Source: Shinella granuli
Lineage (GTDB): Bacteria; Pseudomonadota; Alphaproteobacteria; Rhizobiales; Rhizobiaceae
Assembly: GCF_004341885.1 (NCBI RefSeq)
Contig: NZ_SLVX01000001.1
Location: forward strand, 372,001 to 436,000
DNA length: 64,000 nt
Reading direction: 5' to 3'
In this document: in pieces, positions 1-64,000 of the stretch
Position numbering within the stretch: the first letter of the stretch is position 1
Layout of the letters: each line of letters begins with the position of its first letter
Made by a program: the position numbers and the translations under genes
The notes under the pieces: generated by a model
The model's database searches: none
Told to the model about the DNA's origin: nothing
Seen by the model: only the letters and a program-made list of their open reading frames with translations

Positions 1-46
1 GGGCGGATGCACAGCGCCATGGCTCTGGAAGCGGCTGTATCGCGTC

Positions 47-487
47 ATGAACCGGTTCCTGTCGAATGCGACAAACAGGATCGATGCCAAGGGGCGGGTT
101 TCCGTTCCGTCGGCCTTTCGCTCCGTCCTGTCGCAGCGCGACATCCGGGAGCTGTACTGCTTCCAGGATTTCTTGTTTCCGGCGATCAGCGTCGGCGGGC
201 TGGATCTGCTCGATCGTTTCGAGCGCCAGATCGCCAGCGAGGACGTTCTTTCGCCGCAAGCCAACCGGATGTCGCTCCTGGTCCACGGGGGCGGGGTCTT
301 CATGAAGCTCGATTCGGAGGGGCGCCTGCCGGTCACGGATTTCATCCGCGACTATACGGGCATCACCACGGAGGTGACCTTTGTCGGTCGGGCGGATCAT
401 TTTCAGCTCTGGGCACCGCAGACATTCCTAGCCACGCAGGCGGCTGCCCGGGAAGAGTTCAGGACGCGAGGTCTGGGCTTGGGGTAA
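47..487 (+). CDS. mraZ: MraZ, DNA-binding transcriptional regulator / nucleoid-associated protein
   Basis: The 146-aa product has the two SpoVT/AbrB-like swapped-hairpin repeats of MraZ, each marked by a DxxGR signature: D13-R17 ([12 protein letters not shown] context) and D89-R93 (KLDSEGR context). MraZ proteins are small ring-forming DNA-binding proteins that regulate the dcw promoter. It is the first gene of the cluster and ends 14 bp before rsmH, the usual order. The start at 47 gives the normal N-terminus [13 protein letters not shown]. Only 46 bases of upstream sequence are present, so the dcw promoter and its MraZ boxes (TGGG repeats) lie outside the window; none is seen in those bases. 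Family assignment is secure from motifs and position. Confidence 0.96.
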
Positions 488-501
488 GACGGAGAATCGG
501 A

Positions 502-1527
502 ATGGCGGCGGATCTTGGCGGAGGTTTTTCTGATGCCGATGGCGGACCGGTCCGTCACATTCCGGTTCTTCTCTCCGAGGTCCTCGCGGCGCTTTCGCCG
601 AAACCCGGCCAGGTCATCCTCGACGGCACGTTCGGGGCAGGCGGCTATACGTCCGCCATCCTCGCCGAGGGGGCAAATGTCATCGCGCTCGACCGCGATC
701 CCAACGCCATTGCGGGCGGCAAGGCGCTGGCCGAAGCGTCCGGCGGCCGGCTGACCCTCATCCATTCGCGCTTTTCCGAGCTTGCCGAGCATGCGCCCGC
801 GGGCGGGCTCGACGGCGTCGTGCTCGATATCGGCGTCTCCTCCATGCAGATCGACGAGGCCGACCGCGGCTTCTCGTTCCAGAAGAACGGGCCGCTCGAC
901 ATGCGCATGTCTGCCACCGGCGTCTCGGCTGCCGATGTGGTGAACCGCGCAAAGGTCTCCGATCTCATCCGCATCTTCGGCTTCCTCGGCGAGGAGAAGC
1001 AGGCCGGGCGCATCGCCCGCGCCATCGAGAAGGCGCGCGAGAAGGAACCCTTCACCACGACGCGCCAGCTCGCCAACCTCATCGAGCTGACGACGCCGCG
1101 CAAGGCCAAGGACAAGATCCACCCGGCGACGCGCGTCTTCCAGGCGCTGCGCGTCTTCGTCAACGACGAGCTCGGCGAACTTGCCGAAGCCCTGTTCGCC
1201 GCCGAGCGCGTATTGAAGCCGGGCGGGCGGCTGGTCGTCGTCTCCTTCCATTCGCTGGAGGACCGGATCGTCAAGAAATTCTTCCAGGACCGCGCCGGAA
1301 AGGCGGCGGGCTCGCGGCATCTGCCGGAAGTCCACGACAAGGCCGCAACCTTCGCACCAGTCGGGCGCCCTATGGTGGCGGCCAGCGACGAGGAGAGCGC
1401 GGTCAATCCGCGCGCCCGATCCGCGAAGCTGCGGGCGGGCGAGCGCACGAGCGCCCCCGCCGGGACGGATGATCTGTCCATTTTCAACCTGCCGAACCTT
1501 GCCGACCTTGCGAAGATGGGAAGCTGA
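502..1527 (+). CDS. rsmH: 16S rRNA (cytosine(1402)-N(4))-methyltransferase RsmH (MraW)
   Basis: The product is 341 aa, a normal size for RsmH, which uses S-adenosylmethionine to methylate N4 of C1402 in 16S rRNA. The SAM-binding glycine loop [10 protein letters not shown] begins at about residue 41, and the conserved segment [13 protein letters not shown] lies near residue 250. The frame is open far upstream through mraZ, but the ATG at 502 is chosen because it follows mraZ directly, has a GGAG ribosome site 7 bp upstream, and gives the expected N-terminal [10 protein letters not shown] segment at about residue 18. The stop at 1525-1527 directly abuts ftsL, implying translational coupling. 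Confidence 0.96.
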
Positions 1528-1920
1528 GTGATGTTCCGTACCCTTGATGTCGTGATGATCGCCGTCATGACCGCAGCAGCCACCGTCACCTATTCGATCA
1601 AGCACCAGGCCGAGAACAAGCTGGAAGAGGTGCGCAAGCTCGACGCCGAGATCAAGCTGGAGGAGGACACGATCGACCTCCTCAAGGCCGACTGGGCGCT
1701 GCTCACCCAGCCGAACCGCCTGAACCGCCTGGTGAAGACCTTCGAGGCCGACCTGAAGCTCGTTCCGACCGAATCGATCCAGCTCGCCCAGCCGAACGAA
1801 CTGCCCATGCCGACGGCCGAACTGCCGGCGCTGGCGCCGGAGAAGGACGAGAAGGTCGCCAAGAGCCAGAAGAAAGCCAAAGGCACGGACGCAATCCAAA
1901 CCGGATCGGTGGCAAACTGA
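1528..1920 (+). CDS. ftsL: Cell division protein FtsL
   Basis: This is a small bitopic protein (130 aa) with a short cytoplasmic N-terminus, one hydrophobic segment at about residues 5-22 (VVMIAVMTAAATVTYSI), then a charged periplasmic coiled coil at about 25-65. That architecture, and its place between rsmH and ftsI, identify FtsL, which joins FtsB and FtsQ in the divisome and helps activate FtsW/FtsI. Translation can begin at GTG 1528, immediately after the rsmH stop, or at ATG 1531; the sequence does not decide. The stop overlaps the ftsI start by one base. The C-terminal tail is rich in E, K and A. FtsL diverges strongly between species, so the call rests on topology and context. Confidence 0.88.
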   Translation: MMFRTLDVVMIAVMTAAATVTYSIKHQAENKLEEVRKLDAEIKLEEDTIDLLKADWALLTQPNRLNRLVKTFEADLKLVPTESIQLAQPNELPMPTAELPALAPEKDEKVAKSQKKAKGTDAIQTGSVAN

Positions 1921-3668
1921 TGTCGTTTCTCTCCCGCATCATGGACCTCAAGAGCAAGGCGCATTTCAGCGCCGGCGGCAACAACAACCGGGCCGGCAGC
2001 CATGGCGGCCATGCCTTCGAGGGCACGCGCAAGCGCTCCGGCTCGCAGGCCCGCAGCCGCGTCGCCGTCATCATCTGCTGCTTCGGCATGGTCTATGCCG
2101 TCATCGGCGGCCGCCTCGTGCAATATGGCATGGCCTCGCCCGAAACCGTGTCCTCGATCGGCCCCGCCGACCACCTGATGGCCTCGCGTCCCGACATCGT
2201 CGACCGCAACGGCGAGATCCTCGCCACCGACATCCGCACCGTCTCGCTCTATGCCGAGCCGCACAAGATCGTCGATGCGGACGAGGCGGTGGAAATGCTC
2301 GCCACCGTCATGCCCGACCTCGACCGGCGCGGCATCTACCGCAAGCTCACCTCGAAATCCCGCTTCCAGTGGCTGAAGCGCCAGCTGACGCCCAAGCAGC
2401 AGAGCCGCATCCTGGCGCTCGGCATTCCCGGCGTCGGCTTCCGGCCGGAAAAGCGCCGCTTCTATCCGGGCGGCGTCACCGCCTCGCATATCGTCGGCCA
2501 TGTCAACATCGACAACCGCGGCATTGCCGGCATGGAGCGCTACATCGACAACCAGGGTCTCGCCGACCTTGCCGCGATCGGCATGACGAGCGATGCCAAG
2601 CTGGAGCCGGTGCGCCTGTCCATCGACCTGCGCGTCCAGGCCATCGTGCGCGACGTCGTGGCGACGGGCATGGAGAAATACAAGGCGATCGCCGCCGGCG
2701 CCGTCGTGATGGACGTGCATACGGGCGAGATCCTCGCCATGGCCTCGGTGCCGGACTACGATCCCAACAACCCGGCCGAAGGCGCCAAGGAAGGCTGGAT
2801 GAACCGCATGTCGAACGGCACGTTCGAGATGGGCTCCACCTTCAAGAGCTTCACGACGGCGATGGCGCTCGATTCGGGCAAGGTGAAGATCACCGACAGC
2901 TTCGACGCCCGCGCGCCGATCCGCATCGGCGGCTTCACCATCAAGGACTTCCACGGCAAGCACCGCGTGCTGACCGTGCCGGAGATCTTCCAGTATTCCT
3001 CCAACATCGGCACGGCCAAGATGGCCGACGTCGTCGGAATCGCCGGCCACAAGGAGTTCCTGACGCGGCTCGGCCTTCTGACCCGGCTCGAAACCGAGCT
3101 GCCGGAGGTGAAGACCCCGACGCAGCCGCGTGAATGGAAGAAGATCAACTCGATCACCATCTCCTTCGGCCACGGCGTCTCGACGACGCCGCTGCAGACG
3201 GCGGTGGCCGCGGCGGCGCTGATGAACGGCGGCCTCCTGATCAACCCGACCTTCCTGCCGCGCACGGTGGAGGAGGCGAACGAGGTGGCCAAGGTCGTCG
3301 TCAAGCCGGAGACCGGCGACAAGATGCGCTACCTCTTCAAGCTCAACGCGAACGACGGTTCCGGCCGCCGCGCGCTCGTTCCGGGCTTCAATGTCGGCGG
3401 CAAGACGGGCACGGCCAACAAGGTCGTCGGCGGCCGTTATTCCAACACCCAGAACTTCAACGCCTTCCTCTCCGCCTTCCCGATCGACGACCCGAAATAT
3501 GTGGTCCTCACCTTCATCGACGCGCCGCAGACGGGTGAGGGCGGGGGGCGCACCGCCGGCCTCAACGCCGCGCCGATGGTCGGCGAGATCATCCGCCGCT
3601 CGGCCGCCCTTCTCGGTGTAAAGCCGAAATTTGGTGAGGACGGGTCTGCCTTGCTTGTGTCTTATTGA
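1920..3668 (+). CDS. ftsI: Peptidoglycan D,D-transpeptidase FtsI (penicillin-binding protein 3)
   Basis: At 582 aa this is a class B PBP that cross-links septal peptidoglycan with FtsW. One transmembrane segment lies at about residues 47-67, followed by a PBP dimerisation domain (about 85-230) and the transpeptidase domain. All three active-site motifs are visible: STFK at 306-309 (nucleophile S306), SSN at 360-362 and KTG at 495-497. The ATG at 1920 overlaps the last base of the ftsL stop. The cytoplasmic N-terminus of about 45 residues is long and rich in G, S and R. Function is secure. Confidence 0.97.
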
Positions 3669-3732
3669 ATGGAGAAGACGGGAGGCCGATTCGAATGGAA
3701 ACGGCTTCCACTGGAAAGCAGCAGAGCGGACA

Positions 3733-5184
3733 ATGAAGATCAGTGACCTCGCCGGACCCGAAACCGAAGACCTTTCCGCCGCAGCCGCGATAGACATCGG
3801 CGGCATTGCCAGCGACAGCCGGAAGGTGAAGCCGGGCGATCTCTTCGTTGCACTCTCAGGCACCAGGGCCGATGGCAGCGCCTTCATCGCCGATGCCGTC
3901 TCGCGCGGCGCCGCCGCGGTTGCCGTTGCCGCCGGCAGCAAGGCCGAAGCCTCCGTCCCGGTCATCCCCGTCGCCGAGCCGCGCCGGTTCCTGGCGCTTG
4001 CCGCCGCCCGCTTCTACGGCCGTCAGCCGGAAACCATGGTCGCCGTGACCGGCACGGCCGGAAAGACCTCCGTCGCCTCCTTCACCCGCCAGATCTGGGC
4101 CCATGCCGGCCACGCCGCCGCGATGATCGGCACGACCGGCGTCGTCGCGCCCGGCCGCAACGACTACGGCTCGCTGACGACGCCCGATCCGGTGTCGCTG
4201 CACGAACTGCTCGCCGAGCTTGCCGATGCCGGCGTCACCCATGCCGCGATGGAGGCGTCCAGCCACGGCCTCGACCAGGCGCGTCTCGACGGCGTGAAGC
4301 TCTCCGCCGCCGCCTTCACCAATCTCGGCCGCGACCACATGGACTACCATCCGACGGTCGAGCACTACATGGCCTCGAAGATGCGGCTGTTCGATACGCT
4401 GCTCGCCAAGGGCGCGCCCGCCGTCATCTATGCCGATGACGAATGGTCGGGCGTTGCGATCGAGGCGGCGCGGAAGGCCGGGCTCGACGTGCGCACGGTC
4501 GGCCGCAAGGGCGAATACCTGACGCTGAAGCGTGTCGAGCATTTCCGCCACAAGCAGACGGCCGAGGTGCATGTCGGCGATGCCATCTATGAAGTGCATA
4601 TCCCGCTCGCCGGCGATTTCCAGGTGGCGAACGCGCTCGTCGCGGCAGGCCTTGCCATGTCGACCGGCGTCCCCGCCGCCGTCGCCATGGCCGCCCTCGA
4701 AAAGCTGATCGGCGCCTCCGGCCGGCTCGAACTGGTGGGCCACGCCAGGAACGGCGCGCTCGCCTATGTCGACTATGCCCACAAGCCGGATGCGCTGGAA
4801 AACGTGCTGACCTCCGTGCGCCCCTTCACGACGGGCCGTGTCATCGTGGTCTTCGGCTGCGGCGGGGACCGCGACAAGGGCAAGCGGCCGATCATGGGCG
4901 AGATCGCCACGCGCCTTGCCGACGTGGTGGTCGTCACCGACGACAATCCGCGCTCCGAGGTGCCTGAAGTCATCCGCTCCGAGATCATGGCGGCGGCCAG
5001 GGGCGCGACCGAGATCGGCGATCGCGCCGAGGCGATCCGCAGCGCCGTCCGCATGCTGCAGTCCGGCGACACGCTGATCGTCGCCGGAAAGGGGCATGAG
5101 GAGGGGCAGACCGTCGGCACCGTGACGCTGCCGTTCTCCGACCACGCGGAATTGCTGAAGGCCCTGGAGGAACTCGACCGTTGA
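3733..5184 (+). CDS. murE: UDP-N-acetylmuramoyl-L-alanyl-D-glutamate--2,6-diaminopimelate ligase MurE
   Basis: This 483-aa Mur ligase adds the third stem residue to UDP-MurNAc-L-Ala-D-Glu in the cytoplasm using ATP. The ATP loop TGTAGKTS is at 106-113. The motif DNPR at 404-407 marks meso-diaminopimelate-adding enzymes rather than lysine-adding ones, as expected for a Gram-negative. N-terminal (about 20-95), central and C-terminal Mur ligase domains are in the usual order. The frame stays open upstream to about 3631, but ATG 3733 gives the family N-terminus (MKISDL) and lies 64 bp after ftsI. The murF start codon overlaps the stop. Confidence 0.97.
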
Positions 5185-6614
5185 AATGGCTCTGGACCAC
5201 GCCTGATCTCGTCGCCGCCCTGCACGGCCGCCCCATCGGCAACCTGCCGCAGGGCGTCACCGGCATTTCCATCGACAGCCGCAACATCGCGCCCGGCGAA
5301 GCCTTCTTCGCCATCAAGGGCGATCGCGTCGACGGCCATGATTTCGCAAGCTTCGCGGTCGCCAACGGCGCGGCGCTGCTCGTTGTCAGCGAAGGCAAGC
5401 TGCCGGCGCTCGGCCGGCTCGTCACGCCGATGATCGTGGTGCCGGACGTGCTCCAGGCGCTCGTCGACCTCGGCTGCGCGGCGCGCGACCGCACGGCGGC
5501 CCGCATCGTCGCCGTCACCGGCTCCGTCGGCAAGACGACGACCAAGGAGATGCTGCGCCAGGCGCTTTCGCCTTCCGGCAGCGTGCACGCCTCCGTCGCC
5601 TCCTTCAACAACCATTGGGGCGTGCCACTGACGCTCGCCCGCATGCCGGAGACCACCGACTACGGCGTCTTCGAGATCGGCATGAACCATCCCGGCGAGA
5701 TCCGCCCGCTGGTCGCCATGGTGCGCCCGCATGTGGCGATGATCACGACGATCGCGCCGGCCCATCTCGGCAATTTCCGTGATCTGGAGGAGATCGCCGC
5801 CGCCAAGGCGGAGATTTTCGAGGGTGTCGTGCCGGGGGGGCACGCCCTTCTCAACCGCGACAACGAGCAGTTCGCCTTCCTCGAAAAGGCGGCGCAGGCG
5901 GCCGGCGTCTCGCATGTCCACAGTTTCGGTGCCGATCCGACGGCGGAGTTCCGCCTGCTCGATTTCATCCCGAGTGCCGAGGGCGGGCTTTTGCGCGCCG
6001 CGGTCGGCGGACAGACGCTGGAAGTGCCGATGGGTGCGCCCGGGCGGCACATCGCCGAAAACGCCGTCGCCGTGCTCGGCGCGGTGCATCTTGCCGGCGG
6101 CGATATCGAGAAGGCGATGGCGGGGCTTGCCACCATGCAGGCGGAGAAGGGGCGGGGACGCCGCTACCGGCTCGCCAAGGACGGCGGCTGGTTCACGCTG
6201 ATCGACGAGAGCTACAATGCCAACCCGGCCTCGATGCGCGCGACGATCGCGCTGTTGCGCGACGCCGAGCCGCATGGCCGGGGCCGGCGCATCGCCGTGC
6301 TCGGCGACATGCTGGAAATGGGCGAGCATTCGCTTCTCGTCCATGCCGGCCTTGCCGAACCGCTTCTGGAGGCGGGTATCGGCGACGTCTGGCTCGGCGG
6401 ACCGGACATGGCGGCGCTGCGGGATGTGCTGCCGGAGGGCGTGGCGACTGAATACCGCGACACGGCGGACGCGCTTGCCGCCCATGCGCTCGATGCGGTG
6501 CAGCCGGGCGACGTTCTGGTCGTGAAATCGTCGAAGGGCACGGGATTCAGCCGTATCGTGGCGGCCCTGCTTGACAAATATCCGACGTTCCCGGAGAGGG
6601 AACGCGAGCTTTGA
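5181..6614 (+). CDS. murF: UDP-N-acetylmuramoyl-tripeptide--D-alanyl-D-alanine ligase MurF
   Basis: This 477-aa Mur ligase attaches the D-Ala-D-Ala dipeptide made by DdlB (encoded at 17757). The ATP loop TGSVGKTT is at 113-120. Further conserved segments are [10 protein letters not shown] (near 172) and [11 protein letters not shown] (near 343). The start is a TTG at 5181: the murE stop TGA is at 5182-5184, the reading frame gives [11 protein letters not shown], and no in-frame ATG precedes the first conserved residues. The four-base TTGA overlap indicates coupling to murE. A terminator-like hairpin follows before mraY. Confidence 0.96.
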
Positions 6615-6620
6615 GGGAGG

Positions 6621-6656
6621 TTCGGCCGGGCAGATGCCCGCCGGGCCTTCTTTTTT
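6621..6656 (+). terminator. Terminator-like hairpin between murF and mraY (possible attenuator)
   Basis: A GC-rich stem (CGGGC-AGAT-GCCCG, able to extend through flanking GGCC/GGCC with a bulge) is followed within about ten bases by a run of T (CTTCTTTTTT). It has the form of a rho-independent terminator, yet it sits between two essential cotranscribed dcw genes. It may be leaky, an attenuator, or followed by a promoter for mraY in the remaining 70 bp. The stem pairing is imperfect outside the five-base core. Confidence 0.42.
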
Positions 6657-6730
6657 ATGGAATCGACATCTCCGTCCGCGGTCGGTCACGCCGCGGATGA
6701 TGCGGGGAACCTTTTGGGGAAAGGGTGACA

Positions 6731-7831
6731 ATGCTGCTTTGGCTCGTCGAGCTGGCTGACACCGTGCAGGTGTTCAACCTGTTCCGCTACATTACCTTCC
6801 GGACGGGCGCTGCGCTGTTCACCTCGGCCACCATCGTCTTCCTCTTCGGACCGATGATCATCTCCTCGCTGCGCATCCGCCAGGGCAAGGGCCAGCCGAT
6901 CCGTGCCGACGGGCCGCAGACGCACTTCAAGAAGGCCGGCACGCCCACCATGGGCGGCCTGATGATCCTCGCCGGCATCGTCGGCAGCGCGCTGCTCTGG
7001 GCCGATCTTTCCAACGTCTATGTGGTCGCGACCCTGCTCGTGACGCTCGGCTTCGGCGCGATCGGCTTCTACGACGACTATCTCAAGGTCACCAAGCAGA
7101 CGGAGAAGGGCTTTTCCGGCAAGGCGCGCCTCGGCCTCGAATTCATCATCGCGGGGGCTGCGACCTATTTCATGATGCGCGCCTCGTTGTCCGCGGGGGC
7201 GGCCGGCTCGACCTTCGGCTCCTCCATCGCCTTTCCCTTCGCCAAGGATTTCCTGATCAATCTCGGCCTCTTCTTCGTGCTGTTCGGCGGCTTCGTCATC
7301 GTGGCGGCCGGCAATGCGGTGAACCTGACGGACGGGCTCGACGGCCTTGCCACGGTTCCCGTGATGATCTCGGCCGCCTCCTTCGGCGTCATCGCCTATC
7401 TTGCCGGCAACGCGGTCTTCGCGAACTACCTGCAGATCCATTTCGTGCCCGGCACGGGCGAGCTTGCCGTCGTGCTCGGTGCGGTCATCGGCGCCGGCCT
7501 CGGCTTCCTGTGGTTCAACGCCCCGCCGGCCGCCATCTTCATGGGCGACACCGGTTCGCTGGCGCTCGGTGGCCTCATCGGCACGGTCGCCGTCGCCACC
7601 AAGCACGAGATCGTCATGGCGATCATCGGCGGCCTCTTCGTCATGGAGACGCTGTCGGTCATCATCCAGGTCGCCTCCTTCAAGCTCACGGGCAGGCGCG
7701 TCTTCCTGATGGCGCCGATCCACCACCATTTCGAGAAGAAGGGCTGGACGGAAAGCCAGGTCGTCGTGCGCTTCTGGATCATCGCCGTCGTGCTGGCGCT
7801 GGTCGGCCTCTCCACGCTCAAGCTGCGGTGA
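6731..7831 (+). CDS. mraY: Phospho-N-acetylmuramoyl-pentapeptide-transferase MraY
   Basis: This 366-aa integral membrane enzyme transfers phospho-MurNAc-pentapeptide to undecaprenyl phosphate, making lipid I. About ten hydrophobic segments are visible. The conserved loops are present: FYDDYLK (near 115), NLTDGLDG (near 198), FMGDTGSLA (near 270) and HHHFEKKG (near 330). A GTG at 6725 is in frame two codons earlier, but ATG 6731 is preferred because it gives [10 protein letters not shown], the usual alphaproteobacterial N-terminus. murD follows after 7 bp. Confidence 0.97.
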
Positions 7832-7838
7832 AGAGGTC

Positions 7839-9236
7839 ATGATCCCCGTCACCACCTTCAAGGGAAAGACGGTCGCGCTCTTCGGGCTCGGCGGCTCCGG
7901 CCTTGCGACGGCGCTGGCGCTTGCCGCGGGCGGCGCCGAGGTCACCGCCTGGGACGACAGCGCGGCGAGCGTCGAGAACGCGTCGTCCGCCGGCATCCGG
8001 ACGGGCGACCTGCGCAGGCTCGACTGGAAGGCCGTGGATGCGCTGGTGCTTTCGCCCGGCGTGCCGCTCACCCATCCGAAACCCCATTGGAGCGCGGAGC
8101 TTGCCCGCGCAGCCGGCGTCGAGATCATCGGCGATGTCGAGCTCTTCGTGCGCGAGCGCCGGGCGCATGCGCCCGATTGCCCCTTCGTCGCCATAACAGG
8201 CACGAACGGCAAGTCGACCACGACGGCGCTGATCGCCCATATCCTCAAGGCGAGCGGGCGCGATACCCAGCTCGGCGGCAATATCGGCACCGCGGTGCTG
8301 ACGCTCGATCCGCCGAAGGCCGGCCGCTTCTATGTGGTGGAGTGCTCCTCCTACCAGATCGACCTGGCGCCGACGCTGAACCCGTCCGCCGGCATCCTTC
8401 TCAACCTGACGCCCGACCATCTCGACCGCCACGGCTCGATGGAGCACTATGCCGATGTCAAGGAACGCCTCGTCGCCGGCAGCCGGACGGCGATCGTCGG
8501 CGTCGACGACAGTTTCTGCGAGCGCATCGCCGACCGCGTCGAGCGGGCCGGCACGAAGGTCGTGCGCATCTCCAAGCGCAACGTGCTGGCCGACGGCATC
8601 TATGCCGATGGCCCGCGCCTCGTCCTGGCGCAGGGCGGGGCGACCCGCGTGATCGCGGACCTTTCCTCGATCGAGACCCTGCGCGGCGCCCACAATGCGC
8701 AGAACGCCGCCGCCGCCGTCGCGGCCTGCCTTGCGGTCGGCGTCGGCGAGGACGAGATCCGCACCGGCCTTGCGTCCTTCCCGGGCCTGAAGCACCGCAT
8801 GCAGCCGGTCGGCCGCAAGGGCGAGACGCTGTTCGTCAACGATTCGAAGGCGACGAATGCCGATGCGGCCGCGCCGGCCCTGTCGAGCTTCGAGCGCATC
8901 TACTGGATCGCCGGGGGCGTGCCGAAGGAGGGCGGGATTTCCTCGCTCGGCACGTTCTTCCCCAAGATCGCCAAGGCCTATCTCATCGGCGAGGCGGCGC
9001 CCGCCTTCGCGGCGACGCTCGGCGAGGCCGTGCCCTTCGAGATGTCCGGCACGCTGGAACGGGCGGTCCAGGATGCGGCGGCGGATGCCGAGCGGGATGG
9101 AAACGGCCCCGTTACCGTTCTGCTTTCCCCGGCTTGCGCAAGCTTCGACCAGTACAAGAACTTTGAAGTCAGGGGTGATGCCTTCGTGAAACACGTTTCG
9201 GCCCTGCCGGGCGTGTCCATGCTGGTCGAGGTTTAG
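7839..9236 (+). CDS. murD: UDP-N-acetylmuramoyl-L-alanine--D-glutamate ligase MurD
   Basis: This 465-aa cytoplasmic Mur ligase adds D-glutamate to UDP-MurNAc-L-Ala. The N-terminal Rossmann-like region opens with the glycine motif [11 protein letters not shown] (about 12-22). The ATP loop TGTNGKST is at 120-127, and [10 protein letters not shown] (near 333) marks the C-terminal domain. The ATG at 7839 is 7 bp after mraY. Downstream a 173-bp gap with a long palindrome separates it from ftsW. Confidence 0.97.
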
Positions 9237-9271
9237 GATGGTGTCGGGATTTGCGACCTTGCTCCCTGCCT

Positions 9272-9357
9272 CTCCGCCATCCTCGGGCTTGACCCGAGGA
9301 TCCATTTGCGCCGTGCGTGCCGCGTGGATCCTTGGGTCAAGCCCGAGGATGACGGAG
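9272..9357. repeat. Palindromic intergenic repeat, family A copy 1 (murD-ftsW gap)
   Basis: Two 33-nt arms (9272-9304 and 9325-9357) are inverted repeats with two mismatches, separated by about 20 bp. Each arm itself contains a short hairpin, ATCCTCGGG-CTTGA-CCCGAGGAT in the left arm. The same core TCGGGCTTGACCCGA recurs at 31527 and 35684. It is a REP/RIME-like dispersed element; no coding capacity is seen. It fills most of the 173-bp gap between murD and ftsW. Confidence 0.85.
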
Positions 9358-9409
9358 GGGAGGGAGTGGACGCAGCGGATTCCGAACCGCTCAGCGAGAG
9401 GAACGAGAC

Positions 9410-10564
9410 ATGGTTAGTCGTGCCGAACGTGGTGCATTGGCGGACTGGTTCTGGACGATAGACCGGTTCTTCCTGGCGGCCTTCATCCTGTTGATGGGCC
9501 TCGGCTTCATGCTGTCCTTCGCGGCCAGCCCGCCGGTTGCCGAGCGCCTCGGGCTCGACAGCTTCCACTTCGTCAAGCGCCACGCCATGTTCCTGATCCC
9601 GGCCATCGCGGTGATGTTCGGCATTTCCTTCATGTCGCCGCGGCAGGTGCGGCGCGCGGCGATGATCCTGCTCGTCGTCTCGCTTGCGGCCATGGTGCTG
9701 GCGCTGTTCTTCGGCGTCGAGGTCAAGGGCTCGCGGCGCTGGATCTCCATCGGCAGCTTCTCCATCCAGCCGTCCGAATTCATGAAGCCGGCCTTCGTCG
9801 TCATCTGCGCCTGGCTCTTTGCCGAACATGCCCGCCAGCCGGAAATTCCCGGCAACCTCTTCGCCATCATCCTTTTCGGCATCGTCGCGGCGCTGCTCGT
9901 CGCCCAGCCCGACCTTGGCCAGACCATCCTGACGGCCGCCGTCTGGGGCGGCATGTTCTTCATGGCCGGCATGCCGTGGCTGTGGATCATCGTGCTCGGC
10001 GGCGCGGCCGTCGGCGGCCTCCTGACGGCCTATACGTTCCTGCCGCACGTGGCGGGCCGTATCGACAAGTTCCTGACCGGCGAGGGCGATACGTTCCAGA
10101 TGGACACGGCGCGCGAGGCCATCATCCGCGGCGACTGGTTCGGCCAGGGGCCGGGCGAGGGCACGGTCAAGCGCATCATCCCGGACAGCCATACCGACTT
10201 CATCTTCTCCGTCGCGGCCGAGGAGTTCGGCATCCTCTTCTGCATGGTCATCGTCATGATCTTCGCCTTCGTGGTGATGCGCGGCCTCAACCATGCCTTC
10301 AAGGAGCGCAACGATTTCACGCGTTTCGCCGTCGCCGGCCTCGTGCTGCAGATCGGCACGCAGTCGATGATCAATATCGGCGTGAACCTGGAGTTGCTGC
10401 CGGCCAAGGGCATGACGCTGCCGCTGATCTCCTATGGCGGCTCGTCGATGATCGCGATCTGCGTGACGGCCGGCTTCATCCTGGCGCTGACCCGCCACCG
10501 CCCGGAAAAGCGCGCCTCCGAGCGCAGCCTCTTCCGCGGCGGCATCGTGGCGCCTGCGGAGTGA
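9410..10564 (+). CDS. ftsW: Septal peptidoglycan glycosyltransferase FtsW (SEDS family)
   Basis: This 384-aa polytopic SEDS protein has about ten transmembrane segments. SEDS proteins polymerise lipid II glycan chains at the septum together with the class B PBP FtsI. Conserved features include the segment IQPSEFMKPAFV (about 121-132), the loop ending in IIPDSHTDFIFSVAAEE (near 260), and the C-terminal LPLISYGGSSM (near 340). The start at 9410 gives a short cytoplasmic N-terminus. The gene is bracketed by two unrelated palindromic repeats (9272-9357 and 10591-10710), so it is the one dcw gene flanked by mobile-looking palindromes on both sides. Confidence 0.96.
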   Translation: MVSRAERGALADWFWTIDRFFLAAFILLMGLGFMLSFAASPPVAERLGLDSFHFVKRHAMFLIPAIAVMFGISFMSPRQVRRAAMILLVVSLAAMVLALFFGVEVKGSRRWISIGSFSIQPSEFMKPAFVVICAWLFAEHARQPEIPGNLFAIILFGIVAALLVAQPDLGQTILTAAVWGGMFFMAGMPWLWIIVLGGAAVGGLLTAYTFLPHVAGRIDKFLTGEGDTFQMDTAREAIIRGDWFGQGPGEGTVKRIIPDSHTDFIFSVAAEEFGILFCMVIVMIFAFVVMRGLNHAFKERNDFTRFAVAGLVLQIGTQSMINIGVNLELLPAKGMTLPLISYGGSSMIAICVTAGFILALTRHRPEKRASERSLFRGGIVAPAE

Positions 10565-10590
10565 TCGGTTCGATGGCGTATGCGGGTTTC

Positions 10591-10710
10591 ACCCCCCTCT
10601 GCCCTGCCGGGCATCTCCCCCTCAAGGGGGGAGATCGGCTGGAGGCAAGGCGGTGCCACGAATCGATCTCCCCCCATGAGGGGGAGATGCCCGGCAGGGC
10701 AGAGGGGGGT
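10591..10710. repeat. Perfect 34-nt inverted repeat element (family B) between ftsW and murG
   Basis: The arms 10591-10624 and 10677-10710 are exact reverse complements over 34 bases (core GCCCTGCCGGGCATCTCC). The 52-bp centre includes a second smaller repetition of GGGGGAGATCG/CGATCTCCCCC. It occupies most of the 178-bp gap before the murG start. As RNA it would form a very stable stem within the dcw transcript. No transposase or coding sequence is associated. Confidence 0.9.
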
Positions 10711-10742
10711 AATGCCTCCGCAACGCACAAGGCATGCACCTC

Positions 10743-11879
10743 ATGAGCAAAGGCATCGTTCTCCTCGCCGCCGGGGGCACCGGCGGCCATCTCTTTCCCG
10801 CAGAGGCGCTGGCGCATGAGCTGAAGGCCGGCGGCTGGTCGGTGCATCTTGTCACCGACAGCCGCGCCGAGCGTTTTGCCGGAAAATTTCCGGCGGACGA
10901 AATCCATGTCGTTCCCTCCGCGACGATCGGCTCGAAGAACCCGGTCAGCGTCGTGAAATCGCTCTTCACGCTGTGGAAGGGCATTCGCGTCGCGCGCAAA
11001 CTGATGGCGCGCCTGCGGCCGAAGGTGGTCGTCGGCTTCGGCGGTTATCCCACCGTTCCGCCGCTTCTCGCCGCGACGGGCATGGGCATCCCCTCGATGA
11101 TCCACGAGCAGAATGCGGTGATGGGCCGCGCCAACAAGGCGCTGGCGAACCGCGTGAAGGCGATTGCCGGCGGCTTCCTGCCGGAGACGGGCGGGCAATA
11201 TGCGGCAAAGACGGTGACGACGGGCAACCCGGTCCGCCCCGCCGTGCTCGAAGCGGCGACCATTCCCTATGAGGCCTCGACGGATGGCGAATTCCGCCTC
11301 GTCGTCTTCGGCGGCAGCCAGGGCGCGCAGTTCTTCTCCAAGGCCATTCCCTCGGCGATCGCGGCGCTGGAGCCTACCGACCGGGCAAGGCTCAGAATCA
11401 CCCAGCAGGCGCGTCCGGAAGACCGCGACGAGGTGGTGCGCACCTATGACGAGCTCGGCATTCCGGCCGATGTCTCGCCCTTCTTCACCGATATGGCGTC
11501 GCGCATCGGCAATGCCCATCTCGTCATCAGCCGTTCCGGCGCCTCGACCGTCTCCGAAGTCTCGGTCATTGGCCGTCCCGCCATCCTCGTGCCCTATCCC
11601 TATGCGCTTGATCACGACCAGGCGGCGAATGCCGCGGCGCTGGCTTCGGGCGGCGGGGCGAAGGTGATCGCGCAGGGAGAGCTTTCGACGGAGCGCCTGG
11701 CGGGCATCGTCTCCAAGGCGATGCATGACCCGGCGGGCATGGCGGCCATGGCCGCAAACGCCAGAAAGGCGGGCAAACCGGACGCCGCGCGCTTGCTCGC
11801 CTTAATGGTTGAGGCTATTGCGGGCGGCAGGTCCATTGCACAGTTCAAGGGCGTACAATTCAAGGGAGAACGGCCATGA
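10743..11879 (+). CDS. murG: UDP-N-acetylglucosamine--N-acetylmuramyl-(pentapeptide) pyrophosphoryl-undecaprenol GlcNAc transferase MurG
   Basis: This 378-aa GT28 glycosyltransferase makes lipid II from lipid I at the inner face of the membrane. The N-terminal glycine loop GGTGGH is at 11-16 and the second glycine-rich loop FGGSQGAQ is near 192. The C-terminal acceptor/UDP-GlcNAc region contains [11 protein letters not shown] (near 263) and the downstream [12 protein letters not shown] 10743 is preferred over the in-frame ATG at 10734 because [16 protein letters not shown] is the standard N-terminus. The murC ATG overlaps the stop by four bases. Confidence 0.96.
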
Positions 11880-13291
11880 AGATGCCGCAGAGCATAGGGC
11901 TCGTTCATTTCATCGGCATTGGCGGCATCGGCATGAGCGGCATCGCCGAGGTGCTGCACAATCTCGGCCACAAGGTGCAGGGCTCCGACCAGGCGGACAG
12001 CGCCAATGTGCAGCGCCTGCGCGAGAAGGGCATCGAGGTCTTCGTCGGCCACAGGGCGGAAAACCTGGGCGATGCCGAAGTGGTCGTCGTCTCCACCGCC
12101 ATCAGGAAGAACAATCCCGAGCTGGTGGCCGCGCGCGAAAAGCTGCTGCCGGTCGTGCGCCGGGCGGAAATGCTCGCCGAGCTGATGCGCTTCCGCAATG
12201 CCATCGCCATCGGCGGCACCCACGGCAAGACGACGACGACCTCGATGGTCGCGACGCTGCTGGAAGCCGGCGGCCTCGACCCGACCGTCATCAACGGCGG
12301 CATCATCAATGCCTATGGCACCAATGCCCGCATGGGCGAGGGCGAATGGATGGTGGTGGAGGCGGACGAATCGGACGGCACCTTCCTGAAGCTGCCCGCC
12401 GACATCGCCGTCGTCACCAACATCGACCCCGAACATCTCGACCACTACGGCAATTTCGATGCCGTGCGCGCGGCCTTCCGCCAGTTCGTCGAGAACGTGC
12501 CGTTCTACGGCTTCGGCGTCATGTGCCTCGACCATCCGGAGGTGCAGGCCATGGTCAGCCGCATCGAGGACCGCAAGGTCATCACCTATGGCGAGAACCC
12601 GCAGGCCGACGTGCGCTTTTCCAATATCCGCATGGACGGCGCGACCTCCGTCTTCGACGTCGAGATCCGCCGCCGCCGCACCGGCCAGGTCATCGCGCTG
12701 AAGGACCTGCGCCTGCCGATGCCGGGCCGCCACAACGTTTCCAACGCCACCGCGGCCATCGCCGTCGCCCAGCGTCTCGGCATGTCGCCGGAGGCGATCG
12801 CCCGGGGGCTTGCCGGCTTCGGCGGCGTCAAGCGCCGCTTCACGCTGACCGGTAGCTGGAACGGCGTCAATGTCTACGACGACTACGGCCACCACCCGGT
12901 CGAGATCAAGGCCGTGCTGCGCGCGGCGCGCGAGGCCTGCGCGGGCCGCGTCATCGCCGTTCACCAGCCGCACCGCTACAGCCGCGTCGCGAGCCTCTTC
13001 GAGGAGTTCGCCGGCTGCTTCAACGAGGCCGACACGGTGATGATCGCGCCGATCTATGCGGCGGGCGAGGACCCGGTCGACGGCGTCACCGCGGAGGAGA
13101 TGGTTTCCCGCATCAAATCCGCCGGCCACCGGGACGCGCGCTTCCTGCCGTCGCCGGAAGCTTTGGCGCCCGTCGTCGCCGGCATTGCAAAGCCCGGTGA
13201 CTTTGTGGTTCTCTTGGGGGCTGGCAGCATCACGTATTGGGCGCAGACGCTGCCGAAGGACTTGGCAGGCATTTCGGGGCAGGTGGCATGA
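11876..13291 (+). CDS. murC: UDP-N-acetylmuramate--L-alanine ligase MurC
   Basis: This 471-aa Mur ligase adds the first amino acid (L-Ala) to UDP-MurNAc. The N-terminal glycine-rich segment [12 protein letters not shown] is near 17-28. The ATP loop GTHGKTTT starts at 114, with catalytic lysine K118. Also visible are EADESDGTF (near 162) and [12 protein letters not shown] (near 338). Overlaps of four bases with murG upstream and murB downstream show tight coupling. Confidence 0.97.
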
Positions 13292-14262
13292 AGCAGGTGG
13301 ACGGGGAAAAACTTCTGGCGTCGTTGGGCGAGGGGATCAAAGAGGTCCGCGGACGCCTGACGCCGGATGCGCCGATGGACCGCGTCACCTGGTTCCGCGC
13401 CGGCGGCCTTGCCGAGCTGATGTTCCATCCGCATGACACCGAGGATCTCGCGACCTTCCTCAAGCTCGTGCCGGAGGAGGTGCCGATCACCGTGACCGGC
13501 GTCGGCTCGAACCTTCTGGTGCGCGACGGCGGCATTCCCGGCGTCGTCATCCGCCTCTCGGCCAAGGGGTTCGGCGATGTCGAGCTCGTCGGCGAGAACC
13601 GGATCAAGGCGGGCGCGATCTGCCCGGACAAGAACATCGCCGCCATGGCGCTCGACCACGGCATTGCCGGCTTCGAGTTCTATTACGGCATTCCCGGCTC
13701 GATCGGCGGCGCGCTGCGCATGAATGCCGGCGCCAATGGCGGCGAGACCAAGGATCTCGTCGTGGAGGTGCACGCGATCGACCGCAAGGGCAATCCGCAT
13801 GTGCTGTCCAATGCGGATATGGGCTATACCTATCGCCATTCCGCCGCGCCGTCCGACCTGATCTTCACCCATGCGATCTTCCAGGGCGAGGCGGGCGACA
13901 AGACGGATATCCGCGGCAGGATGGATGCGGTGCGCCAGCATCGCGAGACCGTGCAGCCGATCCGCGAGAAGACCGGCGGTTCGACCTTCAAGAACCCGGA
14001 AGGGCATTCGGCCTGGAAGCTGATCGACGAGGCGGGCTGCCGCGGCATGATGATCGGCGGCGCGCAGATGTCGCCGATGCACTGCAACTTCATGATCAAC
14101 ACGGGCCAGGCCACCGGCTACGAGCTGGAATATCTCGGCGAGACCGTGCGCAGCCGCGTGCTGGAGCATTCCGGCATCATGCTGCAATGGGAAATCAAGC
14201 GCCTCGGCAATTTCATGCCGGGCTACGAGGTCAAGGAGTTTCTGGGCCGCGCAACGGCCTGA
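13288..14262 (+). CDS. murB: UDP-N-acetylenolpyruvoylglucosamine reductase MurB
   Basis: This 324-aa FAD enzyme reduces UDP-GlcNAc-enolpyruvate to UDP-MurNAc with NADPH. The FAD domain shows [10 protein letters not shown] (near 35), [12 protein letters not shown] (near 72) and [18 protein letters not shown] (near 131). The catalytic-serine region [10 protein letters not shown] lies near 230. ATG 13288 overlaps the murC stop. This is the last + strand gene of the first dcw block; the next division gene, ddlB, is 3.5 kb further on. Confidence 0.97.
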
Positions 14263-14398
14263 TCCGACACGATTCTTGCTGGGGCGTTCGACAAACGCCC
14301 TCTCCCTCACAGGCAAGTTCACCGAAACGAAACCGTGTGACGTCGCGCCTCCGGCGCGCGACGCGGCCCTGCATGCCAGGGTCCTGATGGGGGTATTC

Positions 14399-15133
14399 AT
14401 GAACAGGAAACTTGCCGCCGAGTTCATCGGCACGTTCTGGCTCGTCTTCTGCGGCTGCGGCAGCGGCATATTGGCCGCGGCGTTTCCGGAGGCCGGCATC
14501 GGCCTTGCCGGCGTCTCCCTTGTCGCCGGCATCGCGCTGATGGCGATGATCTACACGATCGGCGGCATTTCCGGCGGGCACATGAATCCGGCCGTTTCCG
14601 TGGGCCTTGCCGTCGCCGGCCGGTTTCCGGCCGGTCATATCCTGCCCTACATGGTGGCGCAGGTCGCGGGGGCGACGGCTGCGGGCGCCGTTCTCTATCT
14701 CATCGCCTCCGGCAAGGCGGGCTTCCAGCCGGGCGGCTTTGCCGCGAACGGCTATGGCGATCTCTCCCCGGGCGGCTATTCGCTGACGGCCGGCCTCGTG
14801 AGCGAAGTGGTGCTGACGGCGCTCTTCCTCTTCATCGTCCTCGGCGCGACCCGTCGCCGCGCGCCGGTGGATGTCGCGCCCGTCGTCATCGGCCTCAGCC
14901 TGACGGCGATCAACCTCGTTTTGATCCCGGTCACCAACACCTCCCTCAACCCGGCCCGCTCGACGGGCGTCGCCTTCTTTGCCGAGACGGCGGCCCTCTC
15001 GCAGCTCTGGCTGTTCTGGCTCGCCCCTGTTCTCGGCGCCGTCGCCGGCGCGGTGGCCTGGAGGCTCGTCGGCGAAAGCAGTGCGGCGCAGGCCGACCCC
15101 GCCCTTGCATTGAAGGCGAATCTGCGTGCCTGA
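14399..15133 (+). CDS. aqpZ: Aquaporin Z (first of a tandem pair)
   Basis: This 244-aa MIP-family channel has six transmembrane segments and two half-helix NPA boxes, GGHMNPAVS (near 61) and TSLNPARS (near 181). The arginine after the second NPA is the selectivity-filter Arg, and the lack of a glycerol-type insertion supports a water channel in the inner membrane. The C-terminus is about 15 residues longer than in the second copy. ATG 14399 is chosen for the [14 protein letters not shown] start and an upstream GGGGG. The leader carries a CCCTG-CATGC-CAGGG hairpin just before the ribosome site, matched in layout by the second copy. It is not a dcw gene and interrupts the murB-ddlB order. Confidence 0.94.
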
Positions 15134-15167
15134 TCAGCAGGCGCGCAGATTCATTTTCTTCGTTCAG

Positions 15168-15187
15168 CCCCTGTTCATAGGGGTTTA
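15168..15187 (+). terminator. Weak terminator-like hairpin after the first aqpZ
   Basis: A five-bp stem CCCCT/AGGGG around GTTCAT is followed by TTTA. It is positioned about 35 bp after the first aqpZ stop. The stem is short and the T-tract poor, so termination, if any, would be partial. Confidence 0.3.
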
Positions 15188-15228
15188 GCGAAGGCTATGC
15201 TCGGTCGCGCGATGGTTGCGCGATGGAG

Positions 15229-15248
15229 CCCCGCTCCAGCGGGGTTTT
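15229..15248 (+). promoter_or_regulatory. Leader hairpin with T-tract immediately before second aqpZ
   Basis: The stem CCCCGCT-CC-AGCGGGG is followed by TTTT and then GACCAGGGGGCATTC and the start codon. It looks like a rho-independent terminator placed 15 bases before the ATG on the coding strand, so it would act as a leader attenuator or translation-control hairpin, or mark the end of the first aqpZ transcript. The first aqpZ has a comparable hairpin at 14372-14386 in the same position. Confidence 0.5.
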
Positions 15249-15263
15249 GACCAGGGGGCATTC

Positions 15264-15950
15264 ATGTTCAAGAAACTCTCAGCCGAATTCCTCGGCACGT
15301 TCTGGCTCGTCTTCGGCGGTTGCGGCAGCGCGGTGCTGGCCGCCGCCTTCCCGGAGGTCGGCATCGGCCATCTCGGTGTCGCCTTCGCCTTCGGCCTTAC
15401 GGTGCTCACCATGGCCTATACGGTCGGCGGCATTTCCGGCGGGCACTTCAACCCGGCCGTCTCCGTGGGCCTGACGGTGGCCGGCAAGTTCCCGGCGTCC
15501 AGCCTTGCGCCCTATATCGCGGCGCAGGTCGTGGGCGCGGTCGTCGCGGCGGTGGTGCTTTATCTCATCGCTTCCGGCAAGACGGGCTTCCAGGCGGGCG
15601 GATTCGCTTCCAACGGATATGGCGACCTGTCGCCCGGCGGCTATTCGCTGACGGCGGCGCTGGTTGCCGAAGTGGTGCTGACGGCCTTCTTCCTCATCAT
15701 CATCCTCGGCTCGACCCATGGCCGTGCGCCGGTCGGCTTCGCACCGATCGCCATCGGCCTCGGCCTGACGCTGATCCATCTCATCTCGATCCCGGTGACG
15801 AACACCTCGGTCAATCCGGCCCGCTCGACCGGCGTCGCGCTCTTTGCCGATACGGCGGCGCTCTCGCAGCTTTGGCTGTTCTGGCTCGCCCCGGTGCTTG
15901 GGGCCGTCATCGGCGCGGTGATCTGGAAGGTCGTCGGTGAGGACGACTGA
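15264..15950 (+). CDS. aqpZ: Aquaporin Z (second of a tandem pair)
   Basis: This 228-aa MIP channel is closely similar to the preceding gene along its whole length. The two NPA boxes are GGHFNPAVS and TSVNPARS, and long shared blocks include IPVTNTS and STGVA. A recent tandem duplication is the simplest reading; the first copy keeps an extra C-terminal tail. ATG 15264 follows AGGGGG by four bases and gives [14 protein letters not shown]. The upstream hairpin with T-tract could allow separate control of this copy. A bidirectional terminator follows, shared with the convergent MFS gene. Confidence 0.94.
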
Positions 15951-15960
15951 TCGCGGGCAA

Positions 15961-15995
15961 AAAGAACCCGCCGCGTCGCCGCGGCGGGTTTTCTC
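15961..15995. terminator. Bidirectional rho-independent terminator
   Basis: An 11-bp perfect stem AACCCGCCGCG/CGCGGCGGGTT (15965-15975 and 15980-15990) with a four-base loop is flanked by A-rich sequence on the left and TTTTCTCT on the right. It separates the convergent second aqpZ (+) and the MFS transporter (-) and can serve both. Confidence 0.9.
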
Positions 15996-16013
15996 TCAAA
16001 GGTCCCGAAGGGC

Positions 16014-17321
16014 TCAGACCTCTTCCTTGCCCGAAAGCAGGATGCAGGCCAGCGTGATCACGGCCGATATGCCGAGATAGTAGCCGACATAGGTCATGCC
16101 GTAGTTCGCCTGCAGCCACGTCGCGATATAGGGCGCGAGCGAGGCGCCGAAGATGCCGGCGAAGTTGAAGGTGATCGACGAACCCGTGTAGCGCACCTTG
16201 GTGGGGAAGGGTGCGGCGAGCGCCGTGCCGATGAGACCGTAGGTCATGCCCATCAGCGCCATGGCGAGGATGACGAAGACGAAGATGCCGCTCTCGCCGC
16301 TCGTCATCAGTCCCGGCAGGACGAACGAGAAGGCGCCGATCAGCACGGTCGTGAGGATCAGCACCTCCCGACGGCCGAACCTTTCGGCGAGCTTGCCGGC
16401 GAGGGGAATGAAGAGGCCGAACAGCACCGAGCCGAGCAACTGGATCTCCAGCGCCTCGACGAAGGGCAGCTTCAGGACCTTGACATTATAGGAGAGCAGG
16501 TAGGCCGAGCCGATATAGAACAGCACGAAGGTGGCGAGCGCCACGAAGGTGCCGAGCACGAGGCTGCGCTTGTGGTTGCGGAAGAGCTCCACGACCGGGA
16601 CCTCGACGCGCTCCTGCTTCTCGATGGCCTTCTGGAAGGCCGGCGTCTCGGTGATCGACAGGCGGACCCAGAGGCCGACGGCGATCAGCACGATCGAGGC
16701 GACGAAGGGGATGCGCCAGCCCCAGGCGAGCAGCGATTCCTGCGACATGACATGCAGCAGCAGCCAGAAGACGCCGGAGGAGAGGAAGAGCCCGACGGGC
16801 GCGCCGAGCTGCGGGAACATGCCGTACCAGCTGCGCTTGCCGGGCGGGGCGTTTTCCGTCGCCAGCAGCACCGCGCCGCCCCATTCGCCGCCAAGGCCGA
16901 AACCCTGGCCGAATCGGCAAAGCGCCAGGAGCAGCGGCGCAAGAACGCCGATCGTCTCGTAGGAGGGCAGCAGGCCGATGATCACGGTCGAGACGCCCAT
17001 GGTCAGAAGCGCCGCCACGAGCGTCGTCTTGCGGCCGATGCGGTCGCCATAATGCCCGAAGACGATCGCGCCGAGCGGGCGGGCGAAGAAGGCGATCGAG
17101 AAGGTCGCGAAGGAGGCGAGGAGGGCCGTCGTCGGATCGCTGTTCGGGAAGAACAGCGTCGGGAAGACCAGCACGGCGGCCGTGGCATAGACGTAGAAAT
17201 CGAAGAATTCGATGGTCGTTCCGACCAGGCTTGCAAAAAGAACGCGCGCCGGAGAGTTGAGTCCAGCGCGGTTGGAATGCGTTGCGGTCGGCGACCCGGA
17301 AGCGAGCATATCACTCATCAT
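16014..17321 (-). CDS. MFS transporter, metabolite:H+ symporter (MHS) type
   Basis: This 435-aa polytopic protein has about twelve transmembrane segments. The MHS subfamily hallmarks are the early segment GTTIEFFDFYVYATAA (about 33-48), the loop GHYGDRIGRKTTL (near 89) and FGQGFGLGGEWGGAVLL (near 137). MHS carriers (ProP, ShiA, KgtP relatives) import organic acids, betaines or shikimate-type compounds with protons; the substrate is not readable here. Two ACCGRGCGGT palindromes lie 61-100 bp upstream of the start and look like TetR-family operators. The gene is convergent with aqpZ and divergent from ddlB. MM at the N-terminus leaves two possible start codons. Confidence 0.88.
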   Translation of the reverse strand: MMSDMLASGSPTATHSNRAGLNSPARVLFASLVGTTIEFFDFYVYATAAVLVFPTLFFPNSDPTTALLASFATFSIAFFARPLGAIVFGHYGDRIGRKTTLVAALLTMGVSTVIIGLLPSYETIGVLAPLLLALCRFGQGFGLGGEWGGAVLLATENAPPGKRSWYGMFPQLGAPVGLFLSSGVFWLLLHVMSQESLLAWGWRIPFVASIVLIAVGLWVRLSITETPAFQKAIEKQERVEVPVVELFRNHKRSLVLGTFVALATFVLFYIGSAYLLSYNVKVLKLPFVEALEIQLLGSVLFGLFIPLAGKLAERFGRREVLILTTVLIGAFSFVLPGLMTSGESGIFVFVILAMALMGMTYGLIGTALAAPFPTKVRYTGSSITFNFAGIFGASLAPYIATWLQANYGMTYVGYYLGISAVITLACILLSGKEEV

Positions 17322-17756
17322 GGGTGCCTTTTTCTTGGTTCTTGAAGCTGTCTTGGGAGGCAGCGGCGGTTTATTACGCCAACCGAGCGGTCAGCGAAAC
17401 AATAAAAGTATACCGGGCGGTAAAAAATCGTACTTTTCGTGCGCGTGCGGGCGAGCCCGCGTTTACCAAGGCTTTGCGGCTATGGGGCCGTCCTGCGGCC
17501 CCGCTTTAGAGAATTCTAAATTCTTCTTTTTCTTGCGCCGGCCACAACTCTCTGATTCCAGAGAGAGAATCGAAGCGCGACTTGATTCGGGACAGGAAAA
17601 TTCGCCTCCGGGCGGCTTCGGTTAACGAAAGTAAACGCTTCATTAACCTTAATGACGCTCTAGTGGTCCCATCTCGCTCGCCGAGTCGGATCGCAGAGGC
17701 AAATCAGGTCCGCGCAAGGGACGAGAGGCAGTGTGCGGAATTCAGTTGGGGGTTCT
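17322..17756. other. 435-bp intergenic region between MFS gene and ddlB
   Basis: No convincing gene is seen. The MFS side is AT-rich and carries the two TetR-like operators. The middle has a strong hairpin GGGGCCG-TCCTG-CGGCCCC (17484-17502), the TTTAGA-N4-TCTAAA palindrome (17505-17520), and a second hairpin CTCTCTG-ATTC-CAGAGAG (17548-17565). The ddlB side contains GGTTAACGAAAGTAAACG and CATTAACC, typical AT-rich promoter sequence for rhizobial cell-cycle genes. The promoter for the ddlB-ftsQAZ block is expected here but no -35/-10 pair can be fixed. Confidence 0.5.
17382..17421. promoter_or_regulatory. Paired TetR-type operators upstream of MFS gene
   Basis: Two copies of the palindrome ACCGRGCGGT lie at 17382-17391 (ACCGAGCGGT) and 17412-17421 (ACCGGGCGGT). 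Their spacing of 30 bp (about three helical turns) places them on one face of the DNA. The ACCGnnCGGT form is common for TetR-family repressors. They lie in the expected promoter zone of the - strand MFS gene. No TetR gene lies next to it; the only one in the window is 43 kb away beside an RND pump with a different operator. Confidence 0.6.
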
Positions 17757-18683
17757 ATGAGCGTGAAGCATGTCGCGATGCTGATGGGTGGTTTTTCGTC
17801 GGAGCGGCCGGTGAGCCTTTCGTCGGGCAACGCCTGCGCCGACGCGCTTGAGGCCGAGGGCTACCGGGTGACGCGCGTCGATGTCGGCCACGACGTCGCC
17901 AGCGTGCTTGCCGAACTGAAGCCGGATGTCGCCTTCAACGCGCTGCACGGCCCCTTCGGCGAGGACGGCACCATCCAGGGCATCCTCGAATATCTCGAAA
18001 TCCCCTATACCCATTCCGGCGTGCTCGCTTCCGCTCTTGCAATGGACAAGGCGCAGGCGAAGATCATCGCCAAGGCCGCCGGCATTCCGATCGCCGAGCA
18101 GCGGCTGATGGATCGATTCGATTTCACCTCGGCGCATCCGATGAAGCCGCCATACGTGGTCAAGCCGGTGCGCGAAGGCTCGTCCTTCGGCGTCGTCATG
18201 GTGAAGGAAGACCAGTCGCATCCCCCGCAGATCATCACGTCCCCGGAATGGCGCTATGGCGACAGCGTCATGGTCGAGCGCTACATCTACGGCCGGGAAC
18301 TGACCTGCGGCGTCATGGGCGACGTCGCGCTCGGCGTCACCGAAGTGGTGCCGCAGGGCCACGCCTTCTACGACTATGATTCCAAATATGTGAAAGGCGG
18401 CTCGAAACACGTCATCCCGGCGCAAATTTCACCGAATATTTACCAAAAAGTACAAACACTCTCCCTCAAGGCGCATCAAGCGATCGGGTGCCGTGGCGTC
18501 AGCCGTTCCGACTTCCGTTACGACGACCGATTCTCCGAGAATGGCGAGCTTATCTGGCTGGAGATCAACACCCAGCCCGGCATGACCCCGACCTCCCTGG
18601 TGCCCGAAATGGCCGTCCATGCCGGCCATTCCTTTGGTGAATTCTTGCGGTGGATGGTGGAGGACGCGTCGTGTTTGCGTTGA
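17757..18683 (+). CDS. ddlB: D-alanine--D-alanine ligase
   Basis: This 308-aa ATP-grasp enzyme makes the D-Ala-D-Ala dipeptide that MurF uses. N-terminal [14 protein letters not shown] (near 10-23), [12 protein letters not shown] (near 60), the ATP-grasp lysine segment [14 protein letters not shown] (near 137) and the metal-binding end [13 protein letters not shown] (near 272) are all present. ATG 17757 follows GGGGG. The ftsQ GTG start lies 13 bp inside its 3' end. Confidence 0.96.
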
Positions 18684-19591
18684 GCGTCAAGAAGAGCAGG
18701 GTGCGCCCCGTCGGGCTTCCGGAAGCGGAAGCCGGTCGCGTGCTGCCGCGCCCGCTGCGCCGGATCGTCCGGTTCCTGGTCAGCCTGGCGGCCGGCCGCA
18801 TCCATATTCCGCGCCACACCGGCAGCATCGCGACCGCGCTGTTCATCGGTGCGACGGGCCTTTATGGCATGTCGCTCGGCGGCCACTCGCAGGATGTCGC
18901 GCAGGCCTCGACGACGGCGATCGGCTTTGCCATCGAGGACGTCAAGGTCTCCGGCAACCGCGAGACCTCGGAAATCGACATTCTGGAGCGCCTCGGCCTC
19001 GACGGCACTACCTCGCTGGTCGCCCTCGACGTCAAGGAAGCCCGCAAGCAGCTCACGGAGCTGCCCTGGGTCGAGGATGTATCCGTGCGGAAAGTCTATC
19101 CGGGCACGATCGAGATCGCGCTGAAGGAGCGGGAAGCCTTCGCCATCTGGCAGCACGGCAGCGACCTGTCGCTGATCGAGAAGAACGGCAGCGTCATCGC
19201 GCCGCTGCGCGACAACAAGTTTTCGACGCTGCCGCTGTTCGTCGGCCGCGACGCGGAGACGGCCGCGGCCGGCTTTGCCGACGAGTTCGACAACTGGCCG
19301 GAAATCAAGGCGCGGGTGAAGGCCTATATCCGGGTCGCCGGCCGTCGCTGGGACCTGAGGCTCGACAACGGCATCGTCGTCAAGCTGCCGGAGCACAACG
19401 TGCCGCGCGCCATGGACACGCTGGCGACGCTGGAGGCGGAGCAGGGGATCCTGGAGCGCGACATCGCGGCCGTCGATCTTCGGCTCGAAGACCGCACGAC
19501 GGTCCGTTTGACGGAAGGGGCGCTGGAACGCCGCAATGCGGCGGTCGAGCAGAGGACGAAGGATCTGAAGAAGGCAGCGAAGCGCACATGA
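18671..19591 (+). CDS. ftsQ: Cell division protein FtsQ
   Basis: This 306-aa bitopic divisome protein has a long basic cytoplasmic N-terminus, a transmembrane segment at about 49-67 ([17 protein letters not shown]), a POTRA domain (about 85-155, opening [14 protein letters not shown]) and a C-terminal FtsQ domain. FtsQ recruits FtsB/FtsL to the septum. The GTG at 18671 is chosen ([10 protein letters not shown]); an in-frame ATG at 18650 is further inside ddlB and less likely. The stop overlaps the ftsA start by four bases. Confidence 0.92.
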
Positions 19592-20919
19592 GCATTTTCG
19601 GTTCGTCCCATTTCGGCCTGCCGCGCTTGAAGCCGCTTTCCTCCAAGCGGGCGCATGTCGTTTCGGTCCTCGACATCGGCTCCACCAAGATCGTCTGCAT
19701 GATCGGCCGGCTGACGCCGCGCGCCGAAAGCGAGATCCTCCCGGGCCGCACGCACAATGTGGAGGTCATCGGCATCGGCCACCAGAAGTCGCGCGGCGTG
19801 AAGAACGGTGTCATCACCGATCTGGATGCCGCCGAAAGCGTGGTGCGCCTCGCGGTCGATGCCGCCGAGCGCATGGCGGGCCTTACCATCGAGAGCCTGA
19901 TCGTCAACGTCTCGGCCGGCCGCCTGCAGAGCGACGTCTACACCGCCACCATCGATCTCGGCGGCCAGGAAGTGGACGCCAACGACCTGCGCAAGGTGCT
20001 CGCCGTCGCCGGCCAGCAGTCGCTGCGCCAGGACCGCGCCATCCTCCACTCGCTGCCGACGGGCTTCTCGCTCGACGGCGAGCGCGGCATCCGCGATCCG
20101 CTCTCCATGTTCGGCGACGTGCTCGGCGTCGACATGCATGTGCTGACGGCCGAACGCGCCGCGCTGAAGAACCTCGAACTCTGCATCAACCGCGCCCACC
20201 TCTCCGTCGAGGGCATGGTGGCGACGCCCTATGCGAGCGGCCTTTCGGCCCTCGTCGACGACGAGGTCGAACTCGGCTGCGCCTCGATCGACATGGGCGG
20301 CGGCACGACGACGATCTCCGTCTTCGCCGAAGGCAAGCTGGTGCATTCCGACGCCGTCTCGCTTGGCGGCCACCACGTCACGACGGATCTTGCGCGCGGT
20401 CTGTCGACCCGCATCGAAGATGCCGAACGCCTGAAGGTCGTGCACGGCTCGGCCCTGCCGAACGCCGGCGACGAACGCGATATCGTCACCGTCCCGCCGA
20501 TCGGCGAGGACGACCGCGACCAGCCGACCCATGTGCCGCGCGCGCTGCTGTCGCGCATCGTGCGCGCCCGCATCGAGGAGACGCTCGAACTCATCCGCGA
20601 CCGCATCCAGCGCTCCGGCTTCTCGCCGATCGTCGGGAAAAGGATCGTGCTGACGGGCGGCGCCAGCCAGCTCACCGGCCTGCCGGAAGCGGCCCGCCGC
20701 ATCCTCGCCCGCAACGTCCGCATCGGCCGCCCGCTCGGCGTCTCCGGCCTGCCGACGGCGGCCAAGGGCCCGGCCTTTTCGACGGCGGTGGGCCTGATGA
20801 TCTATCCGCAGGTCGCGGAACTGGAAGAACACGCTGTGCAGGGCGGCATGCTCTCGCAGCTCACGGGTGGCAACGGCCGCATTGCCCGCATGGGCCAGTG
20901 GCTGAAGGAGAGTTTCTGA
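19588..20919 (+). CDS. ftsA: Cell division protein FtsA
   Basis: This 443-aa actin-fold ATPase anchors FtsZ filaments to the inner membrane. Phosphate-binding segments LDIGSTKIVCMIG (near 29) and ASIDMGGGTTTIS (near 233), the connecting loop, and the 1C subdomain between them are visible. The protein ends in the amphipathic membrane-targeting helix (MGQWLKESF). The frame is open far upstream through ftsQ, but ATG 19588 overlapping the ftsQ stop gives the usual MSIFG start. The N-terminus is about 20 residues longer than in E. coli, as in other rhizobia. Confidence 0.96.
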   Translation: MSIFGSSHFGLPRLKPLSSKRAHVVSVLDIGSTKIVCMIGRLTPRAESEILPGRTHNVEVIGIGHQKSRGVKNGVITDLDAAESVVRLAVDAAERMAGLTIESLIVNVSAGRLQSDVYTATIDLGGQEVDANDLRKVLAVAGQQSLRQDRAILHSLPTGFSLDGERGIRDPLSMFGDVLGVDMHVLTAERAALKNLELCINRAHLSVEGMVATPYASGLSALVDDEVELGCASIDMGGGTTTISVFAEGKLVHSDAVSLGGHHVTTDLARGLSTRIEDAERLKVVHGSALPNAGDERDIVTVPPIGEDDRDQPTHVPRALLSRIVRARIEETLELIRDRIQRSGFSPIVGKRIVLTGGASQLTGLPEAARRILARNVRIGRPLGVSGLPTAAKGPAFSTAVGLMIYPQVAELEEHAVQGGMLSQLTGGNGRIARMGQWLKESF

Positions 20920-20923
20920 CGGG

Positions 20924-21000
20924 TTTCCCGGCGGCGTTACGGCCGGGAAAGACCGACACTTGAGTTTTGGGAATAGACCGGCTGGGCGAAGCAGCCGGAA
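20924..21000 (+). promoter_or_regulatory. Two hairpins in the ftsA-ftsZ gap
   Basis: A perfect nine-bp stem TTTCCCGGC/GCCGGGAAA (20924-20932, 20942-20950) and a seven-bp stem CCGGCTG/CAGCCGG (about 20980-21000) lie in the 98-bp gap. The second ends about 17 bases before the ftsZ ATG. Neither is followed by T residues, so they are more likely RNA-processing or translation-control structures than terminators. A dedicated ftsZ promoter could also lie here. Confidence 0.45.
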
Positions 21001-21017
21001 ACGAAAGGAACACTGCA

Positions 21018-22754
21018 ATGACTATCAAGCTCCAGAAGCCGGACATCACCGAGCTGAAGCCCCGCATCACCGTCTTCGGTGTTGGCGGGGGCGGTGGCAA
21101 TGCTGTCAACAACATGATCACCGCGGGCCTGGAAGGCGTCGACTTCGTCGTCGCCAACACCGACGCCCAGGCGCTGACGATGACCAAGGCTTCGCGGATC
21201 ATCCAGATGGGCGTCGCCGTCACGGAAGGCCTCGGCGCCGGCTCGCAGCCGGAAGTCGGCCGCGCCGCCGCGGAAGAGTGCATCGACGAGATCATCGATC
21301 ACCTGAACGGCACCCACATGTGCTTCGTCACCGCCGGCATGGGCGGCGGCACGGGCACGGGCGCAGCGCCGGTCGTCGCCCAGGCGGCCCGCAACAAGGG
21401 CATCCTGACCGTCGGCGTCGTCACCAAGCCGTTCCACTTCGAAGGCGGCCGCCGCATGCGTCTTGCCGAAGAGGGCATCCAGGAACTGCAGAAGTCGGTC
21501 GACACGCTGATCGTCATCCCGAACCAGAATCTCTTCCGCATCGCCAACGACAAGACCACGTTTGCCGACGCCTTCGCGATGGCCGACCAGGTGCTCTATT
21601 CGGGCGTCGCCTGCATCACCGACCTCATGGTCAAGGAAGGCCTCATCAACCTCGACTTCGCCGACGTCCGCTCGGTGATGCGCGAGATGGGTCGCGCCAT
21701 GATGGGTACGGGCGAAGCGTCGGGCGAAGGCCGCGCCATGGCCGCCGCGGAAGCGGCGATCGCCAACCCGCTGCTCGACGAGACCTCGATGAAGGGCGCG
21801 CAGGGCCTCTTGATCTCCATCACCGGCGGTCGTGACCTCACCCTCTTCGAAGTCGACGAAGCCGCGACCCGCATCCGCGAGGAAGTCGATCCGGACGCAA
21901 ACATCATCCTTGGCGCAACCTTCGACGAAGAGCTCGAAGGCCTCATCCGCGTCTCCGTTGTTGCAACCGGTATCGACCGCGCGGCCTCGGAGGTGGCTGC
22001 GCGTCATGCTGACTTTCGCAGCCACAGCAAGCCGGTAGTCCGCCCCTCCGCCGCCGTTCCGGTCCAGCCGCAGGTTCAGGCCGCCGCGCCCCAGCCGCAG
22101 CCGGTCCAGCAGCAGCCCGTCATGCAGCAGCCGGTCGCCCAGCAGCCGGTGGTCGACCCGATCGCCGAAGCCATCCGCGCCTCGGAAGAGAGCCTGGAGC
22201 GGGAACTCGCCATTCCGGTGAACCGCCCGGCTCCGGTCCAGCAGCCGGTCGCTTCCGTCCAGGAAGAGCCGCGCCTGCAGAACCGCCTCTTCGCCGCCCC
22301 GGCCGAGATGCCGGTGCAGCGTCCGGTCCAGCAGCAGCCGGTGCAGCAGGCCCCGGTCATGCAGCAGCGCGTCGAGCCCGCCGCTCCGATCATCCGTCAG
22401 GAGCCGCAGACCATGCGCATGCCGAAGATCGAGGACTTCCCGCCGGTCGTGCAGGCCGAGATCGACCACCGCTCCGCCCAGCAGCCGGCCGCCGCGCACA
22501 GCGAAGAGCGGGGCCCGATGGGCCTGCTCAAGCGCCTGACGTCCTCGCTCGGCCGTCACGAGGAGCCGCAGGCCGCCCAGGAGCCGGTCGCCCAGCCGCA
22601 GCAGCAGCGCCGCCCGCTCTCGGCCGAAGCCAGCCTCTACGCCCCGCGTCGCGGCCAGCTCGACGACCACGGCCGCGCCAACCCGCAGCCGCGTTCGCTC
22701 GGTGAGGACGACCAGCTCGAAATCCCGGCCTTCCTGCGCCGCCAGTCGAACTGA
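21018..22754 (+). CDS. ftsZ: Cell division protein FtsZ (long alphaproteobacterial form)
   Basis: This 578-aa tubulin-like GTPase forms the Z ring. The GTPase domain (about 15-330) has the nucleotide loop [13 protein letters not shown], the tubulin signature [13 protein letters not shown] (near 108) and the T7 synergy loop [11 protein letters not shown] (near 208). A disordered linker of roughly 220 residues rich in Q, P, V and A follows (22040-22700). The protein ends in the conserved C-terminal peptide [12 protein letters not shown] that binds FtsA and other partners. Typical FtsZ is about 380 aa; the extra length is all linker, as in other rhizobia. ATG 21018 has AAAGGAA upstream. Confidence 0.97.
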
Positions 22755-22777
22755 GGCCTTCTTCGGAGCCCGTTTTC

Positions 22778-22810
22778 AAAATGCCCGGACCCTCGTCCGG
22801 GCATTTTTGA
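22778..22810 (+). terminator. Rho-independent terminator after ftsZ
   Basis: A nine-bp perfect stem ATGCCCGGA/TCCGGGCAT (22781-22789 and 22796-22804) with a six-base loop is followed by TTTT and preceded by AAAA. It closes the ddlB-ftsQAZ block. Confidence 0.92.
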
Positions 22811-23116
22811 TTCCCGTCTGATATCAAGAGCTTGCCGCTGGAATAAAGCGTAACAAAGCGAAAGAAACAGTGATTTGTGTAGCCCTGAGGGACCTACTAC
22901 ATTCAGCCTAGGCACAGGGGCCAGTCAGGGATCGGATGCCGGCATCACGCCGGAGCGCATCAAATCACTCCAGACGTTGAGGCGGACTTGTCGGTGGGCG
23001 CAGCGCGCCCGGCCAGGGGTATCCTTGGGCCAATGAAATACCGGGGGCTCCCGCGAGCCCATGAAAGACGGAATGTCGGCGAGAAATGAGCCGACAGTAA
23101 GACGAGGCGAATGCAC
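22811..23116. other. Intergenic leader upstream of lpxC
   Basis: About 300 bp without a gene. It contains a moderately AT-rich stretch at 22850-22880 suitable for a promoter but no clear -35/-10 pair. A hairpin GGGCTC-CCGC-GAGCCC lies at 23045-23060, about 57 bases before the lpxC start. No riboswitch is recognised. Confidence 0.4.
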
Positions 23117-24073
23117 ATGACGATCGGTATGCTCGGTTTCCAGACGACGATTGCGAGCCCTGTGACCATTTCGGGCACGGGTGTCCATTCCGGCGCTGCC
23201 GTGTCGATCATCTTCAACCCGGCCGAAGCCGACAGCGGCATCGTCTTCCAGCGCCTGCATAACGACGGCACCGTCAGCGAATACCGCGCGGTCTCCGCGC
23301 AGGTCGGCAACACGGATCTGTGCACCGTGCTCGGCTTCACGCCCGCGACGTCGATCGCCACCGTCGAGCACGTCATGGCCGCGCTCTATGCGCTCGGCCT
23401 CGACAATGTCCTCATCGAAGTCCACGGCGCCGAAATGCCGATCATGGACGGCAGTTCCGCGCCCTTCATCGACGCGATCGACCAGGTCGGCCTCGTCCCG
23501 CTCGCCGTCAAGCGCCGCTATATCCGCATCGTCAAGCCGGTGCGCGTCGAGGCCGGCGCCTCCTGGGCCGAGTTCTCGCCCTATGACGGCACGCGATTCG
23601 AGGTCGAGATCGATTTCGACTGCCCGCTGATCGGCCGCCAGTCCTGGAAGGGCGACCTGACGCCGATGACCTTCCGCAACGAACTGTCGCGCGCCCGCAC
23701 CTTCGGTTTCATGCGCGACGTGGAAAAGCTCTGGGCTGCCGGCTTTGCGCTCGGCTCGTCGCTGGAAAACTCCGTCGTCATCTCCGACGACAACGCTGTG
23801 ATCAATGTCGAGGGCCTGCGCTACGCCAAGGACGAGTTCGTGCGCCACAAGACGCTCGACGCGGTCGGCGACCTTGCGCTTGCCGGCGCGCAGTTCATCG
23901 GCTGCTACCGCTCCTATCGCGGCGGCCACAAGATGAACGCCCATGCGCTGAAGGCGCTGCTCAGCGACCGCACGGCCTATGAGGTCGTCGAAGCCGCCGC
24001 GCCGCGCTCGCGCCCCGGCCAGCGCGAGCTGATCGCCGTCAATGCGCCGGAATTCGCACCCTGGTCCCTTTGA
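23117..24073 (+). CDS. lpxC: UDP-3-O-acyl-N-acetylglucosamine deacetylase LpxC
   Basis: This 318-aa zinc enzyme commits UDP-3-O-acyl-GlcNAc to lipid A synthesis. Zinc and catalytic motifs are in order: TVEHVMAALYALGLDN (zinc histidine, near 77), MDGSSAPF (near 104), KTLDAVGDLAL (zinc His/Asp region, near 244) and GHKMNAHALKAL (catalytic His, near 272). Two in-frame ATGs lie at 23111 and 23117; the second is preferred since the GAGG ribosome site is nine bases from it but only three from the first. Position after ftsZ is the conserved order. Confidence 0.96.
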   Translation: MTIGMLGFQTTIASPVTISGTGVHSGAAVSIIFNPAEADSGIVFQRLHNDGTVSEYRAVSAQVGNTDLCTVLGFTPATSIATVEHVMAALYALGLDNVLIEVHGAEMPIMDGSSAPFIDAIDQVGLVPLAVKRRYIRIVKPVRVEAGASWAEFSPYDGTRFEVEIDFDCPLIGRQSWKGDLTPMTFRNELSRARTFGFMRDVEKLWAAGFALGSSLENSVVISDDNAVINVEGLRYAKDEFVRHKTLDAVGDLALAGAQFIGCYRSYRGGHKMNAHALKALLSDRTAYEVVEAAAPRSRPGQRELIAVNAPEFAPWSL

Positions 24074-24227
24074 GGGGAACGTTCCCGGCCGCCGCTTTCC
24101 AGCCAGCCTTGCCATAAAAATGCGTTAATGCGTCGGCATGGCGTTGCGGTCTTCAGGCATTTGGAGATACAACGCGGGGCGCGCGCGGCGGGTCACTGCA
24201 TCGCGTCCGTTGAACTGGGATTGTCAC

Positions 24228-25094
24228 ATGGTTGTTGCAGGGTCTGTTGGTGTGAAGAAGACGGCGCGCATTGTCTATCTTACGCTTTTTGCGGCAGCTT
24301 CGCCTGTCGTTCTTTCCGCGTGCCAGTCGGATCCGGACATCGACATCACCAAGCTGACCGGCGAGACCGAACCCGCCGACACGCTTTACAACCAGGGCCT
24401 TGCCAACCTCAATGCCGGCAAGGTGGGGGAGGCGAGCCGCAAGTTCGAGGCCGTCGACCGCCAGCACCCCTTCTCCGAGGAAGCGCGCAAGGCGCTCGTC
24501 ATGTCGGCCTTCACGAATTATCGCCAGGGTCGCAACGAAGAGGCGATCGCCGCCGGCAAGCGCTATCTCAACCTGTATCCGGGCTCTTCCGATGCGGCCT
24601 ACGCGCAGTACATCGTCGGCCTTGCCTACTGGAAGCAGATCCCGAGCGTGACGCAGGACCAGCGTGCCTCCCAGCAGACGCTGGAAGCCATGCAGGCCGT
24701 CGTCGAGAACTATCCCGATTCGGAATATGTCGAGGACGCGCAGACCAAGATGCGCTTTGCCCGCGACCAGCTCGCCGGCAAGGAAATGCAGGTCGGCCGC
24801 TACTATCTCGAGCGCAAGGAATATATCGCGGCCGCCAGCCGCTTCCGCGTCGTCGTCGAGAAATATCCGATGACCAACCAGATCGAGGAAGCGCTCGCCC
24901 GTCTCGTCGAGACCTATTACGCCATGGGCGTTGATACGGAAGCGCAGACGGCCGCGGCGGTGCTCGGCCATAACTATCCCGACAGCCAGTGGTATGCCGA
25001 CAGCTACAAGCTGCTTCAGTCGAAGGGGCTTGAGCCGCGTGAAAACAGCGGATCCTGGATTTCGCGCGCCGGCAAGAACCTGCTCGGCGTCTGA
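24228..25094 (+). CDS. bamD: Outer membrane protein assembly factor BamD (lipoprotein)
   Basis: This 288-aa lipoprotein is part of the BAM complex inserting beta-barrels into the outer membrane. A signal peptide ends in a lipobox LSAC with the lipidated cysteine at residue 32. TPR-like helical repeats follow, for example [15 protein letters not shown] (near 48) and [13 protein letters not shown] (near 105). A GTG eight codons downstream (24252, [10 protein letters not shown]) would give a more canonical signal peptide and is a real alternative start. recN follows after 18 bp. Confidence 0.93.
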
Positions 25095-25112
25095 CCGAAG
25101 AGCAAACACGGC

Positions 25113-26783
25113 ATGCTGGCGCAGCTTTCGATCCGCGATATCGTCCTGATCGAACGGCTCGACCTCGCTTTCGAGCCGGGTCTCTCCGTGCTGACGGGCG
25201 AGACGGGCGCCGGCAAGTCCATCCTTCTCGACAGCCTGTCGCTCGCCCTTGGCGGGCGGGGTGACGGCTCTCTGGTGCGCCACGGCGTGGAGCGCGGCCA
25301 GGTGACGGCCGTCTTCGACGTGCCGCCCGGCCATGCCGCCCGTGCGCTGCTGCGCGACAACGGCATAGACGACGACGGCGACCTCATCTTCCGCCGCCAG
25401 CAATCCGCCGACGGGCGCACCAAGGCCTTCGTCAACGACCAGCCGGTCTCCGTGCAGTTGATGCGGCAGGCCGGCCAGCGTCTCGTCGAGATCCACGGTC
25501 AGCACGACGACCGCGCGCTCGTCGACACCGATGCGCACCGCCTGCTGCTCGATGCCTTCGGCGGCCTCGGCGAGGCGGCGGGCGATGTCGGCACGCTCTA
25601 TCACCAGTGGAAGGAGGCCGAACGCACGCTGCGCCGCCACCGCGAAAAGGTGGAGGCCGCTGCCCGCGAGGCCGATTACCTGCGCTCCTCCGTCGAGGAA
25701 CTGGAGGCCCTCTCGCCGCAGGACGGCGAGGAGGATGCGCTGGCGGAAACCCGCGCCCGCATGATGAAGGCCGAGCGCATCGCCGGCGACATCAACGAGG
25801 CGAGCGAGTTCCTGAACGGCAATGCCTCGCCCGTGCCGCTCATCGCGGCGCTCGTGCGCCGCCTGGAGCGCAAGAGCCACGAGGCGCCGGGCCTTCTGGA
25901 GGAGACGGTCGAACTGCTCGACCAGGCGCTGAACCAGCTTTCCGATGCGCAGATGGCCGTCGAGGTGGCGCTGCGCAAGACCGAATACGACCCCAAGGAG
26001 CTGGAGCGCACGGAGGAGCGTCTTTTCGCGCTGCGCGCCGCCGCGCGCAAATATTCCGTGCCCGTCACCGGCCTTCCGGCGCTTGCAGCCAAGATGATCG
26101 CCGATCTTGCCGATCTCGATGCCGGCGAGGAGAAGCTGGTGCGGCTTCAGGCCCATCTTGCCGAGACGCGCGCCGCATTCGACCAGGCCGCCCGCGCGCT
26201 CTCCGACAAGCGGCACCATGCGGCCGAGGCGCTCGCCGCCGCCGTGATGGCGGAACTGCCGGCGCTGAAGCTGGAGCGTGCGCGCTTCACCGTCGAGATC
26301 GCCACCGATCCGGAAGGCGGCGCGGAGGAGGGGATCGACACGGTCGAATTCCATGTCCAGACCAATCCCGGCACGCGCCCCGGCCCGATCATGAAGGTGG
26401 CCTCCGGCGGCGAACTCTCGCGCTTCCTGCTGGCGCTGAAGGTGGCGCTCGCCGATCGCGGCTCCGCGCCGACCCTCGTCTTCGACGAAATCGACACCGG
26501 CGTCGGCGGCGCGGTGGCCGATGCGATCGGCCAGCGGCTGAAGCGGCTCTCCTCGACCGTGCAGGTGCTCTCCGTCACCCACGCTCCGCAGGTCGCGGCC
26601 CGCGCGGCGACGCATCTGCTCATCTCCAAGGGGCCGGTCGAAGGCAGCGAGACGGTCGCCACCCGCGTCGCCCGGATGGATGACGGCGCCCGCACCGAGG
26701 AGATCGCCCGCATGCTCGCCGGCGCCTCGGTGACCGACGAGGCGAGGGCGGCCGCGGCGCGGCTGCTTTCAGGCGGGGTGTAG
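25113..26783 (+). CDS. recN: DNA repair protein RecN
   Basis: This 556-aa SMC-like ATPase acts in double-strand-break repair. The Walker A loop GETGAGKS lies near residue 30. Two central coiled-coil arms (about 150-220 and 290-370) flank a hinge. The C-terminal half has the ABC signature region SGGELSRFLLALKV (near 431) and Walker B LVFDEIDTGVGG (near 456). ATG 25113 is 18 bp after bamD. Confidence 0.96.
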   Translation: MLAQLSIRDIVLIERLDLAFEPGLSVLTGETGAGKSILLDSLSLALGGRGDGSLVRHGVERGQVTAVFDVPPGHAARALLRDNGIDDDGDLIFRRQQSADGRTKAFVNDQPVSVQLMRQAGQRLVEIHGQHDDRALVDTDAHRLLLDAFGGLGEAAGDVGTLYHQWKEAERTLRRHREKVEAAAREADYLRSSVEELEALSPQDGEEDALAETRARMMKAERIAGDINEASEFLNGNASPVPLIAALVRRLERKSHEAPGLLEETVELLDQALNQLSDAQMAVEVALRKTEYDPKELERTEERLFALRAAARKYSVPVTGLPALAAKMIADLADLDAGEEKLVRLQAHLAETRAAFDQAARALSDKRHHAAEALAAAVMAELPALKLERARFTVEIATDPEGGAEEGIDTVEFHVQTNPGTRPGPIMKVASGGELSRFLLALKVALADRGSAPTLVFDEIDTGVGGAVADAIGQRLKRLSSTVQVLSVTHAPQVAARAATHLLISKGPVEGSETVATRVARMDDGARTEEIARMLAGASVTDEARAAAARLLSGGV

Positions 26784-26791
26784 CGAGGCTG

Positions 26792-26947
26792 CCCCTCATC
26801 CGCCTGCCGGCACCTTCTCCCCGCAAGCGGGGCGAAGGGCGATGTGGCTCCGTTCCCAAACAATCGGCGGAGAAAATCTGGGAAGCCCGGGCGGCGTTCC
26901 CCTTCTCCCCGCTTGCGGGGAGAAGGTCGCGGCAGCGGGATGAGGGG
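26792..26947. repeat. Inverted-repeat element, family C copy 1 (recN-ligA gap)
   Basis: The outer arms begin CCCCTCATCC at 26792 and end GGATGAGGGG at 26947. Over about 33 bases the arms pair with few mismatches (CTGCCGG, ACCTTCTCCCCGC). Inside each arm is a nested hairpin CCCCGC-nn-GCGGGG. A related element lies at 51849-51962. It fills most of the recN-ligA gap and has no coding capacity. Confidence 0.8.
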
Positions 26948-26982
26948 TTGTTCCATCTTTCCTTTCGTCAGCTTTTCTCTAA

Positions 26983-30070
<3,088 letters not shown>

Positions 30071-30177
30071 GGTGGAGCCTTGCAGGGTCGGTCGAATGCC
30101 CATTTCGATGCGGACATGGATACTTGCGTTTGTTCAATCCCCAGATGCGAAATTGGTTCCCGTTTTCACGCCGGCCG

Positions 30178-30588
30178 TCACGGATCGGTGTAGCCGGCGG
30201 CGCGGATCTCCACCCGCCGCCCGGCCGGATCGTTTGCGAACAGGAGGGCGCCTGTCGATTTCGATTCCGCGGCGACATAGTCGAAGATCACATGGTTCTC
30301 CTCGACGATCTTCTCTCCCTCCGTCAGCCGGCCGAGGACGGTGACGGCGGCGGCGGTCGTGGTCGCGGAATTGGCAATGTCGAAGGTGACGCGATATCCG
30401 GCGCCGGTCTTCTCCGTCGCCAGCACCACGATGGAAAGGTCCGGCGGTGTCGCTTCCCGCGTGAAGGCCTCCCAGCCGATCCAGCCGAGCATGCCGGCAA
30501 TCAGCAGGGCGGAAACGAGGCCGGTCAGCCACTCGATCCAGTGCGGATCGTGACTTTCCCTGTGGCGGCCCTGTTCGGATCGGGTCAT
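30178..30588 (-). CDS. TIGR02588 family protein, single-pass membrane protein of unknown function
   Basis: This 136-aa protein has a short cytoplasmic N-terminus, one transmembrane helix (about 19-40, WLTGLVSALLIAGMLGWIGW) and an extracytoplasmic beta-rich domain (DLSIVVLATEKTGAGYRVTF) ending at the C-terminus. It matches my knowledge of TIGR02588, described as always forming a two-gene pair with the polytopic TIGR02587 family. The partner lies immediately upstream (7-bp gap). No enzymatic motif is visible; the domain resembles a small ligand-binding or adaptor fold. Function unknown. Confidence 0.78.
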   Translation of the reverse strand: MTRSEQGRHRESHDPHWIEWLTGLVSALLIAGMLGWIGWEAFTREATPPDLSIVVLATEKTGAGYRVTFDIANSATTTAAAVTVLGRLTEGEKIVEENHVIFDYVAAESKSTGALLFANDPAGRRVEIRAAGYTDP

Positions 30589-30595
30589 GGCGGCC

Positions 30596-31426
30596 TCACA
30601 GGATCAGCCGCGCAGCGGCGGCGCCGAGCGCGGCGGGAAAGCCGAGCACGATGACGGACAGCATGATCTCGACCGGCGAGCTGTCGTCGAGGCGTTCGAA
30701 GATCCATAGCGCCAAGACGCTGATCGCCAGCGCGACGACGTAGCCGGGCAGGGTGAAGCGCACGAAGGCGTGCCACCAGGGTGTCTGCGGCGAAAGCTCG
30801 TGGCCGCCGATGAAGGACACCGCATAGACAAAGCCGTGCATGAGGGCGATGGAGAGGAGGGAGACGACGAGGGCATGCCAGATCGTCATCTTGTAGGCGA
30901 GCACCATCATCTCGTCGGTCGGCGCGATGTTGAGCGAAAGGAAGAGCGCGCCGGCCGCCATCAGGAGCAGTTCGCCGGGATAGCTCGTCTCCCTGGTGTC
31001 GGCATCGTCCTCACTGTGGCCGAGCTGGCTGCGGCCGAGCATGGCGCCGATGCTGGCGGGAACCGATTGCAGCGCGACCTTGCCGACAAGTTCGCTCGCC
31101 GGCATGCCGCCGCGCAGGAGGCCGAGCGCCGTCAGCACCACCAGGCTGGTCAGGATGCCGATGCCGTAGGCGATCGCCGCGTCGCGTGTCGCCTCGCGCC
31201 AGCTGAAGGTCTTCTCGAAGCCGATGCGGTGGGCGAGCAGGATCAGCAGGGGGATGTTGAGGAGCAGCAGCAGGAACAGGCGCTCGCGCGCCATGTAGAA
31301 GCCGAGATACCACATTTCCATGGTCATCAGCATGGGCAGTGCGAGGAAGAGGGCGCCGGCGACGCCCCGGCCGAGGCCGGTCACGAAGCGGTTGAACTCG
31401 TCCTTGTCGCCCTCGGCGCGTGTCAT
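30596..31426 (-). CDS. TIGR02587 family polytopic membrane protein of unknown function
   Basis: This 276-aa protein has about seven hydrophobic segments, for example GALFLALPMLMTMEMWYLGF and LFLLLLLNIPLLILLAH. It is recognised as TIGR02587, the constant partner of TIGR02588, reported from rhizobia and cyanobacteria. An acidic loop between helices (SEDDADTRETSYPGE, near 167) and a C-terminal helix pair are notable. ATG 31426 gives MTRAEGDKDEF; the frame is open upstream through a repeat but without a better start. No substrate can be assigned. Confidence 0.78.
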   Translation of the reverse strand: MTRAEGDKDEFNRFVTGLGRGVAGALFLALPMLMTMEMWYLGFYMARERLFLLLLLNIPLLILLAHRIGFEKTFSWREATRDAAIAYGIGILTSLVVLTALGLLRGGMPASELVGKVALQSVPASIGAMLGRSQLGHSEDDADTRETSYPGELLLMAAGALFLSLNIAPTDEMMVLAYKMTIWHALVVSLLSIALMHGFVYAVSFIGGHELSPQTPWWHAFVRFTLPGYVVALAISVLALWIFERLDDSSPVEIMLSVIVLGFPAALGAAAARLIL

Positions 31427-31526
31427 GAAAATCCCCTCGCAAAAGCGCGAGGGTAATGCGGCGCGGTGATGAAAGTTCCGCGCTGGATCGACAGGCCTGT
31501 TGGCCTTGGCTCCTGCTACGCTCTCC

Positions 31527-31583
31527 TCCGTCATGCTCGGGCTTGACCCGAGCATCCATCCCACCGGCACGCCGTGGATGACG
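31527..31583. repeat. Palindromic repeat, family A copy 2 (one intact arm)
   Basis: The left arm 31527-31559 matches family A, with the inner hairpin ATGCTCGGG-CTTGA-CCCGAGCAT. The right arm is reduced to TGGATGACG, so this copy looks decayed. It lies between the helicase and TIGR02587 genes, both on the - strand. Confidence 0.75.
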
Positions 31584-31636
31584 TTGAGAATGGCGCGCGG
31601 TGTGTCGCCAAACCACGGCCAAACGCGCCGGCCGCG

Positions 31637-33580
31637 TCAGAAGCGGTCCGGCTTCTTGGCCTTCGGCTTGCGCGGGGCGCCGTCGGGCTTGGCGAACTTC
31701 TCGTCGCGCTTGCCCTTGAAGGGTTTGGCGCCGGCAAACGGCTTTGCCGGCTTCTTGCCGCCGTCCTCGCGGTCCTTCCAGTGCGGCTTGGCGGCGGCGC
31801 CTTCGGGCTTGTCGAAATCGCGCTTCTTCTCGAAACGCGGCTTCTTGTCGAAGTCGCCCTTCGGCTTCCAGTCGGCACGGCGTTCCGGCCGGTCGTAGCG
31901 CTGCGTCTTCTCGCCGGGCGTGCGGGCATAGGGCTGCGGCGTCAGGTCGGGCTGGCCCTCCAGCACGGTGACGCGGATGCCGCGCTCCAGCATGCTGTTC
32001 GGGCCGAGATGGCCGAGGAAGCCGTCGGCGGCATCGGCGGAGAGCTCGATATAGGTCTCCTCCGGCTGCATCTTGATCGCGCCGATCTCGTTCTTGGTGA
32101 TGCTGCCGTTGCGGCAGAGCATGGGGATCAGCCAGCGCGGCTCGGCGCGCTGCTTGCGGCCGACCGAGACGGAGATCCACACGCTCGATCCGAAACCCTC
32201 GCGCGGGCGCTTGGTTTCGGCCGGGATGAAGTCGTTGCCGCGTTCGCGCGGCTTGCGCTGCTCGAGCGAGACCTCGACCAGGTCTTCCGGCGCCGAGCGG
32301 CCGGCCTTGAAGAAGCGGGCGACGGCGGCGGCGAGCTGGCGGGCATCGAAGCGCGCGGCGAGGGCGTCGATCGTCTCGATCTCGTCTTCGCCGATCGTGT
32401 CGGTCAGCATCGGGTCGGCGAGCAGGCGCTCGTCGTCGCGGCGCAGGATGTCCTCGGCGGACGGCGGGGTCGCCCAGTTCGCCTTGAGGTTCGCCGCCTG
32501 CAGCAGGCGCTCGGCCTTGCGGCGGGCGCTGAGCGGCACGATGAGCGCGCTGACGCCCTTGCGGCCGGCGCGGCCGGTGCGGCCCGAGCGGTGCAGCAGC
32601 GTTTCCGGATTGGTCGGCAGGTCGGCATGCACGACCAGTTCGAGATTCGGCAGGTCGATGCCGCGCGCGGCGACGTCCGTGGCGATGCAGACGCGGGCGC
32701 GGCCGTCGCGCATGGCCTGCAGCGCGTGGGTGCGTTCGTTCTGGCTGAGTTCGCCGGAGAGGGCGACGACCGAGAAGCCGCGGTTGTTGAAGCGGGCGGT
32801 CAGATGGTTCACCGCCGCGCGCGTCGAACAGAAGACGATGGCGTTCTGCGCATCGTAGTAGCGCAGCACGTTGATGATGGCGTTCTCGCGGTCGGCCGGC
32901 ACGACCAGCAGGGCGCGATAGTCGATGTCGACATGCTGTTCGCGCTCGGCGGCGGTCGAGATGCGCAGCGCATCACGCTGGTAGTTCTTGGCGAGCGTGG
33001 CGATCTCCTTCGACACGGTGGCCGAGAACATCAGCGTGCGGCGCTCTTCCGGCGCGGCTTCCAGGATGAATTCGAGGTCCTCGCGGAAACCGAGGTCGAG
33101 CATCTCGTCGGCCTCGTCGAGCACCACGGCGCGGATCTCGGACAGGTCGAGATTGCCGCGGGTGATGTGGTCGCGAAGACGCCCCGGCGTGCCGACGATG
33201 ATATGGGCGCCGCGCTCCAGCGCGCGCCGCTCGTTGCGCACGTCCATGCCGCCGACGCAGGAGGCGATGACGGCGCCGGTCATCTCGTAGAGCCATTCCA
33301 GCTCGCGCTTGACCTGCATGGCAAGTTCGCGCGTCGGGGCGATGACGAGGGCAAGCGGGTTCCCGGCGCGTGCAAAACGCTCTTCGCCCTGAAGCAGCGT
33401 CGGAGCGAGCGCGAGGCCGAAGGCGACGGTCTTGCCGGAGCCGGTCTGGGCGGAAACCAGCGCATCCGCATCGCCGATCTTGGGGTCGGAGACGGCGACC
33501 TGCACCGGCGTCAAAGTGGTATAGCCGCGTTTTTCCAACGCCTTTGCCATCGCCGGAGCGAGGCCTTCAAAACTCGTCAT
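31637..33580 (-). CDS. DEAD-box ATP-dependent RNA helicase (DeaD/CsdA-DbpA type)
   Basis: This 647-aa helicase has the Q motif (near 24), Walker A AQTGSGKT at 44-51, VLDEADEML (motif II, near 155), SAT (motif III), and the motif VI segment HRSGRTGRAGRKG (near 330). After the two RecA domains comes a DbpA-type RNA-binding domain (about 480-560), then a Lys/Arg/Asp/Gly-rich disordered tail with repeated PERR and FDKKPRFEKK blocks. Such proteins remodel rRNA and mRNA, often at low temperature. ATG 33580 is the N-terminus of the helicase fold; upstream in-frame sequence has no domain. The gene is divergent from panC. Confidence 0.9.
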   Translation of the reverse strand: MTSFEGLAPAMAKALEKRGYTTLTPVQVAVSDPKIGDADALVSAQTGSGKTVAFGLALAPTLLQGEERFARAGNPLALVIAPTRELAMQVKRELEWLYEMTGAVIASCVGGMDVRNERRALERGAHIIVGTPGRLRDHITRGNLDLSEIRAVVLDEADEMLDLGFREDLEFILEAAPEERRTLMFSATVSKEIATLAKNYQRDALRISTAAEREQHVDIDYRALLVVPADRENAIINVLRYYDAQNAIVFCSTRAAVNHLTARFNNRGFSVVALSGELSQNERTHALQAMRDGRARVCIATDVAARGIDLPNLELVVHADLPTNPETLLHRSGRTGRAGRKGVSALIVPLSARRKAERLLQAANLKANWATPPSAEDILRRDDERLLADPMLTDTIGEDEIETIDALAARFDARQLAAAVARFFKAGRSAPEDLVEVSLEQRKPRERGNDFIPAETKRPREGFGSSVWISVSVGRKQRAEPRWLIPMLCRNGSITKNEIGAIKMQPEETYIELSADAADGFLGHLGPNSMLERGIRVTVLEGQPDLTPQPYARTPGEKTQRYDRPERRADWKPKGDFDKKPRFEKKRDFDKPEGAAAKPHWKDREDGGKKPAKPFAGAKPFKGKRDEKFAKPDGAPRKPKAKKPDRF

Positions 33581-33859
33581 GTAGGGTCTTTCGGAATTCG
33601 GGTTCCGCGACGATCTGGCGTCGCACTCTGCGCTCGTATGCGACGGGCGTGTCAACGCGCTCTCTACTGGGCATTGAGCGAAATGTACAGTGCGCAAAAT
33701 GCAATGCTGCCGAGCGGGGCGGACGATAGCCGCCAAAGGTGTTTGCCGATTGTCTTTTTGCGCTGCACAAGATAGAAAACGGCGCCTCCTGGAACGATCC
33801 GCAGAGATCGTGCGGGGGCATCGCCCGCGGGAGAGCGCGAGAGCAAGGAGGAACCGCCG

Positions 33860-34729
33860 ATGCAGACCTTCACCACCATCGCGGACCTGCGCGCGGCGCT
33901 GGCGCCCCACCGGCTGGACGGCCGCACGATCGGCCTCGTGCCCACCATGGGCTATCTTCATGTCGGCCATATGGAGCTTGCCCGGCGGGCCTGCGCCGAC
34001 AACGACGTCGTCGTCGCCACCATTTTCGTCAACCCCCTGCAGTTCGGCGCCAACGAGGACCTGGCGCGCTATCCGCGCGATCTTGCCCGCGACCAGGCGA
34101 TGCTGGAGGCGGAAGGCGTGCACTATCTCTTCGCGCCCGGCGTCGCGGACATGTATCCGCGGCCGATGGAGACCGTCGTCGATGTGCCGACGCTCGGCTC
34201 GGAGCTCGAAGGATCCGTCCGGCCCGGGCATTTTGCGGGGGTCGCCACCGTCGTCACCAAGCTCTTCAACATCGCCCAGCCGCACCGCGCCTATTTCGGC
34301 GAGAAGGATTTCCAGCAGCTCACCATCATCCGCCGCATGGCCGAGGACCTGGCGCAGCCGGTCGAGGTGATCGGCGTGCCGACGGTGCGCGAGGCGGACG
34401 GGCTCGCCTGTTCCTCCCGCAATGTCTACCTTTCGGCCGAGGAGCGCGCCGCTGCCGTCATCGTGCCGCGCGCGCTGGAGGAGGCCGAGCGGCTGATAAT
34501 GGCCGGCGAGACCGATGCGAAACGGCTGGAGGCGAGCGTTACTGCCTTCCTTGCCAGCGAGCCGCTGGCAAGGCCCGAAGTGGTCGCGATCCGCGATCCG
34601 CAGACGCTCGCCAAGATCGACACGGTTGGCGACAGGCCGGTTCTTTTGTTGCTTTTCGTGCGCTTTGGGAGCACGAAACTCCTCGATAACCGGGTTCTTG
34701 GCCCGAAAAACGCGAAAAAGGTAGCGTGA
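33860..34729 (+). CDS. panC: Pantothenate synthetase PanC
   Basis: This 289-aa ligase condenses pantoate and beta-alanine with ATP. The nucleotidyl-transferase signature [10 protein letters not shown] is near 29-38 and KDFQQL near 152. The adenylate-binding region [11 protein letters not shown] is near 181. A strong AAGGAGG site precedes ATG 33860. panB follows after one base, so the two make an operon for vitamin B5 synthesis. The C-terminus extends slightly beyond the usual length ([15 protein letters not shown]). Confidence 0.96.
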
Positions 34730-34730
34730 C

Positions 34731-35555
34731 ATGAGCGTACACACCGCCAAGCGCCGTCTGGCGCCCGCCGATATCAGGGCCCTCAAGGGCGAGCGCCCGA
34801 TCGTCAGCCTCACCGCCTATACGACCCCGGTCGCCAAGCTCATGGATCCGCATGTCGATTTCATGCTGGTGGGCGACAGCCTCGGCATGGTGCTCTACGG
34901 CCTCGATTCCACCGTCGGCGTGACGATCGAGATGATGATCGCGCACGGCCAGGCCGTCATGCGCGGCTCGTCCAATGCCTGCGTCGTCGTCGACCTGCCC
35001 TTCGGCTCCTACCAGCAGTCGAAGGAGCAGGCCTTTGCGACGGCCGCCCGGGTGCTCAAGGAAACCGGCTGTTCGGCGATCAAGCTGGAGGGCGGGGCGG
35101 AAATGGCCGAGACGGTGCATTTCCTCACCCAGCGCGGTATTCCGGTGCTCGGCCATGTCGGCCTGATGCCGCAGCTCATCAACACGACAGGCGGCTACCG
35201 TTCGCTCGGCCGCAATGACAAGGAGGTCGAGAAGATCCGCCGGGACGCCGCGGCCATCGACGAAGCCGGCGCCTTCGCCATCGTCATCGAGGGCACGGTC
35301 GAGCCGCTGGCGCGCGAGATCACCGGCAAGGTCAAGGTGCCGACCATCGGCATCGGCGCCTCGCCGGCCTGCGACGGCCAGGTGCTGGTCGTCGACGACG
35401 TGCTCGGCATCTTCACGGATTTCAAGCCGCGCTTCGTCAAGCATTTCGCCAATCTCGCGCCCGTCATGAGCGAGGCCTTCGCGACCTATGCCGAAGAGGT
35501 GAAGGCGCGCAGCTTCCCGGGGCCGGAGCACACGTTCCAGCTCAAGAAGGGGTGA
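34731..35555 (+). CDS. panB: 3-methyl-2-oxobutanoate hydroxymethyltransferase PanB (ketopantoate hydroxymethyltransferase)
   Basis: This 274-aa TIM-barrel enzyme adds a hydroxymethyl group from 5,10-methylene-THF to 2-oxoisovalerate, the first committed step to pantothenate. Conserved segments include [13 protein letters not shown] (near 45), [10 protein letters not shown] (near 84), IKLEGG (near 116), GHVGLMPQ (near 140) and [14 protein letters not shown] (near 205). It forms an operon with panC, one base apart. The C-terminus is followed by a repeat-rich gap. Confidence 0.96.
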
Positions 35556-35906
35556 TTGTCGGCACTGCCGGGCGCCACTCTTCCGTCTGGGCGCCAGCTC
35601 TCCATTCGTCTGGCGCCATATCCATGGCTCCACCTCTCTTCCGCCCGGCGCCATCTCTCTTTCGCTTGGCTCTATCTCTCTTTCGTCATGGTCGGGCTTG
35701 ACCCGACCATCCACAGCCCCGGGTGCTGCCGCGTGGATGGTCGGGTCAAGCCCGACCATGACGGAGTAGAGGGGGCGACATCCATCAGCATCAGACGAAA
35801 TTCGACGCTGATCGATCAACGGCGCTGAACGATCCATCAGCCATATTGGTTTGCAGGTGGACCCTTGCTGCTCTATGGCTGTACGATCCCAAGATAGAGC
35901 AGACCC
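35556..35906. other. 351-bp intergenic region with degenerate tandem units and a palindrome
   Basis: No gene is seen. From 35571 to about 35690 an imperfect unit of roughly 20 bases (GGCGCCA followed by a CTCTCTTTCGTCT-like tail) recurs five times, starting near 35571, 35590, 35612, 35647 and 35669. It runs into the family A palindrome at 35684-35763. The remainder (35764-35906) leads to azlC and has no clear promoter. Confidence 0.6.
35684..35763. repeat. Palindromic repeat, family A copy 3 (perfect arms)
   Basis: The arms 35684-35713 and 35734-35763 are exact reverse complements over 30 bases. Each arm carries the inner hairpin ATGGTCGGG-CTTGA-CCCGACCAT. This is the most intact copy of the element also present at 9272 and 31527. 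Confidence 0.9.
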
Positions 35907-36635
35907 ATGACCCCCGCCACGAAAGATGAAATCCGCGATGCCTTCCGGCGTGGCAGCGCCGTGGCGATCGCCGCGGCACCGTTTGCCGTCCTGTTCGGTG
36001 CCGTCGCCATCGACAACGGCCTGACGATCGCGGAAGCGGCGCTGATGAGCGCGACGCTCTATGCCGGCGCCAGCCAGCTCGTCGGCGTCGAGCTCTTCGA
36101 TCACAATGTCGCGCCCTGGCTGGTGGTGCTGTCGATCTTCGCCGTGAATTTCCGGCATGTGCTCTATTCGGCGGCGATCGCCGCCCATATCCGGCACCTC
36201 ACCTTCTGGCAGAAGGCGACGTCGCTGTTCTTCCTCACCGATCCGCAGTTCGCCGAAACCGAACGCCGCGCCGATGCGGGCATCCGCGTCAGCTATATCT
36301 GGTCCCTTGTGCTCGGCCTCAGCGTCTATGTGCCCTGGCTCTGCCTGACGATCGTCGGCGGCCTGCTCGGCAACCTGATCAGCGATCCCAAGGCGATCGG
36401 CATCGACGTGCTGCTGCCGATCTACTTCATGGGCCTCGTGCTCGGCTTCCGCAGCCGGGCGAACTGGCTGCCGGTGGTGCTGGCCTCCTCGGCGGGCTCG
36501 ATCCTGGCGCTGCATTTCGTCGGTTCGCCCTGGCATGTCAGCCTGGGGGCGCTGGCCGGCATCCTCGTTGCCGCGCTCATGCCGCTCGACGGCGACGAGG
36601 CAACGGTCGGCGATGTCGTGGAAGGGGAGGCGTGA
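35907..36635 (+). CDS. azlC: AzlC family branched-chain amino acid exporter, large subunit
   Basis: This 242-aa protein has six to seven transmembrane segments and the AzlC signatures AAPFAVLFGAVAIDNGL (about 22-38), LYAGASQLVGVEL (near 51) and FAVNFRHVLYSAAIAAH (near 77). AzlC pairs with AzlD to export branched-chain amino acids or their analogues. The overlapping azlD gene follows. No adjacent regulator (AzlB or Lrp type) is seen. Confidence 0.9.
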   Translation: MTPATKDEIRDAFRRGSAVAIAAAPFAVLFGAVAIDNGLTIAEAALMSATLYAGASQLVGVELFDHNVAPWLVVLSIFAVNFRHVLYSAAIAAHIRHLTFWQKATSLFFLTDPQFAETERRADAGIRVSYIWSLVLGLSVYVPWLCLTIVGGLLGNLISDPKAIGIDVLLPIYFMGLVLGFRSRANWLPVVLASSAGSILALHFVGSPWHVSLGALAGILVAALMPLDGDEATVGDVVEGEA

Positions 36636-36949
36636 GCATGGATACGCTGTTCCATATGCAGACGCTGCTGATCATCGCCGCCGGCGCGATCGCGACCTAT
36701 CTCACGCGCGTCGGCGGCTATGTCTTCATCACGCGCATGAAGCGCATCCCGCCGCGCGCCGAAGCGGCGCTGAATGCCGTTCCGGCCGCCGTGCTCACCA
36801 CGCTGGTGGCGCCGGCAGCCGTGACGGGCGGGCTGGATGTCAGCCTGACGATGGCGGTCGCCCTCCTCGTTGGCCTGCGTCTTTCGCTGCTTCCGGTGCT
36901 GGCCATCGGCTGGGTCGTCGTGATGGTCCTGCGTCAGTTTATCGGCTGA
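36632..36949 (+). CDS. azlD: AzlD family transporter, small subunit
   Basis: This 105-aa protein has three to four hydrophobic segments and the AzlD segment AIATYLTRVGGYVFITRM (about 18-35). A GTG at 36632 overlaps the azlC stop by four bases; ATG 36638 two codons later is equally possible. It is the small partner of AzlC. The 3' end overlaps the convergent aminopeptidase gene by 11 bp. Confidence 0.88.
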   Translation: MSMDTLFHMQTLLIIAAGAIATYLTRVGGYVFITRMKRIPPRAEAALNAVPAAVLTTLVAPAAVTGGLDVSLTMAVALLVGLRLSLLPVLAIGWVVVMVLRQFIG

Positions 36950-38774
36950 CCGGCGCCGTCGCCTTTTCCAGCCAGCGCTTCGTCGTGTCGTCCGCCAGCA
37001 GCGGCGTGATCTTCTCGCGCACATCCGCGTGGTAGGCGTTGAGCCAGGCAAGCTCCTCGTCCGTCATCAGGGCGGGCACGACGAGCCGGCGGTCGATCGG
37101 GCAGAAGGTCAGCGTTTCGAAGCCGAGCATGTCCATGTCGCCGCCCTCGACCGGGGCCGCCGGCAGGACGTGGATCAGGTTCTCGATGCGGATGCCGAAG
37201 GCGCCGGGGCGATAGTAGCCGGGCTCGTTGGACAGGATCATGCCGGCAAGCAGTTCCTGCGTCGAAAGCCGCGAGATGCGCTGCGGGCCCTCGTGCACGG
37301 AAAGATAGGAGCCGACGCCGTGGCCGGTGCCGTGGGCGAAATCGGCGCCGGCCTTCCACAGCGCGATGCGGGCGAGCGGATCGAGGTCGCAGCCGCGCGT
37401 GCCCTTCGGGAAGCGCGCGGTGCTGATCGCGATCATGCCCTTCAGCACCAGGGTGAAGAAGCGCTTCTGCTCCTCCGGCACCGTGCCGATCGCCACCGTG
37501 CGGGTGATGTCCGTCGTGCCGTTGATATATTGCGCACCGGAATCGATCAGGAAGAGCGTGCCGGGCTCGATGACGGTGTCCGACGCGGTGGTGACGCGAT
37601 AGTGCATGATGGCGGCATGGGCGCCGGCGCCGGCAATCGTGTCGAAGGATACGTCCTTCAGCGGGTTCTGGTGGCGCTCGCCGACGCTGGCGCGCACGGC
37701 CTCCAGCTTCTTCGTGACGGCGATCTCGGTCTGCGTGCCCGGCGTCGTTTCATCGAGCCAGGCGAGGAATTCCACCATGGCCGCGCCGTCCTGAAGGTGG
37801 GCGCGCGCGGAGCCCTGCAGCTCGACGGCGTTCTTGCAGGCGCGGGGCAGGCGGGCGGGGTCGTTGGCCTCGACCAGCGTGCCGCCCTTGCGGCGCACGA
37901 TCTCGGCAAGCGCGAAAGGAGCCTGGTCGGGATCGATCAGGATGCGCTTGCCCTCGGCGGCGAGCGCCGCGATGCGCTCGTCGAACTGCGACGGCGGCAC
38001 GAGGTCGGCGAGCTGGGTGAGATAGGCCTCGGGCTCGATGCCGGTCTTGCGCTTGTCGAGGAAGAGCTGCGGGCGACCCTCTGCCGGAATGATGGCGCGG
38101 GCCAGCGGATGCGGCGTGTGCGGCACGTCGCTGCCGCGGATGTTGAAAATCCAGGCGATGGAGGAGGGATCGGTGACGGCGAGGGCATCGGCGCCGGCCT
38201 TGGCGGTCGCCTCCGCCATCTTGGCGAGCTTGTCCCTGGCCAATTCCCCGGCCTGGTCGATCGCCTGGATCGTCACGCGGCCGAGCGGTTCGCTCGGACG
38301 GTCGGTCCAGGCCTTGTCGAGCGGGTTGTGGGGCAGGAGGACGAGGGCGCCGCCGAGGCCGGCAAGCGCCTTTTCCAGCCGGCGCACCTCCGCGCCGGTG
38401 TGCAGCCACGGGTCGATGCCGAGGCGGAAACCCTTCGGGGCGTGGTTCTGCAGCCAGAGATGCGGCGGTTCGCCGACGAGGTCGCCGCCGGTGAAGACGC
38501 TGCCGTCCACCTGCTCGGCAAGCTGCGTGACATAGCGGCCATCGACGAACACCACGGCGTTGGCGCGCATGACGAGCGCCACGCCGGCCGAGCCGGTGAA
38601 GCCCGTCAGCCAGGAGAGGCGCTCGGCCGAGGCGGGCACGTATTCGCCCTGGTATTCGTCGGCGCGGGGCACGAGGAAGCCGTCGATGCCGAGCGCATCG
38701 AAGGTGGCGCGCAGCGCATCGGCGCGTTCGCGGCCGAACTGGGGCGTGGAGGTGACGTCGAAACTCTGGAACAT
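36939..38774 (-). CDS. pepP: Xaa-Pro aminopeptidase (M24B), three-domain long form
   Basis: At 611 aa this is the long three-domain form, with two creatinase-like N-terminal domains (about 15-150 and 160-310), a catalytic pita-bread domain (about 320-540) and a C-terminal extension. Five metal ligands are visible: LIDSG (Asp), TTDITRT (Asp), GTGHGVG (His), LSNEPGYY (Glu) and GIRIENL (Glu). It removes an N-terminal residue preceding proline. Bacterial PepP proper is about 440 aa, so the eukaryotic-like long form is a better description than E. coli PepP; the gene symbol is therefore approximate. The RIME-like repeat lies 38 bp upstream of its start. Confidence 0.88.
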   Translation of the reverse strand: MFQSFDVTSTPQFGRERADALRATFDALGIDGFLVPRADEYQGEYVPASAERLSWLTGFTGSAGVALVMRANAVVFVDGRYVTQLAEQVDGSVFTGGDLVGEPPHLWLQNHAPKGFRLGIDPWLHTGAEVRRLEKALAGLGGALVLLPHNPLDKAWTDRPSEPLGRVTIQAIDQAGELARDKLAKMAEATAKAGADALAVTDPSSIAWIFNIRGSDVPHTPHPLARAIIPAEGRPQLFLDKRKTGIEPEAYLTQLADLVPPSQFDERIAALAAEGKRILIDPDQAPFALAEIVRRKGGTLVEANDPARLPRACKNAVELQGSARAHLQDGAAMVEFLAWLDETTPGTQTEIAVTKKLEAVRASVGERHQNPLKDVSFDTIAGAGAHAAIMHYRVTTASDTVIEPGTLFLIDSGAQYINGTTDITRTVAIGTVPEEQKRFFTLVLKGMIAISTARFPKGTRGCDLDPLARIALWKAGADFAHGTGHGVGSYLSVHEGPQRISRLSTQELLAGMILSNEPGYYRPGAFGIRIENLIHVLPAAPVEGGDMDMLGFETLTFCPIDRRLVVPALMTDEELAWLNAYHADVREKITPLLADDTTKRWLEKATAPVSR

Positions 38775-38812
38775 GGAAGACTTCCGGTATGGCGATGAAT
38801 CGTGCCGGCAAT

Positions 38813-38920
38813 CTAAAGCATGTCGCGCAAAAGTGTGCAGCGGTTTTGCGGCAACGACATGCGAAAAACCAAAGAGCTAAGGCGCAAGGAGCGAATCTGG
38901 AAGATCGCGATGCGCTTTAG
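38813..38920. repeat. 108-bp RIME-like intergenic element
   Basis: The element is exactly 108 bp with imperfect terminal inverted repeats, CTAAAGCATGTCGCG on the left and the complement of CTAAAGCGCATCGCG on the right. It also has an internal palindromic section around GCATGTCG...CGACATGC. Size and sequence agree with my memory of RIME1, the Rhizobium-specific intergenic mosaic element, dispersed in many copies in rhizobial genomes. It lies between the pepP start and the next gene. Confidence 0.75.
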
Positions 38921-38937
38921 CCCATCGGCCGGCCGCG

Positions 38938-39462
38938 TCAGAGGCGGGCGAGATAGCGTTCCAGCACCGCGCGGGTCAGGCGCTGGTTGTTGCGATACCA
39001 GTCGTCCTCGGTGAAGAAGGCGGGTTCGCCGGCATCCCAGCCGCTCATCGAGAAATCCGACTGGCGGGCGAGGAAGGCGACGAAGTCCTCCTCGGATTTC
39101 CATTCCGCGATGGGCGGGCCGAAATAGGCCCCGCCGTCCTGCACGTCGGCCAGCATCACGCCGTCCTCGGTACGGATGAGGCCCTGGCCGCAGAAATCCC
39201 GGTGATGGTCGTAGATCACGCCATTGCCGGGCATCTCGTTCGTCAGCTTGTGCCAGAGCCGTTCGGCCAGCGCCGCGCCGAGCGGCTTGCGGCTGAGGGC
39301 ATCACGCAGGGATTCGGCGATGCGGCGGCGCTCCGCCTCGGTGCGGGTGGCGCTTTCGACCCGGTAGGGGTTCTTGCGCGCCTCGATATTGGCGCGGATC
39401 GCGATCCACAGCACGAAGACGATGACCGCAAGCGCGATGAGCGGGATGACGGTGGCGGCCAT
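38938..39462 (-). CDS. Membrane-anchored protein of unknown function
   Basis: This 174-aa protein is not recognised. It has one N-terminal transmembrane helix (about 4-22, VIPLIALAVIVFVLWIAI), then a soluble acidic domain with many aromatic residues, including GVIYDHHRDFCGQGL (near 77) and DDWYRNNQRLTRAVLERYL at the C-terminus. The sequence is low in repeats and looks like a folded domain. ATG 39462 is chosen because the helix begins three residues later. It is preceded by a divergent sRNA-like locus. Codon use resembles its neighbours, so a true gene is likely. Confidence 0.75.
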   Translation of the reverse strand: MAATVIPLIALAVIVFVLWIAIRANIEARKNPYRVESATRTEAERRRIAESLRDALSRKPLGAALAERLWHKLTNEMPGNGVIYDHHRDFCGQGLIRTEDGVMLADVQDGGAYFGPPIAEWKSEEDFVAFLARQSDFSMSGWDAGEPAFFTEDDWYRNNQRLTRAVLERYLARL

Positions 39463-39676
39463 GCTCAGGAAAACCCCGCGGCATCGCGAAGAGGTCTGCA
39501 ATTGGACTTATGCGTTTCGTGCATGGCACCCATGTCTCAAAGGCCCTGTCGCGAATTTTCGAATCCTGTATAAGCGGCGCCAACGAAGCGAAACAAAACG
39601 CGCTTCAAGCGAAACGAAGTGAAAGTTCCTCCAGTCCTTCGGATCGCAAAATGAACTGCCGAAAGGCAAAAGACTA
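39463..39676. other. Intergenic region upstream of the sRNA candidate
   Basis: This holds the divergent start regions of the membrane protein (-) and the sRNA candidate (+). AAGCGAAAC occurs twice (near 39585 and 39607) in a run of GAAGCGAAAC/GAAACGAAGTG motifs. A TGTATAAG box is at about 39568. No -35/-10 pair at the expected distance from 39677 is convincing. Confidence 0.35.
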
Positions 39677-39828
39677 GGTGTTCCGATCAGGCGTCTTGCC
39701 GGTCACTCCTCCTCCCTCCTCCGGGAAGGCGCTCGGAACACATAGGCCCGCTTGAGCACTCCTCCTCAAGCTCGCGGGCAGGCCGGTTTGCCGGCCCATA
39801 GGCGGTGCCTCTGGCACCGCCTTTTATT
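39677..39828 (+). ncRNA. Candidate trans-acting sRNA with anti-Shine-Dalgarno loops (alpha-r14-like)
   Basis: A stem pairs GTTCCGA (39680-39686) with TCGGAAC (39733-39739), and an inner stem GCGTCTTGCCGG pairs with CCGGGAAGGCGC (10 of 12). Its loop displays CCTCCTCCC at 39708-39716. A second hairpin CTTGAG/CTCAAG (39751-39770) displays CACTCCTC. A third, GGCCGG-TTTG-CCGGCC, lies near 39781-39796. A rho-independent terminator GGCGGTGCC-TCT-GGCACCGCC-TTTT closes at 39801-39825. The T-tract is only on the + strand, while both neighbouring genes are on -, so an independent + transcript is implied. Rhizobial alpha-r14 sRNAs carry exactly such CCUCCUCCC loops. Length about 150 nt. Confidence 0.7.
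39801..39828 (+). terminator. Rho-independent terminator of the sRNA candidate
   Basis: A nine-bp perfect stem GGCGGTGCC/GGCACCGCC with loop TCT is followed by TTTTATTTT. On the - strand no T-tract follows the stem, so it terminates + strand transcription only. The nearest annotated + gene upstream is azlD, almost 3 kb away. Confidence 0.88.
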
Positions 39829-39888
39829 TTGCCTGCGATTCCCGCGCGTTGAAGCGGAATGTTGCCACCCCGCTTCAAGCTGGCGTCG

Positions 39889-40770
39889 TCACCGACGATT
39901 GTCGAGATGGATCGTCACCCAGCCTTCGCGCCAGATCGTGCGCACATGGCGCAGGCCCGCGCAGTTATAGGCGGCAAGCACCTTCCAGCGCTGCGAGGCG
40001 AGGATGCCGGACAGGATAACGTCGCCCTGCGGCGCCAACTGGGCGGAGAGCTGCGGCGCCATGCGCATCAGCGGCCGGGCGAGGATGTTGGCGATGATGA
40101 GGTCGAAGGGGCCGTGGCGGCCGAAGGCGGTGGAGTGGAAGCCCGGCGCCGTCTCCAGCGTGATGCCGGAGGCGATGCCGTTGAGGCGGACGTTTTCCTG
40201 CGCGACGCGGGTGGCGACCGGGTCGATATCCGTCGCCAGCACCGTGACCGGGGCAAGCTTGCGCGCGGCGATCGCCAGCACGCCGCTGCCGGTGCCGAGG
40301 TCGAGCACGCGCCTGACCTTGCGCGTGCGCATCACGTCGGAGATCACCTCCAGGCAGCCCGCCGTCGTGCCGTGATGGCCGGTGCCGAAGGCCTGGCCGG
40401 CGTCGATCTCGATGGCGATCTCGCCGGCCCGCACCTTGCCGCGGTCATGCGAGCCATGAACGACGAAACGGGCGGCGCGCACGGGCTTCAGGCCTTCCAG
40501 CGACTTGGCGATCCAGTCGATGTCGGGCAGTTCCTCGCGCTCGATCGTCGCATCGGGAAACTCGCCGGCAAGCAGCGCGGCGAAACGCGCGTGGATCTCC
40601 GCCTCGTCCTTACGGAACATGTAGACGGAGGCTTCCCAGATGTCCTTCTTCTCGTCGATCTCCATCGTCGCGATGGCATAGCCTTCGTCCTCGAAGACGT
40701 CGGTCATCAGCGAGAGGGCGATCTCGGCCCGCTTCTCGGTCGTGGTGATGTAGAGGCGGATTTCGCTCAC
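39889..40770 (-). CDS. prmA: Ribosomal protein L11 methyltransferase PrmA
   Basis: This 293-aa SAM-dependent enzyme trimethylates ribosomal protein L11. After an N-terminal recognition domain (about 1-95) it shows AFGTGHHGTT (near 131), the SAM motif I DLGTGSGVLAIAA (near 162), and FDLIIANILARPL (near 225), the order typical of PrmA. ATG 40770 gives MSEIRLYITTTEKRAE. Its 3' end faces the sRNA candidate. Confidence 0.94.
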   Translation of the reverse strand: MSEIRLYITTTEKRAEIALSLMTDVFEDEGYAIATMEIDEKKDIWEASVYMFRKDEAEIHARFAALLAGEFPDATIEREELPDIDWIAKSLEGLKPVRAARFVVHGSHDRGKVRAGEIAIEIDAGQAFGTGHHGTTAGCLEVISDVMRTRKVRRVLDLGTGSGVLAIAARKLAPVTVLATDIDPVATRVAQENVRLNGIASGITLETAPGFHSTAFGRHGPFDLIIANILARPLMRMAPQLSAQLAPQGDVILSGILASQRWKVLAAYNCAGLRHVRTIWREGWVTIHLDNRR

Positions 40771-40849
40771 GGCTCGGGGTCCCTGTTGTTTCAGGTCCGC
40801 CTAGCATGTCCGAAAGCCGAGGGCAAAGGTGGATCGCCCGCCGGCAGCC

Positions 40850-41449
40850 TTATCCCTTGATCAGGTTGGCGAGCTTCTGCTCGGCGACCTCGGGGTTCTC
40901 GCCATAGGCGATGGTGCCGACGAAGCGGCCGGTCGCGTCGAGCAGGAAGACGGAGGCCGTGTGGTCCATCGTGTAGTCCCCGTCGGGCTTTTCTTCGTCG
41001 AGCGGCACCTTGCGATAGTAGACGCGGTAGCCCTTGACCATGTCCAGCACCTTGTCCACCGGGCCGGAAATTCCGGTGATGCGCCTGGAGACGTTGCCGA
41101 CATACTGGCCGATCAGCTCCGGCGTGTCGCGCTCGGGATCGACGGTGACGAAATAGGCCTGCAGCTTCGAGCCGTCGGGATCGACCTTGGTGAGCCAGCC
41201 GTTCATCTCGAACAGCGTCGTCGGGCAGACTTCCGGGCAATGGGTGAAGCCGAAGAAGAGGGCGGTGGGCTTGCCGGTGAAGGCCTTTTCGGTGATCGGC
41301 TTGCCATCCTGCGCGACGAGTTCGAAGGGCACGCCGAACGGGCCGCCCGCGACCTCGTCCTTCGTCCTGGTCATTTCCAGCGTCAGCCAGCCGAGCAGGG
41401 CCGCGACGAGCGCGACGGCGATCCACAGTACGAGGCGCAGGGTCTTCAT
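40850..41449 (-). CDS. SCO1/SenC family copper chaperone for cytochrome c oxidase
   Basis: This 199-aa protein has an N-terminal membrane anchor (about 5-25) and a periplasmic thioredoxin-like domain. The copper ligands are C71 and C75 in HCPEVC and the later histidine in YTMDHTAS (near 165). SCO proteins deliver copper to, or reduce, the CuA site of cytochrome c oxidase. Another copper-linked family gene, cutC, occurs 2.2 kb away in a different operon, probably by chance. A micro-ORF lies just upstream on the same strand. Confidence 0.93.
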   Translation of the reverse strand: MKTLRLVLWIAVALVAALLGWLTLEMTRTKDEVAGGPFGVPFELVAQDGKPITEKAFTGKPTALFFGFTHCPEVCPTTLFEMNGWLTKVDPDGSKLQAYFVTVDPERDTPELIGQYVGNVSRRITGISGPVDKVLDMVKGYRVYYRKVPLDEEKPDGDYTMDHTASVFLLDATGRFVGTIAYGENPEVAEQKLANLIKG

Positions 41450-41569
41450 GGCAGTCCTTCGATAAGCAAGGTCCCGAGGTCTGCCGGTGTCATAGTCCTT
41501 CGGTCGGACGCGCGCAAACGGGCCAATTGCCGCAATGCGAAGCAGGATCGGCGTCTCGCGGAATTGTGA

Positions 41570-41728
41570 TCAGAAGCACCAGGCCATGCCGGATTCGGCA
41601 AGGCTGAGGAAGATCGCCGTGCCATGCTCCAGCCAGCCGGCAAAGGCGGCGGTGGCGGCCATCACGCCGAGGCCGAGCACGAGGAGCGCAGCGGGCAGGG
41701 CGGTGTATCGGCGGGCGGTCTTGTCCAT
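41570..41728 (-). CDS. Micro-ORF, 52-aa single-pass hydrophobic protein
   Basis: Read on the - strand, ATG 41728 opens a 52-codon frame: MDKTARRYTALPAALLVLGL at the start, then an alanine-rich transmembrane stretch, and SLAESGMAWCF at the end. A basic N-terminus followed by a hydrophobic helix (about 11-29) fits a real small membrane protein. It is on the same strand as sco and ends 120 bp upstream of it, so they may be cotranscribed. The function is not recognised. Small membrane proteins are frequent near cytochrome oxidase assembly genes, but that link is inference. Confidence 0.5.
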   Translation of the reverse strand: MDKTARRYTALPAALLVLGLGVMAATAAFAGWLEHGTAIFLSLAESGMAWCF

Positions 41729-41979
41729 GCCGGCAAGTATAGCCCGGAATCGCGGGATTTCAAACCGGGGCGGACTGCCGTAACGGAAGGCGGTTTGCTG
41801 CCCGGATTTTATCGAAAGAGGCTAAAATAGCAGTTTCCGGTGCCGTTCCTTAGCCATTGTTTAATCTCTCTTTGCCACTTTCGGACAACGCGCAAAGGGC
41901 CGGTCAGACCCGCTGGACATGATGTCCGCCGTGCAGCGCATTCCAACAAGTCCATTGTCGATTGGAAAGAGCCTCACCC

Positions 41980-42444
41980 ATGTCCAACGCCCTGAAACAG
42001 TCCGGCGCCTATCTCGAAATCGTCTCCTTCCATCTCGGGGAGCAGGAATTCTGCATCGACATCATGGCCATCCGCGAAATCCGCGGCTGGGCGCCGGTGA
42101 CGCCGATGCCGCACACGCCGCCCTATGTGCTCGGCCTCATCAACCTGCGCGGCGCGGTGATCCCGGTTATCGACATGGCCTGCCGCCTCGGCATGAAGAT
42201 GACGGAGCCGTCCGAGCGTTCGGCGATCATCGTCACGGACATTGCCGGCAAGCTCGTCGGCCTGCTCGTCGAGCAGGTCTCCGACATGATGACCATCAAG
42301 AGCGAAGCCCTCCAGCCGGCGCCGGAAATCATCCCGGAAGCCCAGCGCGCCTTCTGCCGCGGCATCGTCGCGCTGGAGAAGTCGATGGTCTGCTTCCTCA
42401 ACCTCGACACCGTCATCGCCGACGAACTCGCCCAGGCCGCCTGA
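41980..42444 (+). CDS. cheW: Chemotaxis coupling protein CheW
   Basis: This 154-aa protein is a stand-alone CheW domain: YLEIVSFHLGEQEFCIDIMAI at the N-terminus, then GLINLRGAVIPVIDMACRLG (near 56), then VGLLVEQVSDMMTI (near 88). CheW links chemoreceptors to the kinase CheA. No other chemotaxis gene is near, so it must serve an array encoded elsewhere. ATG 41980 is preferred to an in-frame TTG at 41962. The 200-bp downstream gap leads to a secreted protein gene. Confidence 0.92.
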   Translation: MSNALKQSGAYLEIVSFHLGEQEFCIDIMAIREIRGWAPVTPMPHTPPYVLGLINLRGAVIPVIDMACRLGMKMTEPSERSAIIVTDIAGKLVGLLVEQVSDMMTIKSEALQPAPEIIPEAQRAFCRGIVALEKSMVCFLNLDTVIADELAQAA

Positions 42445-42644
42445 TCGCAGCAGGAAGAGCGTTCCGATTTCGGGCATCTGGCCGGTTTTCCGGCCGGGTG
42501 CCTTCGGCCGTCCGAAGACAATTCCGGTATATTATCCTAAATTAACATTTAATAATGCGCGGTTTCGCGGCGATTTGTCAGGAACCATGCGAAGCCCGCC
42601 CCGTTTCTTCCATGCTACCCATAAAGACAACATGGAGAATTCTC

Positions 42645-43007
42645 ATGAAGAAGACCGTTACGATTGCCCTTGCTTCGCTTCTTGTCGCCGCGCCGGCGGC
42701 AAGCATCGCCTATGCCCAGGACGCCACGATGCCCATGACCTCGGACAGCATGTCCACGGGTTCGATCAGCGCGGACAATGTGAATGTCGTCACGCTGTCC
42801 TCGCTGGAGGCTGACGACAGCAAGCGCGGCGAAGCCGAACGCCTCAGCCTCAAGGCCAACGACCCGGCCACGATGGAGAAGGTCCAGGCCGAGCTGCAGG
42901 GCGAACCGGGCCTGGCCGAAGCGCTGGCTTCCAAGAACGTCCAGCTGCAGAACGTCATCGAAATCCAGACATCGGGTGATGGCGGCAAGGTTGTCTACGT
43001 CAAGTAA
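42645..43007 (+). CDS. Small secreted (periplasmic) protein of unknown function
   Basis: This 120-aa protein starts MKKTVTIALASLLVAAPAAS, a standard Sec signal peptide with a likely cut after AYA at residue 24. The mature part is acidic and rich in S, A and L, with NVNVVTLSSLEADDSKRGEAE-like helical content and a short C-terminal strand (GGKVVYVK). No domain is recognised. ATG 42645 is preceded by GGAGAATTCTC. A strong bidirectional terminator follows, so this is a monocistronic unit. Confidence 0.78.
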   Translation: MKKTVTIALASLLVAAPAASIAYAQDATMPMTSDSMSTGSISADNVNVVTLSSLEADDSKRGEAERLSLKANDPATMEKVQAELQGEPGLAEALASKNVQLQNVIEIQTSGDGGKVVYVK

Positions 43008-43027
43008 ACCGCTGCCCCATCAACGAA

Positions 43028-43064
43028 AACGCCCCGGACCTCTTCAGGTGCCGGGGCGTTTTTT
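43028..43064. terminator. Bidirectional rho-independent terminator
   Basis: The stem ACGCCCCGG/CCGGGGCGT continues inward through ACCT/AGGT around CTTC and is flanked by AAAA on the left and TTTTTT on the right. It sits between the convergent small secreted protein gene (+) and creA (-). Confidence 0.9.
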
Positions 43065-43570
43065 CAGGGCTTGCCGTTGGTCCAGGTGACGGTCTCGCCA
43101 TAGAGCGGCACGGTGGAGATCGACATCTTCGCCGATCCCTCGGTCAGTTCGCGCGAATGGGCGAGATAGATCAGCGTGTCGTTCTTCCTGTCATAGATGC
43201 GCGTGACGATCAGCGACTTCCAGATCAGCGACAGGCCGGACTTGAAGACCTCCTCGCCGCCGCGGTCGAGGTCGATGTCGCCGATCGTGATCGGGCCGGT
43301 CTGCTGGCAGGAGATGGCATTGTTCGAGGGGTCCTCGAACCAGTTGCCCTTCTTCAGCCGGTCGATGACGCTGCGGTCGAAATAGGTGACGTGGCAGGTG
43401 ACGCCGGATACCTTAGGGTCGGTCACCGCGTCGATGTAGATGTCGTTGCCGATCCAGTCGACGCCGACCTTGCCGACCGTCTCGGCGGCGGCGGGCAGGG
43501 CGGCAAGCGCCATCAGGCCGGCGGCGATGGCCGTGCGAAGGCGGGGGGCGGCAGAAATCGTCAGCGGCAT
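43064..43570 (-). CDS. creA: CreA family periplasmic protein
   Basis: This 168-aa protein has a signal peptide (about 1-29, ending PAAAE) and the CreA core: VGKVGVDWIGNDIYIDA, then GVTCHVTYFDRSVI, then KGNWFEDPSNNAISCQQTGP. The two cysteines may form a disulfide. CreA is widespread in proteobacteria but its role is undefined; the name comes from the E. coli cre locus. Start ATG 43570 places the signal peptide correctly. Confidence 0.88.
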   Translation of the reverse strand: MPLTISAAPRLRTAIAAGLMALAALPAAAETVGKVGVDWIGNDIYIDAVTDPKVSGVTCHVTYFDRSVIDRLKKGNWFEDPSNNAISCQQTGPITIGDIDLDRGGEEVFKSGLSLIWKSLIVTRIYDRKNDTLIYLAHSRELTEGSAKMSISTVPLYGETVTWTNGKP

Positions 43571-43662
43571 GGCAGGTCTCCTTGTTCCGTCCTCAACGTA
43601 AGGAGGCGCCGGCCGCTTGCAAGCCGGCCCTTGAAGCATTTTCGCTTTTGCCGGACTTGCTC

Positions 43663-44409
43663 TTACGATTTTGCCGCGGCGATGGTGGCGCGCACCGCGT
43701 CCCCGTCGGTCAGCGTCACCTCGTATTCCCGGTCCTTCTGCGTACCGCCCATGCCGACATGCGGGTTGCGGAAGGCCATGCCGCTTGGCACGGTCTTCAG
43801 CGCGGCGAAGTGCAGCTCTGTGAGATTGGCGCCGTCGCGGACCTTTCGGATGTTGTCCGCATCGAGCGCGCCGCAGCCCATGATGACGATGCGGCCGGCG
43901 GCCTGCTCGTTGGCGGCCTTCAGGATGGCGAGGCCCTCCAGCGCGCTGTCGCGCTGGCCGGAGGTCAGCACGCGGTCGACGCCGCAGCGGATGAGCGCCT
44001 CCAGCGCCTCGCCGGCATCGGCCGTCATGTCGAAGGCGCGGTGGCAGGTGACGGACATCGGCCGGGCGGCCTCGACCAGCTGCTTCGTGCGCGCCTCGTC
44101 GATCCTGCCATCGGGCGTCAGGCAGCCGATGACGACGCCGGAAACGCCTTCGTCCCCAAGGGCGGTGACGTCCTCCACCATCGTCTCGAATTCCGTCTGC
44201 GAATAGAGGAAGTCGCCGCCGCGCGGGCGGATGATGACATGGACGGGGATCTTGGCCGCCGTCACCGCGGCGCGGATCGTCGCAAGGCTCGGCGTCAGGC
44301 CGCCCTCCACCAGGCTGGCGCAGAGTTCCACGCGGTCGGCGCCGGCATCCTGGGCGGCGAGAAAACCGTCGATGCCTTCGACGCAGAGTTCGATGAGGGG
44401 CTTGGCCAT
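43663..44409 (-). CDS. cutC: CutC family protein (copper homeostasis / PF03932)
   Basis: This 248-aa TIM-barrel protein starts IELCVEGIDGFLAAQDAGAD, with VELCASLVEGGLTPS (near 27), HVIIRPRGGDFLYS (near 57), SVTCHRAFDMTAD (near 118) and RVLTSGQRDSALEG (near 145), all typical of CutC. The copper role in E. coli is disputed, and the barrel resembles sugar-phosphate enzymes. Here it is the last gene of an amino-sugar operon, 22 bp after the dipeptidase, which suggests a metabolic role rather than copper handling. Confidence 0.88.
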   Translation of the reverse strand: MAKPLIELCVEGIDGFLAAQDAGADRVELCASLVEGGLTPSLATIRAAVTAAKIPVHVIIRPRGGDFLYSQTEFETMVEDVTALGDEGVSGVVIGCLTPDGRIDEARTKQLVEAARPMSVTCHRAFDMTADAGEALEALIRCGVDRVLTSGQRDSALEGLAILKAANEQAAGRIVIMGCGALDADNIRKVRDGANLTELHFAALKTVPSGMAFRNPHVGMGGTQKDREYEVTLTDGDAVRATIAAAKS

Positions 44410-44431
44410 GGTGTCCTTCCGGTTGTTCTGG

Positions 44432-45487
44432 TCAGGCTTCGCGCCAGACGGTCTTGAGGAGCCGCAGCCAGTTTTCCCGGCAGAGCTTTGCGAGGTCGTC
44501 CTCGCCGTAGCCGGCCTGGCGCAGCGTCTCGACGAGCGCCTGGCTGCCGGCGGCGTCGTGGATCGCGCCGGGAATGGTCGCGCCGTCGAAATCCGAGCCG
44601 AGCGCCACGCAATCGATGCCCATGCGCTCCACCATGTGGTCGATGTGGCGCACCATGTCGGAAAGCGGTGTTTCGGGGTTTTCGAGGCCGTCGGCCCTCA
44701 GCATGGTCGTGGCGTAGTTGAGGCCGGCAATGCCCTTGCGCTCGCGGATCGCGTCGAGCTGGCGGTCGGTGAGGTTGCGCGAGATCGGCGTCAGGGCGTG
44801 GGCGTTGGAATGGGTGGCGACGAGCGGCTGGCTGCTTTCGCGCGCCACGTCCCAAAAACCCTGTTCGGTGATGTGGGCGAGGTCGATCATGATGCCGAGC
44901 CGGTCGCAAGCCTTCACCAGTTCGACGCCGGCCGCCGTCAGGCCTGGGCCGGTATCGGGCGAGGAGGGATAGGCGAAGGGCACGCCATGGCCGAACAGGT
45001 TGTGGCGGCTCCAGACGGGTCCGAGCGAGCGCAGGCCGTTGTCATAGAGGCTTTCGAGGTTCGACAGGTCCTCGGCGATCGGCTCGCAGCCTTCGATATG
45101 GAGCACGGTGGCGAAGCGGCCGGCATCCATGGCCGCGCGGATCGCCGCCGTGGAGCGGCAGATCGAAAGGCCGCCGGCCTTTTCCAGCCGGGCGGCGATG
45201 TCGGCCATGTCGAGCGCGATCTTCAGTGCGTCTGCATGCTCGCGCGGTCCGACCATCGGGATGTTGTAGTGACCGTTCTCGTCGACCTCGCGCGGCGGAT
45301 AGTCCTCCACCGGCGGAATGAACATGGCGCAGAAGCCGCCGGCAAGGCCGCCCTTCTTTGCGCGCGGGGCGTCGATATGGCCCTGGTCCGTTCCGTCGAT
45401 GAATTCGGCGATCGGGTCGGCGCCCTTCCGGGCATTCTCCCACAGGCGCAGGAGGACGTCGTTGTGGCCGTCGAAGATCAATTGCAT
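44432..45487 (-). CDS. Membrane dipeptidase (peptidase family M19)
   Basis: This 351-aa protein is an M19 (renal dipeptidase-like) zinc TIM barrel. Metal-site segments are visible in order: FDGHNDVLLR (His/Asp, near 5), VLHIEGCEP (bridging Glu, near 128), IDLAHITEQG (near 202) and VATHSNAHAL (near 223), plus GSDFDG near the end. These enzymes hydrolyse dipeptides, often with a D-residue at the C-terminal side. No signal peptide is present, so it acts in the cytoplasm. Its place between nagA and cutC suggests processing of peptide fragments released from cell-wall material. Confidence 0.9.
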   Translation of the reverse strand: MQLIFDGHNDVLLRLWENARKGADPIAEFIDGTDQGHIDAPRAKKGGLAGGFCAMFIPPVEDYPPREVDENGHYNIPMVGPREHADALKIALDMADIAARLEKAGGLSICRSTAAIRAAMDAGRFATVLHIEGCEPIAEDLSNLESLYDNGLRSLGPVWSRHNLFGHGVPFAYPSSPDTGPGLTAAGVELVKACDRLGIMIDLAHITEQGFWDVARESSQPLVATHSNAHALTPISRNLTDRQLDAIRERKGIAGLNYATTMLRADGLENPETPLSDMVRHIDHMVERMGIDCVALGSDFDGATIPGAIHDAAGSQALVETLRQAGYGEDDLAKLCRENWLRLLKTVWREA

Positions 45488-45571
45488 GAGGCGCTCCCGG
45501 ATCGATACGTCAGATCATCCGACGGGGTAGAACCGATTCCGCCGCGGCCCGCAAGAACCGTGGCGGCGACA

Positions 45572-46732
45572 TCAGGCGGCGAAGACCGGCGTGCCGGCGA
45601 TCCAGGTGGAGAGGACGTTGATATTGCCGTCTATGACCGCGAAGTCGGCATCGTGGCCGTGGGTAAGGCGGCCCTTGCGGCCCGTCATGCCGATCGCCTC
45701 GGCAGGGTAGAGCGAGGCCATGCGCAGCGCCTCCTCCAGGTCGAGGCCGGCATGGTCGCGCATGAAGCGGATGCAGGAGGCCATGTCGATATCGGCGCCG
45801 GCGAGCGTGCCGTCGGCCAGCGTCAGGCGCCCGCCTTCGCGAAAAATCTCGCGGCCGTTGAGGAAGAAGCTCGTCATGTCGGTGCCGATGGTCGACATCG
45901 CGTCGGTGACGAGGAAGATGCGGCCGGGGCCGCGCTTGGCCCGCAGCGCCACGCCGATGGAGGCCGGATCGACATGGAAGCCATCGGCGATCAGGCCGGC
46001 ATTGAGGTGGCCGAGATCGAGCGCCGCGCCGACCATGCCGGGCTCGCGGTGGCCGAGCGGGCTCATGGCGTTGAAGAGATGGGTCATCATGCTGGCGCCG
46101 GCCTCGACGGCGGCGGCGGCGGTCCTGTAGCCGCAATCCGAATGGCCGAGGCTGACGGTGACGCCCGCCGCATGGAGCGCGGCGATCTGCTCGTTGGTGG
46201 CGTTTTCCGGCGCCAGCGTCATCAGGAGGGCATCGAGGCCCTTTCGCGCCGCGATGGTGCGGGCGAGGTCGGCTTCTTCCATCGGGCGGATGAGGTTCGG
46301 ATCATGCGCGCCCTTGCGGGCGACCGAAAGATGCGGGCCTTCGAGATGGAGGCCGAGGAAGCCCGGCACCTTCGCCTGCTGCGCCGCAAGGCCGGCGGCG
46401 ACGGTTTCCGTCGTCACCTCGACAGTGTCGGTGATCAGCGTCGGCAGGAGGGCCGTCGTGCCGAAGCGGGCATGGGCGGCGCAGATCGTGCGGATGCCTT
46501 CGAGGTCCGGCCGCTCGTTGAGCAGCACGCCGCCGCCGCCATTGACCTGCAGGTCGATGAAGCCGGGAACGAGCGAGAGCCCGTCCATCGGCACGGCGCG
46601 GGCGTCGGCCGGCACATCGCGAAGGGGCGCGATGGCCGCGACCTTGCCGTCCGCGACCAGCAGCACGCTGTCCTCATGCCACAGATCGCCGTCGAAGATG
46701 CGGGCGCCGGTAAGGGCGGTGAGTGCTGTCAT
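45572..46732 (-). CDS. nagA: N-acetylglucosamine-6-phosphate deacetylase NagA
   Basis: This 386-aa amidohydrolase removes acetate from GlcNAc-6-P. Visible are GFIDLQVNGGGG (near 55), the metal-binding HLEGPHLSVARKGAH (near 128), SLGHSDCGYR (near 193), HLFNAMSPLGHREPG (near 214) and FLVTDAM (near 271). ATG 46732 overlaps the stop of the upstream SIS gene by four bases. The family is clear. It follows the SIS-domain deaminase-like gene and precedes the dipeptidase. Confidence 0.94.
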   Translation of the reverse strand: MTALTALTGARIFDGDLWHEDSVLLVADGKVAAIAPLRDVPADARAVPMDGLSLVPGFIDLQVNGGGGVLLNERPDLEGIRTICAAHARFGTTALLPTLITDTVEVTTETVAAGLAAQQAKVPGFLGLHLEGPHLSVARKGAHDPNLIRPMEEADLARTIAARKGLDALLMTLAPENATNEQIAALHAAGVTVSLGHSDCGYRTAAAAVEAGASMMTHLFNAMSPLGHREPGMVGAALDLGHLNAGLIADGFHVDPASIGVALRAKRGPGRIFLVTDAMSTIGTDMTSFFLNGREIFREGGRLTLADGTLAGADIDMASCIRFMRDHAGLDLEEALRMASLYPAEAIGMTGRKGRLTHGHDADFAVIDGNINVLSTWIAGTPVFAA

Positions 46733-47751
46733 CGGGTTTCCGTCACTTTCTTCAGGTTGACCGGCTTGTCGGGATCGAGGCCCTTGCCGCGCGACCAGGC
46801 CTCGACGAAGCCGTAGAACGGCACGATGAGGGCGAGCGCATCGGTGATCGGATGGCCGGTGGCGACGAAGGGGAGCTTTCGCGCGCTTTTCGCGCCGGCG
46901 GCTGTGACGCAGGCATAGGCGCCGCGATCGGCGAGGCTGTCGGCCATGCCGGTGACCGAGGCTTCCGCCGCGTCGCGCGCGGCCAGCGCGATGACCGGGA
47001 AGGACGGGCCGACGAGGGCGACCGGGCCGTGCAGCACTTCGGCGGAGGAATAGGCCTCGGCGTGCATGCCGGAGGTTTCCTTGAACTTCAGCGCCGCCTC
47101 GCTGGCGATCGCAAGGCCCGGGCCGCGGCCGAGAACGTAGAGCGACTGGGCGTCCTTGAGGTCGCCGGCAAGGTCGGACCAGTCGAGCGCGACGGCCTTC
47201 GCGAACTGTTCCGGCAGGGTCTTCACGGCGCGGTCGAGGTCGGAATCGCCCGTCCATTCGGCGAGCACGGCAAGGCCGGCGACGATGGAGTTGACGTAGG
47301 ATTTCGTCGCGGCGACGCTGAGTTCCGGGCCGGCGGAAAGATCGAGCGAGTGCGTGCAGGCATCCGCCAGCGGCGAGGGCAGGGTGTTGGTGAGCGCGAT
47401 GGAGATCGCGCCGCCCTTGGTCGCGCCCTCGGCCATGGCGACGATGTCGGGGCTCTTGCCGGACTGGGAGATGGCGATGGCGGCCGCGCCGCCGAGCTTC
47501 AGCTTCGCGCCGTAGATGGAGGCGAGCGACGGGCCGAGCGAGGCGACGGGCCGGCCGGCGGTGAGTTCGATTGCATATTTCAGGAAGAGCGCGGCATGGT
47601 CGGAGGAGCCGCGGGCGACGGTGACGAAGAACTGCGGATCACGCTCCCGGAGCGCCTTGCCGGCCGCCGTAACGGCGCTGGCGGAATTTTCGAGCAGGCG
47701 CGCCGCCGCTTCCGGGATTTCGTTGATCTCTTTGCGCATGTTGGTCTGCAT
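46729..47751 (-). CDS. SIS domain protein, GlmS/AgaS-like glucosamine-6-phosphate deaminase (NagB-II type)
   Basis: This 340-aa protein has two SIS domains (about 30-165 and 195-330) but no glutamine amidotransferase domain, so it resembles the isomerase half of GlmS. Motifs include TVARGSSDHAALF (near 44), AISQSGKSPDIVA (near 96) and VLGRGPGLAIASEAALKFKE (near 207). Proteins of this type deaminate GlcN-6-P to fructose-6-P (NagB-II). The four-base overlap with nagA and absence of a classical NagB nearby support that role. Confidence 0.85.
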   Translation of the reverse strand: MQTNMRKEINEIPEAAARLLENSASAVTAAGKALRERDPQFFVTVARGSSDHAALFLKYAIELTAGRPVASLGPSLASIYGAKLKLGGAAAIAISQSGKSPDIVAMAEGATKGGAISIALTNTLPSPLADACTHSLDLSAGPELSVAATKSYVNSIVAGLAVLAEWTGDSDLDRAVKTLPEQFAKAVALDWSDLAGDLKDAQSLYVLGRGPGLAIASEAALKFKETSGMHAEAYSSAEVLHGPVALVGPSFPVIALAARDAAEASVTGMADSLADRGAYACVTAAGAKSARKLPFVATGHPITDALALIVPFYGFVEAWSRGKGLDPDKPVNLKKVTETR

Positions 47752-47771
47752 GGAATTGCCTTTGCGGTTGG

Positions 47772-48536
47772 TCACGTCTCGGAAAGCGTCAGTTCGGCGA
47801 CGAAATCGTAGGCATCGCCGCGATAGATGGAGCGGGTGAACTCGACCACCCGGCCGGAGCGCAGATAGGACACCCGCTCGATGGAAAGCCCGGCGGAGCC
47901 GGCGGGCACGCCGAGCATGGCCGCGTCCGGATCCTTCATGTTGTAGGCGGAGATGCGCTGCACGGCGCGCACCGGCCGGCAGCCGCGTTTTTCCAGCGCG
48001 GCATAGAGCGAGGTCGTGACCTGCATCGGATCCGGCAGGAATTCCGCCGAGATGCAGGCGCGCTCGATGGCGAGCGGCATGTCGTCGGCGACGCGCAGGC
48101 GCCCGAGCCGCGCGACGAGCGCATCGGCGGGAAGGCCGAGCATCATCATCTCGTCCGGCGAAGGGTGGAACAGGCCGCGGTCCAGCCATTCGGCGCGGGT
48201 GACGAGGCCGCGGCGTGCCATGTCCTCGGTAAAGGAGGTGAGGCGGGAGAGCGACTGCTGCACCTTGGCGACGGGCTTGGCGACGAAGGTGCCGGAGCCG
48301 TGGCGGCGTACCAGCAGGCCGTCCTTGACGAGGTCGTCGACGGCCTTGCGCACGGTGACGCGGCTGACATTGGCATGGTCGGCAAGGTCACGCTCGGCGG
48401 GCAGGGCGTCGCCGTAGTTCAGCTTGCCCGAGGTGATCGCCTCCTCCAGCATCTGGCGCAGCTTGACATAGAGCGGGCCGGGCACGCCCGACTGCAGGCT
48501 TTCCGGCGTGAGGATCGCGGCAAGGGGCGTGGTCAT
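47772..48536 (-). CDS. GntR family transcriptional regulator, HutC/NagR-like
   Basis: This 254-aa regulator has an N-terminal winged helix (about 18-85, GPLYVKLRQMLEEAITSG then RVTVRKAVDDLVKDGLL and RRHGSGTFV) and a C-terminal UTRA-type effector domain. HutC-subfamily NagR/YvoA proteins bind sites with TGGTCTAGACCA-like half-sites and respond to GlcN-6-P or GlcNAc-6-P. The divergent promoter 0.9 kb away carries repeated TGGTAT and TGGTCT half-sites. The stop of the kinase gene and this start overlap by four bases. Confidence 0.9.
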   Translation of the reverse strand: MTTPLAAILTPESLQSGVPGPLYVKLRQMLEEAITSGKLNYGDALPAERDLADHANVSRVTVRKAVDDLVKDGLLVRRHGSGTFVAKPVAKVQQSLSRLTSFTEDMARRGLVTRAEWLDRGLFHPSPDEMMMLGLPADALVARLGRLRVADDMPLAIERACISAEFLPDPMQVTTSLYAALEKRGCRPVRAVQRISAYNMKDPDAAMLGVPAGSAGLSIERVSYLRSGRVVEFTRSIYRGDAYDFVAELTLSET

Positions 48537-49420
48537 GCGGCAGCTCCCGTTCGCTCTCTGTAACCCTTGGCGGCCAGCGCCACGGCGCCGGTCAGGGCGT
48601 CCGCCTCGGCCTCCACCAGGATCGCGCGGTGATGTTCGGACAGCCATTGCGGATAGAGCGGCGCAAGGCCGCCGAGCAGGCACAGGCGCGGCGCGCCGGC
48701 CAGCGCCATGATGGCGTCGAGGGATTCGTTGACGCTTGCCGCCCCCGCCGTGACGATGGCGATCGCCTGCGGGTCGCCCTCCTTCGCACGGGTGAAGACG
48801 AGGGGGGCATAACGGCCGAAATCGCCGGGCTTGGAGAGGCGAGCGAATTCGACGATGCCGCGCGGATCGTGCTTGAACTCGTCGAGAATGGCATCCGTGA
48901 GGCCCGAGCGCGGATGCACGCCGTCATGGGCGAGCAGCGCTTCCTGGAGCGCTGCATGGCCGATGCGCGCGCCGCCGCCGAGATCGCCGACGGTAAAACC
49001 CCAGCCGCCGACATAGCGGACCACGTTGTTCTTGCGCCCCATATAGATGGAGCCGGTGCCGAGGATCGCGACGGCCCCGTCCATGTCGCCGATCGCGCCC
49101 TGCAGGGCGATCAGGCCGTCGGAATCGATATCCGTATGGCGGAAGGGCAGGCGGTCGTGCACGTAGCGGGTAAGATCGCCGACATTGGTGCCGGCAAGGC
49201 CGAGGAAGGCGGAGGCGCCGTCGATGCCGGCCTCGTCGAGCCCTGCGTCGCGATAGGCGGCCCTGGCCGCTTCGGTGATGGAGATGATCGCATTGTTGGG
49301 ATCGGTCAGGATATTGGCCGCGCCGCTCTTGCCGCGCCCCAGGATGGTGCCGTCCGGGCGTGCGACCGCCGCACGGCAACTCGTTCCCCCGCCGTCGATA
49401 CCGAGAATAAGATCTGTCAT
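48533..49420 (-). CDS. BadF/BadG/BcrA/BcrD-type ATPase, probable N-acetylglucosamine (or N-acetylmuramate) kinase
   Basis: This 295-aa actin-fold kinase starts LILGIDGGGTSCRAAVA, the phosphate-1 loop, with GLAGTNVGD (near 93), AILGTGSIYMGR (phosphate-2, near 122) and GWGFTVGDLGGGARIG (near 141). The family includes mammalian-type GlcNAc kinase and Clostridium MurK, which phosphorylates both MurNAc and GlcNAc. Placed beside murQ, nagA and a SIS deaminase, it would make the 6-phosphates those enzymes need. ATG 49420 starts the family N-terminus. Confidence 0.87.
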   Translation of the reverse strand: MTDLILGIDGGGTSCRAAVARPDGTILGRGKSGAANILTDPNNAIISITEAARAAYRDAGLDEAGIDGASAFLGLAGTNVGDLTRYVHDRLPFRHTDIDSDGLIALQGAIGDMDGAVAILGTGSIYMGRKNNVVRYVGGWGFTVGDLGGGARIGHAALQEALLAHDGVHPRSGLTDAILDEFKHDPRGIVEFARLSKPGDFGRYAPLVFTRAKEGDPQAIAIVTAGAASVNESLDAIMALAGAPRLCLLGGLAPLYPQWLSEHHRAILVEAEADALTGAVALAAKGYRERTGAAA

Positions 49421-49439
49421 GGGCACCTCCGAGCACAAC

Positions 49440-49457
49440 GATACCAAAAAAATACCA
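49440..49457. promoter_or_regulatory. Candidate GntR operator A (direct ATACCA repeat)
   Basis: ATACCA occurs at 49441-49446 and again at 49452-49457, separated by AAAAA, an exact 11-base period. It lies 20 bp upstream of the kinase start. The complementary strand reads TGGTAT-TTTTT-TGGTAT, matching operator D at 49575 on the other side. Confidence 0.6.
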
Positions 49458-49466
49458 TTAACCAAG

Positions 49467-49481
49467 GGGTATGGTGGTATC
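49467..49481. promoter_or_regulatory. Candidate GntR operator B
   Basis: GGGTATGGTGGTATC contains the half-site TGGTAT (49475-49480) and a degenerate GGGTAT. With operator A it forms an inverted arrangement ATACCA-N17-TGGTAT. Confidence 0.45.
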
Positions 49482-49530
49482 GAAAATAAGCTTTCGTTCA
49501 AACTGCTGTTTTTAAATGATAAAAATGTTT

Positions 49531-49550
49531 GATACCAAAAAAGTGGTCTC
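49531..49550. promoter_or_regulatory. Candidate GntR operator C (palindrome)
   Basis: GATACCA-AAAAAG-TGGTCTC is an inverted repeat with six of seven bases complementary. The half-site TGGTCT is that of NagR/YvoA dre operators. It sits centrally in the AT-rich divergent promoter. Confidence 0.6.
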
Positions 49551-49574
49551 AAAAATTAATTTCCTATGGACAAT

Positions 49575-49591
49575 TGGTATTTTTTTGGCAT
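49575..49591. promoter_or_regulatory. Candidate GntR operator D (direct TGGTAT/TGGCAT repeat)
   Basis: TGGTAT (49575-49580), TTTTT and TGGCAT (49586-49591) repeat with the same 11-base period as operator A but in opposite orientation. It ends 26 bp before the murQ start. Confidence 0.6.
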
Positions 49592-49617
49592 TAATTCCGG
49601 CCAGAGGAGACACGGCG

Positions 49618-50511
49618 ATGGCTGCAGGCAGGACAGAAGGCAGACACGATCAGGCAAGCGGGCTGGACGAACGTCAGCCCGTGGATGTGCTGAAAGTGCT
49701 TGCGGATGCCCAGAAGGCCGCGGCCGGCGCCGTCGATGCGGCGCTTGCCGATATCGCTGCTGCGGCCCGTCTTGCGGCCGATGCGCTTCTGTCCGGCGGA
49801 CGCCTCGTCTATGTCGGTGCCGGCAGTTCCGGCCTGATGGCCATGGCCGACGCGCTCGAACTTCCCGGCACCTACGGCATTTCCCGCGATCGCATCGTCA
49901 TCCTGCTCGCCGGCGGGGCCGCGAGCCTCGAAGACCTGGCGGGCGGCTATGAAGACGACCGCGCGCTTGCCGTCGGCGACGCCGCGGCGGCCGATATCGG
50001 CCCGCACGACTGCGTGGTCGCCGTTTCGGCGAGCGGCAGCACGCCCTATGCGCTGGCGATCGCATCCCATGCGAAGGAGAAGGGCGCCCGGGTCGTGGCG
50101 CTCGCCAACAATCCCGGCGCCGCGCTGTTCGAGGGCGCCGATGTTGCGATCCTGCTCGAAACGCCGCCGGAGGTCATCTCCGGTTCGACGCGCATGGGCG
50201 CCGGCACGGCGCAGAAGATCGCCTTCAACATGTTTTCCACGCTCGTCGGCGTGCATCTCGGCCATGTGCACGATGGCCACATGGTCAATCTCAAGGCCGA
50301 CAACATCAAATTGAGAGGGCGTGCCTGCCGCATCGTCTCCGACATTTCCGGTGTCGGGCTCGACGAGGCGGAACGCCTCCTTCAGCGCTCCGAAGGCTCG
50401 GTCAAGACGGCCGTGCTGCTCGCTGCGGGGGCGCGGGATGCCGGCGCGGCGCAGGCGGCGCTGGACCGCTCGGGGCAGAGCCTCCGGCGCGCCCTGAAAG
50501 CCCTTGGATAA
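49618..50511 (+). CDS. murQ: N-acetylmuramic acid 6-phosphate etherase MurQ
   Basis: This 297-aa SIS enzyme cleaves the lactyl ether of MurNAc-6-P to GlcNAc-6-P and D-lactate. MurQ features are VYVGAGSSGLMAM (near 61), VSASGSTPYALA (near 138), ISGSTRMGAGTAQKIAFNM (near 187) and a C-terminal UBA-like helix bundle. The two catalytic Glu positions correspond to the Glu in DALELPGTYG and that in GGYEDDRA. ATG 49618 follows AGAGGAGACACGGCG; an earlier in-frame ATG at 49516 lies among the operators and is rejected. The product feeds NagA. Confidence 0.9.
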   Translation: MAAGRTEGRHDQASGLDERQPVDVLKVLADAQKAAAGAVDAALADIAAAARLAADALLSGGRLVYVGAGSSGLMAMADALELPGTYGISRDRIVILLAGGAASLEDLAGGYEDDRALAVGDAAAADIGPHDCVVAVSASGSTPYALAIASHAKEKGARVVALANNPGAALFEGADVAILLETPPEVISGSTRMGAGTAQKIAFNMFSTLVGVHLGHVHDGHMVNLKADNIKLRGRACRIVSDISGVGLDEAERLLQRSEGSVKTAVLLAAGARDAGAAQAALDRSGQSLRRALKALG

Positions 50512-50513
50512 AC

Positions 50514-50524
50514 TGGTCTCAAAA
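50514..50524. promoter_or_regulatory. Candidate GntR half-operator before ABC transporter genes
   Basis: TGGTCTCAAAA at 50514-50524 repeats the sequence found in operator C (49544-49554). It lies in the 44-bp murQ-binding protein gap. A half-site here could tune transcription of the ABC genes; it may also be coincidental. Confidence 0.35.
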
Positions 50525-50555
50525 CGCGCTGCGGCGCATAAAAGGGGAGAATGAA

Positions 50556-51815
50556 ATGACACGCACCGCAATCAAAGGCCTGTTGCTCGCCACGAGCATC
50601 CTCGGCACGGCCGGGCTTGCCCAGGCGCAGGACGTCACGCTGACGGTCGAAAGCTGGCGTAACGACGACCTGTCCATCTGGCAGGAAAAGATCATCCCGG
50701 CCTTCGAAGCCAAGAATCCCGGCATCAAGGTCGTCTTCTCGCCGACCGCGCCGACCGAATACAACGCCGCGCTGAACGCCAAGCTCGACGCCGGCTCGGC
50801 CGGCGACCTCATCACCTGCCGTCCGTTCGACGCCTCGCTCGAACTCTTCAACAAGGGGCACCTTGCCGGCCTGAACGACCTGCCGGGCATGGAGAACTTC
50901 TCCGACGTCGCCAAGTCCGCCTGGACGACGGACGACGGCGCGACGACCTTCTGCGTGCCGATGGCCTCGGTCATCCACGGCTTCATCTACAACAAGGACG
51001 CCTTCGACCAGCTCGGCATCGCCGTTCCGGCGACGGAAGCCGAATTCTTCGCCGCCCTCGACAAGATCAAGGAAGAGGGCAGCTACATCCCGATGGCCAT
51101 GGGCACGAAGGACCTCTGGGAAGCCGCGACCATGGGCTACCAGAACATCGGCCCGACCTACTGGAAGGGCGAGGAAGGCCGCAAGGCGCTGATCGCCGGC
51201 ACGCAGAAGCTGACCGACGACGCCTGGGTCGAGCCCTACCGCGTTCTCGCCAAGTGGAAGGACTATCTCGGCGACGGCTTCGAAGCCCAAACCTATCCGG
51301 ACAGCCAGAACCTCTTCACGCTCGGCCGCGCTGCCATCTACCCGGCCGGCTCGTGGGAAATCGGCCTGTTCAACACACAGGCGCAGTTCAAGATGGGCGC
51401 GTTCCCGCCGCCGGTGAAGAATGCCGGCGACACCTGCTACATCTCGGACCACAACGACATCGGCATCGGCCTCAACGCCAAGGGCGGCAATGCGGAGGCT
51501 GCCAAGACGTTCCTCAGCTTCGTCGCCTCGCCGGAATTCGCTGACATCTACGCCAACTCGCTGCCGGGCTTCTTCAGCCTGAATTCGACGGCCGTGAAGA
51601 TGAACGACCCGCTGGCGCAGGAATTCGTCTCCTGGCGCGAGAAGTGCCAGCCGACGATCCGCTCGACCTACCAGATCCTGTCGCGCGGCACGCCGAACCT
51701 CGAAAACGAGACCTGGACCGAATCGGCCAACGTCATCAACGGCACAGACACGCCTGAGGTGGCCGGCGAGAAGCTCCAGAAGGGCCTCGATAGCTGGTAC
51801 AAGCCGGCCAATTAA
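50556..51815 (+). CDS. ABC transporter extracellular sugar-binding protein (family 1)
   Basis: This 419-aa periplasmic protein has a signal peptide (about 1-24, ending LAQAQ) and a family-1 solute-binding fold, with TVESWRNDDLSIWQEKIIPAFE at its start and AAIYPAGSWEIGLF near 264. Such proteins bind mono- or oligosaccharides for CUT1 importers. No cysteine lipobox is present. It follows murQ by 44 bp, implicating an amino sugar or glycan fragment. Substrate cannot be read from sequence alone. Confidence 0.88.
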   Translation: MTRTAIKGLLLATSILGTAGLAQAQDVTLTVESWRNDDLSIWQEKIIPAFEAKNPGIKVVFSPTAPTEYNAALNAKLDAGSAGDLITCRPFDASLELFNKGHLAGLNDLPGMENFSDVAKSAWTTDDGATTFCVPMASVIHGFIYNKDAFDQLGIAVPATEAEFFAALDKIKEEGSYIPMAMGTKDLWEAATMGYQNIGPTYWKGEEGRKALIAGTQKLTDDAWVEPYRVLAKWKDYLGDGFEAQTYPDSQNLFTLGRAAIYPAGSWEIGLFNTQAQFKMGAFPPPVKNAGDTCYISDHNDIGIGLNAKGGNAEAAKTFLSFVASPEFADIYANSLPGFFSLNSTAVKMNDPLAQEFVSWREKCQPTIRSTYQILSRGTPNLENETWTESANVINGTDTPEVAGEKLQKGLDSWYKPAN

Positions 51816-51848
51816 GACCGGGACAAATGGATGCGCGGGGAGGGGGAT

Positions 51849-51962
51849 GCCCCTCACCCTAGCCCTCTCCCCGCAGGCAGGGAGAGGGGGACCGAGACGT
51901 TGCGGCAAGTCTCCTTCTCCCTGCTTGCGGGGAGAAGGTGGCCGGCAGGCCGGATGAGGGGC
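51849..51962. repeat. Inverted-repeat element, family C copy 2
   Basis: The arms start GCCCCTCAC and end GATGAGGGGC, with the central CTCTCCCCGC and GCGGGGAGAAGG blocks shared with the copy at 26792-26947. The left arm is more decayed. It lies between the binding-protein and first permease genes, so it is within the presumed operon transcript. Confidence 0.7.
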
Positions 51963-52139
51963 TGGGTGCCCCCGATCTTTCCGAAGGTGGAGAGGTCAGG
52001 ACGCCGCAAGGCAAAATCGGGGAGCGACCCCGGCACTATCGTGTATGCTGAATTTGTCATGTGCGGCACAACCAGCCGCGCAACGCGTCCGTGCATGCGC
52101 GGACCCAACCAATAACAACCGGACGGGGCACGTTGGGCC
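51963..52139. other. Remainder of the gap before the first permease gene
   Basis: The 324 bp between the binding protein and permease genes hold the family C repeat (51849-51962) and this remaining part. No gene or clear promoter is visible here. Confidence 0.4.
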
Positions 52140-53090
52140 ATGAGCGACATACCTTCTTCCCATGAGGCAACAGGACCGATCAGGCGGCCAAGGCGCTGGC
52201 ATATCGGCGTTTTCCTGCTGCCGGCCTTCATCGTTTATTCGGCGGTCATGATCCTGCCGCTCATCGAGACGCTGCGCCTGTCGCTGTTCAACACGGTGGA
52301 CGGCCAGCCGGCCTTCGTCGGCCTCGGCAACTTCATGGTGCTGTTCGGCGACGAGCGCTGGGCGGCCGATTTCTGGAACGCGCTGAAGAACAACGTCATC
52401 TTCTTCATCATCCACATGCTGGTGCAGAACCCGATCGGGGTGGCGCTCGCGGCCATGTTGTCGATTCCGAAGCTGCGCTTTGCCGCCTTCTACCGCACGG
52501 CGATCTTCCTGCCGACGCTGCTCTCCTTCGTGATCGTCGGCTTCATCTGGAAGCTGATCCTCTCGCCGATCTGGGGCGTCTCGCCCTACCTGATGGATCT
52601 CGTCGGCCTGAAGTCCTTCTTCTCGCCCTGGCTCGGCAAGCCGGGTTCGGCGCTGATTGCCGTGTCGCTGATCTCGGTCTGGCAATATGTCGGCATCCCG
52701 ATGATGCTGATCTATGCGGCGCTGCTCAACATCCCGGAAGAGGTGATCGAGGCGGCCGAATGCGACGGCGTCACCGGCTGGAGCCAGTTCTGGAAGATCA
52801 AGCTGCCGCTGATCCTGCCCGCCATCGGCATCATCTCGATCCTCACCTTCGTCGGCAACTTCAACGCGTTCGACCTCATCTACACCGTGCAGGGCGCATT
52901 GGCGGGGCCAGACAAGTCCACCGACATCCTCGGCACGCTGCTCTACCGCACCTTCTTCGGCTTCCAGCTCCAGCTCGGTGACCGCTCGATGGGCGCGACG
53001 ATCGCGACAGTCATGTTCCTCATCATCCTCGCCGGCGTCTCGCTCTATCTCTTCGCCATTCAGCGGCGCATGCGTCGCTACCAGTTCTGA
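52140..53090 (+). CDS. ABC sugar transporter permease (MalF/UgpA-like)
   Basis: This 316-aa inner-membrane protein has six transmembrane segments and the permease coupling loop EAAECDGVTGWSQFW (near 202). It is one of two CUT1 permeases; a 15-bp gap separates it from the second. A 30-residue cytoplasmic N-terminus precedes the first helix (HIGVFLLPAFIVYSAVMI). Substrate follows the binding protein. Confidence 0.9.
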   Translation: MSDIPSSHEATGPIRRPRRWHIGVFLLPAFIVYSAVMILPLIETLRLSLFNTVDGQPAFVGLGNFMVLFGDERWAADFWNALKNNVIFFIIHMLVQNPIGVALAAMLSIPKLRFAAFYRTAIFLPTLLSFVIVGFIWKLILSPIWGVSPYLMDLVGLKSFFSPWLGKPGSALIAVSLISVWQYVGIPMMLIYAALLNIPEEVIEAAECDGVTGWSQFWKIKLPLILPAIGIISILTFVGNFNAFDLIYTVQGALAGPDKSTDILGTLLYRTFFGFQLQLGDRSMGATIATVMFLIILAGVSLYLFAIQRRMRRYQF

Positions 53091-53105
53091 TCGGGAGGGC
53101 CGGAC

Positions 53106-53945
53106 ATGTCCAAGGCACGCACTTCGCTGACCCGCACATCGCTCGTCCACCTGGCGCTGATCGGCTACGCGATCATCTCGGTCTTCCCGGTGTTCCTGAC
53201 GCTCATCAACTCGATGAAGGACCGCAACGCCATCTTCCGCAACCCGATGCAGCTTCCGACGCCGGAGACCTTCGACCTCGTCGGCTATACGACGGTGCTG
53301 GGGCAGGGGGATTTCGCGACCTACTTCCAGAACAGCTTCATCGTCACGGTGGCCTCCATCGCGCTGGTGCTGCTGTTCGGCGCCATGGCCGCCTTCGCGC
53401 TCTCGGAATACCGCTTCCGCGGTAACACGCTGATGGGCCTCTACCTTGCCATCGGCATCATGATCCCGATCCGTCTCGGCACGGTGGCGATCCTGCAGGG
53501 CATGGTCGCGACGGGGCTCGTCAACACGCTGACGGCGCTGGTCCTCGTCTATACCGCGCAGGGCATCCCGCTCGCCGTCTTCATCCTCTCCGAGTTCATG
53601 CGGACCGTCTCCGACGACCTCAAGAATGCCGGGCGCATCGACGGCCTTTCGGAATATGCGATCTTCTTCCGCCTCGTCCTGCCGCTCGTGCGGCCGGCCA
53701 TGGCGACGGTCGCGGTCTTCACCATGATCCCGATCTGGAACGACCTGTGGTTCCCGCTGATCCTGGCGCCGAGCGAGGCGACCAAGACGGTGACGCTGGG
53801 CTCGCAGATCTTCATCGGCCAGTTCGTTACCAACTGGAACGCAGTGCTCGCCGCGCTCTCGCTCGCGATCCTGCCCGTCCTCATCCTCTACTTCATCTTC
53901 TCGCGGCAACTGATCCGCGGCATCACCTCGGGAGCAGTCAAGTGA
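53106..53945 (+). CDS. ABC sugar transporter permease (MalG/UgpE-like)
   Basis: This 279-aa permease has six transmembrane segments and the coupling loop NAGRIDGLSEYAIFFRLVLP (near 176). The N-terminus LVHLALIGYAIISVFPVFLT is typical of the MalG family. The downstream oxidoreductase GTG overlaps its stop by four bases (53942-53945). Confidence 0.9.
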   Translation: MSKARTSLTRTSLVHLALIGYAIISVFPVFLTLINSMKDRNAIFRNPMQLPTPETFDLVGYTTVLGQGDFATYFQNSFIVTVASIALVLLFGAMAAFALSEYRFRGNTLMGLYLAIGIMIPIRLGTVAILQGMVATGLVNTLTALVLVYTAQGIPLAVFILSEFMRTVSDDLKNAGRIDGLSEYAIFFRLVLPLVRPAMATVAVFTMIPIWNDLWFPLILAPSEATKTVTLGSQIFIGQFVTNWNAVLAALSLAILPVLILYFIFSRQLIRGITSGAVK

Positions 53946-54997
53946 GTTCTGCCATTCGCGTTCTTTCCGCCGGCCTCGGCAATATGGGCCGCAGCCATGC
54001 GCTCGCCTATCATGAAAATCCGGGCTTTACGATCGTCGGGCTGGTCAACCGCTCGAAGGTTCCGGTTCCGGCCGGGCTCGAAGGCTACGAGATCCTGCCG
54101 TCCTTCCACGAGGCGCTGAAGGAGCTGAAGCCGGAGCTCTGCTCGATCAACACCTATTCGGACAGCCATGCCGAATATGCGATCGCCGCGATGGAAGCGG
54201 GCGCCCATGTCTTCGTGGAAAAGCCGCTGGCGACGACCGTGGCGGATGCCGAGCGGGTGGTGGCCTGCGCCAAGGCGAACGGCCGCAAGCTCGTCGTCGG
54301 CTACATCCTGCGCCACCATCCTTCCTGGATGCGGCTCATCGAGGAAGCGCGCAAGCTCGGCGGGCCCTACGTCTTCCGCATGAACCTGAACCAGCAGTCG
54401 AGCGGGCCGACCTGGGCGACCCACAAGGCGCTGATGCAGACGACGCCGCCGATCGTCGACTGCGGCGTGCACTATGTCGACGTGATGTGCCAGATCACCG
54501 ACGCCAAACCCGTCGAGGTGCGCGGCATGGGCCTGCGCCTCTCCGACGAGATCGCGCCGGACATGTACAATTACGGCCATCTCCAGGTGCTCTTCGACGA
54601 CGGTTCACTCGGCTGGTACGAGGCGGGCTGGGGGCCGATGATCTCGGAAACGGCTTTCTTCGTGAAGGACGTCATGTCGCCGAACGGCTCCGTCTCGATC
54701 GTCATGGATCCGAACGCCAAGTCGGACGACATCGACACCCACACCAAGACGGCGGTCATCCGCCTGCACAATGCGGCCACCGGCCCGGACGGCAGGTTCC
54801 TGTCGCCGGACGAGGACCTGAGGATGGCCGGGGAGCCCGGCCACCAGGAACTGTGCGACCGCGAGCAGGCCTATGTGCTGAAGGCGATACGCGAGGACAT
54901 CGACCTCACGCGGCACATGGACGATGCGGTGCAGTCGCTGCGGATCTGCCTGGCGGCCGATGAAAGTGTCAGAACCGGTCAAACGGTCAAGCTTTAA
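53942..54997 (+). CDS. Gfo/Idh/MocA family oxidoreductase
   Basis: This 351-aa NAD(P)-dependent dehydrogenase-like protein has an N-terminal Rossmann fold ([14 protein letters not shown], near 7), the family motif [14 protein letters not shown] (near 94) and a C-terminal domain containing [13 protein letters not shown] (near 174). GTG 53942 overlaps the permease stop by four bases. Members oxidise or reduce sugars, inositols and anhydro-sugars. Its place in this operon suggests oxidation or reduction of the imported sugar. Confidence 0.88.
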
Positions 54998-55007
54998 GGG
55001 GATATCA

Positions 55008-56009
<1,002 letters not shown>

Positions 56010-56069
56010 GGCCCCTCATCACAATTCCGTGACTGGTGTCGCGCTGACGATTGTCAAAGATCGGAAACT

Positions 56070-56093
56070 AACATACAGCCTTGTTTGTATGTT
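56070..56093. promoter_or_regulatory. AcrR-like operator upstream of the RND pump
   Basis: The palindrome AACATACA-GCCTTGTT-TGTATGTT (8-8-8) is perfect in both half-sites. It resembles the E. coli AcrR site with its TACATACA...TGTATGTA arms. A TTGTCA at 56051-56056 could be the -35 of a promoter overlapped by it. The TetR-family gene at 60606 is the likely binder. Confidence 0.75.
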
Positions 56094-56178
56094 GCGATGC
56101 GGTGGTCCTGCGATCACCGCATCTTCACGTTTTCAGCACCCTGCCGCGCTTCGGGCGGCACCGCTTATGGAAGAACCC

Positions 56179-57450
56179 ATGCGTTTCACGAGACCGATTT
56201 CGATTGCGACCTTCGGCGCCCTTTTGATTCTCGCCGGCTGCCAGGACGAGCAGGCGGCGCAGGGCGGCTTTGCATTTCCGCCGCCGCAGGTGGCCGTCAT
56301 CACCGTGAAGGCAGAGGATGTGCCGATCACCAACGACCTGCCGGGCCGCATCGCCGCGACCCGCACGGCGGAAGTCCGCCCGCGTGCGACCGGCATCGTC
56401 ATCGAGCGCATCTTCGAGCAGGGCTCGCAGGTCAAGGAAGGCGACGTGCTCTACCGCATCGATCCCGCGCCGTTCCAGGTGCAGGTCGACAGCGCCGAGG
56501 CGACGCTGCGCCGTGCCCGGGCCGTTCAGGCCCAGGCGCGCAACACCGCCGAGCGCCAGGAGCAGTTGCGCAAGTCGAACGTCGCCTCCGTGCAGACCTA
56601 TGACGATGCCGTCGCCCAGCTCGCGCAGGCGGATGCGGATGTCGCGATCGCCGAGGCGAGCCTTGCGACCGCGAAGCTCAATCTCGAATATACCGAGGTC
56701 AAGGCGCCGATCAGCGGCCGCATCGGCCGCGCGCTGATCACCGAGGGTGCGCTGGTTTCGGCCAACGGCACGGAAAACCTTGCGACGATCCAGCAGCTCG
56801 ACCCTGTTTATGCCGACTTCACCCAGTCGGCGACCGATCTCATCCGCCTGCGCAAGGCGCTGCAGGACGGCGCCCTGATGGCCGACAACAATTCGGCCGA
56901 CGTCAAGCTGGTGCTGGACGATGGTTCCGCCTATCCGCATTCGGGCAAGCTCTTGTTCTCCGAAGCCGCCGTCGACGAGACGACCGGCCAGGTGACGCTG
57001 CGCGGCGAGTTCCCGAACCCGGACGGCGACCTGCTTCCGGGCATGTATGTGCGCGTGCAGATCGAGCAGGGCATCGAGAAGAATGCCGTCATCGTGCCGC
57101 AGCAGGCCGTGCAGCGCGACAGCTCGGGCAGCGCGCTCGTCTATGTCGTCTCCGCCGACAACAAGGCCGGCACCCGCTCTGTGCGCGTCGGGCGGGCCAT
57201 CGGCACGAACTGGGTCATTCCCGACGGCCTGAAGGACGGCGAGAAGATCATCGTCGAAGGTTTCCAGAAGGTTCAGCCGGGTGGCGAAGTCGTGCCGACC
57301 GAGTGGAACCCGAATGCGGGGGCGAAGGCCGACCAGCCGGCTGCCGAAGGTGGCGCGGCTGAGGCTGGCGATGCCGGCGCCGCGCAGACCGGCGAGGCCG
57401 GCACGGCGGAGGGCGGCGAGGATGCCGCCAAGGCCGAGCAGGCGAAGTGA
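56179..57450 (+). CDS. RND efflux periplasmic adaptor (membrane fusion) lipoprotein, AcrA-like
   Basis: This 423-aa lipoprotein has a lipobox LAGC with cysteine at residue 21. Lipoyl half-domains flank an alpha-helical hairpin (VIERIFEQGSQVKEGDVLYRIDP-like region near 74, then RARAVQAQARNTAERQEQL near 115). Then come beta-barrel and membrane-proximal domains, and a C-terminal A/E/G-rich tail. Adaptors link the inner-membrane pump to an outer-membrane channel. ATG 56179 starts the signal peptide; an ATG four codons earlier (56167) is also possible. Confidence 0.93.
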   Translation: MRFTRPISIATFGALLILAGCQDEQAAQGGFAFPPPQVAVITVKAEDVPITNDLPGRIAATRTAEVRPRATGIVIERIFEQGSQVKEGDVLYRIDPAPFQVQVDSAEATLRRARAVQAQARNTAERQEQLRKSNVASVQTYDDAVAQLAQADADVAIAEASLATAKLNLEYTEVKAPISGRIGRALITEGALVSANGTENLATIQQLDPVYADFTQSATDLIRLRKALQDGALMADNNSADVKLVLDDGSAYPHSGKLLFSEAAVDETTGQVTLRGEFPNPDGDLLPGMYVRVQIEQGIEKNAVIVPQQAVQRDSSGSALVYVVSADNKAGTRSVRVGRAIGTNWVIPDGLKDGEKIIVEGFQKVQPGGEVVPTEWNPNAGAKADQPAAEGGAAEAGDAGAAQTGEAGTAEGGEDAAKAEQAK

Positions 57451-57461
57451 GGATCTGAAGG

Positions 57462-60400
57462 ATGCCCAGTTTTTTCATCGACAGGCCGATTTTCGCCTGG
57501 GTCGTCGCGATCTTCATCATGATCGCCGGCGCCATCTCCGTTCCCCTCCTGCCGATCGCGCAATATCCCGACGTCGCCCCGCCGCAGATCACGGTGTCGA
57601 CGACCTATTCCGGCGCGTCCTCGCAGGACACCTACCAGAGCGTCACCAAGCTCATCGAGGATGAGCTGAACGGCGTCGAGGGCATGCTCTATTTCGAATC
57701 GACCTCGAGTGCCTCGGGTTCGGCCGAAATCAACATCACCTTCGCGCCGGGCACCGATCCGAGCCAGGCTTCGGTCGACGTGCAGAACCGCGTCAGCCGC
57801 GTCGAGCCGCGCCTGCCCGATTCCGTGCGCCGCCAGGGCGTGCAGGTGGAAGAGGCCGGTTCAGGCTTCCTCCTGATCGTCGCGCTGACCTCCACCGACG
57901 GCTCGATGGACGCCATCAGCCTCGGCGACTACGTCAACCGCAACGTCCTGTCGGAAATCCAGCGCGTGCCCGGCGTCGGCCGTGCGCAGCTTTTTGCCAC
58001 GCAGCGCTCCATGCGCATCTGGCTCGATCCCGCCAAGATGCTCGGCCTCAACCTGACGGCTGCCGATGTCACCGCCGCCGTTCAGGCGCAGAACGCCCAG
58101 ATCGCGGCCGGCAGCATCGGCGCGCAGCCGAACCCGATCACCCAGCAGATCGCGGCCCCCGTCAACATCAAGGGCCAGTTGACGACGCCGGAAGAGTTCG
58201 GCGCCATCGTGCTTCGCGCCAATGCGGACGGTTCGGCCGTGCGCCTGCGCGACGTCGCGCGCATCGAAGTGGGCGGCGAGACCTATTCGTTCTCGACGCG
58301 CCTCAACGGCCAGCCTTCGGCCGCCGTCGCCGTGCAGCTTTCGCCGACCGGCAACGCCATGGCGACCTCCGAGGCGATCAAGGCCCGCATGGACGAGCTT
58401 GCGCAGTTCTTCCCGCCGGGCCTCGAATATTCGACGCCCTATGACACCTCGCCCTTCGTCAAGGTGTCGATCGAGAAGGTGCTGCACACGCTGCTCGAAG
58501 CCGTCGGCCTCGTCTTCCTCGTGATGTTCCTGTTCCTGCAGAACATCCGCTACACCATCATCCCGACGCTCGTCGTCCCGGTCGCGCTGCTCGGCACCTG
58601 TGCCGTCATGCTCGCCATGGGTTTCTCGATCAACGTGCTCACCATGTTCGCCATGGTGCTCGCCATCGGCATCCTCGTCGACGATGCGATCATCGTCGTG
58701 GAGAACGTCGAGCGCATCATGTCGGAAGAGGGCCTGCCGCCGAAGGAGGCGACCCGCAAGGCGATGAAGCAGATCACCGGCGCCGTCATCGGCATCACGC
58801 TGGTGCTCGCCTCGGTGTTCATTCCGATGGGCTTCTTCCCGGGCGCGGTCGGCGTCATCTACCAGCAGTTCTCGCTGACGATGGTCGTGTCGATCCTGTT
58901 CTCGGCCTTCCTCGCGCTGTCGCTGACGCCGGCGCTGGCCGGCAGCTTCCTGAAGCAGGTTCCCAAGGGCCATCATCACACCAAGCGCGGCTTCTTCGGC
59001 TGGTTCAACCGCGGCTTCGACCGCTCGTCGAAAGGCTATAGCCGCAGCGTCGGCTGGCTGGTGCACCGGGCGGGCCGCTTCATGGTGATCTACCTCGCGA
59101 TCCTCGCGGGCCTCGGCTACCTGTTCGTGAAGCTGCCGTCGTCGTTCCTGCCGGACGAGGACCAGGGCTTCGCCATCGTCATGATGCAGCTCCCCTCCGA
59201 GGCGACGGGCCACCGGACCGACGAGGTTCTGACCCAGGTCGAGAAGATCTTCGGCCAGGAGCCCGCCGTCAACACGATCGTCGGTATCAACGGCTTCTCC
59301 TTCTTCGGTTCGGGGCAGAATGCGGGCCTTGCCTTCGTGACGCTGAAGGACTGGAGCGAGCGTGGGCCGGAGAATTCGGCACAGGCGATCGCCGGGCGGG
59401 CCAGCATGGCCATGAGCCAGATCAAGGATGCGATCAGCTTCGCGCTGTCGCCGCCGCCGATCCAGGGCCTCGGCACGACGGGCGGCTTCTCGTTCCGCCT
59501 GCAGGACCGTGGCGGCCTCGGCCAGCAGGCGCTGTCGGCCGCGAGCGCCCAGCTCCTCGGCCTTGCCGCCCAGAGCAATGTCGTGGCGGGCGTGCGCGTC
59601 GAAGGCATGCCGGATGCGGCCCAGGTCAATGTCACGATCGACCGCGAGAAGGCCAACACCTTCGGCGTGACCTTCGCCGACATCAACACGACGATCTCGA
59701 CCAATCTCGGCTCGACCTATGTCAACGACTTCCCGAATGCCGGGCGCATGCAGCGCGTGACGGTCCAGGCGGACCAGAACGAACGCATGCAGGTGGCCGA
59801 CCTCATGAAGCTCAATGTCCGGAACGCGTCGGGCGGCATGGTGCCGATCTCCGCCTTCGCGACCGCGGAGTGGACGATGGCGCCGACGCAGACCGTCGGC
59901 TACAACGGCTACCCGTCCGTCCGCTTCAGCGGCGATACGAAGCCGGGCTTCTCGTCCGGTGACGCGATCGCGGAAATGCAGCGGCTCGCCGCCCAGCTTC
60001 CGCCGGGCTTCGGCTATGAGTGGACGGGCCAGTCTCTGCAGGAGATCCAGTCCGGTTCGCAGGCGCCGATCCTCGTCGGCCTGTCGATCCTGCTGGTCTT
60101 CCTGTGCCTTGCGGCGCTCTACGAAAGCTGGTCGATCCCGTTCGCGGTCATCCTCGTCGTGCCGCTCGGCGTCATCGGCGCGGTCATCGCAGTCACCCTG
60201 CGCGACATGTCGAACGACGTCTACTTCAAGGTGGGCCTGATCGCGATCATCGGCCTTTCGGCGAAGAACGCGATCCTGATCATCGAGTTCGCCAAGGAAC
60301 TGATGGAGGACGGCAAGTCGCTGATCGAGGCGACGATCGAGGCCTGCCACCTGCGCTTCCGCCCGATCCTGATGACCTCGCTCGCCTTCACGCTCGGCGT

Positions 60401-60599
60401 TCTGCCGCTCGCGATCGCCACGGGCGCAAGCTCGGGCAGCCAGCGCGCCATCGGCACCGGCGTGATGGGCGGCATGATCACGGCCACGGTGCTCGCCATC
60501 TTCTTCGTGCCCATCTTCTTCGTCTTCGTGATGAAGCTGTTCGGCTACGGCAAGAAGAAGAAGGAGGAGGCGGCTCCGGCGGCAAGCCCGGCGGAGTAG
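57462..60599 (+). CDS. RND efflux pump inner-membrane transporter, AcrB/MexB (HAE1) family
   Basis: At 1045 aa this is a full-length hydrophobe/amphiphile efflux pump with twelve transmembrane segments and two large periplasmic loops. The proton-relay pair is DD in VDDAIIVVENVERIM (near 407), and the N-terminus PSFFIDRPIFAWVVAIFIM is standard. A C-terminal tail of KKKKEE is present. It extrudes drugs, detergents or bile-like compounds by proton antiport. It pairs with the adaptor 11 bp upstream; no outer-membrane factor gene is adjacent, so it must use one from elsewhere. Confidence 0.95.
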   Translation: MPSFFIDRPIFAWVVAIFIMIAGAISVPLLPIAQYPDVAPPQITVSTTYSGASSQDTYQSVTKLIEDELNGVEGMLYFESTSSASGSAEINITFAPGTDPSQASVDVQNRVSRVEPRLPDSVRRQGVQVEEAGSGFLLIVALTSTDGSMDAISLGDYVNRNVLSEIQRVPGVGRAQLFATQRSMRIWLDPAKMLGLNLTAADVTAAVQAQNAQIAAGSIGAQPNPITQQIAAPVNIKGQLTTPEEFGAIVLRANADGSAVRLRDVARIEVGGETYSFSTRLNGQPSAAVAVQLSPTGNAMATSEAIKARMDELAQFFPPGLEYSTPYDTSPFVKVSIEKVLHTLLEAVGLVFLVMFLFLQNIRYTIIPTLVVPVALLGTCAVMLAMGFSINVLTMFAMVLAIGILVDDAIIVVENVERIMSEEGLPPKEATRKAMKQITGAVIGITLVLASVFIPMGFFPGAVGVIYQQFSLTMVVSILFSAFLALSLTPALAGSFLKQVPKGHHHTKRGFFGWFNRGFDRSSKGYSRSVGWLVHRAGRFMVIYLAILAGLGYLFVKLPSSFLPDEDQGFAIVMMQLPSEATGHRTDEVLTQVEKIFGQEPAVNTIVGINGFSFFGSGQNAGLAFVTLKDWSERGPENSAQAIAGRASMAMSQIKDAISFALSPPPIQGLGTTGGFSFRLQDRGGLGQQALSAASAQLLGLAAQSNVVAGVRVEGMPDAAQVNVTIDREKANTFGVTFADINTTISTNLGSTYVNDFPNAGRMQRVTVQADQNERMQVADLMKLNVRNASGGMVPISAFATAEWTMAPTQTVGYNGYPSVRFSGDTKPGFSSGDAIAEMQRLAAQLPPGFGYEWTGQSLQEIQSGSQAPILVGLSILLVFLCLAALYESWSIPFAVILVVPLGVIGAVIAVTLRDMSNDVYFKVGLIAIIGLSAKNAILIIEFAKELMEDGKSLIEATIEACHLRFRPILMTSLAFTLGVLPLAIATGASSGSQRAIGTGVMGGMITATVLAIFFVPIFFVFVMKLFGYGKKKKEEAAPAASPAE

Positions 60600-60605
60600 G
60601 CCGCC

Positions 60606-61229
60606 ATGCGCCGGACCAAGGCCGAGGCCGAGGAAACCCGCCAGCAGATCCTGCTGGCGGCGGAGAAGGTCTTCTACGAAAAGGGTGTCGCCCACGCCTC
60701 CATGGCGGATGTGGCGCGCGCCGCGGGGGTCACCCGCGGCGCCATCTACTGGCACTTCGCCAACCGGGCGGATCTCGTGCTGGAACTCTACAATTCACTG
60801 CCCATGCCGCAGGAAGAGCTGATCGCCCGCGAGCTGGAGGCGGAGAACGCCGACGTCTTCGCCGTTCTGGAGCGGGTCGGACGGGAATGGCTCGAACTGC
60901 TCGCCACGGACGAACACCGCCAGCGCATCCTGTCGATCCTCCTGCGTTGCGATACGTCGGGCGAATTCGCCGCCATCTCGGAGCGTCAGAACGACATCAA
61001 CGATGAGCACATGCAGGCGCTGGAAGCCGCGTTCGCCAAGGCGCAGGGGCAGGGCAAGCTCTGCGCCTGCTGGACGCCGCGGTCCGCCGCTTCCATGCTG
61101 CGCTGGGTCATCAAGGGCCTGTGTTCGGAGTGGCTGTTGTTCGGGCGGCGGTTCGACATCGCGATCGAAGGCAAGGAGGCGCTGCGGCGCCTGTTCCGCA
61201 CCTACGCCTCCCACGTTCCGTCACTCTGA
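60606..61229 (+). CDS. TetR/AcrR family repressor of the RND pump
   Basis: This 207-aa regulator has an N-terminal helix-turn-helix (about 10-56, with VTRGAIYWHFANRADL) and a C-terminal ligand domain of AcrR-like length. It lies six bases after the pump gene on the same strand, so it would repress its own operon through the 56070-56093 palindrome. The 3' end overlaps the convergent 80-aa gene by nine bases. Confidence 0.9.
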   Translation: MRRTKAEAEETRQQILLAAEKVFYEKGVAHASMADVARAAGVTRGAIYWHFANRADLVLELYNSLPMPQEELIARELEAENADVFAVLERVGREWLELLATDEHRQRILSILLRCDTSGEFAAISERQNDINDEHMQALEAAFAKAQGQGKLCACWTPRSAASMLRWVIKGLCSEWLLFGRRFDIAIEGKEALRRLFRTYASHVPSL

Positions 61230-61463
61230 CCGATAGGCCTTGAGCCGCGCGATCCATTCCGCGCCGATCTGCCAGCGCTTGAGCACCGAGACGGGATCCT
61301 CCGCATCGAGCCGCGAGCAGATGCGGTAGACCTCCAGCACGTCAGGCGCCATCTCGCCGCGCTGGCAGAAATACATGGCCGCCGCATAGCGCGCGCGCCC
61401 GGACCATTCGGCGCCGGGCGGCATGGTGATGATCTCCCAGTTGCGGCGGGTCTCCTCGTCCAT
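61221..61463 (-). CDS. Protein of unknown function, 80 aa
   Basis: This 80-aa acidic protein is not recognised. It has helical content (ARYAAAMYFCQRGEMAPDVLE near 25-45) with several aromatic residues and one cysteine, and no signal peptide. It starts one base after the stop of the upstream GcvT-like gene, so the two are translationally coupled, which supports a real product. It may be an accessory subunit of that protein. Confidence 0.65.
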   Translation of the reverse strand: MDEETRRNWEIITMPPGAEWSGRARYAAAMYFCQRGEMAPDVLEVYRICSRLDAEDPVSVLKRWQIGAEWIARLKAYRSE

Positions 61464-61464
61464 G

Positions 61465-62697
61465 TCAGGCGAGGCCAGGCGGGCTCGCCGTGCGCCGGGC
61501 GAGCCTGACGAAGGGGCGCGGCACGATCTTCGCCCGTTTCATCAGCTTCTGGTATTTCAGCTCCCGCATCGCATAGATCTCCACCCAGAGGTCCTCCGTG
61601 AACTTCGATCCGTAGGGCCGTTCGAGGCTGGCGATGGCGATGTTGCGCTTGGCCGTCGGCGACCAGATCGCGGCGGTGACGAGGCCCGCCTCGTGCTTTT
61701 TCCGATGATAGACGATGGCATGCTCGGCGGGAATATTCCCTTCGATTTCAAGGCCGACGAGGATGTGCTTGAGAGATTGATTCCGCCGCGCGTCGAGGAT
61801 CGCCCGGCGTCCGTTGAAATTCGGCTTGTCCGGATCGACCAGCCAGTCGAGGCCGATCTCGTCGGGCATGCGCACCCGGTCGGCGCGCAGCGCTCCCTCG
61901 GCGGTGACGAAATCCGTATTGGCGACGATGAAGCCGGCCTCGATGCGTGCCTCATTGAGCGCGCCGTAGCCGATGGCGCGGATCGTGTGCGGCTCGCCGG
62001 CGCGCCACAGCCGGTCCCACAGCGAGAGCGCCCTGGCGCGGGGCACGAAGAGTTCGTAGCCGAGATCGCCGGTGAAGCCGGTGCGCGAGATGGTCACCGC
62101 GCCGTCCTCGTGCGGGAAGGTGCCGATATGGAAGGGTTTCAACGCCTCCACGCCGGCAAACCCGGCATCGCGCAGCACCGCGTAGCTCGTCGGCCCCTGC
62201 AGGGCGAGGCCGGCGATCTCCTCCGTCTCCTCGTGGATGTCGACCGCAAAGCCGAAGGCGCTGTCGAGGAGCCAGGGCAGGTGGCGTTCCTGGCAGCAAA
62301 GGCGGAATTCGTTTTCGCCGAGGCGGAAGAGCGTGCCGTCGTCCAGCACATGGCCGTGGTCGTCGCACCAGGCGGTGTAGTGCACGCGGTTCACGCCGAG
62401 CTTGCGCACGTCTCGCAGGGTCAGCCGGTTGAGGTAGCGCCCGGCATCCGGGCCGGTTATGCGGTACTTCACCATCGGCGATATGTCGAAGAGGGCGGCG
62501 GTGGAGCGGATGGCGAAATATTCGAGCTCGCCGTCGAACAGCGCATGCGGCGCCTTGTAGCCGGCCCAGTTGTACCAGTCGTTGACCTCGCTCAGCGCGA
62601 TCAGGCGGTCATGGAACGGGCTTTCCAGCCGCGGCGCGAGGATATGGTTGCGGGCGGCGCGGCGCAGGTCCGCGGCGGATTTCGTCATGGCGTTCAT
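61465..62697 (-). CDS. GcvT-like aminomethyltransferase family protein
   Basis: This 410-aa protein has the folate-binding GcvT fold: LFDISPMVKYRITGPDAGRY (near 69), TGFTGDLGYELFVP (near 206), and a C-terminal barrel (VGLEIEGNIPAEHA). GcvT-like proteins pass one-carbon groups to tetrahydrofolate, but many homologues act on other methylated substrates (dimethylglycine, DMSP). The absence of gcvH/gcvP, and coupling by four-base overlap to an FAD oxidoreductase, argue against the glycine-cleavage T protein. Confidence 0.8.
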   Translation of the reverse strand: MNAMTKSAADLRRAARNHILAPRLESPFHDRLIALSEVNDWYNWAGYKAPHALFDGELEYFAIRSTAALFDISPMVKYRITGPDAGRYLNRLTLRDVRKLGVNRVHYTAWCDDHGHVLDDGTLFRLGENEFRLCCQERHLPWLLDSAFGFAVDIHEETEEIAGLALQGPTSYAVLRDAGFAGVEALKPFHIGTFPHEDGAVTISRTGFTGDLGYELFVPRARALSLWDRLWRAGEPHTIRAIGYGALNEARIEAGFIVANTDFVTAEGALRADRVRMPDEIGLDWLVDPDKPNFNGRRAILDARRNQSLKHILVGLEIEGNIPAEHAIVYHRKKHEAGLVTAAIWSPTAKRNIAIASLERPYGSKFTEDLWVEIYAMRELKYQKLMKRAKIVPRPFVRLARRTASPPGLA

Positions 62698-64000
62698 GCG
62701 CTCGCTCCCGAAAGGATGTGGCGGGCCGCGTTCCAGCCCGGCAGGCCGGAAATGCCGCCGCCCGGATGCGCGCCGGCGCTCGCGAGATAAAGGCCTTCGA
62801 TCGGCGTGCGGTAGCCGGAGGCGGCGCTGGTCGGTCGGTTGACGAGGAGCTGGTCGGCCTGCAGCTCGCCGTGATGCCAGTGGCCGCCGGGCAGGTTGTA
62901 TTCCGCCTCGATATCGACCGGCGTCATCAGGCTGGCCGCGACCACGGACTTTTCGAGGCCGGGCGCATGGCGCTCCAGCGTGTCGAGCACGATCTTGAGG
63001 AAGGCCGGCTTGCCGCTCTCCCAGCCTGCCTTGAGGCGATAGGGCGCATATTGCACGAGCGCCGAGAGCGTGCAGGCGCCGCCAGGGGACAATGACGGGT
63101 CGGTAAGGCTCGGCAACGTCACCTCCATGACGGGATCGCTGGAGAATTCGCCGTATTTCGCCGGGTTGAAGGCCTCCTCGACCTGCTCCATCGAGCGCAC
63201 CAGCACGATGCGCCCGCCGCGGGCTTCCGCCGGCAGGCCGGTGAAATCCGGGACGCGGTCGAGCGCGAGGTCGAGCTTGGCGACATTGCCGTGGCTGCGC
63301 ACGTTCTTGACCGAGCGCACGAAGCCGGTGCCGCTTTCGGCGGGATCGACGAGGTGGAGGAAGGTCGTCTGCGGGTGGATCGCCGAGACGATGACGGGGG
63401 CGGTGATCTCCGTGCCGTCGCCGAGAACGACGCCGCTCGCCCGGCCGCGATCGGCGAGGATGCGGCCGACGGGCGTGCCGCAGCGCAGGGTGACGCCGGC
63501 CTTTTCCGCGGCGCGCAGGAAGGCGGGCGCGACGCGCGCCATGCCGCCCGCCGGCACGAACTGGCCGCCGGCCTTGCCCGCGACCTCGCCGGTCAGGCGA
63601 TAGTAGAGGCCGAGCAGGGAGGTCGGCGAGCGGGGACCGAGATGGATGCCGAGCGTCGCATCGAAGGCGAGGAGGCCTTTCAGCCGGTCGTCCGAAAGAT
63701 ATTCGTCGGCGACGTCGGCGACGTTCATCAGCAGCATGCGCAGGAAATCGCGGCCCTCGCCGCGCCCCTTGCGGATGAGGCCGAAGCCGGCGGAAGCGAA
63801 GGTGGAGAGGTCGCCGAGCGAGAGCGCGCCGATCTGCGGCGGGGGGCGGCGGAGGAACCGCTTCAGGATGCCCGCCTGGAAGACCAGCTTCCTGCGCAGC
63901 GCCGCGAAGGCCTCCGCCTCCTCGGGCGAGACGCCGTCGATGCGCTCGCCATAGGCGCCGTGCAGCACGGCGGCCTTTCCCGAGCCGTCGAGAACCGTGG
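62694..64000 (-). CDS. FAD-dependent oxidoreductase, phytoene-desaturase/PYROXD2-like (5' end outside window)
   Basis: The visible 435 C-terminal residues belong to the carotenoid-desaturase-like flavoprotein group. The N-terminal FAD-binding GxGxxG loop lies beyond position 64000, since the frame is still open at the window end. The C-terminal segment GLYLASAGAHPGGGISGLPGWNAARHIL is the family FAD-binding end, shown here by ASAGAHPGGGISGL. No carotenoid genes are near. It is coupled by four bases to the GcvT-like gene, so a role in oxidative demethylation is plausible but unproven. Confidence 0.78.
   Translation of the reverse strand, partial: TVLDGSGKAAVLHGAYGERIDGVSPEEAEAFAALRRKLVFQAGILKRFLRRPPPQIGALSLGDLSTFASAGFGLIRKGRGEGRDFLRMLLMNVADVADEYLSDDRLKGLLAFDATLGIHLGPRSPTSLLGLYYRLTGEVAGKAGGQFVPAGGMARVAPAFLRAAEKAGVTLRCGTPVGRILADRGRASGVVLGDGTEITAPVIVSAIHPQTTFLHLVDPAESGTGFVRSVKNVRSHGNVAKLDLALDRVPDFTGLPAEARGGRIVLVRSMEQVEEAFNPAKYGEFSSDPVMEVTLPSLTDPSLSPGGACTLSALVQYAPYRLKAGWESGKPAFLKIVLDTLERHAPGLEKSVVAASLMTPVDIEAEYNLPGGHWHHGELQADQLLVNRPTSAASGYRTPIEGLYLASAGAHPGGGISGLPGWNAARHILSGASA

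Follow-up and report, generated by a model that had tools for sequence, protein, structure and literature searches.

The alpha-r14 (ar14) RNA NfeR1 and the alpha-r15 RNAs AbcR1/2 repress mRNAs through anti-Shine-Dalgarno (anti-SD) motifs. Expression of NfeR1 requires a TGCA-N6-GCAT element at positions -72 to -57, which is bound in EMSA by LsrB, an activator that responds to oxidative stress (PMC10746234). LsrB, or VtlR, also controls AbcR1, vrsA, and atu1667, and the published VtlR/LsrB consensus is GCAT-N3-TG-N3-T (PMC8844928, PMC7486931), while in Brucella VtlR has been described as the primary regulator of DUF1127 proteins (PMC12595884). Anti-SD sRNAs that differ in how many hairpins they have were placed in one family (PMC3927594). 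In Rhodobacter sphaeroides, four such RNAs, CcsR1-4, are processed from the 3' UTR of the DUF1127 gene ccaF1 (PMC8625941), and in S. meliloti the leader of a DUF1127 gene is subject to attenuation controlled by a uORF (PMC12218461).

Here, we analyse a locus in a 64,000-nt stretch of the Shinella granuli genome (the window) that brings together three subjects mostly treated separately in rhizobia, namely LsrB/VtlR, the small DUF1127 proteins, and sRNAs of the anti-SD type. Our preferred reading, with a probability of about 0.78, is that it encodes an LsrB-activated, trans-acting sRNA of the cuckoo (anti-SD) type, approximately 250 nt long (39581-39830, + strand), that blocks ribosome-binding sites.

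Fold and genomic context

On the + strand, the region 39673-39831 folds into two hairpins with anti-SD loops, followed by a spacer hairpin and a terminator. Its minimum free energy is -82.3 kcal/mol (z -5.82), and none of 200 shuffled sequences was equally low; the multi-hairpin + strand RNA with anti-SD loops proposed in a preliminary description of this DNA is confirmed. The fold of the full predicted transcript has a z-score of -7.7 and contains a degenerate UUCCUCC hairpin within the leader. The complement of 39673-39831 folds too (z -4.8), since hairpins are expected to fold on both strands; there, no T run follows the terminator stem, and the T-tract is indeed usable on the + strand only. 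The parts of the predicted RNA are as follows.

39581-39672, + strand: predicted 5' leader, its putative start placed 7 nt past the -10 element
39585-39606 and 39615-39641, + strand: small leader hairpins predicted by folding, the second with a TTCCTCC loop
39674-39745, + strand: first hairpin (SL1), with the loop CTCCTCCTCCCTCCTCC at 39706-39722
39746-39779, + strand: second hairpin (SL2), whose loop holds CTCCTCCTC at 39759-39767
39781-39796, + strand: third hairpin (SL3), a spacer without an anti-SD motif
39800-39830, + strand: intrinsic terminator, a stem at 39800-39822 and then the T-tract, conserved in the alignments

The first-loop motif originally reported, CCTCCTCCC at 39708-39716, lies inside the longer SL1 loop, and the second loop, where an anti-SD motif had also been noticed, holds CTCCTCCTC. 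That second loop is a variant, as had been suspected: it is devoid of the final CCC, and the copy in the window is the sole one of 23 aligned loci that lacks 3 nt there. In two Shinella genomes (L025 and L026) the loop of the leader hairpin carries the full CTCCTCCTCCC, located before position 1574 in L025, and their RNA would therefore have three anti-SD hairpins.

The nearest upstream gene on the + strand encodes AzlC (35907-36635, by Pfam). A 105-aa open reading frame (ORF) behind it ends at 36949, i.e., 2.6 kb ahead of the predicted sRNA start, which supports the need for a separate + strand transcript. The - strand carries pepP, a small membrane-type ORF, SCO1, and prmA, the last of these being the next gene and convergent. 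The hairpins might be thought to form a leader attenuator like that of the S. meliloti DUF1127 gene (PMC12218461), given their C-rich tracts, the terminator, and the DUF1127 link; however, the convergent orientation of prmA argues against this, as does the ORF of related loci (see below), which sits upstream and not downstream of the hairpins, and we consider an attenuator very improbable. The small membrane-type ORF (38938-39501, - strand), which stands between pepP and the sRNA, has no Pfam match, and by tblastn it was found in 9 of 21 same-genus loci, in one of them partially.

Conservation and covariation

Relatives of the sRNA occupy the same site in many rhizobia. A BLAST search of 61 genomes with positions 39600-39860 as the query identified the locus in its own genome, in all 20 same-genus genomes, and in 2 of 16 other genomes of the family, with no match among 24 genomes of the same order. 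A covariance model built from these 23 loci (R1) matched, under stricter filters, 90 of 394 family genomes representing 23 of 109 genera (91 matches); in the other 304 genomes these filters left no match, the RNA being either absent or too divergent. Ninety matches were examined, one per genome, the second match of genome G127 being left out; eight Shinella matches (L043-L050) are places already tested as BLAST loci. In its own genome the model matched above noise only once. At least one of pepP, prmA, and SCO1 adjoins 89 of the 90 matches. The sole non-syntenic match, L188, has none of these genes nearby and is a genuine copy of ar14 (87 bits); it was kept among the 90.

Two-sided changes were observed at 45 of 49 base pairs in an alignment of 85 loci (81 distinct rows; L186-L190 left out), where 95.9% of cells pair, compared to 36-45% after the partners had been slid, although this alignment was fitted to the structure of the model and hence leans towards it. 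In MAFFT alignments, two-sided changes affect 11 of 49 pairs (23 loci) and 16 of 32 pairs (28 loci, unfitted); the inner stem of SL1 is not predicted in the latter. CCTCC is present in the loop-1 stretch of 89 of the 90 matches and in the loop-2 stretch of 84. Both the loops and the terminator, whose loss in relatives had been considered as a refutation, are kept. From the number of matched genomes, their synteny, and the covarying pairs, we conclude that 39673-39831 represents a real RNA gene. Although intergenic DNA rich in GC frequently folds, the notion of chance hairpins or of a repeat element hardly deserves credence in view of the single copy that R1 finds in this genome, the stability relative to shuffled sequences, and the covariation.

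When the named genomes were scanned with a degenerate pattern, 14 contigs showed the combination of promoter and loops, most of them from Sinorhizobium/Ensifer and Shinella. On its own, the motif GCATGGCACCCATG occurred at 93 sites when two mismatches were allowed, and was uninformative in this form.

Predicted promoter and candidate LsrB box

Upstream of the hairpins, the window contains three candidate promoter elements.

39510-39534, + strand: LsrB-type activator box predicted from sequence alone, ATGC-N7-GCAT and then GGCACCCATG
39546-39551, + strand: weak -35 candidate CTGTCG, read by eye, with a 17-nt spacer
39569-39574, + strand: -10 element TATAAG, its TATA at 39569, at a conserved spacing from the box

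In an initial set of 45 loci, which includes many close relatives, 44 have the strict form of the box, ATGC-N7-GCATGGCnCC[C/T]AT, with TATA (sought at 40 to 75 nt) following 59 or 60 nt further on. This spacing is fixed although the distance from the box to SL1 ranges from 105 to 285 nt in the same loci. Among the 90 matches, 86 have an ATGC-N7-GCA-like box (score of at least 11 of 17), and of the four for which the scan gave no box, three retain a GCATGGC piece. In 68 of the 86, the box is followed by an exact TATA at a distance of 59 or 60 nt, and only eight other TATA starts occur in the scanned range of 30-90 nt. Looser forms of the -10 element fit 80 of the 90 matches and none of the shuffled sequences, the spacing being biased here, since these forms were sought only at 58-61 nt. 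Because the box-to-TATA geometry is conserved, we place the start 7 nt past the -10 element, near 39581, and the transcript would thus be about 250 nt long. This replaces the start near 39677 and the length of about 150 nt given in the preliminary description.

Relative to this predicted start, the box occupies positions -71 to -57, compared to -72 to -57 for the LsrB box of NfeR1 (PMC10746234), and a TGCG-N6-GCAT at -70 to -57, one base off the TGCA-N6-GCAT of NfeR1, may be the counterpart by sequence. The published VtlR/LsrB consensus is matched exactly by 19 of the 86 boxes, always on the reverse strand; the window deviates from it by one base.

The signature ATGC-N7-GCAT-N43-46-TATA has six exact sites in the 6.6 Mb genome, and the reversed control pattern has none. 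These sites precede the sRNA described here, two ar14 sRNAs (contig C13), and three Pfam-confirmed DUF1127 genes (C6:83487, C6:266933, and C13:81986). The third ar14 copy, on contig C6, has a box with a one-base variant. In the same genome, a LysR-family gene is flanked by a trxB-like gene on one side and by two matches to RF00519 (AbcR-type) on the other, the layout described for vtlR/lsrB (PMC7486931). Judging from the promoter and from the ancestry discussed below, the sRNA would be tied to a known stress-response circuit.

In the region 80500-84000 of contig C13 (L193), two ar14 genes and at least one DUF1127 gene form a cluster, each with its own LsrB-type signature; by eye, one more site resembling the box apparently lies ahead of a different small ORF.

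Comparison with known anti-SD sRNA families

An Rfam scan of the window produced no match at the family cut-offs. Weak matches on either strand (BASRCI153, RsmW, BASRCI337, TLS-PK3, HgcF, and eeev_FSE) were far below these cut-offs and were rejected. The alpha-r14 model (RF02344) scores 14.8 bits (E 2.1) against a cut-off of 58.8, and 14.8 bits in the genome-wide search as well. Hence, of the relationship to alpha-r14/NfeR1 suggested in the preliminary description, the kinship in loop sequence and promoter geometry stands, and membership in the family does not.

Both RNAs have CU-rich anti-SD loops and an LsrB-type box equally far from the start. However, alpha-r14 RNAs carry three anti-SD hairpins with CCUCCUCCC in each loop, whereas here SL1 has CCUCCUCCC, SL2 has CUCCUCCUC, and the terminator loop has neither, i.e., two full anti-SD hairpins are combined with a spacer hairpin and a plain terminator loop. 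In addition, the family described here has one conserved site, whereas alpha-r14 genes are scattered copies. A true alpha-r14 paralog with merely a poor score would share the loop motif and the promoter geometry, and three loci from one genus at the orthologous site (L178, L179, and L183) do reach 52.8-55.5 bits when scored against ar14, a little short of the cut-off. Against a paralog stand the low score of the window, the terminator hairpin without an anti-SD loop, and the scan of 11 other loci, where only L178 was matched at E 0.1 or better. Moreover, the same genome contains three canonical ar14 copies, none of which is matched by R1 genome-wide at E 10 or better (one attains 16.0 bits in a small search). 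We therefore regard the paralog explanation as improbable.

In L178, L179, and L183 the hairpin of the terminator contains CCUCCUCCC, like that of ar14, and these loci thus form a bridge between the two sRNA types. Weak ar14-like hairpins with CU-rich loops were also seen in the Shinella genome at C31:40634-40742 and C2:581467-581627; they come after very similar coding sequences in the two contigs (L038 and L039) and possibly belong to a repeated element.

The AbcR model (RF00519) scores 12.9 bits in the window versus a cut-off of 41, while the genome has four RF00519 matches; AbcR1/2 are likewise anti-SD sRNAs, and AbcR1 is likewise activated by LsrB/VtlR. CcsR1 (RF02791) is not among the matches listed between 39450 and 40000 with an E-value limit of 10; in the paralog L188 and in L178, L179, and L183 it scores 23.7-28 bits against a cut-off of 65.3. 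As in cuckoo RNAs, the anti-SD hairpins come in modular number, two main ones here and a third in the leaders of L025 and L026.

A DUF1127-like reading frame in related loci

The cuckoo RNAs CcsR1-4 have their anti-SD hairpins downstream of a small DUF1127 gene, and some of the related loci may show a similar arrangement. An ORF of 46-74 aa lies between the promoter and SL1 in 27 of the 90 matches, as established by a search of the 86 box-bearing matches. The other 59 box-bearing matches, including L188, have leaders too short for it, and every match where the box is more than 200 nt from SL1 has the ORF. The Shinella sRNA has no ORF, unlike CcsR1-4 behind ccaF1. None of the 27 ORFs matched Pfam DUF1127 at E 0.1, and an NCBIfam search of them returned no convincing name. 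We call them DUF1127-like because, in a profile comparison, they align along the LDD-LG-SR core with two DUF1127 proteins confirmed by Pfam (probability 84, E 7.5e-6).

In a PrmA tree of 66 loci (68 were chosen, but no PrmA was obtained from L218 and L233; the tree includes L041 and L042, which are outside the 90 matches), the presence or absence of the ORF requires eight changes (7-9 in bootstraps), three of them forced by well-supported branches. The ORF-bearing L051 clusters with the ten loci of the genus Shinella (support 94/87). Because the ORFs resemble one another and share their position, repeated loss would be the simpler interpretation.

In 15 of the 27 loci the stop codon of the ORF falls inside the sRNA match, in the 5' portion of SL1; in 12 of these it lies 14 nt beyond the point where the match begins. 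Translation of the protein would therefore open the stem and could gate the sRNA. We tentatively propose, at somewhat below even odds, that a gene with a single LsrB-type promoter for both a DUF1127-like protein and an anti-SD sRNA at its 3' end was converted into a stand-alone sRNA repeatedly, in several lineages. If so, the 5' arm of SL1 in Shinella would descend from the last codons of the protein. The natural ORF losses provide a set for asking how an mRNA tail turns into an independent sRNA.

The same observations bear on a different possibility, namely that the locus is what remains of the 3' untranslated region of a DUF1127-like mRNA that has been lost, with hairpins that mainly stabilise or terminate the transcript and with an RNA of little function in Shinella, where the ORF is gone. 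The ORF with the same kind of promoter in relatives, its occurrence in all loci with long box-to-SL1 distances, and the repeated changes on the PrmA tree are consistent with such an origin. Yet the ORF-less loci (21 from the same genus, as well as Sinorhizobium) still keep the loops, the stems, and the promoter, and this conservation argues against a remnant, as a useless relic would decay; we find this explanation unlikely.

Proposed mode of action

For the preferred reading, an LsrB-activated anti-SD sRNA, we envisage the following mechanism. The LysR-type regulator LsrB (VtlR) would bind the predicted box at 39510-39534 and activate transcription in Shinella. The two stable hairpins would then display CU-rich loops that copy the tail of 16S rRNA, and, by analogy with the characterized anti-SD sRNAs, these loops would pair with the Shine-Dalgarno regions of mRNAs and block their translation. 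Probable targets are, as for NfeR1 and AbcR, mRNAs that encode transporters or metabolic functions.

The Sinorhizobium meliloti ortholog

The S. meliloti ortholog, found with R1 at positions 5095-5261 of L041 (92.6 bits), has the same promoter. Using RNase P as an anchor, it was mapped to a predicted 2321100-2321296 on the - strand, a length of about 197 nt with ends accurate to about 50 nt. Judging from the gene order, SMc01885 would be pepP. The sRNA sm26 was reported between SMc04453 and SMc01885, with Northern bands of about 135 and 200 nt (PMC2573895), and SmelC531, the same RNA, is listed at 2321050-2321287 on the - strand (PMC2873474). Synteny and the RNase P anchor thus place the ortholog at the position and on the strand of sm26/SmelC531, and the Northern band of about 200 nt agrees with the predicted length; the Shinella copy is longer. 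Judging from coordinates, strand, and size, the ortholog is very probably sm26/SmelC531, and the sRNA, previously presented as new, would have a counterpart detected already in 2008 and 2010.

Several observations fit this identification less well. A tmRNA anchor places the ortholog about 1.9 kb away from sm26; the microarray oligonucleotide that detected sm26 (2321429-2321478) is upstream of the predicted transcript and outside it; the authors expected an RNA of about 390 nt from another promoter (PMC2573895); and SmelC531 was typed as cis-antisense and not as trans (PMC2873474). Two other candidates for the S. meliloti counterpart, SmelC201 and SmelC226, were rejected, as they relied on an inverted map that an ar9 anchor contradicts.

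The microarray codes given for sm26 are A, C, O, and S, read here as acid, cold, oxidative, and salt, and its RNA seemed lower in saturated cultures (PMC2573895). In our literature search for the locus and the family, only PMC2573895 and PMC2873474 named the S. meliloti site; PMC4615179 (on cuckoo RNAs) and PMC3346310 may list the locus. In the passages covered, the two former papers connect sm26 with neither anti-SD motifs nor LsrB nor DUF1127, and no function is named for it in the literature searched. For an sRNA that was very probably detected in 2008, the present analysis supplies a predicted regulator, a predicted family, and a predicted mechanism. Between the sRNA and prmA, S. meliloti Ak57 has a gene for a Phd/YefM-type antitoxin and two hypothetical genes (L041:5531-6667).
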